DNA from: a virus
Length of the DNA stretch: 41,968 nt
Virus record (IMG/VR): IMGVR_UViG_3300031951_000392
Coordinates: 1-41,968 of that record
Direction: 5' to 3' (one strand)
The notes below the pieces were generated by a model. It saw only the letters and a list, made by a program, of their open reading frames with translations. It had not been told where the DNA came from and searched no databases. The translations under genes were made by a program, and so were the position numbers. Below, piece by piece: positions 1-41,968 of the stretch; the stretch's first letter is position 1, and every line of letters begins with the position of its first letter.

Positions 1-102
1 CTCATCAAGTGCGCTCACAATCGAGCGCACAAATGATTCACGTTGTTCTTTGGTTGTTTCGAGTAAACTAAGTACTCCGATTGCTGATATTTGGTTATCC
101 AT
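1..102 (-). CDS. 5' part of an early coiled-coil protein, cut by the window edge
   Basis: This is the duplicated N-terminal end (34 codons) of the 159-residue protein encoded complete at 41362-41841. It begins with ATG at 102-100, overlaps the stop of the Sak4-like gene by 8 bases, and runs off the left edge. It is a product of the assembly overlap and not a second gene. Confidence 0.8.
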   Translation of the reverse strand, partial: MDNQISAIGVLSLLETTKEQRESFVRSIVSALDE

Positions 103-229
103 TGGTCAGTTCTTTTTTGCGGATTGTGAATAATTGTTTGATGTCTTCGTGCATGTTCGGAGTAGATGCGTACAACTGCATCAGCCCCTCTACCGTGTTA
201 CATTGCGCAATACGGTCTTCTATTGGCAC
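1..229. repeat. Left copy of the circular-assembly overlap
   Basis: Bases 1-229 match 41740-41968 with five substitutions and no gaps. The differences fall at codon positions of the Sak4-like gene: four are synonymous and one changes Glu to Asp. This is what two members of one population would give at a circular assembly junction. A physical terminal repeat of a single genome would normally be identical. The genome is therefore probably circular or circularly permuted, about 41,739 bp long. Confidence 0.9.
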
Positions 230-925
230 AGGTTTTAGTTCTACACCCATATCGCACCATTCTTTTATCATGCGTCCCGTTTCCTCTGATGGCGTAAAAG
301 GTATGCCTGATGCGAACAATCCTGTACGATCTTTAGATGCCGTTGCGGTATGGTTGGTGTCCAGTTCAAGGTTAATGGTCAGTTCGTATTCAAAGCCTTC
401 ACGGGTAACTTCTTTAAGACCCACTTTTTGAGGCACTAACTTGCCCTGTGAATTGGTGGTCATTTCGTAGTCCTGCTTCCTACGCACAGTGGTAATGATA
501 TGGCATGTAGATTGCAGGATAGTGTCAAGGAATGCCTGATGGCGTGGCGTGATTTTAGCCCAGTTTGTGTAACTGTTGCCCGTCATGCTGTTGCTGATTT
601 CAAGTATGCCGCCTTTGCCATCCCACTCGTGAGTTATGCTGTCTATTATGATAGCTTCCATGCCTGCCGCCTCACATTCCTTGATTGCTGCAATGTAGCG
701 TTCAGGCGTGTATGGTGCATTGAGTGGCAGTACGGAGTATTCGCCTAAGTGAGCGTACAGGTCTGCGCTACCGTTTTCGGTGTCAATGATGGCTACTTTG
801 GATAGGTCGCCTACCAGTCCTTTAGCGATAAGTAAGGCTGAAAATGTTTTGCCACCGCCTGATACTGCGGATAAACCTAAGCGGATTTTGGCTTTCTGTC
901 TGGTTGCTTTTCTTAACTGTGTCAT
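95..925 (-). CDS. Sak4-like RecA/RAD51-fold ATPase
   Basis: The 276-residue protein has a P-loop near residues 20-27 (AVSGGGKT), a following IDTENGSADLY strand, and a Walker B strand IIIDSI near residues 92-97. This is the AAA_24/Sak4 layout, in which a RecA-like ATPase promotes single-strand annealing or strand exchange during phage recombination. Sak4 proteins usually act with the phage single-strand binding protein, which is present here at 39623-39952 in the same transcription direction across the circle junction. The start is fixed by the family pattern of a short basic N-terminus followed by the P-loop. The sequence repeated at the right edge encodes its last residues, with one Glu to Asp change. 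The family call is confident; the exact recombination role is inferred. Confidence 0.85.
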   Translation of the reverse strand: MTQLRKATRQKAKIRLGLSAVSGGGKTFSALLIAKGLVGDLSKVAIIDTENGSADLYAHLGEYSVLPLNAPYTPERYIAAIKECEAAGMEAIIIDSITHEWDGKGGILEISNSMTGNSYTNWAKITPRHQAFLDTILQSTCHIITTVRRKQDYEMTTNSQGKLVPQKVGLKEVTREGFEYELTINLELDTNHTATASKDRTGLFASGIPFTPSEETGRMIKEWCDMGVELKPVPIEDRIAQCNTVEGLMQLYASTPNMHEDIKQLFTIRKKELTNG

Positions 926-982
926 GTGTTTTTGTTTTTAGTAGTACGTTTAAAAAATACTCGTGTTTCTTTTGTTTGGTGG

Positions 983-1198
983 TCATTGTGCGTCCTTGAT
1001 TTGCTGTAATACAATAAGGTATCGTTTGTGGCAGTATATAGTTACGTCTGCCATTCGTGATGCTTTGCGCATGTAGTGTTCTTTTACGCCAAAAAAGTCA
1101 TACTTGCGTGTAGATTCAAGTTGAGCATAGATGCGTCTTTCTTTAGCTTTGGAGGTCATATCCAACCACCATATTGCCCGTTCATGTAGTTTTTTCAT
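983..1198 (-). CDS. Small basic early protein, unknown function
   Basis: The 71-residue product is rich in Lys, Arg and aromatic residues (HERAIWWLDM, YDFFGVKEHYMRKASRM) and is predicted to be soluble and mostly helical. I do not recognise a family. Its start lies inside the end of the membrane microprotein gene 1182-1268, and it stands between that gene and the Sak4-like gene, so it is co-transcribed with both. The 57-base gap down to the Sak4 start is A-rich on the coding strand and carries no convincing gene. Confidence 0.6.
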   Translation of the reverse strand: MKKLHERAIWWLDMTSKAKERRIYAQLESTRKYDFFGVKEHYMRKASRMADVTIYCHKRYLIVLQQIKDAQ

Positions 1199-1268
1199 AT
1201 TTGCGTAGTATTAAAATGGTTACAACTGCTGCGATTAATCCGATGATGTGGGGTAGTGCGGGGTTCAT
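1182..1268 (-). CDS. Single-span membrane microprotein (28 residues)
   Basis: The ATG at 1268-1266 overlaps the TGA of the upstream gene in an ATGA junction, the coupling used throughout this phage. The product is Met-Asn-Pro followed by a hydrophobic stretch, IIGLIAAVVTILIL, and a basic tail (RKYEK). This fits one transmembrane helix with a cytoplasmic C-terminus. The 3' end overlaps the next gene by 17 bases. The function is unknown; small early membrane peptides of phages often modify host envelope or defence proteins, but nothing here shows that directly. Confidence 0.55.
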   Translation of the reverse strand: MNPALPHIIGLIAAVVTILILRKYEKTT

Positions 1269-1471
1269 TTTTGCAGTTTTTTGAGTTGGTTGTTAAGGAA
1301 TGATACCGCACCTTTCGACCCGTTTTCGATAATGTTAATCATGCACTTTATTTGCTTTTCGTTGAGTGCGTCTGTTTTGCCGATAAAGAACGCATTAAGC
1401 AGGTGTTTCTTAGGTCGCAGATGGTCGGGCATCTTTTTGCGGATTGGTTCGATTTTAAATAGTTCTTTCAT
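1265..1471 (-). CDS. Small basic early protein, first gene of the minus-strand early operon
   Basis: The product is 68 residues, Lys-rich (MKELFKIEPIRKKMPDHLR at the start), with no family I recognise. A longer reading frame opens at 1570, but I chose the ATG at 1471. A promoter-like pair (TTTG at 1524-1521, TAATATTG at 1500-1493) predicts transcription from about 1486, and the upstream codons overlap the divergent control region. It leads an operon of this gene, a membrane microprotein, a 71-residue protein and the Sak4-like ATPase. Confidence 0.55.
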   Translation of the reverse strand: MKELFKIEPIRKKMPDHLRPKKHLLNAFFIGKTDALNEKQIKCMINIIENGSKGAVSFLNNQLKKLQK

Positions 1472-1492
1472 TCTGTTTTTGGTTTGTTTCTG

Positions 1493-1524
1493 CAATATTA
1501 CAACGCACTTTTGAGATAACCAAA
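1493..1524 (-). promoter_or_regulatory. Bacteroidota-type promoter, leftward early operon
   Basis: On the minus strand, TTTG (1524-1521) is followed after 20 bases by TAATATTG (1500-1493). This is one mismatch from the TAnnTTTG -7 element at a normal distance from the -33 element. The predicted start near 1486 lies about 15 bases ahead of the ATG at 1471. Confidence 0.55.
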
Positions 1525-1556
1525 TTTTCGGTCGAAAAATATTTTTTTCGGAAAAG
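1525..1556. promoter_or_regulatory. Operator-like palindromes between divergent promoters
   Basis: TTTTCGgtCGAAAA (1525-1538) is a 6+6 palindrome. A related half-collapsed form, TTTTCGGAAAA (about 1546-1556), follows on the next helical turns. Both sit exactly between the leftward and rightward -33 elements, where a repressor or activator could control both operons. No regulator gene is obvious next to it. Confidence 0.4.
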
Positions 1557-1587
1557 TTTGGTAATTCCAAAACTATGTGTACTTTTG
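1557..1587 (+). promoter_or_regulatory. Bacteroidota-type promoter, rightward accessory operon
   Basis: TTTG (1557-1560), a spacer of exactly 19 bases, then TACTTTTG (1580-1587) is a perfect match to the Bacteroidetes sigma-ABfr consensus TTTG-N19-TAnnTTTG. Transcription is expected at about 1594. This sets the first translatable ATG at 1610 and excludes the ATG at 1577. Confidence 0.75.
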
Positions 1588-1609
1588 CATCATACTAAAA
1601 AACAAAACA

Positions 1610-1882
1610 ATGACATACTTACAGAAAGTAGAAAAAAGCACAAACATGGTAGAAATCAGCAAAATCATATTATCTGATATTTGGGCTGATTATTCTGTAT
1701 TATTTGCCAATAATTACAGACCATTTGTTAGGTCAAATGAAACTCAGGATAATTGGATAAAATCAGTAAATGATACGTATTTTAATAATATTAAATCAGA
1801 TAGGATTAACCTTTTTAATTCCATACCCGAAAGATTTAAATTAACGAAGATGTATAAGGAATTATCAAAAAAATTAGCTTAA
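1610..1882 (+). CDS. First gene of the plus-strand accessory operon, unknown function
   Basis: The product is 90 residues. The ATG at 1610 is preferred over one at 1577 because the strong promoter at 1557-1587 would start transcription between them, and because the leader aaaaacaaaaca before the ATG recurs before other genes of this operon. The protein resembles the product of 3451-3642 around a shared pattern of Tyr-Ser-x-x-Phe-Ala-Asn (YSVLFANNY here, YSAMFANGY there), so the two may be distant paralogs. No domain is recognised. It is followed by a conserved hairpin element at 1891-1915. Confidence 0.65.
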   Translation: MTYLQKVEKSTNMVEISKIILSDIWADYSVLFANNYRPFVRSNETQDNWIKSVNDTYFNNIKSDRINLFNSIPERFKLTKMYKELSKKLA

Positions 1883-1890
1883 TTTATTTC

Positions 1891-1915
1891 GGGGTGCAGC
1901 ATCCGAGCAACTGCA
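1891..1915 (+). ncRNA. GGGGYGCAGCATCC hairpin element, copy 1
   Basis: The run GGGG (1891-1894) is followed by TGCAG (1895-1899), an 11-base loop starting CATCC, and the complement CTGCA (1911-1915). A second copy with the same core lies at 35365-35387, also directly after the first gene of a plus-strand operon. There is no U-run after it, so a simple terminator is unlikely. A structured mRNA element, such as a processing, stability or protein-binding site, is my inference. Confidence 0.45.
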
Positions 1916-1940
1916 ATTAATTCACTTCAATTTATACCAC

Positions 1941-2228
1941 ATGCCACACATCAAAAACATAATCGACACGGACTGTTACTTGCAGTTTGATGACGCTACG
2001 GAACTAAGCAGATTCGCACACCGCAATGAGATATATCTTAGCCGTATGGCGTTCTACGATGACACGTATATCCGATTCTACTCGGACGGAACAGACCCAA
2101 CCCCGACAGACTTTATGGATGACGAACTACCAGCCCATCACTACAACAACATCACCGAATGGGTTAAACCTCCCTACGAAAAGTTAGAAGACGATTACTA
2201 TCAAGATTATATTGATTCACAATTATAA
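1941..2228 (+). CDS. Accessory protein of the 'DCYIQFD' paralogous family
   Basis: The product is 95 residues, acidic and aromatic-rich. It shares a clear layout with the product of 2868-3089: an Ile-rich start, Thr-Asp-Cys-Tyr, QFD, a short helix (ELSRFAHRN here, ELREWVKK-like there), then YIRFYSD and a C-terminal His-His pair before Asn (HHYNNI, HHHTNI). More distant relatives are encoded at 3086-3454 and 39971-40201. I know no function. A small two-layer alpha/beta fold is plausible. Several copies in one phage suggest related proteins with different targets. Confidence 0.7.
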   Translation: MPHIKNIIDTDCYLQFDDATELSRFAHRNEIYLSRMAFYDDTYIRFYSDGTDPTPTDFMDDELPAHHYNNITEWVKPPYEKLEDDYYQDYIDSQL

Positions 2229-2238
2229 AAACAAAACA

Positions 2239-2442
2239 ATGGAACACATCATCACACTACTTGCGGCAAGTACCGCTACACAGGCAGAATGCGAGGTTAT
2301 TATCGCAGCCATTCACGAATACGGACGCAGCCAATGGATAGAGGGCTTCAACCGAGCCGCTAACATTGCAGGTGTCGAAACACCCCACGCCCCGCAAATC
2401 AGGACAGAACCACGCACTAACCTTCAAAATACTGGGATATGA
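2239..2442 (+). CDS. Small helical protein, unknown function
   Basis: The product is 67 residues. The ATG at 2239 is chosen over 2212 because the latter lies inside the preceding gene, while 2239 has the recurring leader acaaaacaATG. The first half (MEHIITLLAASTATQAEC) and an amphipathic segment around IIAAIHEYGRSQWIEGFN look helical; the tail is Pro/Asn-rich and probably disordered. It ends in an ATGA overlap with the next gene. No family recognised. Confidence 0.6.
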   Translation: MEHIITLLAASTATQAECEVIIAAIHEYGRSQWIEGFNRAANIAGVETPHAPQIRTEPRTNLQNTGI

Positions 2443-2618
2443 GAAAGACAGTAATAACAACAGAATACAGCGCAACACTTGGCGCATTTCTTGACAGTAA
2501 AGACATTGAATGGAGTTACAAGAACAACGTCATTACATTTACGCTACCATACATGTCGCCATCTGCAATATTCGATTTTGCAGTTGAGTTTAAAGACTAT
2601 CAAAACAAACACTATTGA
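2439..2618 (+). CDS. Small beta-rich protein (59 residues), unknown function
   Basis: The ATG at 2439 overlaps the TGA of the previous gene (ATGA), and its own TGA at 2616-2618 is one base from the next ATG at 2620, so the gene fits exactly into the operon. The product begins MRKTVITTEYS, has a central WSYKNNVITFTLPYM strand pair, and ends DYQNKHY. The alternation of hydrophobic and polar residues suggests a small beta domain. No family recognised. Confidence 0.6.
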   Translation: MRKTVITTEYSATLGAFLDSKDIEWSYKNNVITFTLPYMSPSAIFDFAVEFKDYQNKHY

Positions 2619-2619
2619 T

Positions 2620-2871
2620 ATGAAAACCATCCGAGAACACTTAGAATCCATAGCCGACACGGAATTGAGGGAGGCGGCATTGAGGAACGCAGAAGCATAT
2701 ATAGGGCGCAGGATTGACTCTGACAAGACAAAGCACAAATACGAAGCACTTATGCAGTCATTTGAATGGAATGAAACGCCAGAAGGTTTTGAATTTTGGC
2801 ACAATGTAGCAAACTGCATATATCACGGCAACACGCCCACTTACCAACAATTTAAACACTTGATAAAATGA
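2620..2871 (+). CDS. Small helical accessory protein, unknown function
   Basis: The product is 83 residues, starting MKTIREHLESIAD. I took the ATG at 2620, just after the stop of the preceding gene; an upstream in-frame ATG at 2479 lies inside that gene and gives an implausible extension. The sequence is mostly helical with conserved-looking aromatic and His residues near the C-terminus (FEFWHNVANCIYHG). A pattern of helices followed by FxFWxxVxxxxY is frequent in small Bacteroidota phage proteins, but I cannot assign a role. Confidence 0.65.
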   Translation: MKTIREHLESIADTELREAALRNAEAYIGRRIDSDKTKHKYEALMQSFEWNETPEGFEFWHNVANCIYHGNTPTYQQFKHLIK

Positions 2872-3089
2872 AACACAAACTATCCGAAATAATCAACACC
2901 GATTGTTACATTCAGTTTGATAGCAATGAGCAGTTGAGGGAGTGGGTGAAGAAGGCGGGGATAAGATTATGCGGATACATAGACGACTTAGACGTTTACA
3001 TACGTTTTTATTCAGACGAAATGCCGTACCCGCTTGAGTTTCCAGTTCTTACACACCCCATCCACCACCACACAAACATCGAAATATGA
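2868..3089 (+). CDS. Accessory protein of the 'DCYIQFD' paralogous family
   Basis: The product is 73 residues and the closest relative of 1941-2228. Shared features in order: Ile-Ile-Asn-Thr-Asp-Cys-Tyr-Ile-Gln-Phe-Asp, a short amphipathic helix QLREWVKK, a turn with IRLCGYIDD, the strand VYIRFYSDE, and a terminal HHHTNIEI. It overlaps both neighbours by 4 bases (ATGA junctions). The His cluster at the C-terminus could bind metal, but that is conjecture. No annotated function known. Confidence 0.7.
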   Translation: MKHKLSEIINTDCYIQFDSNEQLREWVKKAGIRLCGYIDDLDVYIRFYSDEMPYPLEFPVLTHPIHHHTNIEI

Positions 3090-3454
3090 AACACATAAAA
3101 GACCTAACCGAACAAGACTGCATCCATTGTGCCACGCAGGAGGAATGGGATGCGATATGTGACAAGTTTGATATAACATTACCGCGTACCACATTTAATG
3201 TATTTGGTAGAGATAGCGTTATTTACCCTGTTCAAAAAAAGTACGGCTATCTGCTTAATGCAAATACGGACGGGGCTGTTGCCCACCCCGCATCCGACTT
3301 TCTCACGCCACATGTATCGGTATTGACAGAGATAGGGGATTGTAAGGTGATAAAGAACGGAGGCGATGTGATAGTAATGACAGGCAATGTGGTTATCACG
3401 CTCACGCCACCCGTATTGAAACATATTCAGGAACTATTAAACCAACAACAATGA
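3086..3454 (+). CDS. Larger member of the small accessory family, unknown function
   Basis: The product is 122 residues. The first half follows the family plan (IKDLTEQDCIHCAT, EEWDAICDKFDITLPR, then a strand with SVIYPVQ). The second half adds a beta-rich segment (DCKVIKNGGDVIVMTGN and VVITLTPPV). The extension looks like an independent small domain with alternating Val/Ile and polar residues. It is joined to the next gene by a 4-base overlap. I infer a common ancestor with 1941-2228 and 2868-3089, with low confidence for this more divergent member. Confidence 0.65.
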   Translation: MKHIKDLTEQDCIHCATQEEWDAICDKFDITLPRTTFNVFGRDSVIYPVQKKYGYLLNANTDGAVAHPASDFLTPHVSVLTEIGDCKVIKNGGDVIVMTGNVVITLTPPVLKHIQELLNQQQ

Positions 3455-3642
3455 TAAACTACGAACAAGAGGTGAAGAAGGTGTACCCCAAAGCGTATTC
3501 TGTTTATGAATCATATAGTGCAATGTTTGCTAACGGATATGAGATAATAAATGAAGGCGTTTTATTAGCAGAAATGTGTATTACCGAAGATTACGCATGG
3601 CAATCAGCCTACGAAAAACTTAAAAAGGAGGGGAAGATATGA
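3451..3642 (+). CDS. Small accessory protein, unknown function
   Basis: The product is 63 residues with the start MINYEQEVKKVYPKAYSVY, a core YSAMFANGYEII, and a helical tail ending AYEKLKKEGKI. This layout, N-terminal Tyr-Glu-x-Glu-Val-x-x-x-Tyr-Pro and a C-terminal W-x-x-A-x-x-x-L helix, is a type I associate with small hypothetical proteins of Bacteroidota phages. It shares the YSxxFANxY core with the product of 1610-1882. It overlaps the genes on both sides by 4 bases. Confidence 0.65.
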   Translation: MINYEQEVKKVYPKAYSVYESYSAMFANGYEIINEGVLLAEMCITEDYAWQSAYEKLKKEGKI

Positions 3643-3905
3643 AACAGACAAAACTAAACTTTAATGGGGTTGCCGTCCTATGCAGTACATGGCAGCAGAT
3701 GTTGCATCTTGCGGAATTGGCGAGGGAGCAGGGGTATAAGACGGAACACGAATCGTTTAATGAAAATTCATTTAATGAAGGCGATGTGTATTTTCACGTA
3801 GGCAATACGCATATATGGAACTTATGTAGCGATTTACTACTACCCGTCATCCCCTACACCACATTCATCAACCCGCCCGTAGACGATAGTGTTTATGGGT
3901 GTTAG
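3639..3905 (+). CDS. Small accessory protein, possible divergent paralog
   Basis: The product is 88 residues, beginning with a strand LNFNGVAVLCS and followed by a helix around WQQMLHLAELAREQGYK. The strand-Cys-helix arrangement is like the DCYIQFD family (strand, acid or Ser, helix), with the central part replaced by an Asn/Glu-rich loop and a strand DVYFHVGN. It is the last gene before the only sizeable gap in the operon, which holds an interleaved-stem RNA element. Confidence 0.6.
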   Translation: MKQTKLNFNGVAVLCSTWQQMLHLAELAREQGYKTEHESFNENSFNEGDVYFHVGNTHIWNLCSDLLLPVIPYTTFINPPVDDSVYGC

Positions 3906-3937
3906 GATTTCTCAAAACAGTTACTTACCTTCACCAC

Positions 3938-4041
3938 GTCAAACTATTACTTAAATGAAATTATTAGCCCCGTTCTGCCTGCATATTGACACATCCGTGT
4001 CGGTAATAGTTTGACACCTTCGCAGCAGACGGGGCGTTTTT
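3938..4041 (+). ncRNA. Interleaved-stem RNA element with terminator-like 3' end
   Basis: Four segments occur in the order A-B-A'-B'. A (3938-3950, GTCAAACTATTAC) is the perfect 13-base complement of A' (4003-4015). B (3967-3982) pairs with B' (4022-4035) over 14 base pairs with two single-base bulges. Between B and A' is a small hairpin C (GACAC 3988-3992, GTGTC 3997-4001). B' is followed by a five-T run (4037-4041). The order A-B-A'-B' means the two long stems either form a pseudoknot or exclude each other. The 148-base gap 3906-4053 contains no gene. A terminator or antiterminator switch is my inference. Confidence 0.6.
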
Positions 4042-4053
4042 AAACTGAACAAC

Positions 4054-4323
4054 ATGAAAAAGATTGTAGTATTCGTAGTAGTGTATCTGCTAAGTGCGTT
4101 TGCGATGTATAAGTGGGTACATATAGCACACTCAAAAGGCGGCAGGTGCGAAACAATGCAGGTGCAGATAAGGGATATGGTATATACACTTATGCCGATA
4201 AGCAACACCATTACCGCTGTGGTTATGTGGATAACATTGCCGCCTTATGCAGAAGATACAGCAGCACTAAACAAATTCTTTAACATCAAAAACACAAACA
4301 ATGACACACCAACACAACAGTAA
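4054..4323 (+). CDS. Small inner-membrane protein, two spans
   Basis: The product is 89 residues. A first span follows the Lys-Lys start (VVFVVVYLLSAFAMY), then a short basic/Cys loop (HSKGGRCETM), a second hydrophobic segment around ISNTITAVVMWITL, and a polar Asn/Thr-rich tail. This fits a two-span membrane protein. It begins directly after the interleaved RNA element and is therefore the most obvious target of any control by it. A perfect DnaA-box sequence (TGTGGATAA, 4226-4234) lies inside the gene. Function unknown. Confidence 0.6.
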   Translation: MKKIVVFVVVYLLSAFAMYKWVHIAHSKGGRCETMQVQIRDMVYTLMPISNTITAVVMWITLPPYAEDTAALNKFFNIKNTNNDTPTQQ

Positions 4324-4588
4324 CGGTAGGGAATGGCTGATGGTGGAAGTGCAAGGCGACACAATAACAGTTGATATGGACACTATGCCTAACGGTAGGT
4401 GGTCTTACCATTCCGACAGCCTAACGATCACCGAGGAACAGGCGGGGGAGATAGTGGATAAGAAAGCCGCACTATGGGTAGATTATGAGAATGCAGCAGA
4501 CTCAATGCTTACAGCTATCAGTTCCTACCGCTCCCTACTCCGCTCCAAACAAATCAATTCACGAGTAATAAATCTTGTACGGATATGA
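4301..4588 (+). CDS. Soluble accessory protein, unknown function
   Basis: The product is 95 residues. It starts with a His/Asn-rich segment, has a beta-like region (WLMVEVQGDTITVDM) and a C-terminal helix containing AADSMLTAISSYRSLLRSK. It overlaps the previous gene by 23 bases, using ATG at 4301 with the A-rich leader caaaaacacaaacaATG. It overlaps the next gene by 4 bases. No domain recognised. Confidence 0.6.
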   Translation: MTHQHNSNGREWLMVEVQGDTITVDMDTMPNGRWSYHSDSLTITEEQAGEIVDKKAALWVDYENAADSMLTAISSYRSLLRSKQINSRVINLVRI

Positions 4589-5013
4589 AACGAACTTACA
4601 TAGCCACAACGTCCGAAGCAAAGGCGTTGCATGATGGCACACAGACAGCGATAATAGTTAAGCACAGCAACAAGCAACCCTACGCCATCGGTCAGGAAGT
4701 AGTGGTGAGGGAGGTGTGGATGTACCGACACAAACACGATAAGTATTACCACAAGGCAGACTATCCAGAATTTGAACCGTATGCACATCAAGGCTGGCAA
4801 TCCCCCGCCACTATGCCCGTATCAGCAGCACGTACACGGTTCAGGATAGTTAGTTGTGAGGCGGTGAGGGTGAGGGGTGTCGAAGGGCATGTGTGCAATG
4901 ATTTACCGATAGACCTACCGTGTGAATATCAGCAATACATCATCCACAAACTCGGTCAATCCGCATGGGACAATAACGATTACATTTTTTACTATAAAAT
5001 TGAGAAGATATGA
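4585..5013 (+). CDS. ASCH-like domain protein
   Basis: The 142-residue protein follows the outline of phage ASCH-type proteins: a segment QPYAIGQEVVVREVW (position and switch to a WxREx strand), a loop of Tyr/His residues, then a MPVSAARTRFRIVSCEAV stretch. The last resembles the usual MPRWASRIxLxVxxVxV motif of this family. ASCH domains have a PUA-like fold and are linked to RNA binding or nucleoside amidohydrolase activity; in phages the role is mostly unknown. The Trp normally following MPR is absent here. The assignment rests on these motifs only. Confidence 0.5.
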   Translation: MKRTYIATTSEAKALHDGTQTAIIVKHSNKQPYAIGQEVVVREVWMYRHKHDKYYHKADYPEFEPYAHQGWQSPATMPVSAARTRFRIVSCEAVRVRGVEGHVCNDLPIDLPCEYQQYIIHKLGQSAWDNNDYIFYYKIEKI

Positions 5014-5396
5014 TACACGCCATATACATTTACCTTATAATTAGCGGCTTTCTTTTTGGCTTTTCAGTAGGTGATTCTTTTTCTGAAGAACATTGGTTGG
5101 TCAATTTGATTAGGTGCATTTTATGGCTACCTGAATTGATATACAGACTACTCGAAAACACCTTTAACTGGGTTAAACGCCAAGACATTGTTATATTCCC
5201 ATTGGTTGACTTATTCGGGTACAACCCGCTAAAGAAAACAGAACAGGGAATCAGGAACAACACCTTTGCTGAATTGGATAAAACATTTGTTCCAGAATGG
5301 CAGAAAACAGCGATAGGCAGGTATAAGATAAAAGCATTACGTAAACTTCAAAAACTAAACAACTATGAGCAAGACACCTTTACAGACTGCTATTGA
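5010..5396 (+). CDS. Membrane-associated accessory protein
   Basis: The product is 128 residues. The first 22 residues are hydrophobic (AIYIYLIISGFLFGFSVGD) and form a probable transmembrane helix or uncleaved signal anchor. A second moderately hydrophobic amphipathic segment covers about residues 30-47. The C-terminal half is charged and helical (RYKIKALRKLQKL). No catalytic motif or family is visible. It overlaps the next gene by 32 bases. Confidence 0.6.
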   Translation: MIHAIYIYLIISGFLFGFSVGDSFSEEHWLVNLIRCILWLPELIYRLLENTFNWVKRQDIVIFPLVDLFGYNPLKKTEQGIRNNTFAELDKTFVPEWQKTAIGRYKIKALRKLQKLNNYEQDTFTDCY

Positions 5397-5583
5397 GCAA
5401 GTACAGAAAATGCCATTACCTGATTTGGGGGTAATAGCTATCCTCACCGCCCTACTCCCAACAGAACGGGATGTGATAGAAACGGCATACGATGAGGGGC
5501 GTGAAGATGGACTGGAAAATATTGTAAAGATACCCGATTACTTCACGACAAAATTCAACGACAATGAACACACCAAGAGTTAG
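5365..5583 (+). CDS. Small acidic helical protein, unknown function
   Basis: The product is 72 residues with helices around TPLQTAIEQVQKM and ERDVIETAYDEGRED. It resembles small helical hypothetical proteins common in Bacteroidota phages, in which a Leu-rich first helix is followed by Leu-x-x-E-x-x-x-I-x-x-A-Y/F. The ATG at 5365 follows the A-rich leader aaaactaaacaact. It overlaps the previous gene by 32 and the next by 20 bases. Confidence 0.6.
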   Translation: MSKTPLQTAIEQVQKMPLPDLGVIAILTALLPTERDVIETAYDEGREDGLENIVKIPDYFTTKFNDNEHTKS

Positions 5584-5788
5584 CCGTGAGCAGGCTGATA
5601 ACACAATCACAGTAACGGGCTGCGGGGATTGCCCGATGTACAGAGAAGAGAAAGGACACGGAGATTATTGGCATTCGTGTAGGGCGACTAAATTCGGGTA
5701 TTACACTATTGAACCAGTAGCGGAACAATGCCCTTTGACACAATCATCACTAACCATTCAACTCAAACAAGATGCGCCACAAACCTAA
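5564..5788 (+). CDS. Cys-rich putative zinc-binding protein
   Basis: The product is 74 residues. Four Cys residues in the pattern C-x2-C (GCGDCPMY), then C in WHSCRAT, then C in AEQCPL could hold one zinc ion. This arrangement, with a short first knuckle and a late Cys-Pro, is seen in small phage and plasmid zinc-ribbon-like proteins. Such proteins often bind nucleic acids or act as adaptors, but no partner is evident here. It overlaps the next gene by 17 bases. Confidence 0.6.
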   Translation: MNTPRVSREQADNTITVTGCGDCPMYREEKGHGDYWHSCRATKFGYYTIEPVAEQCPLTQSSLTIQLKQDAPQT

Positions 5789-5957
5789 ACCACTAACCCA
5801 ATCCGTTCTATTCCTGCTACCATTCACCGTATTGTACACGGCTGCTGCTATTCGATATGGCATACACCCAGATACATGGAGCATGGGGTTACGTATTATA
5901 GTTGCGGGTGGTGGGTTTGGGATCGGGGCGGTGATAACTAAATTATACAGACGATGA
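5772..5957 (+). CDS. Two-span small membrane protein
   Basis: The product is 61 residues. After a basic start (MRHKPKPL) there is one hydrophobic segment around SVLFLLPFTVLYTAAAI and a second, Gly-rich one (IIVAGGGFGIGAVI) ending in a basic LYRR tail. Both ends would lie in the cytoplasm by the positive-inside rule. It shares an ATGA overlap with the methyltransferase gene. A holin role is conceivable from topology, but its place in the early operon argues against it. Confidence 0.55.
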   Translation: MRHKPKPLTQSVLFLLPFTVLYTAAAIRYGIHPDTWSMGLRIIVAGGGFGIGAVITKLYRR

Positions 5958-6577
5958 ACGTACTTGAATTATTTGCAGGTAGTCGATCAATAGGAAATGC
6001 GGCAGAACAATTAGGGCATAGTGTCTTTTCGGTTGACTGGCAGCAGTTTGACGGAATAAATTTAGCAAAGGACATTGAACTACTAACAAAAGAAGATGTG
6101 CCTTTTGTTCCTGATTTTGTTTGGGCTTCACCCGATTGCACTACATACACCATTGCAGCAATAAGCACACACCGAAATGGAACTACACCTAAAACACCTT
6201 ATGCCGCAAAATGCGATAGGGTAAATCAGCACTTTATATCTCTTATTCGTGAATGGATTTTAGCTAATCCTAATATGGTTTTCTTTATTGAAAATCCAAG
6301 AGGTATGTTACGCAAAATGCCATTTATGAAGTCATTTATACGCCATACGGTGTGGTATTGTCAGTACGGAGATAATCGGGCAAAGCCTACTGACATTTGG
6401 ACTAATTGCGCAAATTGGCAACCAAGACCATTATGCAGAAACAATAATCCTAATTGCAACCATGAACGTGCGCCAAGAGGGAGCAAAACAGGCACGCAGG
6501 GATTAAAAGGTTCTTACACGCGATCTGTTATTCCTGAACAATTATGCACAGAAATACTTAATTCCACTTTTTTATGA
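5954..6577 (+). CDS. Small C5-cytosine DNA methyltransferase
   Basis: The 207-residue protein has the key C5-methyltransferase motifs: motif I near the start (LELFAGSRSIG, SAM binding), motif IV ASPDCTTY with the catalytic Cys, motif VI FFIENPRG, and a motif VIII-like region QYGDNRAKPTDIW. It is much shorter than restriction-linked enzymes (usually 300 or more residues) and has little room for a target-recognition domain. Such compact enzymes are typical of phages, where they methylate phage DNA against restriction. In motif IV the usual Pro before Cys is Asp (SPDC). No restriction gene is nearby. The family is confident; activity and target are unknown. Confidence 0.8.
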   Translation: MNVLELFAGSRSIGNAAEQLGHSVFSVDWQQFDGINLAKDIELLTKEDVPFVPDFVWASPDCTTYTIAAISTHRNGTTPKTPYAAKCDRVNQHFISLIREWILANPNMVFFIENPRGMLRKMPFMKSFIRHTVWYCQYGDNRAKPTDIWTNCANWQPRPLCRNNNPNCNHERAPRGSKTGTQGLKGSYTRSVIPEQLCTEILNSTFL

Positions 6578-6678
6578 ACAACCACGAAACATGGGCAATC
6601 TGCGCCTGTGGAAACGAGCAAGACATTAGATTAACTAACACCTGCGAGGAGTGCGGTTCTCGGATTGTACTGCCTTAA
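6574..6678 (+). CDS. Zinc-ribbon microprotein (34 residues)
   Basis: The ATG at 6574 overlaps the methyltransferase stop (ATGA). The product contains a CACG knuckle near residues 10-13 and a CEECG knuckle about 14 residues later (NTCEECGSRIVLP), a minimal zinc ribbon. Four Cys at this spacing in so small a protein suggest a real folded knuckle. It is the last gene of the plus operon, 8 bases before the convergent terminator. Its role is unknown. Confidence 0.55.
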   Translation: MNNHETWAICACGNEQDIRLTNTCEECGSRIVLP

Positions 6679-6686
6679 CTGTGATA

Positions 6687-6714
6687 CCGCTGCCTATTCT
6701 TAGGTGGCGGTTTT
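6687..6714. terminator. Bidirectional terminator between convergent operons
   Basis: CCGCTGCCTA (6687-6696), loop TTCT, TAGGTGGCGG (6701-6710) form a 10-bp stem with two G-T pairs, followed by TTTTAAAA. It serves the plus-strand accessory operon. On the opposite strand it overlaps the stop of the metallophosphoesterase gene (6713). Confidence 0.7.
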
Positions 6715-7858
6715 AAAACAAATGCGTTATCCTCGCTACTTGTCCATGAACCTTGCTATGGACAAACGCCTCAATAGCTTTCGGTGCGTGTTGATACCCA
6801 TTACGGTGATGCCATGAATCCGTACCCGATGGCGAACGTAACGATTCGACACAAACGCTCATGTAGTCCTTAGACTTTTTGTGATGGATATGGTGCGTGT
6901 AGTAGTACCGATGCTTACATGTAGCCCAACTATCAGACGCTTCATGTGCCATCAGCAGGGCTAAATCGCCCTCCCTTGCGCCATCTCCATGTGTTGTGCC
7001 TATTAGATTCAGACCGTATGTAAAGTACTTACGATGAGCGATGCTAACGTCAAACGTAACCTGTTCGCATCGGTTGAACCACGCCTGTAAAGTTTGTGCC
7101 AAAAAGAAACCATGCACATAGTCATGGTTGGATGGGTTATACTGAAAATGTACGGGCGCAATCGGTAGCAGCATTTCGATGCACTCGACCATGAGTTTAC
7201 GGGCTAACGTGAACGCATCGTACCACATCATACTAACATCCTGCGGTGTGCCGCTTGTAGTCGTGTTTTTCGGGCTATCTACGTGGAGTATGTCATTACC
7301 CGCCACGAATAGTATCTGGTCAATTTTGTAGCCCTGTGCTTTTTGTATGATACCCGTTACGCCATCTACCACCCTGCGATATATTACGTTGTGGTTGCTT
7401 TCGTCGCCAGTTTCAAATGCGGAGCATAGTTTATTCAGGTGAATATCGGCAGGGTCAATAACGAGCAGGTACGAATCGGTATCGGGTTTGTACACGATTC
7501 GTTTGTACTTTGGGGCGTGTTCGGTAATGTCCTGTATAATGCTTTCCCGTATTTCATCGTATGCCGTTTGTTTGCCCTTGACGAATAGCGAAAAGTGTTT
7601 GCCTTTATGCCAATAGTGCTTAACATCCTCAATCGGTACGCCTACCGTTTCGCATTGTTCGGCTAATGCAGGGTGGTGCATACTACGCTGCACCTTACGG
7701 ATATGTTTACGGAAACTTTCTTTGTTGGCGGGCAGGTTGTGTTTCTTGATTATCTTGTCGGCTACGCCACGAAACGAACCGCCATCACGCAGTTCTTGTT
7801 CTATTTCTTCCCGTAGGTGGTCGTACTTCTTTACTTCGGTGTGTTGGTTGTGCGACAT
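6713..7858 (-). CDS. Calcineurin-like metallophosphoesterase
   Basis: The 381-residue protein shows the metallophosphoesterase series: a D-x-H element (IDPADIHLNKL, about residues 135-144), GND (187-189), an N-x-x-N-H-D element (NPSNHDY, 241-247), TTHGDG (288-293) and a late HHIHHKK cluster. These ligate two metals. About 120 residues precede the domain, beginning with a helix-turn-helix-like region (FRGVADKIIKKHNLPANKESFRKH) that could bind DNA. The protein is shorter than SbcD and has no SbcC partner. In Bacteroidota phages such enzymes are common near structural or lysis genes and may process DNA. It starts one base from the endolysin stop, so it belongs to the lysis operon. Confidence 0.75.
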   Translation of the reverse strand: MSHNQHTEVKKYDHLREEIEQELRDGGSFRGVADKIIKKHNLPANKESFRKHIRKVQRSMHHPALAEQCETVGVPIEDVKHYWHKGKHFSLFVKGKQTAYDEIRESIIQDITEHAPKYKRIVYKPDTDSYLLVIDPADIHLNKLCSAFETGDESNHNVIYRRVVDGVTGIIQKAQGYKIDQILFVAGNDILHVDSPKNTTTSGTPQDVSMMWYDAFTLARKLMVECIEMLLPIAPVHFQYNPSNHDYVHGFFLAQTLQAWFNRCEQVTFDVSIAHRKYFTYGLNLIGTTHGDGAREGDLALLMAHEASDSWATCKHRYYYTHHIHHKKSKDYMSVCVESLRSPSGTDSWHHRNGYQHAPKAIEAFVHSKVHGQVARITHLF

Positions 7859-8391
7859 TAGCCGTTTTTATTGAGTACCTTGAATAGTGCATCGTAGTAC
7901 CGCTTCCTTTCCTCTAATCCGTTCTTACCGCCATTGATACGGACACATACCTTCACAAAATCGCCAGTATCGGCAATAGCGTTCAATTTGCGCTTGTTCC
8001 AGTACCAGTATGACGCTTGTACTGCTATTTCAGGAGTGGCGAGCAATTCGGGGTTCTTAATGAGCCTATCATCTCCAAACATATCCTTACTGCACTCAAG
8101 GTAATTCGCACGTCCTGTTATCTGCATCAATGAGCGCCCCTTAAACGTCCGTCCATCGCCCTTAAACACATTACCCAAGTCCTTACGACCCTCATACGCA
8201 TCGCCCGATGCAATCTCACGCACGTATTTAAAGCAGCCTGATTCATGTAGGACATTAGCCAAGAATGCCGCAAATCGGATAGGGCTGTTTACATCGCCCT
8301 GATACTTGTAGATGTACGGCAAAAACAATTCAGCCGCTTTAGCCGAAACGGGTGCAATTGCCATTAATTCCTGTGCTGTTATCTTCGCCAT
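7858..8391 (-). CDS. Endolysin, glycoside hydrolase family 19
   Basis: The 177-residue protein matches phage GH19 lysozymes, which cleave the peptidoglycan glycan chain. Visible landmarks: LANVLHESG with the putative catalytic Glu at residue 50, a second acidic residue in VREI (59), a Gly/Asp-rich loop (GNVFKGDGRTFKGR), and the family motif SLMQITGRANY (about residues 88-97). The size fits a single catalytic domain without a wall-binding domain, as usual against Gram-negative hosts. There is no signal peptide, so release depends on the holin at 8908-9231. It overlaps the spanin-like gene by 13 bases. Confidence 0.85.
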   Translation of the reverse strand: MAKITAQELMAIAPVSAKAAELFLPYIYKYQGDVNSPIRFAAFLANVLHESGCFKYVREIASGDAYEGRKDLGNVFKGDGRTFKGRSLMQITGRANYLECSKDMFGDDRLIKNPELLATPEIAVQASYWYWNKRKLNAIADTGDFVKVCVRINGGKNGLEERKRYYDALFKVLNKNG

Positions 8392-8921
8392 TTAACTATG
8401 ATGTAGGTTATGATTGCACCGATGAGAATGAATATGAGCCAAAGCCGTTTATTAGCCTGAATTTTCGCCTTACTCGCCTCGTCCCATGCGTTGGTATTGT
8501 CCTGACGCAATCCGACGATTTCAGCCGCTTGTAGTTCGATTCTGTTGGTGTTTTCGAATGTGTCGGTGCGAACGGTAGTATCATGGATATACTTAACCTT
8601 AGTTATGATACGGGTAAGCGTAACTGTGTCCACGCTACGCTCAACACTGGTAACCGTATCGGTATGCGTAACCGTATCGCCCTTAATATACCTCACCTGC
8701 CCCTTCCCAACCTTTACAGGGTGTTTAGTGTTGCAATAGTGCGCGCCTACCGTGTCCACGTCCGAGGCTGCATTGTACTTGGTTTCCGCCTTGTCCATTG
8801 CCGCTAATGCCTTACGTGCTATACGTTGTTCAGTTCGACATGACGACCACATGAAGAACAGCACACACAGCCCAAGTGCTATGACTATATCCCAGATGGT
8901 GTATTCTTTATGCATCTGCAT
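8379..8921 (-). CDS. Unimolecular-spanin-like protein
   Basis: The 180-residue protein has an N-terminal hydrophobic segment (about residues 10-27) ending in MWSSC, which resembles a relaxed lipobox with Cys at 28. A long polar, Thr/Val-rich middle (TVTHTDTVTSVERSVDTVTL) follows, then a C-terminal transmembrane segment (LIFILIGAIITYIIV) with a basic tail. An N-terminal lipid anchor plus a C-terminal inner-membrane span is the architecture of unimolecular spanins, which fuse inner and outer membranes in the last step of lysis. It lies between the holin and endolysin genes and overlaps both. The lipobox is not canonical, so a two-span Rz-like or other membrane protein remains possible. Confidence 0.5.
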   Translation of the reverse strand: MQMHKEYTIWDIVIALGLCVLFFMWSSCRTEQRIARKALAAMDKAETKYNAASDVDTVGAHYCNTKHPVKVGKGQVRYIKGDTVTHTDTVTSVERSVDTVTLTRIITKVKYIHDTTVRTDTFENTNRIELQAAEIVGLRQDNTNAWDEASKAKIQANKRLWLIFILIGAIITYIIVKWRR

Positions 8922-9231
8922 CCGTTTTATCTCCCAATGCCTTAGATGCTTTACCCATCAGTTTAACGAACAATGATTGACCCATGTATCCGATAGTAGT
9001 AAATGCCAATCCGAGCCAGTTACCTGCCTGTTCCAATTGCGCTACCTCATGCTTACCTGCGATGCACAGAATAACGATAATCAGACTGATAGAGATGGAA
9101 GCCCATTCAAGCCCGAAGTATGCTGATGCGCTGAATTTACCCGCCTTGTTGAGTTCGTTTATTTTCGTCAGGTTGTGGATAAGTACGCCACCAAGCCCGA
9201 AACCAAAAAGTATAAAGTCGTTGTACTGCAT
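8908..9231 (-). CDS. Holin candidate
   Basis: The 107-residue protein has three hydrophobic segments: about residues 5-20 (ILFGFGLGGVLIHNL), 42-60 (SISISLIIVILCIAG) and 72-90 (LGLAFTTIGYMGQSLFV), with a short charged C-terminus. Size, topology and position as first gene of the lysis block point to a holin that forms the membrane lesion and releases the endolysin. No second start for an antiholin is obvious. A perfect DnaA-box sequence (TGTGGATAA, 9174-9182) lies within the gene, probably by chance. Confidence 0.65.
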   Translation of the reverse strand: MQYNDFILFGFGLGGVLIHNLTKINELNKAGKFSASAYFGLEWASISISLIIVILCIAGKHEVAQLEQAGNWLGLAFTTIGYMGQSLFVKLMGKASKALGDKTDADA

Positions 9232-9245
9232 ATAATATTTTTGCG

Positions 9246-9253
9246 TAAATGTA
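9246..9253 (-). promoter_or_regulatory. -7 element for the lysis operon
   Basis: On the minus strand TACATTTA is one base from TAnnTTTG. It stands 14 bases ahead of the holin ATG and directly after the terminator at 9271-9295, as expected for a separate lysis promoter. I see no clear -33 TTTG. Confidence 0.35.
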
Positions 9254-9270
9254 CGGAATAAGCGGGAAAT

Positions 9271-9295
9271 AAAAAAGCCCCACCGAAGTGAGGCT
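9271..9295 (-). terminator. Rho-independent terminator before the lysis genes
   Basis: On the minus strand AGCCTCAC-TTCG-GTGGGGCT is followed by TTTTTTA. The stem has eight pairs, one of them a G-T wobble, closed by the stable TTCG tetraloop. It ends transcription after the gene 9330-9731. A second small hairpin, CCGTAG/CTACGG at 9301-9318, lies just upstream. Confidence 0.8.
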
Positions 9296-9329
9296 CTATC
9301 CCGTAGAACTTACTACGGAAACTACGGAA

Positions 9330-9731
9330 TTATTTAATTGCCGCTATGTCATTCATTATTTCCTTGCTTGCAGAATATGCAGGATTAAATATGCCAGTCA
9401 TGCAACTTTGAATTGAACACACAAGCATTATACCTGCTCCAAGAATAGAAAGAACAGAGTAGGAAACAAGAATAAGGCCGCCACCCGCCAAACTTGTTGT
9501 CCCAATGTTTTCAAACCTGTAATAATACCAACTTGCACCCGACCAACGCATATTGGCGTAAACTGAAAATACCGCATTCGCAATCAACAGCACGGTAATT
9601 ATAAAGTCTGTAACTGCCGACACTTTGGCTTGCCTTAAATAGACTTCAAACAGTTTTTCGGTGGTTGTGCCTAATTTTTCGGCTAACTGTTTTAACGCAT
9701 CAAATACGTCCCTTTGCAATTCTTCTTTCAT
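9330..9731 (-). CDS. Two-span membrane protein, possible accessory holin
   Basis: The 133-residue protein begins with a helix of the type LKQLAEKLGTTTEKLFEVYL and a following AKVSAV turn, then has two transmembrane segments (FIITVLLIANAVFSVYAN and LILVSYSVLSILGAGIMLV) separated by an aromatic loop, and a polar tail. The start, with xxLAxKLGTTxExLxxxLxxQA, is one I associate with phage membrane proteins encoded next to holins. It has its own promoter-like TATATTTG and its own terminator, so it forms a single-gene unit just upstream of the lysis operon. Confidence 0.6.
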   Translation of the reverse strand: MKEELQRDVFDALKQLAEKLGTTTEKLFEVYLRQAKVSAVTDFIITVLLIANAVFSVYANMRWSGASWYYYRFENIGTTSLAGGGLILVSYSVLSILGAGIMLVCSIQSCMTGIFNPAYSASKEIMNDIAAIK

Positions 9732-9764
9732 AATAGTAAGTTTTTATCCGCTACCTGCGTACTG

Positions 9765-9772
9765 CAAATATA
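9765..9772 (-). promoter_or_regulatory. -7 element TATATTTG
   Basis: The minus-strand TATATTTG matches TAnnTTTG fully. It lies 33 bases before the ATG of the gene 9330-9731 and touches the stop of the upstream gene. The -33 region reads TTGG at about the right distance. Confidence 0.45.
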
Positions 9773-10027
9773 CTAAACAATCTGACAATTCCAACCTTTA
9801 TCCGTCAACTCCAACTTATCATTAATCAGCCCCCGATAAATCAGAGTAGCCACAGTGAATCGGTCTATGGTCTTAACGGACTTCTTTACCCGCATGTGGT
9901 AGGTAGTCTTACCGAAACTATCAGACCACATCTGCGAGCCATTACGCATTGATTCGATTAGTTGGCGTTGGTATTGGGGGAGTTGCATGGGGCGAAGGTA
10001 GGTCGGATAGTTGGAATATGCAAACAA
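9773..10027 (-). CDS. Small protein with winged-helix-like C-terminus, unknown function
   Basis: The product is 84 residues from the ATG at 10027; an internal ATG at 9988 (MQLPQYQRQLIESMRNGSQM) gives 71 residues and is also possible. The C-terminal half (RFTVATLIYRGLINDKLELTDKGW) has the helix-strand pattern of a winged helix in which a Leu-Thr-x-x-Gly turn follows a recognition helix. I infer this only from pattern. It lies among membrane-protein genes between tail and lysis genes. Confidence 0.55.
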   Translation of the reverse strand: MFAYSNYPTYLRPMQLPQYQRQLIESMRNGSQMWSDSFGKTTYHMRVKKSVKTIDRFTVATLIYRGLINDKLELTDKGWNCQIV

Positions 10028-10051
10028 TGCGAAACAATCGGAACAAGTTTG

Positions 10052-10303
10052 TCATTTACTCTCCAACTTACTTATCCTTCTCTCATGCTCGTTCAATCGC
10101 TCATGCAGGGTGTCCGTTCGTTCTTTCTGTACCGCTATTTGCGTAACTATCGGCTTTAAATCGGTATCGATACTGTCAAGCCTACGAAGTATAGACTTAT
10201 GGAAAAACACAAAGACACTTATCCCTATACTGATAAGTGCGCCTAATACATAAACAAGCCCATTAATGACCTTCCATAGGATTTCGGGGGGTAGAGTTGA
10301 CAT
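10052..10303 (-). CDS. Membrane protein with one span and a coiled coil
   Basis: The product is 83 residues when started at the ATG at 10303 (MSTLPPEILWKVINGL); a longer frame from 10354 lies mostly inside the upstream gene and looks artificial. A single span (LVYVLGALISIGISVFVFF) is followed by a basic stretch and a helical charged tail with heptad spacing (TLHERLNEHERRISKLE). This is the topology of small phage proteins tied to lysis or membrane anchoring. No motif allows a more exact call. Confidence 0.6.
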   Translation of the reverse strand: MSTLPPEILWKVINGLVYVLGALISIGISVFVFFHKSILRRLDSIDTDLKPIVTQIAVQKERTDTLHERLNEHERRISKLESK

Positions 10304-10721
10304 GATGTTTTCTAAGGTTAATTTTGTGCCACACCTCCGCCCGATGACACACAAAAACTAATAATGAGATGTCTATAATTGCTTCTATTTCCGTGAATAC
10401 GTCATAGGTTATCATATTACACACAGCCCGAACCGCAAAAACAAATGCCGTAAAAATTGAAGCGTATTTAATCAGAAATGCCGAAAACGAACCATTTTCG
10501 GTGCAAGCCACATAAGATGCAGCAAATGCAACCGCAGCTGTAATAAGGGCATAGGAATAGCCCTCAAACCAGTAATACCATATATCATTCACCGTTGCTC
10601 CGTTAGCCATAACAGCGACATTGCCCCATGCGAACGTGTGCCATTTGACAAGGGCGCACAGTATGCCTGCCGCCCCTGCCACGATGGAAAAGTGAATGTT
10701 ATATTTATCCCTCACAATCAC
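10263..10721 (-). CDS. Multi-span membrane protein, unknown function
   Basis: The 152-residue product starts with GTG at 10721, inside the TAGTG junction with the preceding stop. It has about four hydrophobic segments: residues 11-26, 58-70 (ALITAAVAFAASYVA), 82-100 (FLIKYASIFTAFVFAVRAV) and 113-125. It ends in a His/Asn/Pro-rich polar tail. It lies between tail genes and the lysis region, so a holin-like or host-envelope role is possible. No family recognised. Confidence 0.6.
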   Translation of the reverse strand: MIVRDKYNIHFSIVAGAAGILCALVKWHTFAWGNVAVMANGATVNDIWYYWFEGYSYALITAAVAFAASYVACTENGSFSAFLIKYASIFTAFVFAVRAVCNMITYDVFTEIEAIIDISLLVFVCHRAEVWHKINLRKHHVNSTPRNPMEGH

Positions 10722-11023
10722 TATTTAGGACGATGTATCGGATGGGTGCTGAATAGTCCGTGCGCTACGTATGTGTCGTAGTCTGTTATTGTAGGCGTAT
10801 AGCTTACTCCGAGGTTAACTGCTGTAATTGGCAATGCCTCACCGTCAATACGTGCCACACACAAACGCATTACGCCCTGTGAATTAGATTCGATGAAGAA
10901 CATGTGAGGCATAACCTGTGCAAGTCCGAACGCTGTTACGGGCGCAATCGGGAAGTTTGCCACCGATGTAATAGTGTCGTTTACGATGTCCGTAAGTTCA
11001 ACACATGATAGTTTAATCTGCAT
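10721..11023 (-). CDS. Small beta-rich protein following the tail-fibre genes
   Basis: The 100-residue product is Thr/Val-rich, without charged helices or membrane spans. It starts MQIKLSCVELTDIVNDTI and has alternating strand patterns (ALPITAVNLGVSYTPTI). Its composition is like that of neighbouring tail proteins, so a minor tail or fibre-tip component is likely. No domain recognised. The 22-base gap to the upstream gene holds no signal I can identify. Confidence 0.55.
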   Translation of the reverse strand: MQIKLSCVELTDIVNDTITSVANFPIAPVTAFGLAQVMPHMFFIESNSQGVMRLCVARIDGEALPITAVNLGVSYTPTITDYDTYVAHGLFSTHPIHRPK

Positions 11024-11045
11024 ACTACTTATTTTAGGTGTAAAG

Positions 11046-11453
11046 TTAGTCTATATTCAGTGAATAAGTATCAGCTATTTTCCACGCAAGAAATTTAAAC
11101 CCGTATGTTTTCCATGCTGTGTAGGTCTGTTTGTCCGTAATGTTATTAATTGACAGGCTCATAGGGTACTTAGTTGCCCCCGATGCGCTCTCAAGCGTAA
11201 AGAACACCGCACCTACTTGAGTGTATCCTCCGTTGTAAGGCTGTGTTCCTGCGTCCTTCATTTCTGTTATGCGTAGTACCGTACATAATGCAGTATCACC
11301 TATACGGACTGCAACGGGTGATATGGTGCAATACATGCCGTCTTCGTAGTAGGTAAATGCGCTGTCGGCAACGTATGCCGTGCTGTCTGTGATTACTGAT
11401 GCTGATGCGTGTCCCCATACAGACACCAATGCGATAAAAAGTAGTTGTTTCAT
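11046..11453 (-). CDS. Exported small tail-associated protein
   Basis: The 135-residue protein starts with a clear Sec signal peptide: a Lys near the start, a hydrophobic core (LLFIALVSVW) and an Ala-Ser-Ala processing site near residue 19. The mature part is beta-rich with one Cys pair (YCTISP, ALCTVL). It starts two bases below the stop of the tail-fibre-like gene, which also has a signal peptide. A secreted or periplasmic protein in a virion operon is unusual. It could coat the host surface or be a virion part that folds in the periplasm. Confidence 0.6.
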   Translation of the reverse strand: MKQLLFIALVSVWGHASASVITDSTAYVADSAFTYYEDGMYCTISPVAVRIGDTALCTVLRITEMKDAGTQPYNGGYTQVGAVFFTLESASGATKYPMSLSINNITDKQTYTAWKTYGFKFLAWKIADTYSLNID

Positions 11454-11454
11454 A

Positions 11455-13980
11455 TTAGTTGATTATCCAGTAATTAAATGTTGATGCGTCTGACCCATTG
11501 GTTGAAGTTACGGTAAATGATGTAGTTGCTACCTGTGCGCTGATGTACAATGTGCCGCACGATGAACATGATGTAAGCTGCACCTGAATGATACTGCTTG
11601 CCGTTACTGCTGTCGTATTGATAGTAACTGTCCCCGATGATAACGTACCCGTTCCAACCGATGCGTTAGTACCTGTGGCGATGTTCAGCTTATTACCTGC
11701 TGTATTCAACCCAAGCGAGCCGCTAACCTGCAACGCCCCCGTACTGCCATCGGTAACCGTGCCAATAAGCCAGTTAGTGTTATTGTGGTATGCCCGTATG
11801 TTACCTGCACCATCGGATAGTACAAGTCTGTTTGATAGGGTGCGAATGTCAAGACCGCCACTGTTGCCTGTATACGAGCCGCTTATCACATTACTGCCGC
11901 CTGTCGTGATTAAAGAGCCTGATGATACGCCTGTAAATGTATTATTGCTGCCTGATGTCAATGCGCCGCCAGCACCACTACCAAATACCGAGTTAGCCGA
12001 CCCAGATGTAAGGTTATTCAGTGAGTTTATTGCACACGCCACGTTCGCAATACCATTCCATGCTACGCCACGTGCCATAACATTAAATCCTATTGCGGTG
12101 TTATTATCCCCTGTAGAATAGTTGAGGTTGCCTGTGCCGATACCCACATGCCCTGACACCCCTGTACCTGTGTTGCCTCCTGCATTACGCCCCATGTAAA
12201 TATCGTTTTGTCCCGTCTGTATAAGCCTACCTGCGTTCTCACCCACAGCCGCTAACCCTGTGCCTGTTGTAACTGCACCAAGCGCACTACGCCCGAAACG
12301 AATGTTAGTAGATAAGCCGTTACCCGTACCAATAGAAGCCGAATCGACTGTTATATCACGAGTGAATGTATTGTTTGCGGTGAATGTAAATGAGTGCGCT
12401 GTGTCCACTTCCACGTTTACCGTTGTTGTGCCTGTAACCTGCATTGTGCTACCTGTGGACGTGATAGAAGCAACACCACCACTACCGCCTGTACCCGTCA
12501 CGGTGAATGTCGGGTAAGTGCCTGTAACGCTGACTGTTCCCGCCCCTGTTAGTGATACTGTTTGGTCGGGGGCTGTGTTGGTGACGGTGAATGTGCCTGC
12601 CGATGTGATAGGACTGCCTGATATGCTTATACCTGTGCCGCCCGTTGCGCCTACCGATGTTACCGTTCCGTTTCCCTTAGCGTTTACATCTGCTTTGGTT
12701 GCCACCTTAGATGTATCTACCGTTGCGGTGATAGTCCCTGTTGTGGTTACAGGGCTGCCGCTTATGGACAACCCGAAACCGTTTGCAACTGCTACCGATG
12801 ATACTGTACCTGTGCCGTAACCCTGCCCCGTTACCCATGAACGTGTAGCGTCCCATGTGGTCGTGTCGCTGTAGTTCTGCTTAGTGTTGATACGGTTACT
12901 TAATGCAACCGTGTCCGTGTAGTTCATCTTGCCACTTATCGCAGTAGTTACATACTTCTTCACCGCCTGCTGTGTAGGTGCAATCTGATTACCGTTAGCA
13001 TTCATGGCGGTATCGGCTGCAATCGGGTTACTCGGACGGACGAATATACGCCCGTTGTTTGTGCTATTCAGGGCATAACCAACAAATACTACGTTATGTG
13101 GCGAGGATAGTAACTGCTTAGTTAAACCGCCATTTATAGTGTCCAGATACAACGCATCCCCTGCGTTATATCCGCTTGTATTCACGCCATTAACCACACC
13201 TGTAACTGTTACAAAACCTGTGGCATTGTCCGATATATCCTCTGTTGCCACGCCAATAACCTGCGATGTGTTTACATCGTCCGCATCGGCAAGGGCTAAT
13301 GTAGGATTGTTTCCTTGTGCGCTGTTGATATACACTGCTTTACCGTTCGTTATGGTCGTTCCTGTATTATTCCTTGCCCTAACGTACACTTCTTGCCCTA
13401 CCTGCAACGTAACATCTGCATTCAATGGAATCGATGGACACACATTCGTCACATCCCAATACATACCGCCTACTACCTGTGGCGCTGTCGGAGTAAGGTC
13501 TAATGCTACCTGACCCGCCCGTATCTGATACTCGCCTAATCGCACCGAATCGGTTGCACCTGTGTATGGTACATAATCGTTAACGGTGGGGATTTCGTTG
13601 GCTACGGAATCGAGCATACGGATCGTGGCAATCTTGGTAGTATCAACCCGTATCGTACCACTCGTTGTGATAGTGCCGCCATTCAATCCATACCCCGCTG
13701 TAATTGAGGTAACTGTGCCTGAACCACCACCGCCTGCACCTACCTGTACACGGCTTGTTCCGTTGTGATAGTAGAGGTAGTGGTTGGTAGTATCAAGCCA
13801 AATAAATCCCGTTGTATCATAAGTCGTCCACGGCTGAAACGCTTTAGGCACTATCATTGCCCGTTTCGCCTGATAACCGCCTGAATTTACACCTAATGTA
13901 TTGTAAGCACCTGACGGGGCTATGCTTTGTCCGTATGCAGCCCCAGTAAATAGAAGTAGTATGATTATTATGTATCTCAT
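11455..13980 (-). CDS. Tail-fibre-like protein with Sec signal peptide
   Basis: The protein has 841 residues from the ATG at 13980, which forms a TAATG overlap with the upstream stop; a start at 14001 would lie inside that gene. It opens with a signal peptide (MRYIIIILLLFTGAAYGQS). Repeats follow of a Gly/Thr/Ser-rich type with the common core SGTVTSV...GISISGSP...GTFTV and DTTK/DTSK-Val-Ala turns, about three times. The C-terminal third has YadA-like collagen-free repeats (LTSGSNNTFTG, GDNNTAIGFN, GNAG-like turns). These features fit a trimeric receptor-binding fibre. Export by Sec is unexpected for a cytoplasmically assembled virion. Confidence 0.75.
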   Translation of the reverse strand: MRYIIIILLLFTGAAYGQSIAPSGAYNTLGVNSGGYQAKRAMIVPKAFQPWTTYDTTGFIWLDTTNHYLYYHNGTSRVQVGAGGGGSGTVTSITAGYGLNGGTITTSGTIRVDTTKIATIRMLDSVANEIPTVNDYVPYTGATDSVRLGEYQIRAGQVALDLTPTAPQVVGGMYWDVTNVCPSIPLNADVTLQVGQEVYVRARNNTGTTITNGKAVYINSAQGNNPTLALADADDVNTSQVIGVATEDISDNATGFVTVTGVVNGVNTSGYNAGDALYLDTINGGLTKQLLSSPHNVVFVGYALNSTNNGRIFVRPSNPIAADTAMNANGNQIAPTQQAVKKYVTTAISGKMNYTDTVALSNRINTKQNYSDTTTWDATRSWVTGQGYGTGTVSSVAVANGFGLSISGSPVTTTGTITATVDTSKVATKADVNAKGNGTVTSVGATGGTGISISGSPITSAGTFTVTNTAPDQTVSLTGAGTVSVTGTYPTFTVTGTGGSGGVASITSTGSTMQVTGTTTVNVEVDTAHSFTFTANNTFTRDITVDSASIGTGNGLSTNIRFGRSALGAVTTGTGLAAVGENAGRLIQTGQNDIYMGRNAGGNTGTGVSGHVGIGTGNLNYSTGDNNTAIGFNVMARGVAWNGIANVACAINSLNNLTSGSANSVFGSGAGGALTSGSNNTFTGVSSGSLITTGGSNVISGSYTGNSGGLDIRTLSNRLVLSDGAGNIRAYHNNTNWLIGTVTDGSTGALQVSGSLGLNTAGNKLNIATGTNASVGTGTLSSGTVTINTTAVTASSIIQVQLTSCSSCGTLYISAQVATTSFTVTSTNGSDASTFNYWIIN

Positions 13981-15869
13981 TAGTCTGTTGTTAAAGTCCA
14001 TAAAGCTGTTGTAAGTGCTGTACGTGATGCGAGTGATGCCGCTGTTGGTGGGGCTGATGGCGTTTGTCCATTGGTTGATATTGTGCCGCCTGTACTAACT
14101 CCATCCCATACCGTAGCCACAAAGTTATTAAACACAGCGTCAACTGTTGCGGTTGATAGTTTACAGTTAGGCAGTATCACTTCTTGAATATTATCCATCG
14201 CCACGTTAAGGAATGTAGTGCCTAATGTGTAATTAGAGCATCCACGTATAGTTATAGACGCTATCCATGTAGCACATGCCGCAAAGTCGAGGCTGTAAGT
14301 AAGTACCCCGTATTGTGAACATGTGTCCACGATAAACCTATTTAGGAATACAGGCATATCATCGCTATGGTCGTAAACAAACACGTCAACAACTGGATAA
14401 GCCAATCCTGCCTCGTTCCATTCAAGTTTATTTACGAAATTATTATGGAAGAACCTTGCATCATAAGACGGTGAAACTGTTGATGCAAATGCATGGGTAA
14501 CAGTCACCGTTCCTGCCGAACCTCCGCAATAATCTACGTCCGTGCCATCGTTCCAATCCACAACCATTTTAGCCGATGTCCCTGCATATCTGAAACCATT
14601 ACTACCACCCGTAGCCGAACCGCTGTAATATGTCGTGAAATAGCTGTACAATGCCTCAAAATCACCGAATATAGACGCATCGCCTACCGATGGAGTGAAG
14701 TATATGCTGCCGCCCGATTGATAAAATGTTCCGCTTAATCCGACTGTCGCATTCCATGCCGCTACTAATGCAGTCTGTGCAGTCGGGTCGTCCACTACTG
14801 CTGCATCAAACGATATAATAGAAAACCCGTCATTCAGCGACCACGGAATAAGGGCATAAGGATAACTGTCTGGGTCAAGTATAAGCAAGTCGGGAGTAGG
14901 CGTAACCGTTACAAACACATTTTCATTAGCATATTTCTCACGGATAGGAGCGGAAGCCCACGCCATTATTGACGCTTCAGGGTCGTCCATTTCCCACAAT
15001 GACTGCAAACCTGTTGAATTGTCTATGTCAAGTATAAACGGCTTGCCATCTATCCAAAAGTTATCAGCCTCAAATGCTTTACTAACCGATTCAATACGGG
15101 GCAATGGTACACCCTGACCAATATCACCTAACCTGAATTTGAAAGTACGCCATGAATTGACATTCAACTGCTGATTCAAATAGTTTTGTTGCAGGTACGA
15201 TACGTAGTTTGCCTTCGGCTTGTACTCCATCGGCTGCCCCTCTACACGGTGCGTAAATACTGGCTGACTTACCCATCCGCTAACTACCACCCACTCTGCC
15301 GCCCTGTTGGTATTGTATGTTGCTTTGACTTGTGTACAGCCCTTAAATTCGGTGTACACCATAATATCATCGCTTACGTAATCCTGATAAACCGTCATAC
15401 CCGAATCGCCATAGACACGCATACGCAAACGGTAGATACCCGTATCAGCATCGGTAATAAACTGATTAAAGTAGAACTGCCACATGAACGAATCCAACTG
15501 ATACGATGTGTTCGTAACGGGGTCAACGTACTCATAACCTGTTATACGCTGTTCACCAAATATGTATGGGCTGCCTGTAAACGACAAGGGGTAACTAACG
15601 CCTGTACCTTCAATAAACAAATCAGGAACGAGTGGTGATGTACCTACTGCATTGGTATGCACCATAACGCAGCACAGATCATTCAGGGTCTTTTTAGTGT
15701 AGTATTTCTTGTCCGTCTGCCACCATTGGGTACTGTCATTAGTTGGTCGCTGGTCGAACTGATAGAACCCGCTAACATCGCTGTAAGGGGTGTCGAACTG
15801 CGATTCCTGTGTGAATCGGAAATCCCCTACTTTCGGGAAATTAGCGATTATGGTGTACGAAGTTGGCAT
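13980..15869 (-). CDS. Minor tail / baseplate protein
   Basis: The 629-residue protein is Tyr-, Asp- and Thr-rich with few charged helices, as in baseplate and tail-tip proteins. It begins MPTSYTIIANFPKVGDFRFT and carries Trp-rich beta segments (FRYAGTSAKMVVDWNDGTD, TVTHAF). The DWNDGTD...VTHAF element resembles a PKD-like beta-sandwich (W-x-F-G-D-G followed by H-x-Y/F), a domain used for adhesion. It lies between the large baseplate gene and the fibre gene, so it probably links fibre to tail tip. Family not recognised. Confidence 0.65.
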   Translation of the reverse strand: MPTSYTIIANFPKVGDFRFTQESQFDTPYSDVSGFYQFDQRPTNDSTQWWQTDKKYYTKKTLNDLCCVMVHTNAVGTSPLVPDLFIEGTGVSYPLSFTGSPYIFGEQRITGYEYVDPVTNTSYQLDSFMWQFYFNQFITDADTGIYRLRMRVYGDSGMTVYQDYVSDDIMVYTEFKGCTQVKATYNTNRAAEWVVVSGWVSQPVFTHRVEGQPMEYKPKANYVSYLQQNYLNQQLNVNSWRTFKFRLGDIGQGVPLPRIESVSKAFEADNFWIDGKPFILDIDNSTGLQSLWEMDDPEASIMAWASAPIREKYANENVFVTVTPTPDLLILDPDSYPYALIPWSLNDGFSIISFDAAVVDDPTAQTALVAAWNATVGLSGTFYQSGGSIYFTPSVGDASIFGDFEALYSYFTTYYSGSATGGSNGFRYAGTSAKMVVDWNDGTDVDYCGGSAGTVTVTHAFASTVSPSYDARFFHNNFVNKLEWNEAGLAYPVVDVFVYDHSDDMPVFLNRFIVDTCSQYGVLTYSLDFAACATWIASITIRGCSNYTLGTTFLNVAMDNIQEVILPNCKLSTATVDAVFNNFVATVWDGVSTGGTISTNGQTPSAPPTAASLASRTALTTALWTLTTD

Positions 15870-15892
15870 TTTGACAAAATTAACTACTTTTA
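15863..15892 (+). promoter_or_regulatory. Promoter-like pair for the antisense lipoprotein gene
   Basis: TTG (15863-15865), 19 bases, then TACTTTTA (15885-15892), one base from TAnnTTTG. Transcription would begin at or just before the ATG at 15897, giving a near-leaderless mRNA. Confidence 0.4.
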
Positions 15893-15896
15893 TGCA

Positions 15897-16061
15897 ATGA
15901 AAAAACTATTAATTGTAGCGGTGTTGTTTGTGGGGTGTACTAAGCCTAAGACATGGACATGCGACACTAACAAAGGTCAATACAAAGTACATGACGCTAC
16001 TACTGCCGAAATACGAAAGATGGAGCGTATCAATGCCGAAGTAAAAATGAATTGCCATTAA
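15897..16061 (+). CDS. Small outer- or inner-membrane lipoprotein on the opposite strand
   Basis: The 54-residue product has a short signal peptide with a lipobox (MKKLLIVAVLFVGC), so Cys14 would be lipidated, leaving about 40 mature residues with two more Cys (TWTCDTN and MNCH). It is the only plus-strand gene between 6.7 and 35 kb, placed exactly between the ends of two minus-strand tail genes, with its own promoter-like sequence. Small phage lipoproteins expressed separately from the structural operon often block receptors (superinfection exclusion, as T5 Llp) or act in lysis (Rz1). Which applies here is not shown by the sequence. Confidence 0.6.
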   Translation: MKKLLIVAVLFVGCTKPKTWTCDTNKGQYKVHDATTAEIRKMERINAEVKMNCH

Positions 16062-18568
16062 TTTAGTTTTAACTGTGCATTTGTGGTGTCTGGGTGCGCT
16101 AATAACTCGAACACCGTAGATTCATTATTGCCCGCTTTTTGCTCTACCTTGTAGATAAATCCTTTGTATTCTACATTGTTCCATGTGAATTTAACGTACC
16201 CCCTCGGATTGCTGTAAATCACCCCGTACATATTTAAAGGCGTTTGTGATACAAACTTAAATACGTAAGGTCTGAATAATTGCGGTGTATCAAGGTTGTA
16301 AATGTCAATATCTGACACCTCGGCAAGTACTGTACCTGTATTCAGGTTTGTAGTTATACTCGGCAACTCCAATGCTGGCGTAGTCGGGTCATTGTACTGC
16401 TGTTGGTACTGCTTTTTGTACGTGATATAGTTGGTTGATACCGCATAGGCTAAATTATCGCACATCGTACGCAACCATTTACCTAACCTTAACATGCTTT
16501 TAAGTGGCGTAAGTCCTAAATTATATGCCGTTTCAGGGTACATCATGCCTTTAATGTAAGGTGCTGTTGCAGGGGTTGTGCTTTGCGCTGTTGGGTATTT
16601 CTTTAGATTGTAACATGCAACATTATCTACGCCTCCTGCTGGGTCTGTAAGGTCGGCAAATTGTTGGTCTGTGCTTATTTCCATCATTACAAGCCCATTG
16701 GAAGCAGATGGCGAACTGTTGCCACTGTCATTCTGCTGCCTCATCTTTTCTATCTCATAGATGCCGACTGTTACGCCTGTTGCTTTTAAATCTATTGGTT
16801 TCGGGGTGACATCTAACGGAGCGTTGTACTGCCTGCCCATATTAAATTCATCAGATGCAAAGTTCTTGTTTGTTTGGGGGTCGTCCCATCCGCAATTAAT
16901 GATGTTGCCCATCATTTCGGTATAAGGTCGTATTTCAAGCCCGTAAATGTTACTGCCTAATTCAAGTATCTGCGTGTCCTTATCAAACCAATAAGTAAGC
17001 GGCTCAATACGGATCGTGTCTTGCCCCTCTACACCTAAACCACATTGCCAAACCTTAAAGCAAATATCAAAGAACTCAGATAAGCTCAATGTCATGTATG
17101 GATAACCTACAATCTGCCTTAGTGCATTCTCTGATGTGAAAACGGTGTTGTATGGGTTGTTGTCGTAGTTATCGGCATAACTTGTTGTCGGGTCTGATAG
17201 ATATGTACTTGTACCTATATAACCCGTACCCTTTGGAACAGGGAATCCGTATGCGTCTGTTTCGGTGCTGTCGATAACGTCAACCAGTTTTTCTAATACG
17301 GTAGCGGGTCGCATTGCCATAACAGTTGAATCGGGTATTTGTGGAGCATATACAGGCAAAGTAGTGCCATATACGCAATTACTTTGTATGGTTAACTTTA
17401 TTTCGGTTAAATTGATGTCTGCAAATCCCGATAAGTCCTGTCCTGTGGTTGGCTCGTCAAACAAAATTCCTAAAACGTACGCCTTAAATGGATTTAATGA
17501 TATGGTATTGCTTGAAGTGTATGTGCCAGATGGCGTATATATACCTGTGTTGCCTAAATTTATTGAATACAAGTAAGAATACACATCGTATCTACCCGCT
17601 ATCGTTTGCGTAGGCTCTCCGTCCTCGTTTATTTCAAACAAGACAAAATACAAGTAGAAATCAATGCCAAAACCACCACCCGTAAAAATGACATTCCCGT
17701 CAAACGCAAACGACAAATCAAAATTAAACTCCGTACTTATAAGCGGTTTAATCGGGCAAAACCCAGATGCATTTATATTTCCATTGTCTAAAAAATTAAC
17801 CTCGTTTAATCTGGGTGTTTGGTACGCTGCTTTTATATATGGCTCTAAAATATCGTTACCTGCAAATGTAGTTGTACCATTTGCCTGTACTATCACATAG
17901 TTTGTTAGTGTTGGCAATGTATGACATCCCTGCAAAGAACCATGATTGCCTAAATCAAAGCCTCTTATCCTGTATGCAACAGGTGAATCTACCGTTTCTG
18001 CTCCTTGATAAATGTTCTTCCAATATAGCTTTATACCATCATGGTACACGGGCAATGCACCTGCATCTTCATAACTCCATGAACTACCATTCCATGACCA
18101 AAAAGGAATATTTACACCAGTAGATGCCTTAGATTTAAGGTACATGTACAGGTTATTGTCCCTTGTAGCACAACTAAGCATTTGAGTACGTTTGTCGTCG
18201 CTTGCTGCTGTGAAATCAACCTGCGTTTCATAGAACAAGTCGTATGTTATAGTGGTTTCATTCCATAGCCATATTTTAAGCAGAGCATAGGCGTTTATAC
18301 CACCATTACCAAACATTATATCTAACAGAATAGCCCTGCCATCCTTAGTAAATTGGAACGTCTGCGAATTAGAACGAAATACCCCGTAATAGGTCATATT
18401 GCGCTCCCATATAATGCCCGTTTCCTCCCAGTTTTGAGGATTGTTTTGCAGATATGTGACCGATGCAGCAGTCGTAACCGTCCACGTATTATCGGTGTTT
18501 TGAGTAGCGGTGTAGTAATCCCCCGCTGCATCTTGTATAGTGAATTGTATGCGTCCTAAGTATGCCAT
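16058..18568 (-). CDS. Large baseplate / tail-tip protein
   Basis: The 836-residue protein directly follows the tape-measure gene, the usual place for the distal tail and hub proteins of siphophages. It is Tyr/Asn/Thr-rich and mostly beta, with few charged clusters, and includes repeated aromatic segments (TWTVTTAASVTYL near the start, FDICFKVWQCGLG near residue 500). The C-terminal 250 residues (VLAEVSDIDIYNLDTPQLF, VKFTWNNVEYKGFIYKVEQ) look like a hub-type domain ending a long protein. The start MAYLGRIQFTIQD shares the single base 18568 with the preceding stop. Role from position and composition. Confidence 0.65.
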   Translation of the reverse strand: MAYLGRIQFTIQDAAGDYYTATQNTDNTWTVTTAASVTYLQNNPQNWEETGIIWERNMTYYGVFRSNSQTFQFTKDGRAILLDIMFGNGGINAYALLKIWLWNETTITYDLFYETQVDFTAASDDKRTQMLSCATRDNNLYMYLKSKASTGVNIPFWSWNGSSWSYEDAGALPVYHDGIKLYWKNIYQGAETVDSPVAYRIRGFDLGNHGSLQGCHTLPTLTNYVIVQANGTTTFAGNDILEPYIKAAYQTPRLNEVNFLDNGNINASGFCPIKPLISTEFNFDLSFAFDGNVIFTGGGFGIDFYLYFVLFEINEDGEPTQTIAGRYDVYSYLYSINLGNTGIYTPSGTYTSSNTISLNPFKAYVLGILFDEPTTGQDLSGFADINLTEIKLTIQSNCVYGTTLPVYAPQIPDSTVMAMRPATVLEKLVDVIDSTETDAYGFPVPKGTGYIGTSTYLSDPTTSYADNYDNNPYNTVFTSENALRQIVGYPYMTLSLSEFFDICFKVWQCGLGVEGQDTIRIEPLTYWFDKDTQILELGSNIYGLEIRPYTEMMGNIINCGWDDPQTNKNFASDEFNMGRQYNAPLDVTPKPIDLKATGVTVGIYEIEKMRQQNDSGNSSPSASNGLVMMEISTDQQFADLTDPAGGVDNVACYNLKKYPTAQSTTPATAPYIKGMMYPETAYNLGLTPLKSMLRLGKWLRTMCDNLAYAVSTNYITYKKQYQQQYNDPTTPALELPSITTNLNTGTVLAEVSDIDIYNLDTPQLFRPYVFKFVSQTPLNMYGVIYSNPRGYVKFTWNNVEYKGFIYKVEQKAGNNESTVFELLAHPDTTNAQLKLN

Positions 18569-21500
18569 TATTTGCCTTGTAAGTTACGCTCCCGCCTCAT
18601 TTCTTCGGCTACTGCGCTCATGTTAATATTTGGTTTGCTTGCTTGGATGACTTGTGCTATTTTATATCCTGTTTTGTCGAATGACTTAGCTACACGGGTA
18701 GCCAATGCGTCAAGCTGTGCCGATGAAAAATCATCTGTATTAGTACTCGTGTACTGCATAATATCCGACATAGGGATAACCTTAGTGCCTGCACCTTCGC
18801 TGTATAGCGTGCTTACGCTGTTTGACCAATACGGTGATTTATTGGGCGCAACAATCAATTCCGGCTCACCGCCATCGCCCGCTATGAACGCACCGCCCTT
18901 GTGGTAGTCTGTGCCTTCTTTGTAGGCGGGGATAGGGGCGTTTGCTGCTGCCGCTAACTGCGCTGCCCCTGTTGCTGCAATAAGTGCAATAATTGGCGGT
19001 GCTGCTGGACCGTATTTCAACGCTCCCGCTATCGCTACGGCTGTGCTTTGAATGATAGACGCTATTGCTGCTGTCTTTTCGTATGCCGCTTGTTTTTGTG
19101 CAATCTCACGCTTCTTTTGCTCAATCTGTTGCTCCTGCAACATACGCTGTGCGTTTAACTGCGATATTTTGTTAGCCTTATCCGCTTCGCTTTTACCTGT
19201 CGCATTGATAAGCGCAACCTGCATATCGTAGTTAGTTTGGATTCCCTCTTTTTGTTTGTCAAGGTTATCCATTTCAGCCTGAAACGTCCGTTTTTTGGCT
19301 GCTATTATTGCGTCTGCTGCTGTGTTAGCTAACTGGATAGTATGGTCATAGAACGCCTGTAAATACTGCTCTTCATTCTCCAAATCGGACGGGGCAAATA
19401 ACATTGCAAGGCTATCCGTAAACCTGCCCGACCTTGCCCCGCCACCTTTACCCTTATTGAGTGCGGCAAGTGCTTTTGTATCGTTCAGTAGCTTTTCTTT
19501 GTACCTACGCCTATCCTCTGCTGATAGTTGGTCATTGGCAAGTATCTTTTTGTCAAACTCTATATCCGTTTGTAGTTCAAATTCACGCTGTTGGCGTTGC
19601 AAATCGGCTACCCGCTTGTTATACTCTTTACGGGTCATTTCTTTGTTTTCATATGCCGCTTTAAGCATAGCTTCTTCAACCAACAATGATGCAGCCTGAT
19701 TTGTTTTTAGGTCTTTGTACATTGTTTCCTCATCCTTCACCCATTCCTCATTAGCCGAATGGACTATGCCGAGTATATCCTTCTTGCTGTCTCGGGTTAT
19801 AGTGGCTTGTTGGTTGCCGAACTCCTTTTCTGCCGTATTAATTCGCAAATAAGCGGCTCTTTCTTGTTCAAGCAGGTTAGATATTTCCTTACCTTTTGCG
19901 GTCTTTCTTTTGCGCTCTATTTCTTCTATCTTCTCGTTCTCAATATCAATGGTCATATCACGCTCAAGCCTTGCCAACTGCAAAACCGCTGCCGTGTAGT
20001 TCTCATAAGCGACAAGCCTATCCGCCATCTCTTGCTTCGTATCATCCGCAATAGCTTTGTTAGTGTCCCGTGTTATTTCAAGTTCCTTTTGCTTGTTGTC
20101 GTAGATGGCTTTGATTAGGTCGGTTTCGGATTTAAGGGTGGTGTCCTTTTCTTCTTTAGGTTTCTTTGTTTTTTTATTGAGGTATTTATCTAACTCCGCA
20201 TGTAACTTAACTAACTTTTCATTTGCGGCAATATGTTCTTTGTCGGTTTCTGCCGTTATATCCCTTATATGCTCATACTTTTTAATGTCCGATTCTATAT
20301 CTTCACGGATTCTGCCCTTTTGCGGTCTTTGAGGATTTGTTAAGAAAGTAAGTTCATCTTTTTCAATTTTTAGACTTTCCTTGTAGTCGTTGATTTTAGT
20401 GGTTAGTTCTTCTATTTTCTTTTTTCTCTTATCTGATTCATCTCCGAAAAGATTAGTAAACTGCCTCCATGTAGCAACAAACCCTACATCGCTTTTTTCG
20501 TAGGCTTGCTGCTCTTGTAATAGTTTTGTTCTTTCCTCTGAAAATATCTTAATTGTTTCTTCGAACTGCTTTATTTTTGCCTTATTATTTTCGACTCCCG
20601 CCAATACATCAAGCACATTCCCTTGCTCTCCACTTAGTATCTTTTCCCTTTCAAGATAACCCAATAATTGAGGGTACTTTTTAATTAACTCATCAAGTGC
20701 CTCTTGCCTTGCCTTGTATGGCATCTCTAAAGACTGAACCACTCGCAATAAAGCCCCCGTTTCTTTTACTTCCTTTTCATAACTATCATTTATTGTCTGG
20801 TCAAGTTCAATAAGTTTTTCATTCAGTTTGGTTGCTGCCTTTTCAGCTTCTGTTAATCCACCAGAAGCCATGCTTAACCTTGCCGCAAATATTGTTATTG
20901 CAGATGTAACTAAAGTTATTATGCCCGCTCCTGTAAAAAGAGAACCAAAAACGTCTTTCCATACAGGCAATGCCTTGCCCCCTTCCGCAACTAACTTTTT
21001 ATTGCTTTCTTTTAGCTCATTTATCCTATCTACAAGTATAGGTATGTTGTTGGATATTGCAAGCAAACCAGTGCTAAAACTATACGCAAACGCTGGCGTA
21101 TCACGTAATATCTGCTGCATCGCAAATGCCGCCTGATTGTACTGTCCGACCGCCCGTTGCCCCTGCCCTACCGCCATCTCAACCTTTAGCAAACGGTCAT
21201 ACATAACCTTTGCGTTGGCTGCTGCATCCTTGAATACCTTACTATTCGTACCGAACGATACACCCAGTTCCTTTGCCTTATCTGCTGCGTCCTTATAGGC
21301 TTTCTTTAGTAACTCATACTCGTTATTCAGTTCACGGAGTGCCTTTTCTTCACGTTTAGCGGCTTTCTCTGCCTCTGATGCCGCCCTTTGCGCTGCTTTC
21401 TCACGTATTTCGGCAGTCTTAGCCGCTTTCAGTTCTGCCGCCTCTAATTTATCATAGGTTGCAACTACTTCTTTCGTAGATCCGTTCAACTGCTGCTTTA

Positions 21501-21747
21501 ATACGATAGCCTTTTGCAGGTTATTGGCATAGTTCTGATTTGCAGCCGTCATAGCCTGTATGGTCTTTTCGTATTTTTCCGACCATTCACCCAAATCAGA
21601 TAAGGTTTTCGCCTTACTGAAATCTAAACCACGACCCGCTGCCGCTAAATCCTTTAACGCCTTTGCATTATCATCAATGGACTTCTTCAACTCGTCCAAC
21701 TGCGCTAACGCTTCGGGGGAAACTATCTCATTTATTAAATCAGCCAT
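18568..21747 (-). CDS. Tape-measure protein
   Basis: The 1059-residue protein is the longest product. It has long helical, Lys/Glu/Ala-rich coiled-coil stretches, one hydrophobic segment near residues 260-290 (ITLVTSAITIFAARL), and a typical C-terminal arrangement: a second apolar region (AAIASIIQSTAVAIAGALKY, PIIALIAATGAAQLAAAA), then a Gly-rich HKGGAFIAGDGGEPELIV tail. These are hallmarks of siphophage tape measures, which set tail length and may assist DNA entry. At about 0.15 nm per residue it predicts a tail near 160 nm. Its ATG overlaps the preceding stop as TAATG. Confidence 0.85.
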   Translation of the reverse strand: MADLINEIVSPEALAQLDELKKSIDDNAKALKDLAAAGRGLDFSKAKTLSDLGEWSEKYEKTIQAMTAANQNYANNLQKAIVLKQQLNGSTKEVVATYDKLEAAELKAAKTAEIREKAAQRAASEAEKAAKREEKALRELNNEYELLKKAYKDAADKAKELGVSFGTNSKVFKDAAANAKVMYDRLLKVEMAVGQGQRAVGQYNQAAFAMQQILRDTPAFAYSFSTGLLAISNNIPILVDRINELKESNKKLVAEGGKALPVWKDVFGSLFTGAGIITLVTSAITIFAARLSMASGGLTEAEKAATKLNEKLIELDQTINDSYEKEVKETGALLRVVQSLEMPYKARQEALDELIKKYPQLLGYLEREKILSGEQGNVLDVLAGVENNKAKIKQFEETIKIFSEERTKLLQEQQAYEKSDVGFVATWRQFTNLFGDESDKRKKKIEELTTKINDYKESLKIEKDELTFLTNPQRPQKGRIREDIESDIKKYEHIRDITAETDKEHIAANEKLVKLHAELDKYLNKKTKKPKEEKDTTLKSETDLIKAIYDNKQKELEITRDTNKAIADDTKQEMADRLVAYENYTAAVLQLARLERDMTIDIENEKIEEIERKRKTAKGKEISNLLEQERAAYLRINTAEKEFGNQQATITRDSKKDILGIVHSANEEWVKDEETMYKDLKTNQAASLLVEEAMLKAAYENKEMTRKEYNKRVADLQRQQREFELQTDIEFDKKILANDQLSAEDRRRYKEKLLNDTKALAALNKGKGGGARSGRFTDSLAMLFAPSDLENEEQYLQAFYDHTIQLANTAADAIIAAKKRTFQAEMDNLDKQKEGIQTNYDMQVALINATGKSEADKANKISQLNAQRMLQEQQIEQKKREIAQKQAAYEKTAAIASIIQSTAVAIAGALKYGPAAPPIIALIAATGAAQLAAAANAPIPAYKEGTDYHKGGAFIAGDGGEPELIVAPNKSPYWSNSVSTLYSEGAGTKVIPMSDIMQYTSTNTDDFSSAQLDALATRVAKSFDKTGYKIAQVIQASKPNINMSAVAEEMRRERNLQGK

Positions 21748-22331
21748 TACTTTTTCTTGCTGTTAAGTTCTTCAATATACTTGTTTAATTCCCTGTATGC
21801 CACCGCAAAATCATACGTACTGCTTTCGTCCTTTACTGCCTCATACCCTGCATGTTTGTTTATCTGAAACATGGTAGCCCTGAATCCGTCGTACTTGTCC
21901 TGTGGTGTTTTCTCCCCTTTCTTCTTGTCCTGCAACATGTCCAACTGCTGCCTGTAAGTATCAAACACCGCCTTGTTATTTTTCTCCAAATTTACGGCAT
22001 ATTCTATCTCTTGAAGGTATGTGTCCTCTGCGAACTTAAACCGTGGGAAATAAGCCCGTAATGCGTCTGCGATGTGTTCTGAATAGTCCTGCTTAATGGC
22101 AAGTATCAGCAGGTCAATAGTAGCCGCCCTATACCGTATCTGCTCCATGCCGTGTACAAGGCGTATAAATTCGGTTGCATTACGGTCGCCCGTAACGATA
22201 TAATACTCGGATTGCAGTTTATCCCAGTTAGGGATAGTCGCACCGAAACAGTAATTTTCTATGAATACTTTAAGTGGTAGTTCCCGCAATGATGCATATT
22301 TCGTATATGCCAAGTCGCTCGCAGGCTTCAT
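21747..22331 (-). CDS. Tail-assembly-chaperone-like protein (downstream member)
   Basis: The protein has 194 residues from the ATG at 22331; the open frame extends to 22463, but the extension is Ser/Arg-rich and looks like the shadow of the overlapping gene 22270-22500. The body is helical and charged (FIENYCFGATIPNWDKLQSE, YAVNLEKNNKAVFDTYRQQL). It lies immediately upstream of the tape measure, with a TAATG overlap. This is the place of the tail assembly chaperone pair, often expressed by frameshifting, and the frame here is +1 to the preceding gene. A direct start or a frameshift cannot be separated from sequence alone. Confidence 0.5.
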   Translation of the reverse strand: MKPASDLAYTKYASLRELPLKVFIENYCFGATIPNWDKLQSEYYIVTGDRNATEFIRLVHGMEQIRYRAATIDLLILAIKQDYSEHIADALRAYFPRFKFAEDTYLQEIEYAVNLEKNNKAVFDTYRQQLDMLQDKKKGEKTPQDKYDGFRATMFQINKHAGYEAVKDESSTYDFAVAYRELNKYIEELNSKKK

Positions 22332-22500
22332 CTGTAAGGGGTCGCCACATGAAAGCGGGGTTGATGTTGACGGTTCGGAGTATCGCAAACTCTGTAAGCC
22401 CAGCCGCCACCGCTTGAGCGTAGAACTTAGGCTTGAGATGTTGAAGTTTAGCTTTGAGGACATTTTCAGACGGCTTTTGACATGTAACGCAACCTGCCAT
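22270..22500 (-). CDS. Small Cys-containing tail-region protein
   Basis: The 76-residue product starts MAGCVTCQKPSENVLKAKLQ with a C-x2-C knuckle, has a central helix YAQAVAAGLTEFAILRTV, and ends EICIIAGTTT. It overlaps the next gene by about 60 bases in a +1 frame, the arrangement of the upstream member of a tail assembly chaperone pair before a tape-measure gene. The Cys pair is unusual for a chaperone and could bind zinc. No family recognised. Confidence 0.5.
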   Translation of the reverse strand: MAGCVTCQKPSENVLKAKLQHLKPKFYAQAVAAGLTEFAILRTVNINPAFMWRPLTDEACERLGIYEICIIAGTTT

Positions 22501-22583
22501 AAAATTACTACATTTGTGTTAATATGAACTACACTATTACGACTACTGGGATAACTTCCGATTATTGGGAATACGTAAGCATA

Positions 22584-23012
22584 TCAGACGACTTTTAGTT
22601 GTTCTTTCAATGCTCTTACTACATCGGGCTTTATCACATGCCATGCTTCACGTTTACCTTCTTTATCTAAGCCGTAAACTGTCGGACGTGCGCCTATTAC
22701 GTACTGCGAATAAGGCACTTTACTAAATATGCTGTATTCATCGCCTTGTACCACTAATTCCATCTCACGCTGTAACCGCCCCGTTTTAAATATGTCCACA
22801 ATGGATTTACCCCTCTGTTTGAACTTCTTACGTGCATAGGCTTCGGACTTATACGGTGGTAGTGGCTCGCCATCCTTGCCGACACCTTCCTCGTATAACT
22901 GCTCACGGTTGATGTCCAGTATCGCTTCGGTGTTGTTCTGCATCGCCTCGCCCGTTGCTGCTGTGATATTGAACGCATCCAACCTGTTAGCCATATCTGT
23001 TATGGTAGCCAT
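22584..23012 (-). CDS. Head-tail connector or tail-completion protein
   Basis: The 142-residue protein resembles the small gp10-type connector or tail terminator proteins of siphophages. A helical N-terminus (ITDMANRLDAFNITAATGEA) is followed by a conserved-looking basic motif (YKSEAYARKKFKQRGK), a beta region (LQREMELVVQGDEYSIFS) and a helical tail. The loop IFSKVPYSQYVIGARPTVYG is typical of proteins that hold a virion interface. It overlaps the start of the next gene's frame by one base. The call rests on these local patterns and on position. Confidence 0.5.
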   Translation of the reverse strand: MATITDMANRLDAFNITAATGEAMQNNTEAILDINREQLYEEGVGKDGEPLPPYKSEAYARKKFKQRGKSIVDIFKTGRLQREMELVVQGDEYSIFSKVPYSQYVIGARPTVYGLDKEGKREAWHVIKPDVVRALKEQLKVV

Positions 23013-23200
23013 TATTTCGCTGCGTCTATTGACAATTCAAAATCGTAATGATCGCTTACCTCCGTACCGCATACAAGGCGATACATAATATCACCCTTTC
23101 GCACTTCAAGAGCAAATACTATGCGTGGCTGCTGTTCTAAATCGGTCTTGAGATACACCATATCACCTATCTCAAATATGTTATCAATCAACATAGCCAT
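23012..23200 (-). CDS. Small beta protein with GD-VYLKTD motif
   Basis: The 62-residue product has the pattern IFEIGDMVYLKTDLEQQPRI followed by beta strands and ends HYDFELSIDAAK. The element Gly-Asp-x-Val-Tyr-Leu-Lys-Thr-Asp, then Glu-Gln, and a Cys-Gly turn is the core of a small beta-barrel protein that I associate with Bacteroidota phages, similar to YodC-type proteins. The function is unknown. It starts 14 bases after a hairpin at 23214-23239 and is the first gene of the tail block beyond it. Confidence 0.6.
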   Translation of the reverse strand: MAMLIDNIFEIGDMVYLKTDLEQQPRIVFALEVRKGDIMYRLVCGTEVSDHYDFELSIDAAK

Positions 23201-23213
23201 ACATAATAAATTA

Positions 23214-23239
23214 ACGGGGGATAGTTTCCCATCCCCCGT
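23214..23239 (-). terminator. Attenuator-like hairpin after the tail-tube region
   Basis: ACGGGGGAT (23214-23222), an eight-base loop and ATCCCCCGT (23231-23239) form a perfect 9-bp GC-rich stem, 7 bases after the stop of 23246-23470. On the minus strand it is followed by TAATTTATT, a weak U-tract. It probably ends part of the transcripts and keeps downstream tail genes lower than head and tail-tube genes. Confidence 0.55.
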
Positions 23240-23245
23240 ATGGTT

Positions 23246-23470
23246 TTACTCTTCTTTAGGTTTCTCAACCTTTTCTTTCTTCGGCTGAACGGGATTGCAA
23301 GCCCTGTAAACAGTCTGCAATGCTCGCTTCTTGTCTGCTTCGGAACTCCCTGCGAATACAGCCTCATCAGCCATAAACTTTTCGGTGAATTCCTTTTCAG
23401 TCATAGCGGCAACTACATCCTTGTTAAAGGATATGCTTATGCCGTTCAGTTCTGCTTTGATGTCTGCCAT
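23246..23470 (-). CDS. Small protein following the tail-tube gene
   Basis: The 74-residue product starts MADIKAELNGISISFNKD, continues with a helical AAMTEKEFTEKFMADEAVF segment and ends in a Lys/Pro/Glu-rich tail (PKKEKVEKPKEE). Size and place behind the tail-tube gene suit a small tail chaperone or virion protein, but I recognise no domain. A strong hairpin follows 7 bases after the stop. Confidence 0.6.
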   Translation of the reverse strand: MADIKAELNGISISFNKDVVAAMTEKEFTEKFMADEAVFAGSSEADKKRALQTVYRACNPVQPKKEKVEKPKEE

Positions 23471-23473
23471 ATA

Positions 23474-24427
23474 TTACGGAGTTGTAAGCGTGTACTTGTT
23501 AGGAGTTTCAGTTACTACATACGCAAAGTATGGTGTGCCTGTAAGCGTAGCAGGTGCAGCAAGTCCAACCGTTACCGATGTCGCAGGGGTTGACGTGATT
23601 GTCAGGTCGTATTGGTCAAGTACCGAATTATACGATACCGCTGATACGGTTACTGATACTCCCGCTGCTGTGAACACCGTCCATGCGCCTGTCGCTGCAA
23701 GGGTAGAGCCGAATGTTACACCGAGTGATGCACCACCGCAAATGTACTTACCGCTTACGTACAGGTGTGTCGCTGTTGACGCTGTTGTCCCTGCATACAG
23801 TTGCACGTTAGCAAGACCCATTGTAGCCATGTTAACGGTAAAGTTAGTAGGCGCAAACGCTACGTTCTCGTTCAGTTGACGGTTATCCAATACACGGAAG
23901 TTAATCGGATAAGCGTTAACGTCATCGGGCTTCTTCTGCATCCAGTCCTCAACCCATACTTCAAACATCTGAATACCACCGAGTGACGGGTCGCCCGCTG
24001 TGTCGAGTGCCTCTGTACCCCAAACAGTACCCATTGCATCTACGAAGAGGAAATCGAAGAAGTTGAACTTCAACAACTGCTTAACCTCTTGGAACACGCA
24101 GAATGAGCCGTTCATCAGATAACGCCAGTTATACGGTTTGTTCTGAACGCCTGCAACGTAGTTGTTACGGTTTGTCGTAACTGGGTCGCCAGTGTTGTCC
24201 GTGAAGTTGGTCAGGAACGGCAGGATATAAGCCCTACCCGTATTCGCTACGGTCTTAGCGGCTAATGCTGCGTTGAAGGTTGCTGAATCGGCAAGGTCTG
24301 CCGCATCGAATACAAAGCCCTTAGGTACAGCTATTGCGTAGCTTACTATGTCAGGCGTTGTGGCGCATGTAACAAGCCCTGTATTGGCTGTAATTGCGCA
24401 GTTTGCTGTATTTAATACTGTTGACAT
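23474..24427 (-). CDS. Probable major tail (tube) protein
   Basis: The 317-residue protein starts MSTVLNTANCAITANTGLV and is beta-rich with Trp/Phe/Asp-containing strands (FFDFLFVDAMGTVWG, IQMFEVWVEDWMQKK). The last 90 residues (GAWTVFTAAGVSVTVSAVSY, LTITSTPATSVTVGL) look like an Ig-like bacterial domain appended to the tube protein, as in many siphophage tail-tube proteins. It lies between connector genes and the tape-measure region, the standard place. The role is from position and composition. Confidence 0.6.
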   Translation of the reverse strand: MSTVLNTANCAITANTGLVTCATTPDIVSYAIAVPKGFVFDAADLADSATFNAALAAKTVANTGRAYILPFLTNFTDNTGDPVTTNRNNYVAGVQNKPYNWRYLMNGSFCVFQEVKQLLKFNFFDFLFVDAMGTVWGTEALDTAGDPSLGGIQMFEVWVEDWMQKKPDDVNAYPINFRVLDNRQLNENVAFAPTNFTVNMATMGLANVQLYAGTTASTATHLYVSGKYICGGASLGVTFGSTLAATGAWTVFTAAGVSVTVSAVSYNSVLDQYDLTITSTPATSVTVGLAAPATLTGTPYFAYVVTETPNKYTLTTP

Positions 24428-24450
24428 TTTAATTTGATTGTTTTAAATAG

Positions 24451-25371
24451 TTATGAATTTTCGTTGAATGTTAGAATCATTACCATGCCATCCTGAAATC
24501 CATCGTTTGGATAGTCGCTGCCATAAGTGAACGTACCTGTTACGGGGTCGTATGGCACGTAGTTCACCGCCTGCGATACCGTAGTCATGTTATTGCCATC
24601 AAGGGTAAACGATGAGAACACATCTCGCCCGATAAGGTGGGGGATAGTTACCGTGTTACCCGTAGGGTATTGCAATTGAATCTTGACACCGTTAAAAAGC
24701 GTCTGTGTGATGCTTGTATTCGGATTGTCCTTGAATATCACAATTATCTGTGCTGTCATGGCATTAAAATATAGCGGTGTCGCTAATGGCAGCGCACATT
24801 CCTGATACGCTGTGATTTCGATTGTATTGGTCATTTCGATGGCGAAACATAGCTTCGGTTGTTGGTTGTTCTTAGCAAGTGCATCGTTCTTCACTTTGCC
24901 GCTGAATCGCTTTAGAACCTTATCAACATCACGCTCCACGTTCTTAACAAAGAACCCGTAACGATTCGGAAGTATTAAATTGCGCACATCGTTTATGACC
25001 TGTTCGTCCATACGCTGCGTGTCGTTATTCGGTGTTACAAGTTCAAGGTTACAGAAACAGTATAAGGTTACGTTGTATGTATGCCCTACTCCCTTAACCG
25101 TTGTAGGGTCATTCAGACCGAACCATAATAGAGCCGCAATACGGTCGTCATAGAACATGTCGTTGTTGTAGTCTATCCCTTCAATAAATGCCTGTGGCAC
25201 ATATCCGTTATCAACTACATTGTTACGATACGCCCTGCCATATACCTGCAACAATTCAGACGTTAACCCTGATTCGCCCCACTTCGTGTATAATTGCTCA
25301 TACAACCATGACTGGAGTAATTGAATCGGGTAGTCTATCCCTGTCGGTCTTGGTAGCAGATTGTTAGACAA
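24451..25371 (-). CDS. Head-tail connector or tail-terminator candidate
   Basis: The 306-residue protein begins MSNNLLPRPTGIDYPIQLLQ, has a Trp/Tyr-rich helix and an acidic loop, then beta segments (MTAQIIVIFKDNPNTSITQT). No family recognised. It lies upstream of the tail-tube gene and overlaps the 3' end of the Big2-containing gene by 8 bases. In siphophages this slot holds connector or terminator proteins, so that role is likely; its size is larger than usual for those proteins. Confidence 0.55.
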   Translation of the reverse strand: MSNNLLPRPTGIDYPIQLLQSWLYEQLYTKWGESGLTSELLQVYGRAYRNNVVDNGYVPQAFIEGIDYNNDMFYDDRIAALLWFGLNDPTTVKGVGHTYNVTLYCFCNLELVTPNNDTQRMDEQVINDVRNLILPNRYGFFVKNVERDVDKVLKRFSGKVKNDALAKNNQQPKLCFAIEMTNTIEITAYQECALPLATPLYFNAMTAQIIVIFKDNPNTSITQTLFNGVKIQLQYPTGNTVTIPHLIGRDVFSSFTLDGNNMTTVSQAVNYVPYDPVTGTFTYGSDYPNDGFQDGMVMILTFNENS

Positions 25372-26644
25372 TTCCTACGGCTTTAGTTATTTGTTTCTGT
25401 AATGCCTGTTTTACTTTTACCACCTCCTGATTAATCTGCTTACGCAAACCTACGCTGTATGGTATTTCTTCGGACGGTTTAGCAAGATTTAGTTCCTCAT
25501 ACAAGTGCTGTAATGCGTCATTGCCCATAATGTTACGCTGTGTGCCATTAGCCCGATAGCTGAATATCAAAGCCTCTACAACCTTTGCCGCCATCTGCAA
25601 GCCTATCAGATTATCCAATAGATGCCCGTTACGGATAACATTGTTTGTAGCGTCTATGTACGTGGTTATCTCTAAATTCAACCCGTATGTGAGGTTATTA
25701 GACCCGATAGGATTGCGCTTAAAGTTGCGATTGCCTTGTACGTCTGTTTGCACCTGTGCGCTGTATGCCCAGATACGTGCAGTTTTGTACGATTGCATCG
25801 CCACGCTGTAATACATAGCTTTTGCGCCTTGTGCTTCTATATCGTCCTGATAGTACCCGAAATAGAACGTACCGCCTTTATTGATTGTGTTACTAAGCCA
25901 GTTCAGTATCGCATCGTTATCAAGCGGGACTATTACCTGCTGTTGTGCCGATGCTGTTACTTCAATGGTGTAAATCGGGGGTAACGTCATATCATTGTAC
26001 AGGTACATATTGAACGTGCAGTCGTTATCAAAGAACAACTCAACGCTGTTCATCTTGATAGCGAAGTCGCCCCGTGACACGAGTATGCGAAGCCCTACAA
26101 ACTGCCCCGTATTGGCTACGGGTTGAGGGTACAACTGCCAGTCGCCACGGTAGAAGCATAAGCGGGTAGGGTCAATGACCTGCGGAGCATTATAGACCGC
26201 ATTTACGGCATTCAGGACAACGGATCGTTGCAGGTTATCCAAGTAAGCCGATGTAGTGCTGCCGTTATCGGGTCTAAGGTCGTCAAGTAATGCAGTATCG
26301 CATAGCGTGTGAAAGTCCTCATAATACCTTCTTGACTGCGAAGTCACGCCCTGTGATAACCACAATACTCTATTCTTTAGCCCGTTGTAAACTGCATCTA
26401 TATCGAACCCGTTGGACAATGTGCGGGTAGTAACGCCAAGTGATACGGATATGCTATCCGAACCAACTGTGTACACTATCACACATGCACCCTGCGCAAC
26501 ACCCGTGACCACTCCCGACCCGTTGACGGTAGCTATTGCCGTATTGCTACTGCTCCAGTTACCGCCAACGGTAGCATTAGATAAGGTCGTAGTTTGTCCG
26601 ACCATTACCGATGTATTGCCTGTTATGGGAGTTGTTATTGCCAT
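25364..26644 (-). CDS. Virion protein with N-terminal Big2 Ig-like domain
   Basis: The 426-residue protein starts with a bacterial Ig-like group 2 domain: TPITGNTSVMVGQTTTLSNA, NWSSSNTAIATVN, GVVTGVAQGACVIVYTV. This is the diagnostic series of Big_2 (W-x-S-S-N...A-x-V...G-x-V-x-G...G...I-x-Y). About 330 residues of unrecognised virion protein follow, ending in a helical LRKQINQEVVKVKQALQK segment. Ig-like domains on phage capsids or tails bind carbohydrates or stabilise particles. Its position after the capsid gene suggests a connector or decoration protein. Confidence 0.65.
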   Translation of the reverse strand: MAITTPITGNTSVMVGQTTTLSNATVGGNWSSSNTAIATVNGSGVVTGVAQGACVIVYTVGSDSISVSLGVTTRTLSNGFDIDAVYNGLKNRVLWLSQGVTSQSRRYYEDFHTLCDTALLDDLRPDNGSTTSAYLDNLQRSVVLNAVNAVYNAPQVIDPTRLCFYRGDWQLYPQPVANTGQFVGLRILVSRGDFAIKMNSVELFFDNDCTFNMYLYNDMTLPPIYTIEVTASAQQQVIVPLDNDAILNWLSNTINKGGTFYFGYYQDDIEAQGAKAMYYSVAMQSYKTARIWAYSAQVQTDVQGNRNFKRNPIGSNNLTYGLNLEITTYIDATNNVIRNGHLLDNLIGLQMAAKVVEALIFSYRANGTQRNIMGNDALQHLYEELNLAKPSEEIPYSVGLRKQINQEVVKVKQALQKQITKAVGIV

Positions 26645-26645
26645 A

Positions 26646-27131
26646 TTACCACTTCATGTATGCTGAACCTGTATAAGCTGCTTTACCTGTGTCTGTCTTG
26701 ATAATTCGAACACGGTAGTAAGCAAATGGACTTGATGGTACGAGCCACTTGTTATTGCCCGCTGCTGATATTGTCGCACTTGCTCCCACACATGACGCAC
26801 ATTGTGTTGTTGTGCCTGTGATAGTGTAAGGATAAGTGAATGCCGAGTTATCAGAGGCTTGCAGGATAGCAGTAGCCGCAACCGTACCTGTCACCTGCGT
26901 AACGAGCGCATTGATGTTCAGGTTCAGGTTGTTGCTTATCTGTCCGAGCCAAATGTAACCCGTATCAGCCGATACAAGTGTATCGAGCGTAACGATTGTG
27001 CCTGCTGCGTTCTTGTAGCTAACAGGAAGTGCAGTCGTCTGCTGAATTGTACCGTAAACGCCACGCACCTGCGCTGTGGCTGCGATTGTTCCGAGGGCTA
27101 TAATAGCCACTATTGCGATTAACTTTTTCAT
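26646..27131 (-). CDS. Exported protein encoded behind the capsid gene
   Basis: The 161-residue protein has a textbook Sec signal peptide: MKK, a hydrophobic core (LIAIVAIIALGTIAA) and a TAQ cleavage site near residue 21. The mature part is Thr/Ala/Val-rich and beta-like with a Cys pair (QCASC). It starts 20 bases after the capsid gene stop and ends 2 bases before the next start, so it is co-transcribed with virion genes. A secreted product in this slot is unexpected. Options are a periplasmic coat or decoration protein acquired on release, or a host-directed factor. Confidence 0.65.
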   Translation of the reverse strand: MKKLIAIVAIIALGTIAATAQVRGVYGTIQQTTALPVSYKNAAGTIVTLDTLVSADTGYIWLGQISNNLNLNINALVTQVTGTVAATAILQASDNSAFTYPYTITGTTTQCASCVGASATISAAGNNKWLVPSSPFAYYRVRIIKTDTGKAAYTGSAYMKW

Positions 27132-27150
27132 CTTTAGTTCACGTTGGATT

Positions 27151-28239
27151 TTAAGCGGTTAAAGCAAAGAAGTAAATCGGTGTTTCGTTGGAGTTAGACA
27201 GGTAAGACGTAACGAATGCAGCAGTGAAACCTATCTGCCAGTTCTGTGTCTGTGACTGTCCGTAACCGTAAGAACCTGATGTGTCCGACTGGTTGTTCCA
27301 TCCGAATATCTGATACTCCATGTTAGCGTACATGTCATCACCGATTGTACCGTAACCACCGACATACTGGTCAAATGATTTACTTGAAGTTGGTGAGTAG
27401 TACAGTTCAGGCATCCACGGAACGAAACAGAACGAGTTCTTAGGCATAACGAGGGCAGAACCGAGGTTATAACCGCCTGTTACCGCTACCGCTGTGTTCA
27501 GGTTTAGGTCTTCCCATACGTTATCAAAGTAGCCGCCTGCTGCGGGTTGGATTGCCTTAGCATCAAACTGATAGTTCAGGTTCGCAGCGTTCATGTTACC
27601 CTGTGCGTATGTGTACTGATACTGTGGGTACAGGATTGGGTCAAGCAGGGCATCGTAAGTAGATGAACCGTAACCCGCCTGACGCATAACAGATGTCATT
27701 GCGCTGTAAGGCTGTGGGCTGCTGATTTCATACGCATCGGTTGAAGCGTTGAATGTGGCATTGAGGATAGAAGACACGCCATAAGGCAAAGTCGCTGTAC
27801 GGTTAGTGTACAGGTTAGATGTCAACCACTCACGTACACGGGTACGGATGTTACGCATTGCCTGCTTCGCTTGGTTGTCGAAGATTGCAGCGAAGTCGAA
27901 CACGTTGTCCATACCTGTTACGTTGAACGTCTGGAACTCTTCCGTAAACGTTACGAACGACAATGCCTGCTGTGCAGATGATCCCTGTGAACCTGTCGGG
28001 AAGTCGGTCATAGCCGAGCCGTTGGTAGAGGCATTGCGGTTGAAGTAGTAACCATATACAGGACGCTGAACGGATTTCTTAATCTCGTCCACGTTCATAA
28101 TGGTTTCAAAATACTGTTGGTTGTCGAGGGCGTAAGATAGAACTGCTGTATCTTTTTCACGCAGTTCGTTAGCGTTAAGCCCTGATTTTACACGACCCTG
28201 AAAACCCAATAAGGCTGAGTCATAAAAGTTAGCTGCCAT
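27151..28239 (-). CDS. Major capsid protein (probable HK97 fold)
   Basis: The 362-residue protein directly follows the scaffold-to-cassette region and is the first gene of the structural transcript. It is Asn/Tyr/Ala-rich with a helical N-terminal arm (LNANELREKDTAVLSYALD), a central long helix (IFDNQAKQAMRNIRTRVREW) and beta-rich P-domain-like segments. Length, composition and position (portal, scaffold, capsid, connectors, tube) fit an HK97-fold capsid protein. No protease motif is visible. A 140-base leader precedes it. Confidence 0.7.
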   Translation of the reverse strand: MAANFYDSALLGFQGRVKSGLNANELREKDTAVLSYALDNQQYFETIMNVDEIKKSVQRPVYGYYFNRNASTNGSAMTDFPTGSQGSSAQQALSFVTFTEEFQTFNVTGMDNVFDFAAIFDNQAKQAMRNIRTRVREWLTSNLYTNRTATLPYGVSSILNATFNASTDAYEISSPQPYSAMTSVMRQAGYGSSTYDALLDPILYPQYQYTYAQGNMNAANLNYQFDAKAIQPAAGGYFDNVWEDLNLNTAVAVTGGYNLGSALVMPKNSFCFVPWMPELYYSPTSSKSFDQYVGGYGTIGDDMYANMEYQIFGWNNQSDTSGSYGYGQSQTQNWQIGFTAAFVTSYLSNSNETPIYFFALTA

Positions 28240-28380
28240 TGCAGAATGAATTTAATGTTAGAAAATGTTGTTTCGGTTATCGGTTGCACAGCACCCGATG
28301 CGTAACGGAACATCCGCATTCACTAAACCCATGCACGGCATAAGGTAGGAATTGATTAGAAGAACGCCTTGCTAATCTGT
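28240..28380 (-). promoter_or_regulatory. Structured 5' leader of the capsid gene
   Basis: The region has no gene. It contains a strong hairpin at 28279-28299 (ATCGG-TGC paired with GCA-CCGAT) and a second at 28298-28319 (ATGCG/CGCAT, alternatively CGGA/TCCG). A promoter-like TACCTTTA lies at 28389-28382. A structured leader before the most abundant protein could stabilise its mRNA. Confidence 0.4.
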
Positions 28381-28405
28381 GTAAAGGTAAATAAAGTATT
28401 TGAAA

Positions 28406-28433
28406 TAAAAAAGCCAACTAAGAATAGTCGGCT
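28406..28433 (-). terminator. Rho-independent terminator ahead of the capsid leader
   Basis: The minus-strand stem AGCCGACTA-TTCT-TAGTTGGCT (nine pairs, one G-T) is followed by TTTTTTA. It ends the small cassette 28462-28656 and separates it from the capsid transcription unit. Confidence 0.8.
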
Positions 28434-28461
28434 CAAAAAACGCACTGATATGAAAAAATCT

Positions 28462-28656
28462 TTAATCCATACTATGCACCACTAAGCGCATGTAGTCGGG
28501 GTGGTTGGTGTCGATTGGTTGTGATGTGCAAGAGGCGTGAGTAATTAGCTGCGGGAATGGGTCAAGTGTTACATTACCTACCCCAATATTAATTGACCAT
28601 GTAGCCTCACTCACCACCTCGCATTGTTGCGTTTGTTCTGCGTTTGTGTGTTCCAT
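28462..28656 (-). CDS. Small cassette protein, unknown function
   Basis: The 64-residue product is acidic and Thr/Ser-rich with two Cys (QQCEVV and HASCTS). It starts MEHTNAEQTQQ. No motif is recognised. It stands alone between its own promoter-like TATATTTA and a strong terminator, in the gap between scaffold and capsid genes, which marks it as a moron-like insertion. Confidence 0.55.
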   Translation of the reverse strand: MEHTNAEQTQQCEVVSEATWSINIGVGNVTLDPFPQLITHASCTSQPIDTNHPDYMRLVVHSMD

Positions 28657-28672
28657 AAGTCATTGTTTGACG

Positions 28673-28680
28673 TAAATATA
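28673..28680 (-). promoter_or_regulatory. -7 element TATATTTA
   Basis: The minus-strand TATATTTA differs from TAnnTTTG at the last base and lies 16 bases ahead of the ATG at 28656. No clear -33 element. The 74-base stretch up to 28731 holds no other signal. Confidence 0.35.
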
Positions 28681-28730
28681 CGGCATTTCGGATAATTCTA
28701 TTAAAATGGTGGTTAGTTCGCACATGGTTA

Positions 28731-28937
28731 CTATCGTTTACATGGGTAATTAATAAGCCTGTACGCCATATTCATTGACTTTTGCAGGCTGGGGTGAGAG
28801 TGGAAGAAAATAAACGTTTCGCCACCTATATCACCATAAGTAAAATCGTTTGATTCGGGGCGTATCTGCTTAGCTTGCTTTTGCGCCCACCTTGCGATAA
28901 TCATATCGACTTCGTTCATTTCGTGTTCGTGACTCAT
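28731..28937 (-). CDS. Small cassette protein, unknown function
   Basis: The product is 68 residues from the ATG at 28937 (MSHEHEMNEVDMIIARWAQK). A longer frame reaches back to 28967 but begins upstream of the promoter-like TATATTTG, so I chose the inner start. The protein is His/Glu-rich at the start and Lys-rich at the end, with an FHSHPSLQ segment. No family recognised. It is one of the independent units between scaffold and capsid genes. Confidence 0.55.
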   Translation of the reverse strand: MSHEHEMNEVDMIIARWAQKQAKQIRPESNDFTYGDIGGETFIFFHSHPSLQKSMNMAYRLINYPCKR

Positions 28938-28956
28938 AATAGTTTGACATTTGCAG

Positions 28957-28964
28957 CAAATATA
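28957..28964 (-). promoter_or_regulatory. -7 element TATATTTG
   Basis: The minus-strand TATATTTG is a full match to TAnnTTTG, 19 bases ahead of the ATG at 28937. It touches the T-tract of the preceding terminator, so a new transcript starts right where the previous one ends. Confidence 0.5.
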
Positions 28965-28965
28965 C

Positions 28966-28995
28966 AAAAAAGCGGGACTACTTTATTCGTCCCGC
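28966..28995 (-). terminator. Rho-independent terminator behind the 12-codon gene
   Basis: The minus-strand stem GCGGGAC-(10 bases)-GTCCCGC, seven perfect GC-rich pairs, is followed by TTTTTTG. Confidence 0.75.
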
Positions 28996-29004
28996 CTAAA
29001 ATGT

Positions 29005-29043
29005 TTAGCACATTTTGCCGCCTTTTTTCTTACCTTTTGCCAT
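29005..29043 (-). CDS. Tiny basic peptide (12 residues)
   Basis: The frame encodes MAKGKKKGGKMC. It occupies exactly the space between two terminators and starts 16 bases after the first, so it is either expressed by read-through or from a short TAATTTTA promoter-like box. Seven of twelve residues are Lys or Gly, and Cys is last. Such a peptide could bind nucleic acid, but expression is not proven. Confidence 0.35.
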   Translation of the reverse strand: MAKGKKKGGKMC

Positions 29044-29058
29044 AGGTGTAAAATTACC

Positions 29059-29087
29059 AAAAAAAGGCGAGTGTAGAAACACCCGCC
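29059..29087 (-). terminator. Rho-independent terminator after the scaffold gene
   Basis: The minus-strand stem GGCGGGTG-TTTCTA-CACTCGCC (eight pairs, one G-T) is followed by seven T. It ends the operon from terminase to scaffold. Confidence 0.8.
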
Positions 29088-29115
29088 CCAAATTGAACAC
29101 TTATGACCACAAAAC

Positions 29116-29952
29116 CTACTTATTACTCGCTATCATCTCATTCGCCATCGCTGTACGTGCTGCTGCCCTTCCTTCAGGTGTCCTCATGTCGTACTGTGAT
29201 TGCACCCTCTGCAATGCTGCATCGTGGTCAAATGCACCTGCCTTACGTGCCGCCCCTGCTGATGTGGAGTGGCTGAACGGCTTACCGTTACCCGATGGTG
29301 CTGCACTCGCTGATTCAACCCATGTTTCGTTCGATTTATACAGTTCTGCAACCGCATCTTTGAACAATACAGGCTTCTCCAACTTATCCTTTACAGGCAT
29401 ACCCGTCTGTGCATCTACCGCTATGCCGTTTTCGCCTATTTTAAGGCGTGATTTTACACGGGCGATATGTTCATCCCTCGTGAGAAACTTATTGGCATTT
29501 TCGGGGATTGTAGAGGCGTAGCTATCGTATTCCAAACGCTCGGTGTACTTTGTTTCCCACTCCTTAGCTTTGCGCTCATATTCAGGAATAGCCTCTTCCT
29601 GCAATTTCTTGATAGACGCTTCGAGTTCCTGCACCTTCTTATTCGGCTCAATGTTAGCCTTTGCAAGCCCTTTCGCTTCCATCGCCTCCATCACCTTTTC
29701 GATGTTCTTTGCGTCCTTAGTTGACAACCCCAATTCGTACTTTTCATTCAGGGTCTTACCGAGTATTTCAGGATATGCCTGCTCGTGTCCTTTCTTGACG
29801 TTCGCTTTCATTTCCTCAATATCGGTATCGGTGTAAACCGATCCCTGCGGAACTGTTATATCGACCTCTTTTGTGTCTTTGATGGCTGCTATCAACTGTT
29901 CGGGGTCGATTCCGAGTTGCTTCAACGCTGCCTTTGTGGTTGCTGTTATCAT
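29116..29952 (-). CDS. Capsid scaffold protein
   Basis: The 278-residue protein is highly charged and helical with a long coiled-coil core (KVQELEASIKKLQEEAIPEY). A C-terminal basic helical end (RTPEGRAAARTAMANEMI) follows a Ser/Ala/Gly-rich linker. Charged coiled coils with a basic C-terminal capsid-binding helix are typical of scaffolds such as those of Bacteroidota siphophages. It lies between portal-proximal genes and the capsid gene, as expected. No protease domain is visible. Its start shares base 29952 with the previous stop. Confidence 0.7.
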   Translation of the reverse strand: MITATTKAALKQLGIDPEQLIAAIKDTKEVDITVPQGSVYTDTDIEEMKANVKKGHEQAYPEILGKTLNEKYELGLSTKDAKNIEKVMEAMEAKGLAKANIEPNKKVQELEASIKKLQEEAIPEYERKAKEWETKYTERLEYDSYASTIPENANKFLTRDEHIARVKSRLKIGENGIAVDAQTGMPVKDKLEKPVLFKDAVAELYKSNETWVESASAAPSGNGKPFSHSTSAGAARKAGAFDHDAALQRVQSQYDMRTPEGRAAARTAMANEMIASNK

Positions 29953-30398
29953 TAGAAGTTGAATTTAAGTTCGAAATTATACCCTACTACACGCCCCATC
30001 TGATAGGTCGGAACCCACTCGCATGTAGGATTCAGCGATACACCTACTTCTGCTTTATCAGCAGGGATATAGAATACGTGGTGGTTTGGCTTTCCTGAAT
30101 TACGCCAGTCAACTTGCTTGTTTAGTTTGGCGATTGATTCAGCATCACGCTTGCATGTGCGCCCTGTTTCAAGTATTCGGGCATCGGTGCAATAACCCTC
30201 AACGCCACGACCCATCTTATACGGGTGTGTAGATGGTCTTGTAGCCATACGCACATCAACGGTGCATATAACCCATTCAGGTACTTTGGGTTTTGATGGG
30301 GTTGAAACGGGTGCGAACGATGCGTTTATCTCGCCCTGCGATTGTTCAAATTCTGCCGTTAGTTCGGCTGTGTCCTCCTTACGTGGTCTTCCTGCCAT
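29952..30398 (-). CDS. Head-region protein with basic N-terminus, unknown function
   Basis: The 148-residue protein starts MAGRPRKEDTAELTAEFEQ. The GRPRK element is like an AT-hook, and the small terminase begins MAGRPSK, so both may bind DNA at the same place. The body has a beta-rich segment (VPEWVICTVDVRMATRP) and ends VVGYNFELKFNF. No family recognised. It lies between the ferritin-like and scaffold genes and is probably a head protein. Confidence 0.55.
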   Translation of the reverse strand: MAGRPRKEDTAELTAEFEQSQGEINASFAPVSTPSKPKVPEWVICTVDVRMATRPSTHPYKMGRGVEGYCTDARILETGRTCKRDAESIAKLNKQVDWRNSGKPNHHVFYIPADKAEVGVSLNPTCEWVPTYQMGRVVGYNFELKFNF

Positions 30399-30416
30399 TG
30401 TATTTGTTTTTTATGG

Positions 30417-30893
30417 TTAACTAAATATTTCTTTCTCTAATACCCTAAACTCAAATTCAGACGTAAGCGTCATAAGTTTGCGCTGCTTATTCAGGTATTC
30501 CCTCACGCTATCGGTCTGAATAGTGAGGAACTGCAACAACAGATTCTGCACATTCGGGTAGTCGCTTAACGCTTTGTAGTCGTCCTGATACGCATCGTCT
30601 AACGCTGATTCCAACTCCACCGCCTGATTAACAAAGTCTTTCGGGTCGGTGAAACTGTAATTCATTTCAGGCGATTCACGCTGCACTATCACACCATAAT
30701 CAGCCATATAATCCTGCAATACCTTTGCATGTCCTATCTCATCAGCTGATTCAGCCTGACAGAACGCTGCAATTGTATCATAGTTCATGTCGGCAAAGTG
30801 TATCTGCGCTGACTGATAGAATTGTACCGCTTTCCATTCGTCATTTATACGTGCGGTCAACCTATCTACCGCCTCAATTGGTAATTTGAGCAT
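30417..30893 (-). CDS. Ferritin-like di-iron protein
   Basis: The 158-residue protein has the four-helix ferritin plan and length. The ferroxidase ligands of bacterial ferritin fall into line: Glu19 in helix A (INDEWKAVQFY), the E-x-x-H pair Glu52/His55 in helix B (AESADEIGHAKVLQDY), Glu93 or Glu95 in helix C (AVELESALDDAY) and Gln126 in helix D (FLTIQTDS). The outer C-site Glu is replaced by Ser129. Ferritins oxidise Fe(II) and store it in a shell. The gene lies between portal and head genes and overlaps the portal gene by 20 bases, so it is made with the virion. Whether the product is packaged or protects the cell is unknown. Confidence 0.7.
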   Translation of the reverse strand: MLKLPIEAVDRLTARINDEWKAVQFYQSAQIHFADMNYDTIAAFCQAESADEIGHAKVLQDYMADYGVIVQRESPEMNYSFTDPKDFVNQAVELESALDDAYQDDYKALSDYPNVQNLLLQFLTIQTDSVREYLNKQRKLMTLTSEFEFRVLEKEIFS

Positions 30894-32832
30894 TTGTTTT
30901 AGTTTTAATCAACCTATCTAATTCGTACCCTGTGTAGTCATTATCGCCATCGGTCAACACCGCATATCGTCCGACTGTATCTTTCACGGTCAACCGCTTG
31001 CCTACTGCTGCATCTTGCATGTCCTTGTTCCGTTTTACCGTAACCTCATCGCCTATGTTAATCAGATTGCCGTAAGCGGTGTATATGTTTTGGTCTGCTA
31101 ACTGGTCTTTGCTGATTCTGGTCAGGGTGTAGTTGCGCAAATCCTCTTTCACTCGCTGCTCCAATCCTTGGTCGGGCAATAACGCAAAATAATCATCCGT
31201 TAACGTAGCCTGCCATTCATCGAAAAATATCTTTTCCAACTTGTTTATATCGGGTATCGGGTATGTCATTACCTCTTGCACACTATCATGATAAAACGGC
31301 TCTGCAACGGCTAATATCTTGTACTTCCTGTACTCTATCGGATTGCGCTGATACTTGTTTTCGATGTACTCCATCGTAAGGCTCAATAGTTCCGCTTTAG
31401 TCGCTCCACCTTGACGGGCTTTAAGCAGCCTATCAAACGTAGCGTCTGCCGATTCTATCATGAACCTGTCACCGCCCATCACACCACTATCTATGTAGTC
31501 CCTGCCGTAGATGAACATACCCTGACCGTCTGCATAGAACTTCATGGCATCGCTATACCACAACGAATATAACGCCAACTGGTCAAGCATCGGCTGCTCA
31601 TTTTGCTGCGCTTCGTATGCTGTACCTGATACATTGCCGCCATGACCCGCTGATACTTTAGTGCCATTACTACGAACGGATAAAACGCCCCATTGAGTAT
31701 AGCGCACCATATCCTCTAGTAGCATGTCGTTATCCTTCATGTACTTCAACGCTTCCACGTCAACCGTCACATGCCCCATCGGTGGGACTGGGACAGATTT
31801 GTTTACGTCATTGGAGTAGTCTATCGCTAATACATCGCTGTGCTTCTGGAACGGATAAACCTTCTTGCCCTTACATTCAGGGCATGAGTAACTATCCACT
31901 TGCCCTGTACCCTCACATGTCGGACATGGTTGCAACACCATCCATTCCTTGGGATAAGCTGTACGGGCATAAGTAACGGCATACAATGATCGCCCGAATA
32001 TGAGCGATGTCAGCAGTTCCATTGAGGGCGCAAGCGGTGAATCGAATACGCAATGCTCGTCTTTCGTACTCGCACCGTAGATGTCAGATACCACTTTCGC
32101 AGGTACACCCATAAACGCAAACGGGTTCGGTATCTGCGAAACGATAACAGGTTCACCCGATTGCTCCCATGTAATGATACGGTCGTAACTATCGCACACC
32201 ACACGGAACACTTTAGACGGCTGTTTCTTGCCTGATGATGGGGGTACGACTAACTTGCCTTGCAGGTTCACTTCTATTCCCTCTGACCGTTCCTCTATCT
32301 CCTTTGCCTCACGTTCTGTCAGTTCAAACGCCACCCATTCAGGATAACGACCCGCTAATTGGTAGTCGTAAATCTGCATGATGGACTTAAACGTAGGGCA
32401 TGGTCTGCCATACTCGTCCATCTCCAACCACATCAAACCTTCGGGGTCTGTAAAGAAAGCAGGTTGTAACACCTGTCTTATAAAGTTCTTCAACGAATCA
32501 CGGTAGTAGCATTGACCTAGCCACATCTTGAACTCACTCGCTTGGTCGGGTGTGCGTAAAGTGTAATTCTCAACGCCACCTTTAGCCGTGTATATCTTGT
32601 TCACGGGCATCATGACCCTGTGAACTATATCCCTATTCGACATACCGAGCTTTCGCCTTGATGCAGCATAGGTGTCCCGTTCAAATTCCTTTATTGGTGT
32701 GATAAGGTCGGCAGCACCTACGCCCGTGACGTGGGCTTTAATTATCTCATGCTTTTCACGCTTGAGTTTGATGGCTTTCCCGTTCGGGTTGTCCCGTATA
32801 ATTGCCTTAGCTTGTATGTCTGATAGCGTCAT
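30874..32832 (-). CDS. Portal protein with embedded DnaJ-type zinc motif
   Basis: The 652-residue protein follows the terminase genes at the usual portal position. It has an alternation of helices and strands typical of portals, with a long helical C-terminal half (QEVMTYPIPDINKLEKIFFD). At residues 303-320 it carries two C-x2-C knuckles (QPCPTCEGTGQVD, CPECKGKK), of the DnaJ C-x-x-C-x-G-x-G type, which would bind one zinc. The C-terminal 60 residues form a small separate beta unit (GDEVTVKRNK). The zinc insertion lies far from the ends and probably in a surface loop. Overall the portal call is from position and size. Confidence 0.7.
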   Translation of the reverse strand: MTLSDIQAKAIIRDNPNGKAIKLKREKHEIIKAHVTGVGAADLITPIKEFERDTYAASRRKLGMSNRDIVHRVMMPVNKIYTAKGGVENYTLRTPDQASEFKMWLGQCYYRDSLKNFIRQVLQPAFFTDPEGLMWLEMDEYGRPCPTFKSIMQIYDYQLAGRYPEWVAFELTEREAKEIEERSEGIEVNLQGKLVVPPSSGKKQPSKVFRVVCDSYDRIITWEQSGEPVIVSQIPNPFAFMGVPAKVVSDIYGASTKDEHCVFDSPLAPSMELLTSLIFGRSLYAVTYARTAYPKEWMVLQPCPTCEGTGQVDSYSCPECKGKKVYPFQKHSDVLAIDYSNDVNKSVPVPPMGHVTVDVEALKYMKDNDMLLEDMVRYTQWGVLSVRSNGTKVSAGHGGNVSGTAYEAQQNEQPMLDQLALYSLWYSDAMKFYADGQGMFIYGRDYIDSGVMGGDRFMIESADATFDRLLKARQGGATKAELLSLTMEYIENKYQRNPIEYRKYKILAVAEPFYHDSVQEVMTYPIPDINKLEKIFFDEWQATLTDDYFALLPDQGLEQRVKEDLRNYTLTRISKDQLADQNIYTAYGNLINIGDEVTVKRNKDMQDAAVGKRLTVKDTVGRYAVLTDGDNDYTGYELDRLIKTKTNAQITN

Positions 32833-33251
32833 TACTTAATCAAGCTATTTTTAGCCTTTAATTGCAAAAATACAGATTTTATACATTCCTCACGCTTCGA
32901 GGTGGTAAAATTGTGTATTTCTTGTAATGTTTCGTGAAATGAGCGAATAAACTCGATGTAATCCCATTCGATTGCATCGGGGATAATGTCAATAGCGAAC
33001 GCACATATCTTCTGCAATATGCCCCATTCCAGTTCTTTCATGGGCTTGTTATTCAGTTCGATGTATGTGTCGAAGTCCATGCCGAACGATGCGAATGAAC
33101 GGATTGTAAGCATACGTGTGCGAGCAAAGTCGAACTTACCCACTTCGGGGTACTTTTCGGGCTTGTACCCTGTTGTTGCCGTGTCAAAAGCTTTAGCGAA
33201 TTCAGGCGTAGATAGTATCTGTTGCCTTTGTTGTGGTGTTATCTGTATCAT
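32832..33251 (-). CDS. Head-region protein, unknown function
   Basis: The 139-residue protein begins MIQITPQQRQQILSTPEFAK and is helical with aromatic-rich segments (SFASFGMDFDTYIELNN) and a basic C-terminus (KREECIKSVFLQLKAK). It sits between large terminase and portal, with three bases to the terminase stop and a one-base TAATG-type junction to the portal start. A small packaging accessory is likely, but no domain is recognised. Confidence 0.6.
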   Translation of the reverse strand: MIQITPQQRQQILSTPEFAKAFDTATTGYKPEKYPEVGKFDFARTRMLTIRSFASFGMDFDTYIELNNKPMKELEWGILQKICAFAIDIIPDAIEWDYIEFIRSFHETLQEIHNFTTSKREECIKSVFLQLKAKNSLIK

Positions 33252-33254
33252 AAG

Positions 33255-34580
33255 TTATCGTATTACTGCGAATCGCATTTTAGTCCTCACATCGAACACC
33301 TGACGCATCAGTAGCATATCGAGGTAATCGGGTGAACGTCCTAACAGTTCTTTCATTTGGTCTTTCTTGATAATCCGTTTCTTGCCTTCGTCATTATCCA
33401 CGCTGTCCGACTTCAAAACGCTAAGTTCGTCAATTATTCTCTGTTTCTGCTCATCCGAACAAATTATTTTTATCAACCGTTTGTTTATCTTCTCGGCTAA
33501 CTTATACGCACATTCTGATTTCAGGTTCACATATTCAGCATCGTTAGCCTTTGCTCCACCGTGAAACTCCTTAATCCCGTTGAGGTAGCTTTCCAAATAC
33601 GCACCTAATCCGTCACTATCGGCAACGGTCTTGCTACGTGGCACACCATGCGTTACCATAAGCTGCTGTAATGCCTGCTGTATTTCCTTTCCTGTGGCTT
33701 TTGTCTTGTCAAGGGCTATCTCTACCACATCACCATCCCACACGCCTGCAACAAACCTGTCACGCCCCTGCATAGCTAAGTCGGCACTGATGGACTTATC
33801 GCCTGTTGGTCTGATATGGTCGTTCGTGAACGCATCACAGATAGCATCGTAGTCACACAGCACAGTCGGGTCATCGTCAAACTCCCAGTTGCCGAAAAGT
33901 AGCCGTTCTTTCTGATTTCGGTCAAGTGTACGGTTGAGGTTCTCTAAGTACCCATCAGGCAGCATCTTGTTATCCTGTGGGAACGCCTGAATAAATCGCT
34001 TCCACGGATCGAGCGAACCGTCCTTGTATGGTCGGTAGTAGTCCGAGTACAGGTAGTTCTTAGCAGGGTTGCACGTTTGCAGTAGTTTCGGTGTTAGCTT
34101 ATACGTGTCGTTCTTCCAGCGTCCGATACTCGCTGCAAGGTTGTTCTTTGCCGCTTTCTCAAATTCACCCGCTTCTTCTATCCATCCCCGTGTCATCTGC
34201 ATTGAACCGAATCGCATGTACAGGGGGTCGGATGGCAGGTAGTTAGCCGATAGCATGTACACCCTGCTGCCGTTTTTCAACTGAAAGAAGTTATCCTGCC
34301 CGTTGTATGTGTACATTGTGGGTGGTATGCCCCAGTGATTTAGCACCTCATGCACCGATGGTATGGTGAACTTACGTAAGTCTGTCAGGCTTGAACGGGC
34401 TATGAAGTAGTACGTGTTCGGGTGTAGGAACGCATCACCGAATATAAGCGAGCAGCCTAAGAACGATTTACCTGAACCTTTAGAACCGCCATACACAATA
34501 TCAGTAACGGAAGAATTGAGCCACGCACGGGCTACGTCCTTCTGTTTCTCATTGCCGTTTGTGTTGAAGATTAATTCCAA
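33255..34580 (-). CDS. terL: Terminase large subunit
   Basis: The 441-residue protein carries an ATPase motor and a nuclease. Walker A is GGSKGSGKS at about residues 31-39, a Walker B-like segment with catalytic Glu is RGWIEEAGE (131-139), and the coupling motif is LLQTCNPAKNYLYSDYY (168-182). The nuclease has the RNase H-like acids in ISADLAMQGRDRF (Asp267) and KTVADSDGLGAYLE (Asp321). It packages DNA into the prohead through the portal. Size is normal. No frameshift or truncation is seen. It starts one base from the small-subunit stop. Confidence 0.92.
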   Translation of the reverse strand: MELIFNTNGNEKQKDVARAWLNSSVTDIVYGGSKGSGKSFLGCSLIFGDAFLHPNTYYFIARSSLTDLRKFTIPSVHEVLNHWGIPPTMYTYNGQDNFFQLKNGSRVYMLSANYLPSDPLYMRFGSMQMTRGWIEEAGEFEKAAKNNLAASIGRWKNDTYKLTPKLLQTCNPAKNYLYSDYYRPYKDGSLDPWKRFIQAFPQDNKMLPDGYLENLNRTLDRNQKERLLFGNWEFDDDPTVLCDYDAICDAFTNDHIRPTGDKSISADLAMQGRDRFVAGVWDGDVVEIALDKTKATGKEIQQALQQLMVTHGVPRSKTVADSDGLGAYLESYLNGIKEFHGGAKANDAEYVNLKSECAYKLAEKINKRLIKIICSDEQKQRIIDELSVLKSDSVDNDEGKKRIIKKDQMKELLGRSPDYLDMLLMRQVFDVRTKMRFAVIR

Positions 34581-35000
34581 TTACACTATTTTCATTCCCG
34601 TAATCTGCACGTCCACGTTGCCAGTGTGTTCGATTTTGTCCCCGTATTTTTTGGGGGCGAGTTTGGACGCTGCCCACTTCCTTGCGTCTACACGTAGCTT
34701 GGCTCGCTGAACGGCTGCGGCGTTCCCCTGCTGACCAAATTCACCATCAAGCAGGTCTTTTGCTTCATCGTCTGCAATCTCGATTATTTCCTCAAACATC
34801 GCATCGGCTTGCATAGTCTTCGCGCGTGCGTATTTGTCCGTAAATTCTTGATATTTACCACTTGCTAACCAATCAAGCACAGCAGATACGCTCAAGTTCA
34901 ACTCATTGCAGATTGAGCGCAAACTCTTTGAAGTTGTTGCCGTCAGTTCGCAAATAGTATCTGCTATTTCGGGTGTATATTTCGATGGTCTGCCTGCCAT
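34581..35000 (-). CDS. terS: Terminase small subunit
   Basis: The 139-residue protein begins MAGRPSKYTPEIADTICELT, a start seen in many small terminases, and has the helix-turn-helix LRSICNELNLSVSAVLDWLA that binds packaging sites. A charged central helix and a basic segment (RVDARKWAASKLAPKKYGD) follow; RKWxAxKxxPKxYGD is the diagnostic family motif. Its stop is adjacent to the large-subunit start. A TAACTTTG box ends only 5 bases before the ATG, which would give a leaderless mRNA. Confidence 0.88.
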   Translation of the reverse strand: MAGRPSKYTPEIADTICELTATTSKSLRSICNELNLSVSAVLDWLASGKYQEFTDKYARAKTMQADAMFEEIIEIADDEAKDLLDGEFGQQGNAAAVQRAKLRVDARKWAASKLAPKKYGDKIEHTGNVDVQITGMKIV

Positions 35001-35004
35001 TCCC

Positions 35005-35012
35005 CAAAGTTA
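35005..35012 (-). promoter_or_regulatory. -7 element TAACTTTG before the terminase operon
   Basis: The minus-strand TAACTTTG matches TAnnTTTG fully. No TTTG appears at the -33 distance. Its 5-base distance to the ATG at 35000 is short, so transcription would begin at about the start codon. Confidence 0.35.
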
Positions 35013-35064
35013 CAACCTAATCCGATACGGTGATACGTTATGAAAAGAAATATACAAGAATTAT

Positions 35065-35095
35065 TTTGTTAGTAATTATTTTGTGTTTATCTTTG
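35065..35095 (+). promoter_or_regulatory. Bacteroidota-type promoter, second plus operon
   Basis: TTTG (35065-35068), exactly 19 bases, then TATCTTTG (35088-35095): a perfect consensus match with the same spacing as the promoter at 1557-1587. Transcription should begin at about 35102, 13 bases before the first ATG. Confidence 0.75.
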
Positions 35096-35114
35096 TGGAA
35101 CAAAACCAAAGGAT

Positions 35115-35357
35115 ATGAAAAACACAAAGGTTAACTACGCACTCGTACTTGATGGAATCTACACTACAATTGAGGAAACAACAAGACCCGCTAACGAAGT
35201 ACTCTACATATACCCGTCACTTAGTAAAGCGAAGAAAGAGGCAGATAAATACTTTCAGCGCAGGATAGAGGAATTTAAAAACGCAAAAGTAGAAATGAAA
35301 AACGTAAAGTGCGCACATCTTAATCTCGAACAGCATAACAGGTCAAACAGTTTCTAA
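35115..35357 (+). CDS. First gene of the second plus-strand operon, unknown function
   Basis: The 80-residue product starts MKNTKVNYALVLDGIYTTIE and continues with a short acidic loop, LYIYPSLSKAKKEADKYFQ and a Lys-rich helical tail. It looks like a small alpha/beta protein: strand, turn, strand, then helix. I do not recognise a family. It has its own strong promoter and is followed by the second copy of the GGGGYGCAGCATCC hairpin, exactly as the gene 1610-1882 is. Confidence 0.65.
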   Translation: MKNTKVNYALVLDGIYTTIEETTRPANEVLYIYPSLSKAKKEADKYFQRRIEEFKNAKVEMKNVKCAHLNLEQHNRSNSF

Positions 35358-35364
35358 CTCACAC

Positions 35365-35387
35365 GGGGCGCAGCATCCTACACTGCA
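35365..35387 (+). ncRNA. GGGGYGCAGCATCC hairpin element, copy 2
   Basis: GGGGCGCAGCATCC (35365-35378), a short loop and CTGCA (35383-35387) reproduce the core of the element at 1891-1915. The stem GCAG/CTGC is conserved and the loop sequence CATCC is the same, although the flanks differ. Its place, directly behind the first gene of the operon, is also conserved. Confidence 0.45.
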
Positions 35388-35402
35388 TAAAAACTAAACG
35401 AT

Positions 35403-35597
35403 ATGAAAAAGGTACTTACAGAGTTTCTCGAATACATGAAGCAGAACCACAAAGGCGATAACCCATTGCCACGAACATTCATGTCAAGCGATGAAATTAA
35501 ATCAGCAAACAAGCTCGTTAAAATGGGTTTGCTCACTAAAGGTAAAACGGTAGAAAACAACAACGTAATGTTTTACGCTGAAACAAATCAATCATAA
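35403..35597 (+). CDS. Small basic protein, unknown function
   Basis: The 64-residue product starts MKKVLTEFLEYMKQNHKGD. Next come PLPRTFMSSDEIKSANKLV and MGLLTKGKTVE, and it ends with a strand (NNVMFYAETNQS). The helix-turn-helix-wing order would fit a small winged-helix DNA-binding protein: SSDEIKSANKLVKMGLLTKG is a plausible recognition helix plus wing. This is inferred from pattern only. It is second in the short plus-strand operon. Confidence 0.6.
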   Translation: MKKVLTEFLEYMKQNHKGDNPLPRTFMSSDEIKSANKLVKMGLLTKGKTVENNNVMFYAETNQS

Positions 35598-35599
35598 CC

Positions 35600-35671
35600 A
35601 TGCGCCACATCAAAGACATCCTCATATTCCTAACGCTGCTCATACTTGCGGCATTAATTCAGAACTACTGA
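35600..35671 (+). CDS. Single-span membrane microprotein (23 residues)
   Basis: The frame starts two bases after the previous stop and ends one base before the next ATG. A short polar head (MRHIKD) is followed by a hydrophobic helix (ILIFLTLLILAALIQ) and Asn-Tyr at the end. The exact fit between neighbours favours a real gene. It parallels the membrane microprotein at 1182-1268. Confidence 0.5.
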   Translation: MRHIKDILIFLTLLILAALIQNY

Positions 35672-35672
35672 T

Positions 35673-35870
35673 ATGAAACAATCCAACCCCGTAGGTCGCC
35701 CTAAGAAGGGCAACGAAAAACGCTCCTGTTACGGAGCATCGCTCGAACCCGCCACCGCTGAACAGGCTAAGCAGATATTCGGCTCAGTCGGTAAGGCTGT
35801 GGAGTGGGCGGTTAAAATGGCGTGTCATCAAAGTCCGTCCGTCTGTTCTGAAATCCCGCATGTGGATTAA
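35673..35870 (+). CDS. Small putative DNA-binding protein (RHH-like)
   Basis: The 65-residue product opens with an AT-hook-like VGRPKKGNEKR, then YGASLEPATAEQAKQIFGS and VGKAVEWAVKM. The order basic arm, strand, helix, Gly turn, helix is that of ribbon-helix-helix proteins. It may regulate transcription of the early operons; no target is shown. Its last 59 bases run antisense to the 3' end of the primase-helicase gene, so the two genes converge and overlap. Confidence 0.55.
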   Translation: MKQSNPVGRPKKGNEKRSCYGASLEPATAEQAKQIFGSVGKAVEWAVKMACHQSPSVCSEIPHVD

Positions 35871-37566
35871 GCCATCCATTCGTTTGCTGTACTGGTTCAG
35901 GCGGTTCGCTACCGACTTCGGTGTATCTGCCTGAATACACATCGTATGTAAACTCGGACATACCGATTTTACCGTTAAAGAAGAAACGCACCTTTTGCAC
36001 ATACACGCTTACCTTGTTTGTAACCCTATCACGGTACACGGTGAAACCGTTATCAGTTTTGTTAAAGAAATTTGCCGACCCGCTTATGTCGTACAGCGTA
36101 GGGATTTCAAAGTCCTTAGTTGCAGGGTTCTTCTTAATCTTGGTTGGGTGAGCAACCATGAAAATGTGAATGTCGTAGTCCTTAGCGAAGTTGCATATCT
36201 CAGTTAGACATAGCGATATGTATTCTGTTTCCGTCATGTGTGCAGGACGTTTGTGTTCGATGTAGTTATACGGGTCAATAACAAGTGCCTTTATTCCGTA
36301 AGCCTTAACCAACTGCCTTGCCCGATTCAGTATTCCGTCAAGCGACACATCCTCATTGCGTATCTTAAACCAAAAGAAATGGTCATGCAGAAAGTTCTTA
36401 GCGTAGTTAAATTCATCTACGCTCATTCTGCCTGCTTGCTTAAAAAACGGCTTGCCACTATACACCGATGAAAGGTTAGCCGCATGGCGTGTTATTGGCT
36501 GATTCTCAAACGAACATACACCGATTGACCACCCGTGCCGTTGCGCTAATCGTATCAGCACTTGGTCAAGGAACGCAGACTTACCACTATTCGGGACGCC
36601 AGTTATCATGGTCAACTGTCCACCTGAAAAGTTAAGGAGGTTGTCAAAGTCAGGATACCCCGTAGTTACCCCACGCTCAAAACCGTTCTCATATACGTTA
36701 TCCAATTCATACATGAAATCCGATAACCTGTAAACACCTTCAACGGGAAGTGCCTTTGCTCCCGATAAAACCTCACCTACTTTCTCCGTTCCGTACTTCA
36801 CTAACACCTCATTCAGGTCTTTACAGTCGTCAGGGTATCGTACCTCTCTGCAACGGGAACGGTCAAGCCTTCTTGATAATTCGTTTTTAAGGGCTATTCC
36901 TGCCTCGTCATTGTCCGTTGCTATGATTACCTCATCCGCTTCGTTAAATGCCCACCATGAGGCGTTTAGGTAGTCTAAACGCTGATTTCCTTTCGTTGCA
37001 CCATTCGGGACTGAACAAACTGCACTAAATCCTGCCTCATGTGCGCTCATTGCGTCTATTTCGCCCTCGGTTATGATAACCCGTTTCTGCCCCGCAATAG
37101 CATCTATGTTAAAAAGTATTAATTCGGCATCTTTAGTCAGCTTGAAGTTCTTACGTGCATCACGGTATTTCACGTTTACCCATGCGCCGTTACGAATATA
37201 TGGGAACAATATGCAGTTTGATTCGGCATTAAGTTGGGGCATCCACTCTTTCTTTTCGGTTATGTGGAAATGCTTTAATGTAACCTCGTTTATGCCCCTT
37301 GACTTGAAGTAGCTGATAGTCTTAGCTGATAATGGCAGGCTGACGGTAGGCGGTACAACGTACACTTTCTCCTGCTTTTCGTACAAACCACCAGTAAACC
37401 CGCAGTTATGACAATTCCAGATACCCTTGTCGATGTTCACCGATAAGTCCTTACTGTTTCGGTTTTCAGGTTTCCGATTATGCGGGGTGCATGACGGGCA
37501 AATCGTTTTTATGTTGCCCGTTGCCCCTGTTGGTATTTTTATGCCGAGTTGTTGAAATGTGCGCAT
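35812..37566 (-). CDS. Primase-helicase (T7 gp4/Twinkle type)
   Basis: The 584-residue protein joins three parts. An N-terminal zinc finger has Cys23/Cys26 and Cys52/Cys55 (ICPSCTP, NCHNCGF). A Toprim primase domain has ITEGEIDAMSAHEAG (about 165-179) and ATDNDEAG (216-223). A RecA/DnaB-like helicase has Walker A TGVPNSGKSAF (322-332) and Walker B ALVIDPYN (427-434), with a VAHPTK segment (471-476) as in the DnaB/Twinkle group. It unwinds DNA and makes primers at the fork. The start overlaps the replisome-organiser stop by one base. No phage DNA polymerase gene is seen, so host polymerase III is probably used. Confidence 0.9.
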   Translation of the reverse strand: MRTFQQLGIKIPTGATGNIKTICPSCTPHNRKPENRNSKDLSVNIDKGIWNCHNCGFTGGLYEKQEKVYVVPPTVSLPLSAKTISYFKSRGINEVTLKHFHITEKKEWMPQLNAESNCILFPYIRNGAWVNVKYRDARKNFKLTKDAELILFNIDAIAGQKRVIITEGEIDAMSAHEAGFSAVCSVPNGATKGNQRLDYLNASWWAFNEADEVIIATDNDEAGIALKNELSRRLDRSRCREVRYPDDCKDLNEVLVKYGTEKVGEVLSGAKALPVEGVYRLSDFMYELDNVYENGFERGVTTGYPDFDNLLNFSGGQLTMITGVPNSGKSAFLDQVLIRLAQRHGWSIGVCSFENQPITRHAANLSSVYSGKPFFKQAGRMSVDEFNYAKNFLHDHFFWFKIRNEDVSLDGILNRARQLVKAYGIKALVIDPYNYIEHKRPAHMTETEYISLCLTEICNFAKDYDIHIFMVAHPTKIKKNPATKDFEIPTLYDISGSANFFNKTDNGFTVYRDRVTNKVSVYVQKVRFFFNGKIGMSEFTYDVYSGRYTEVGSEPPEPVQQTNGWLNPHAGFQNRRTDFDDTPF

Positions 37567-38258
37567 CAGAAAACCATTTTAGTTGGTGGTGGAGGAGGCG
37601 TAGCGGGTTGGTCGTTCCAGCATTTGCCGTTCAGGTATGTAAGCGGGTTCTTTCGGAACTGTATCTCTGGGGTTGATTGCAGGTAAGCGGGTAGGGTTCG
37701 TTTGATTGCTTCAATTTCCTCACGCTTTAGAGTCTTGAATTTCTTGAAGCATTTTTCACGGTCAACCTTCTTGCCGTATGCGTCCCAAAAAAACGGAAAT
37801 TGCGCAATAGAATATTCTTTATCTTCTTTATCTTCTTTATCATTATTGTTTGGGGGTAGTGTGCGTTTACTGTGCGTGGTAGTGTGCGTTTCCTGTGCGG
37901 TGTCGTCTGCGGGGTAGTGTGCGGGGTCGTCTGCGTTTACCATTCCGTTATAACTATCATATTTACAGACAGTTATCCGTGTACTAACCGTTACGTTTTC
38001 AATGGTTATCATACGGTCTTTTTCGAGCATACGGAAGAACGAAGCGACTGTTTTCTTTGTCGTTTTCCACTCCGATGCCCATGTATCAAGGCTTTTGACG
38101 GATTGCCCTCTTGCGCAATCTATCAGTTTCCCTTTGATAAATACACGATTTTTTGCGTGATTTACGCAAAGTAATATGTCAATCCACCATTGCAGACGCT
38201 TCGGGTCTGACCATATCCAATGAGATTTTATTTGCCTGTGTAGTCGAATCCAAGACAT
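37566..38258 (-). CDS. Replisome organiser / replication initiator
   Basis: The 230-residue protein has the two-part layout of phage replication initiators. The N-terminal winged helix begins MSWIRLHRQIKSHWIWSDP and has the recognition region LDTWASEWKTTKKTVASFF; LxRxIxxxWxW and GQxxxSxxxxA are common to this group. A low-complexity middle (HTTTHSKRTLPP, NNNDKEDKEDKE) follows, then a C-terminal domain that includes FFWDAYGKKVDREKCFKKF, the DnaT/gp-O-like helicase-recruiting end. The gene precedes the helicase gene with a one-base overlap. The linker DNA is an origin-like array (37808-37941), as in lambda O. Confidence 0.75.
   Translation of the reverse strand: MSWIRLHRQIKSHWIWSDPKRLQWWIDILLCVNHAKNRVFIKGKLIDCARGQSVKSLDTWASEWKTTKKTVASFFRMLEKDRMITIENVTVSTRITVCKYDSYNGMVNADDPAHYPADDTAQETHTTTHSKRTLPPNNNDKEDKEDKEYSIAQFPFFWDAYGKKVDREKCFKKFKTLKREEIEAIKRTLPAYLQSTPEIQFRKNPLTYLNGKCWNDQPATPPPPPTKMVF
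37808..37941. other. Candidate replication origin: direct repeats plus AT-rich block
   Basis: GGTAGTGTGCG occurs three times (37855-37865, 37878-37888, 37913-37923), and related GTCGTCTGCG blocks follow. Directly beside them is a 43-base AT-rich stretch (37808-37850) with the 9-base unit TCTTTATCT repeated about three times. The array lies inside the initiator gene between its DNA-binding and helicase-recruiting parts. Lambda has the same order: O gene, iterons, AT-rich tract. Replication activity is inferred, not shown. Confidence 0.5.
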
Positions 38259-38282
38259 AATATTAAAGTATTTAGTTAGTTA

Positions 38283-38819
38283 TTAAAATGGTTCAATCCC
38301 AGTTATCTTTGGCAAACTTGCCGACTTTTTAGCATTACAACTTCTGCATAATAATTGCAGGTTCTTTATATCCGACTTACCTCCTCTTGATACAGGGAAT
38401 ATATGGTCTATTTCAACCCTTTCAGTAGTTCCGCAAGTAACACATTTATTTTGGTATCTTGCCATTACTGCCTCACGAACCGCTTTAGGTATGTACCTTA
38501 TTGGCTTTGTTACTTTGTTTTTCTTTATTGAATATCGGCACATCCTCGCTCCATCGTATCGGTGCATACCAGTGTATTCGATAAAATTGTTTTCAAGGTA
38601 CAATTTAATTATGCCGTAATCAACGGGTCTGCCATCGTAGATGTATTGACCAGACTCAGGATAAAACCAAATATAACATTCTGTGTCCCTAAAAATACTT
38701 AGGTGTGATGGGCGTTTCGGCTTTTTATCAGCCTCAATCATTGCATTAATGATGTCAAATACATATTCTTTTAAGCAATCCATAAAATAAAAATCCCATT
38801 GAGGTTCAAGGACTGCCAT
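38283..38819 (-). CDS. HNH endonuclease
   Basis: The 178-residue protein has a clear HNH nuclease at its C-terminus: a zinc knuckle NKCVTCG (Cys126/Cys129), the catalytic VEIDHIFPVSRGG with His139, KNLQLLCRSCN with Asn152 and the second Cys pair (158/161). The first 100 residues are an unrecognised aromatic-rich region that may recognise DNA. It cuts DNA with a metal ion and is either a homing-type nuclease or serves packaging. It is transcribed from its own TATATTTG box and its start codon lies in a long hairpin (38794-38837). It is not next to the terminase. Confidence 0.85.
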   Translation of the reverse strand: MAVLEPQWDFYFMDCLKEYVFDIINAMIEADKKPKRPSHLSIFRDTECYIWFYPESGQYIYDGRPVDYGIIKLYLENNFIEYTGMHRYDGARMCRYSIKKNKVTKPIRYIPKAVREAVMARYQNKCVTCGTTERVEIDHIFPVSRGGKSDIKNLQLLCRSCNAKKSASLPKITGIEPF

Positions 38820-38837
38820 CCTATCCCCTCAATGGGA
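38794..38837 (-). promoter_or_regulatory. Hairpin enclosing the HNH start codon
   Basis: In the mRNA, TCCCATTGAGG (38837-38827 read on the minus strand) pairs perfectly with CCTCAATGGGA (38804-38794). Inside lies a second stem AGGA/TCCT with the ATG (38819-38817) at its apex. An 11-bp perfect repeat at this place is unlikely by chance and could limit translation or bind the nuclease itself. Confidence 0.55.
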
Positions 38838-38853
38838 CAATAAATATCTTAAT

Positions 38854-38871
38854 TAGCTGTGGCAGCAGCTA
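38854..38871 (-). other. Small leader hairpin upstream of the HNH gene
   Basis: TAGCTG (38854-38859) and CAGCTA (38866-38871) form a perfect 6-bp stem with a six-base loop in the 5' leader between the promoter box and the start-codon hairpin. Confidence 0.35.
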
Positions 38872-38880
38872 TATACCCTG

Positions 38881-38888
38881 CAAATATA
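38881..38888 (-). promoter_or_regulatory. -7 element TATATTTG for the HNH gene
   Basis: The minus-strand TATATTTG matches TAnnTTTG. It directly follows the stop of the upstream gene (38889) and lies 62 bases ahead of the HNH ATG. No -33 TTTG is seen. Confidence 0.4.
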
Positions 38889-39083
38889 CTAATTCAGCAT
38901 GAAAACAGGAAATTTTTTTAGTGGCTTATAATAAGGTAATTTCTCCAAAATACCGCACTTACAATGCCGTGCGTGTTTCTCAATAATCAGGCATGCAAGG
39001 TATTCACCGTTGCGCCTGTAATAGTCGTGAAGTGCTGCTAACTCGAATGGGTTAAAACATTTTGGTTGCCGTGATTCTATCAT
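38889..39083 (-). CDS. Small Cys/His-rich protein, unknown function
   Basis: The protein has 64 residues from the ATG at 39083 (MIESRQPKCFNPFELAAL); a longer frame to 39122 lies inside the upstream gene. It has Cys and His residues spaced as CLIIEKHARHCKCG, which could bind zinc, after a helical FELAALHDYYRRNGEYLA segment. It overlaps the end of the nuclease gene by 32 bases and ends against the promoter box of the HNH gene. Confidence 0.55.
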   Translation of the reverse strand: MIESRQPKCFNPFELAALHDYYRRNGEYLACLIIEKHARHCKCGILEKLPYYKPLKKFPVFMLN

Positions 39084-39582
39084 ACAATTCAAAAAACTCC
39101 ATTGGTGTAGAAATGAACTCATAGATTTTATTAAGCCTGCGCATCTTCGCTTGCCGTTCTAACTGTTCGGGGCGTGGTCTATCCTTACCCACTTTGATCT
39201 CAATATCAAAGGATGTACCGTTCGGGTGAATACAGGCAATATCAGCCGTTCCGACCTTCGTACTTGAGCCTATCCATTTACCGTGTACCTGTCTACCTTG
39301 TACGTTGATACGGTTGCCATCGCCCCCGACCCAGTCAAGGTAATTTGTGATGAAATTGGTTAGCCCGTTTGCCGTTTGATAGTCAGGCATTTTTGGAGTC
39401 AGGTAATGCCCGTCTTTGTAAGCTGAGGGAAAACGGTGTTTAAACCATTCTGAATGTGCAGTTATATACCTTACCTTGACCTCGTCAGGTATATGATACT
39501 TAGGCGGTTTCTTCTTCTTCTTTGGTTCGGGGTCAAAGCTGCCATGTATCTGCTTTAACCAAAATTCTTCGTGCGTGTCCAT
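39052..39582 (-). CDS. VRR-NUC-like PD-(D/E)XK nuclease
   Basis: The 176-residue protein shows the VRR-NUC signature in its last third: VGTADIACIHPNGTSFDIEI followed by KVGKDRPRPEQLERQAKM, i.e. G-x-x-D, then E-x-K with Glu and Lys on a beta strand, then Q-x-x-x-Q/R on a helix. The first 100 residues are Lys-rich (EPKKKKKPPK) and aromatic and are not recognised. Such nucleases act on branched DNA, as Holliday-junction resolvases, or in recombination. It sits among replication genes behind the ssDNA-binding protein. The fold call is good; the substrate is inferred. Confidence 0.7.
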   Translation of the reverse strand: MDTHEEFWLKQIHGSFDPEPKKKKKPPKYHIPDEVKVRYITAHSEWFKHRFPSAYKDGHYLTPKMPDYQTANGLTNFITNYLDWVGGDGNRINVQGRQVHGKWIGSSTKVGTADIACIHPNGTSFDIEIKVGKDRPRPEQLERQAKMRRLNKIYEFISTPMEFFELYDRITATKMF

Positions 39583-39596
39583 ACGGTTTAGAATGT

Positions 39597-39616
39597 AACA
39601 GCCTTACGGGGCTGTT
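39597..39616 (-). other. Intergenic hairpin between ssDNA-binding protein and nuclease genes
   Basis: AACAGCC (39597-39603) and GGCTGTT (39610-39616) form a perfect 7-bp stem with a six-base loop, 6 bases after the stop of 39623-39952. No T-run follows on the minus strand, so it is probably not a terminator; it may stabilise or process the mRNA. Confidence 0.4.
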
Positions 39617-39622
39617 GGGTGG

Positions 39623-39952
39623 TTAAAATGGTAAGTCAGAAACTGTGCCTATTTGTGGTGCTTGTGGGTCTGATTGTCCACCCTGCACCCTCCAAATCTC
39701 AACCGTTGTAAAGTTAGCAATCTGCCCCTGCTTATTGGTGTAATCACGACCACGCAGGTTGATGTCGGCTGTAACGGTCTGACCGACCTGTAACGTACCG
39801 ATGATGTTATCACGGCTTATACTGCACCCTACCTGTTGGGTGTATTGTCCTTCGGTTGTTTCGATTACTACTTTTTGTTCCTTGTAAACTTTGCCGTTGT
39901 GTTCACGTGCTGTTGGTTGCTCTACTCTGTGTACTTTACCTGTAATTTGCAT
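39623..39952 (-). CDS. Single-stranded DNA-binding protein (DUF3127-like)
   Basis: The 109-residue protein is an OB-fold type: MQITGKVHRVEQ, VYKEQKVVIETTEGQYTQQV, LQVGQTVTADINLRGRDY and FTTVEIWRVQ follow the DUF3127 series. It ends in an acidic hydrophobic tip, GTVSDLPF, like the DDDIPF tip with which SSB proteins bind partner proteins. It covers single-stranded DNA during replication and recombination and probably works with the Sak4-like ATPase. It is placed in the replication operon. It is shorter than host SSB because of a reduced linker. Confidence 0.8.
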   Translation of the reverse strand: MQITGKVHRVEQPTAREHNGKVYKEQKVVIETTEGQYTQQVGCSISRDNIIGTLQVGQTVTADINLRGRDYTNKQGQIANFTTVEIWRVQGGQSDPQAPQIGTVSDLPF

Positions 39953-39970
39953 TGTTGTTGTTTTGTGCCG

Positions 39971-40201
39971 TTAGGCGGTTATAAATGTTTGATGAATAAT
40001 AGTTGAATCTACTAAGTTCCTGCTTGATATAGTGCAATACTCGCCACGATGAAACAGTAGGAACTTGTCCGCATCTATGGTGGGGAATGATTGCTGTATC
40101 TCTGTCGGTTGCAGGTTGTTAGTGCGGATAAATTCACGCAGTTCTGTGTTGGTGTCAAATTCGATTACACCGTTAGTCTTGATAATGTCCTGTAAGTTCA
40201 T
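39971..40201 (-). CDS. Distant member of the 'DCYIQFD' family, unknown function
   Basis: The 76-residue product follows the plan of the plus-strand family: LQDIIKTNGVIEFDTNTELR, EFIRTNNLQP and a later strand DKFLLFHRGEY. Gly-Val-Ile replaces Cys-Tyr-Ile before the EFD element, and the C-terminal His-His-x-Asn is replaced by STIIHQTF. It is the only family member on the minus strand, in the replication operon, 18 bases upstream of the ssDNA-binding gene. It overlaps the previous gene by 29 bases. Confidence 0.6.
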   Translation of the reverse strand: MNLQDIIKTNGVIEFDTNTELREFIRTNNLQPTEIQQSFPTIDADKFLLFHRGEYCTISSRNLVDSTIIHQTFITA

Positions 40202-40484
40202 AAATTAGCTGTTCGACTGTTGTTTCTGATAATGAATTGTCATACGGCACAAAGTCGCTCGCTATGTGCCAAAATATGCCGTCTTTAGCGTCTGCGATTA
40301 CATAGCACCTGTCACATGCTAACCCGCTGTTCTCGCTCACATACTGCCCGATATGCAACAGTATCACCCCGCACCTGCACATACTGATTCGCATGGCTAA
40401 GAGCGTGTAAATATCGCCTCTTCTGTAACAACCGTCAGGGTGATTGTTGATGGCTATGACTTGTTTGTTGATGGTGAACATCAT
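40173..40484 (-). CDS. Putative zinc-ribbon protein, Bacteroidota phage type
   Basis: The 103-residue protein has a pattern that I associate with small phage proteins of Bacteroidota hosts: a start KQVIAINNHPDGCYRRGDIY, a C-x-C-G knuckle (MCRCGVILLHIG), a C-x-x-C knuckle (LACDRCY) and a WHIASDFVPYD end. The two Cys pairs would hold one zinc. Between them is a short beta hairpin. The role is unknown. It overlaps both neighbouring genes by small amounts. Confidence 0.65.
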   Translation of the reverse strand: MMFTINKQVIAINNHPDGCYRRGDIYTLLAMRISMCRCGVILLHIGQYVSENSGLACDRCYVIADAKDGIFWHIASDFVPYDNSLSETTVEQLIYELTGHYQD

Positions 40485-40807
40485 ACCGATTCCATTGAAT
40501 GTTCTTGCAATATTGCGGTTATTTCTGCGATGTTCTTAACGGGTGCGATGAAGTCCATGTGTAGTGCGATGTCGTGTAGCCTATCCGAATTGATGTCGTC
40601 ATATATGGATTCCCAACTCGCAGCGTTACCCCTAACCATAAGGTCGTTACGCATCGCCTTCATCTGATTGTGGCTGTTGTTGATGTGCGTCTTAATCCAT
40701 GACGGCACGAGTGGATTTTGCTTTAGTCCTTCCTGTGAGTACTGGAGTATCTGTTGCAGGTACAATATCCTGCGTAGGTCGATTACGAACTGTTCTAATT
40801 GTGTCAT
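40481..40807 (-). CDS. Early helical protein, unknown function
   Basis: The 108-residue protein begins MTQLEQFVIDLRRILYLQQI and is helical, with a conserved-looking EQFVIDLRRILYLQ segment, an Asn-rich loop and an acidic end. It overlaps the 3' end of the DnaA-like gene by 116 bases; an internal start at 40663 would remove this overlap but would lose the best-organised helix. I keep the long form. No family recognised. Confidence 0.55.
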   Translation of the reverse strand: MTQLEQFVIDLRRILYLQQILQYSQEGLKQNPLVPSWIKTHINNSHNQMKAMRNDLMVRGNAASWESIYDDINSDRLHDIALHMDFIAPVKNIAEITAILQEHSMESV

Positions 40808-41360
40808 GTGTTATGATTTTGTATTCGAGTGATTTAACGGTGGCTGCAATATGCGGGTAAATCTCTATGCTATCCCGCATCATTCGGTGTGTATGCAATA
40901 CGGTTGTGTGGTCTTTCCCGAAGTACTTACCGATGTCGTACAAGGTATGCCCGAATTTACGCATAATATACATACACATCTGACGAGGGTAACGGATTTT
41001 ATCCCTCCTGCTATTCTGTGCGATGTAGTCATAAGTCACCCCAAAGTAGTCGCATACAATATCGGTTATGACGTTTATATCGGGTCGCCTTGCAGGGTTG
41101 TTAATCTGCGTGGCTGATATGATACGGTACACATCGTCATAGTGTATTGCGCCATCTTCAAGTTCCTTGCATATTTTCGCCACTAATGCAGCGTTACGGT
41201 GTTGTTTCAGTCGTAGTGCTGCTGCTTCGTGTGCCATGCGTTCACCTGCATCGGTTAGCGGGAATAATCCCGCCCGTAGTTCCTGTCCGTTCACCTTGAT
41301 TATACCGAGCCATTGCCCGTGCAGGTATTCAACGTATTTGTATCGTGGTTGTGGGGTCAT
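40692..41360 (-). CDS. DnaA domain IV-containing protein without AAA+ domain
   Basis: Residues 97-165 match the C-terminal DNA-binding domain of DnaA: VCDYFGVTYDYIAQNSRRDK, IRYPRQMCMYIMRKFG, LYDIGKYFGKDHTTVLHTHR. The signature DHTTV, the Arg-rich basic loop and IG-x-x-FG are present. Domain IV binds 9-base DnaA boxes. The AAA+ ATPase is absent; the first 60 residues (QWLGIIKVNGQELRAG) look like a small AP2-like beta domain. The protein could guide host replication proteins to the phage or block host initiation. Two perfect box sequences (TGTGGATAA) occur in the genome at 4226-4234 and 9174-9182, but not clustered. Confidence 0.8.
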   Translation of the reverse strand: MTPQPRYKYVEYLHGQWLGIIKVNGQELRAGLFPLTDAGERMAHEAAALRLKQHRNAALVAKICKELEDGAIHYDDVYRIISATQINNPARRPDINVITDIVCDYFGVTYDYIAQNSRRDKIRYPRQMCMYIMRKFGHTLYDIGKYFGKDHTTVLHTHRMMRDSIEIYPHIAATVKSLEYKIITHDTIRTVRNRPTQDIVPATDTPVLTGRTKAKSTRAVMD

Positions 41361-41361
41361 G

Positions 41362-41841
41362 CTATTTCAATGTTACGGTTACAGATGTGGTTGATGTCTT
41401 AATAGGCGGGTAAACGGTAACAAGTTCGTCACCTTGCAATACTTCAATCCCCGATGCAGGTATATTTTGCAGGAACTTTTGACGGGCTTTTAACCGTTCA
41501 CTTATTTCTGCCGCCTGTCGTTCAAGTTCCCGCAACTCCGCATCATTGCACCCGCTATAATCGTATCGTGTACCCGTTTCTTTTACCTGAAATTTGGCGT
41601 TATACTGCTCGAATGATTTACCATACTTCTGCGCTTCATTTAGCAGAAATTCACGGTACTTTTCATCTGCTGTTATCTGCTTAATTAGGTCTTCGGTATT
41701 CTTTACCTGCAAGTGTATTTTTAAAGGGTCAACCTGCCCCTCATCAAGTGCGCTCACAATCGAGCGCACAAATGATTCACGTTGTTCTTTGGTTGTTTCG
41801 AGTAAACTAAGTACTCCGATTGCTGATATTTGGTTATCCAT
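41362..41841 (-). CDS. Early coiled-coil protein next to Sak4, unknown function
   Basis: The 159-residue protein starts MDNQISAIGVLSLLETTKEQ and is helical: a segment TKEQRESFVRSIVSALDEGQ, a heptad-like middle (ELRELERQAAEISERLKARQ) and a beta-like end. It lies between the Sak4-like gene and the DnaA-domain gene, one base from the latter. It is a frequent partner type of Sak4 genes in Bacteroidota phages, but a function is not known to me. Its first 34 codons are repeated at the left window edge. Confidence 0.65.
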   Translation of the reverse strand: MDNQISAIGVLSLLETTKEQRESFVRSIVSALDEGQVDPLKIHLQVKNTEDLIKQITADEKYREFLLNEAQKYGKSFEQYNAKFQVKETGTRYDYSGCNDAELRELERQAAEISERLKARQKFLQNIPASGIEVLQGDELVTVYPPIKTSTTSVTVTLK

Positions 41842-41968
41842 TGGTCAGTTCTTTTTTGCGGATTGTAAATAATTGTTTGATGTCGTCATGCATATTCGGT
41901 GTAGATGCGTACAACTGCATCAGCCCCTCTACCGTGTTACATTGCGCAATACGGTCTTCTATTGGCAC
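41740..41968. repeat. Right copy of the circular-assembly overlap
   Basis: This stretch repeats bases 1-229 with five substitutions and contains the start of the 159-residue gene and the end of the Sak4-like gene. Confidence 0.9.
41834..41968 (-). CDS. 3' part of the Sak4-like gene (duplicate at the junction)
   Basis: These bases encode the last 44 residues of the Sak4-like ATPase and are the second copy of 95-229. Against the left copy four codons differ silently and one Glu is Asp. The gene is complete only in the left copy; this one is cut by the right edge. Confidence 0.8.
   Translation of the reverse strand: MPIEDRIAQCNTVEGLMQLYASTPNMHDDIKQLFTIRKKELTNG

Follow-up and report, generated by a model that had tools for sequence, protein, structure and literature searches.

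The window analysed here, i.e., the whole 41,968-nt stretch of viral DNA, contains in its accessory operon a gap of 148 nt, flanked by the ORFs 3639-3905 and 4054-4323, in which two long inverted repeats are interleaved; the question that this locus raises is whether these repeats form a structured RNA, and what such an RNA would do for the gene that follows. Arm A (GTCAAACTATTAC, 3938-3950, plus strand, as for all the features of this element) is the perfect 13-bp complement of arm A' (GTAATAGTTTGAC, 4003-4015), and arm B (GCCCCG(U)TCTGC(C)TGC, 3967-3982) pairs over 14 bp with arm B' (GCAGCAGACGGGGC, 4022-4035), leaving a U and a C bulged; the four arms lie exactly where an earlier note on this DNA had placed them, and the interleaved order A-B-A'-B' that it described is borne out. 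According to sequence and fold, a small hairpin (GACAC-ATCC-GTGTC, 3988-4001) is located between B and A', and B' is followed by a T-run (4037-4041) that would be a U-tract in the RNA. The next ORF (4054-4323), coding for a membrane-protein-like product of 89 aa without a family match, begins 12 nt past the T-run.

Among the perfect inverted repeats within 120 nt, that of A and A' is the longest of the whole 42-kb window, and 0.08 repeats of 13 bp are expected in simulated sequences. Moreover, the best pair of interleaved perfect stems in the 148-nt gap sums to 20 bp, a value equalled by none of 3000 dinucleotide shuffles of the gap (which reached at most 18). Taken alone, the stems are worth -13.8 kcal/mol (A/A') and -21.6 kcal/mol (B/B'), and they have no nucleotide in common. 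The ordinary fold retains only B/B' and the inner hairpin (z = -3.2); A/A' is missing from it because programs of this kind cannot draw crossing stems.

Two further features of the element, missed in the earlier note, are a -7-like box (TACCTTCA, 3926-3933) and a predicted ORF of 19 codons (MKLLAPFCLHIDTSVSVIV, 3955-4014) whose stop codon falls within A'. The Bacteroidota -7 element is TANNTTTG, with a G at -5 (PMC6847099). The promoter layout is TTAG-N20-TACCTTCA in the window and TTTG-N19-TACTTTTA in its homologue L002 (see below). Between the end of either box and A there are 4 nt, which leads to the prediction that transcription begins with the first nucleotide of A. The window RNA is thus predicted to start at 3938, although its box is imperfect (4/6 conserved positions) and its -33 element is weak (TTAG).

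Using the exonuclease (6713-7858) as the lead, we retrieved 59 related viral loci, among them L002, a syntenic phage of 42 kb (G001). The accessory operon is strongly diverged between the two phages, the window region 1587-6574 having no nucleotide match in L002 at E 1e-5; the element is still present at the corresponding place (4064-3969, minus strand). The check for compensatory changes in the arms that the earlier note had called for was carried out on these two sequences, on copies trimmed because MAFFT misaligned the full elements, which fixes the register and makes the pair counts lean towards structure: all 27 pairs are kept in L002, eight of them changed on both sides (four in A/A' and four in B/B'), none is broken in either helix, and one is changed via G-U, while slid-partner controls are 30-43% paired. 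This G-U pair is valid only for the RNA of the element's strand. In arm B of L002, a U and a C are bulged at the same positions as in the window, the U-tract has its counterpart in TTTATTTTG, and the small hairpin at 3988-4001 is absent. The covariation shows that the two helices have been selected together, and it supports the claim of an RNA structure before a gene, in which two stems interleave and the end resembles a terminator. Furthermore, L002 has linkers (L1 19, L2 1, and L3 10) of the kind expected in an ordinary H-type pseudoknot, and compensatory change has conserved, in these two sequences, both of the interleaved helices that such a pseudoknot requires.

L002 is the single close homologue that was found. 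Nucleotide searches of known phages and of genome contigs with the element returned short chance matches only, the proteins neighbouring the element had no relatives in IMG/VR, and scans for the GCCCCG/CGGGGC pattern retrieved similar arms in L002 only. A covariance model built from the window and L002, weak since it embeds two sequences, retrieved no additional element from 43 viral records, 296 Bacteroidota genomes, and 57 loci; duplex-energy scanning was dropped as too permissive.

A second element occurs in the window itself, on the minus strand (38888-38784). It consists of a -7 box (TATATTTG, 38881-38888), a 5' hairpin P1 (TAGCTG-CTGCCA-CAGCTA, 38854-38871) with the apical loop CTGCCA (38865-38860), and a terminator-like hairpin (TCCCATTGAGG...CCTCAATGGGA, 38837-38794; 38784-38837 for the whole feature) whose stem is an 11-bp repeat and whose inner loop TGGCAG (38818-38813) is complementary to the P1 loop. 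A U-tract (38793-38784) follows, and then the ORF of an HNH endonuclease, from 38783. The equivalent in L002, AGTTG-CTGGCA-CAACT, is located upstream of the corresponding gene start and has the loops CTGGCA and TGCCAG; a close relative (L199) has yet another loop pair.

The presence of such elements was then checked in other genomes. A first scan, requiring a promoter box before A-B-A'-B' and a U-tract, gave 60 matches in 1.9 Mb vs. 7.7 in shuffles, mostly near primase genes of other Bacteroidota phages; in the Flavobacterium phages snusmum and hattifnatt the element precedes a helicase gene, and the Flavobacterium phage 11b harbors the same arrangement with different arms. Most members of this class have A as the apical loop of a hairpin at the 5' end, with A' placed in the apical loop of a second, terminator-like hairpin, which implies that the two hairpins kiss. 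A dedicated kissing scan, whose criteria were shaped on the first matches so that the counts are partly post hoc, retrieved 53 matches, 33 of them distinct, in phage sets totalling 2.67 Mb, vs. 2.6 per shuffle; Bacteroidota chromosomes (0.68 Mb) and other viral contigs (1.16 Mb) gave no match. In a set fetched later, the earlier scan gave 23 matches vs. 16 expected from shuffles (15 vs. 5.7 at score 36), and the kissing scan 11 vs. 0.8. The second element of the window belongs to this kissing-hairpin class, its 5' hairpin loop pairing with the loop of the terminator-like hairpin. The element at 3938-4041 has the promoter box just upstream, the U-tract, and the close start codon, and it lacks a closing P1 stem, provided that its RNA begins at 3938; judging from its pairing pattern, it is an H-type pseudoknot variant of a class widespread in Bacteroidota phages, in most members of which the pairing, as the covariation of relatives shows, is that of kissing hairpins.

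Of the 33 distinct elements, 27 are followed at a distance of 6-25 nt by an ORF of 35 aa or more, and U-rich sequence stands ahead of the ATG in almost all the leader members. The downstream genes include replication initiators, helicases, a ParB-like protein, and an HNH nuclease, a set that suggests early genes. The pairing is conserved in three families, for which the cells given below count sequences and not independent events. In family K1 (9 sequences), the kissing helix is paired in 63/63 cells, and six of its seven pairs show changes on both sides; family F4, with 6 distinct sequences, has A/A' paired in 42/42 cells, with three pairs changed on both sides and three more in B/B'; in family F3 (28 sequences), the kissing helix is paired in 196/196 cells and the terminator helix in 308/308, with 8 of the 11 pairs of the latter changed on both sides. 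Slid controls for the three families paired in 21-47% of cells, and the G-U pairs fit the RNA of the element's strand only.

Each family has features of its own. F4 resembles the window element: its linker begins with ATGAAA, B contains a bulged U, A' is preceded by a hairpin (different from that at 3988-4001), and the link to B' is short. In F3 (L225, L223, L220, and relatives), the element is embedded in an open frame, which in L225 and L223 continues without a shift into the gene downstream, so that RNA structure and coding sequence overlap. K1 (L022, L050, L028, L051, L052, L046, L029, L044, and L036) is a conserved RNA of about 95 nt whose 7-nt kissing loop is hypervariable yet always complementary, and mostly no gene lies behind it; K1 therefore looks like a stand-alone small RNA, and part of the class may consist of stand-alone RNAs.

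Taken as a whole, the explanation that we favor, to which we assign somewhat better than an even chance, is that of a promoter-proximal leader RNA of about 100 nt, whose 5' end (A) pairs inside the loop of the terminator-like hairpin B/B' and whose A/A' pairing gates conditional termination. We infer that B/B' and the U-tract form a terminator; conditional termination is our best guess at the function, and the direction and the signal of the proposed control are likewise guesses. Transcription would begin at A and, as RNA polymerase passes, A would capture A' before B' exists; this capture would bring B and B' together, and the resulting terminator hairpin and U-tract would stop transcription before the gene. 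If A or A' were occupied, whether by a protein of the phage or the host, by another RNA, or by a ribosome translating the leader ORF, the terminator would be weaker and the gene would be expressed. In favor of this explanation are the covariation in window and L002, K1, F4, and F3, with at most 47% of cells paired in the slid controls; the abundance of the elements in phage sets and their absence from the host chromosomes searched; their own promoter box and their position shortly before an ORF; the G-U pairs, which fit the RNA of one strand only; and the likeness of the B stem and U-tract to an intrinsic terminator. Against it stand the imperfect promoter of the window element, the one close homologue from which the covariation of this element derives, the K1 members that mostly lack a following gene, and the U-rich stretch before the ATG, which could serve Bacteroidota translation instead of termination.

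Two other explanations are unlikely. According to the first, the element would be an independent small RNA, about 100 nt long and equipped with a promoter and a terminator of its own, that would bind a protein or act in trans; the gene would be expressed by read-through or from upstream. Both ends of the RNA would fall within stems, with promoter and terminator signals flanking them, and the K1 members, together with the hypervariability of the kissing loop among close relatives, agree with this possibility; the ending of most members 6-25 nt before a start codon does not. The second, whose probability we put barely lower, is a module of the 5'-UTR for stability or translation, in which the structure would guard the 5' end and leave a U-rich stretch single-stranded ahead of the start codon, with no termination. 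A predicted start at the very beginning of A, or near the base of P1, and the U-rich sequence before the ATG would be in agreement with such a module, as would the absence of Shine-Dalgarno sequences in Bacteroidota (PMC6847099). Such a module would not need a GC-rich hairpin abutting a U-tract, and the K1 members mostly have no gene that it could serve.

An attenuator controlled by the ribosome, in which translation of the leader ORF would mask B and A' and allow read-through, appears improbable. The short ORF of L002 (MKLKSLPRTCCCVVD) ends at the same place as that of the window, with its stop codon in the same TGAC of A', and the F4 members, as read from the alignment, have an ATGAAA-led ORF across the structure, so that the ribosome model is possible for this variant only. 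The peptide sequence is not conserved and other families, including the second element of the window, lack such an ORF; since many members are without it, attenuation by a leader peptide is kept as a rival only.

Equally improbable, in our estimate, is a mutually exclusive switch, with A/A' as the read-through form and B/B' as the terminator form, which the earlier note had preferred. A/A' can indeed form ahead of B/B' during transcription, and A' is separated from B' by just 6 nt in the window, several relatives having a linker of 0 nt. In the class, however, the partners are mostly apical loops of 6-9 nt, and of exactly 6-7 nt in L339, L340, and K1; loops of these sizes are known from kissing complexes that leave both hairpins formed. 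This aspect, together with the arms sharing no base, unlike those of classical attenuators, makes coexistence of A/A' and B/B' more likely than competition, and, with the H-type linkers of L002, suggests that the preference for mutual exclusion was probably wrong. A coarse rigid-helix test was compatible with the window pseudoknot and with shorter linkers too, and so does not discriminate. Finally, a DNA-level element (an operator, an invertible segment, or a recombination site) or chance, which the perfect inverted repeat might have brought to mind, is very remote: it is contradicted by compensatory changes in two interleaved repeats, by G-U pairs fitting one strand, and by the polarity of the U-tract.

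The statement of the earlier note that no described phage element has this layout holds in our searches, i.e., in Rfam 15 and in the literature consulted, which included few subscription journals or preprints. No match to the elements was obtained in Rfam 15 from the window (its element at E up to 10), from L002, L062, L096, and L193 (among which the only match was a tRNA), or from nine relatives; structured RNAs near Bacteroidetes phage genes are known from a gut survey, in the consulted passages of which this layout is not among them (PMC8040213). The functional kind, leader RNAs with terminator-like hairpins, is probably known, and for the architecture no description was found.

Like intrinsic (Rho-independent) terminators and attenuator leaders, the window element has a GC-rich stem followed by a U-tract and lies just before a gene. 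The loop of such terminators is short (3-8 nt), whereas 39 nt separate B from B' here (6-7 nt in several relatives), and a simple terminator scan of the element returned a 5-bp stem only. Classical attenuators rely on overlapping alternative helices, whereas here the second helix pairs the terminator loop; such an attenuator is ruled out by A/A' and B/B' being without common nucleotides. In pT181-type attenuation, it is the stem of the terminator that the leader's 5' segment pairs with; the class described here is similar in that a 5' segment pairs downstream and, as we propose, affects the terminator, with the difference that the loop and not the stem is paired. Kissing complexes of the TAR-TAR* and ColE1 RNAI-RNAII type are formed by two hairpins with complementary apical loops of 6-9 nt, as in our class, in which both hairpins are embedded in one short RNA, the second is terminator-like, and the loop varies among close relatives. 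The window element and L002 share with H-type pseudoknots the A-B-A'-B' order and workable linkers, and differ in their long helices (13 and 14-16 bp) and in the final U-tract. The antitermination RNAs HK022 put and Bacillus EAR are likewise structured promoter-proximal leaders of phages or operons acting in cis; they are not themselves ended by a U-tract, in contrast to the class described here. Two other candidates were rejected: an HDV-like ribozyme (no Rfam match, an A of 13 bp, and no P4) and a type III toxin-antitoxin RNA (a single copy instead of tandem repeats, and a downstream gene without family match, hence not ToxN-like).

It is possible, with odds that we place a little short of even, that early and replication genes of Bacteroidota phages form a regulon controlled by a new class of cis-acting regulatory RNA, in which the loop of a promoter-proximal terminator is kissed by a 5' hairpin and the loop code diversifies between close relatives. 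The control of gene expression in these phages is little known, and a recurrent leader would offer a handle on that of early genes, being easily recognised from its promoter box, 5' hairpin, terminator-like hairpin with complementary loop, U-tract, and start codon. Its loop varies among close relatives while the pairing remains perfect throughout, a code-like behavior that is unusual in a cis-acting leader; the mechanistic question raised is what effect the pairing of its loop has on a terminator. This is testable in the cultured Flavobacterium phages snusmum, hattifnatt, and 11b, which carry the element.

Similar A-B-A'-B' arrangements with a U-tract were also observed in L062 (minus strand, A near 1703 of the reverse strand), L193 (3730-3860), and L096 (minus strand, near 1640-1530); those of L062 and L193 directly follow sigma-70-type promoters (2 real vs. 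0 in shuffles), and the architecture may extend past Bacteroidota phages.

As for the accessory regions, that of L002 harbors a tRNA gene (4436-4534, minus strand) shortly upstream of the element, which the window lacks, and codes for a protein with a long array of short repeats (AACACGGGC..., 6670-7030, minus strand); another repeat protein is encoded at the edge of the accessory region of L004 (16500-17135). Small accessory proteins or remnants that are otherwise different share a similar C-terminal motif, SVYGC, SVYGC, and SVEGC, each followed by the stop codon, the sites being the end of 3639-3905 in the window, L002 near 7440-7330 (minus strand), and L004 16278-16325.
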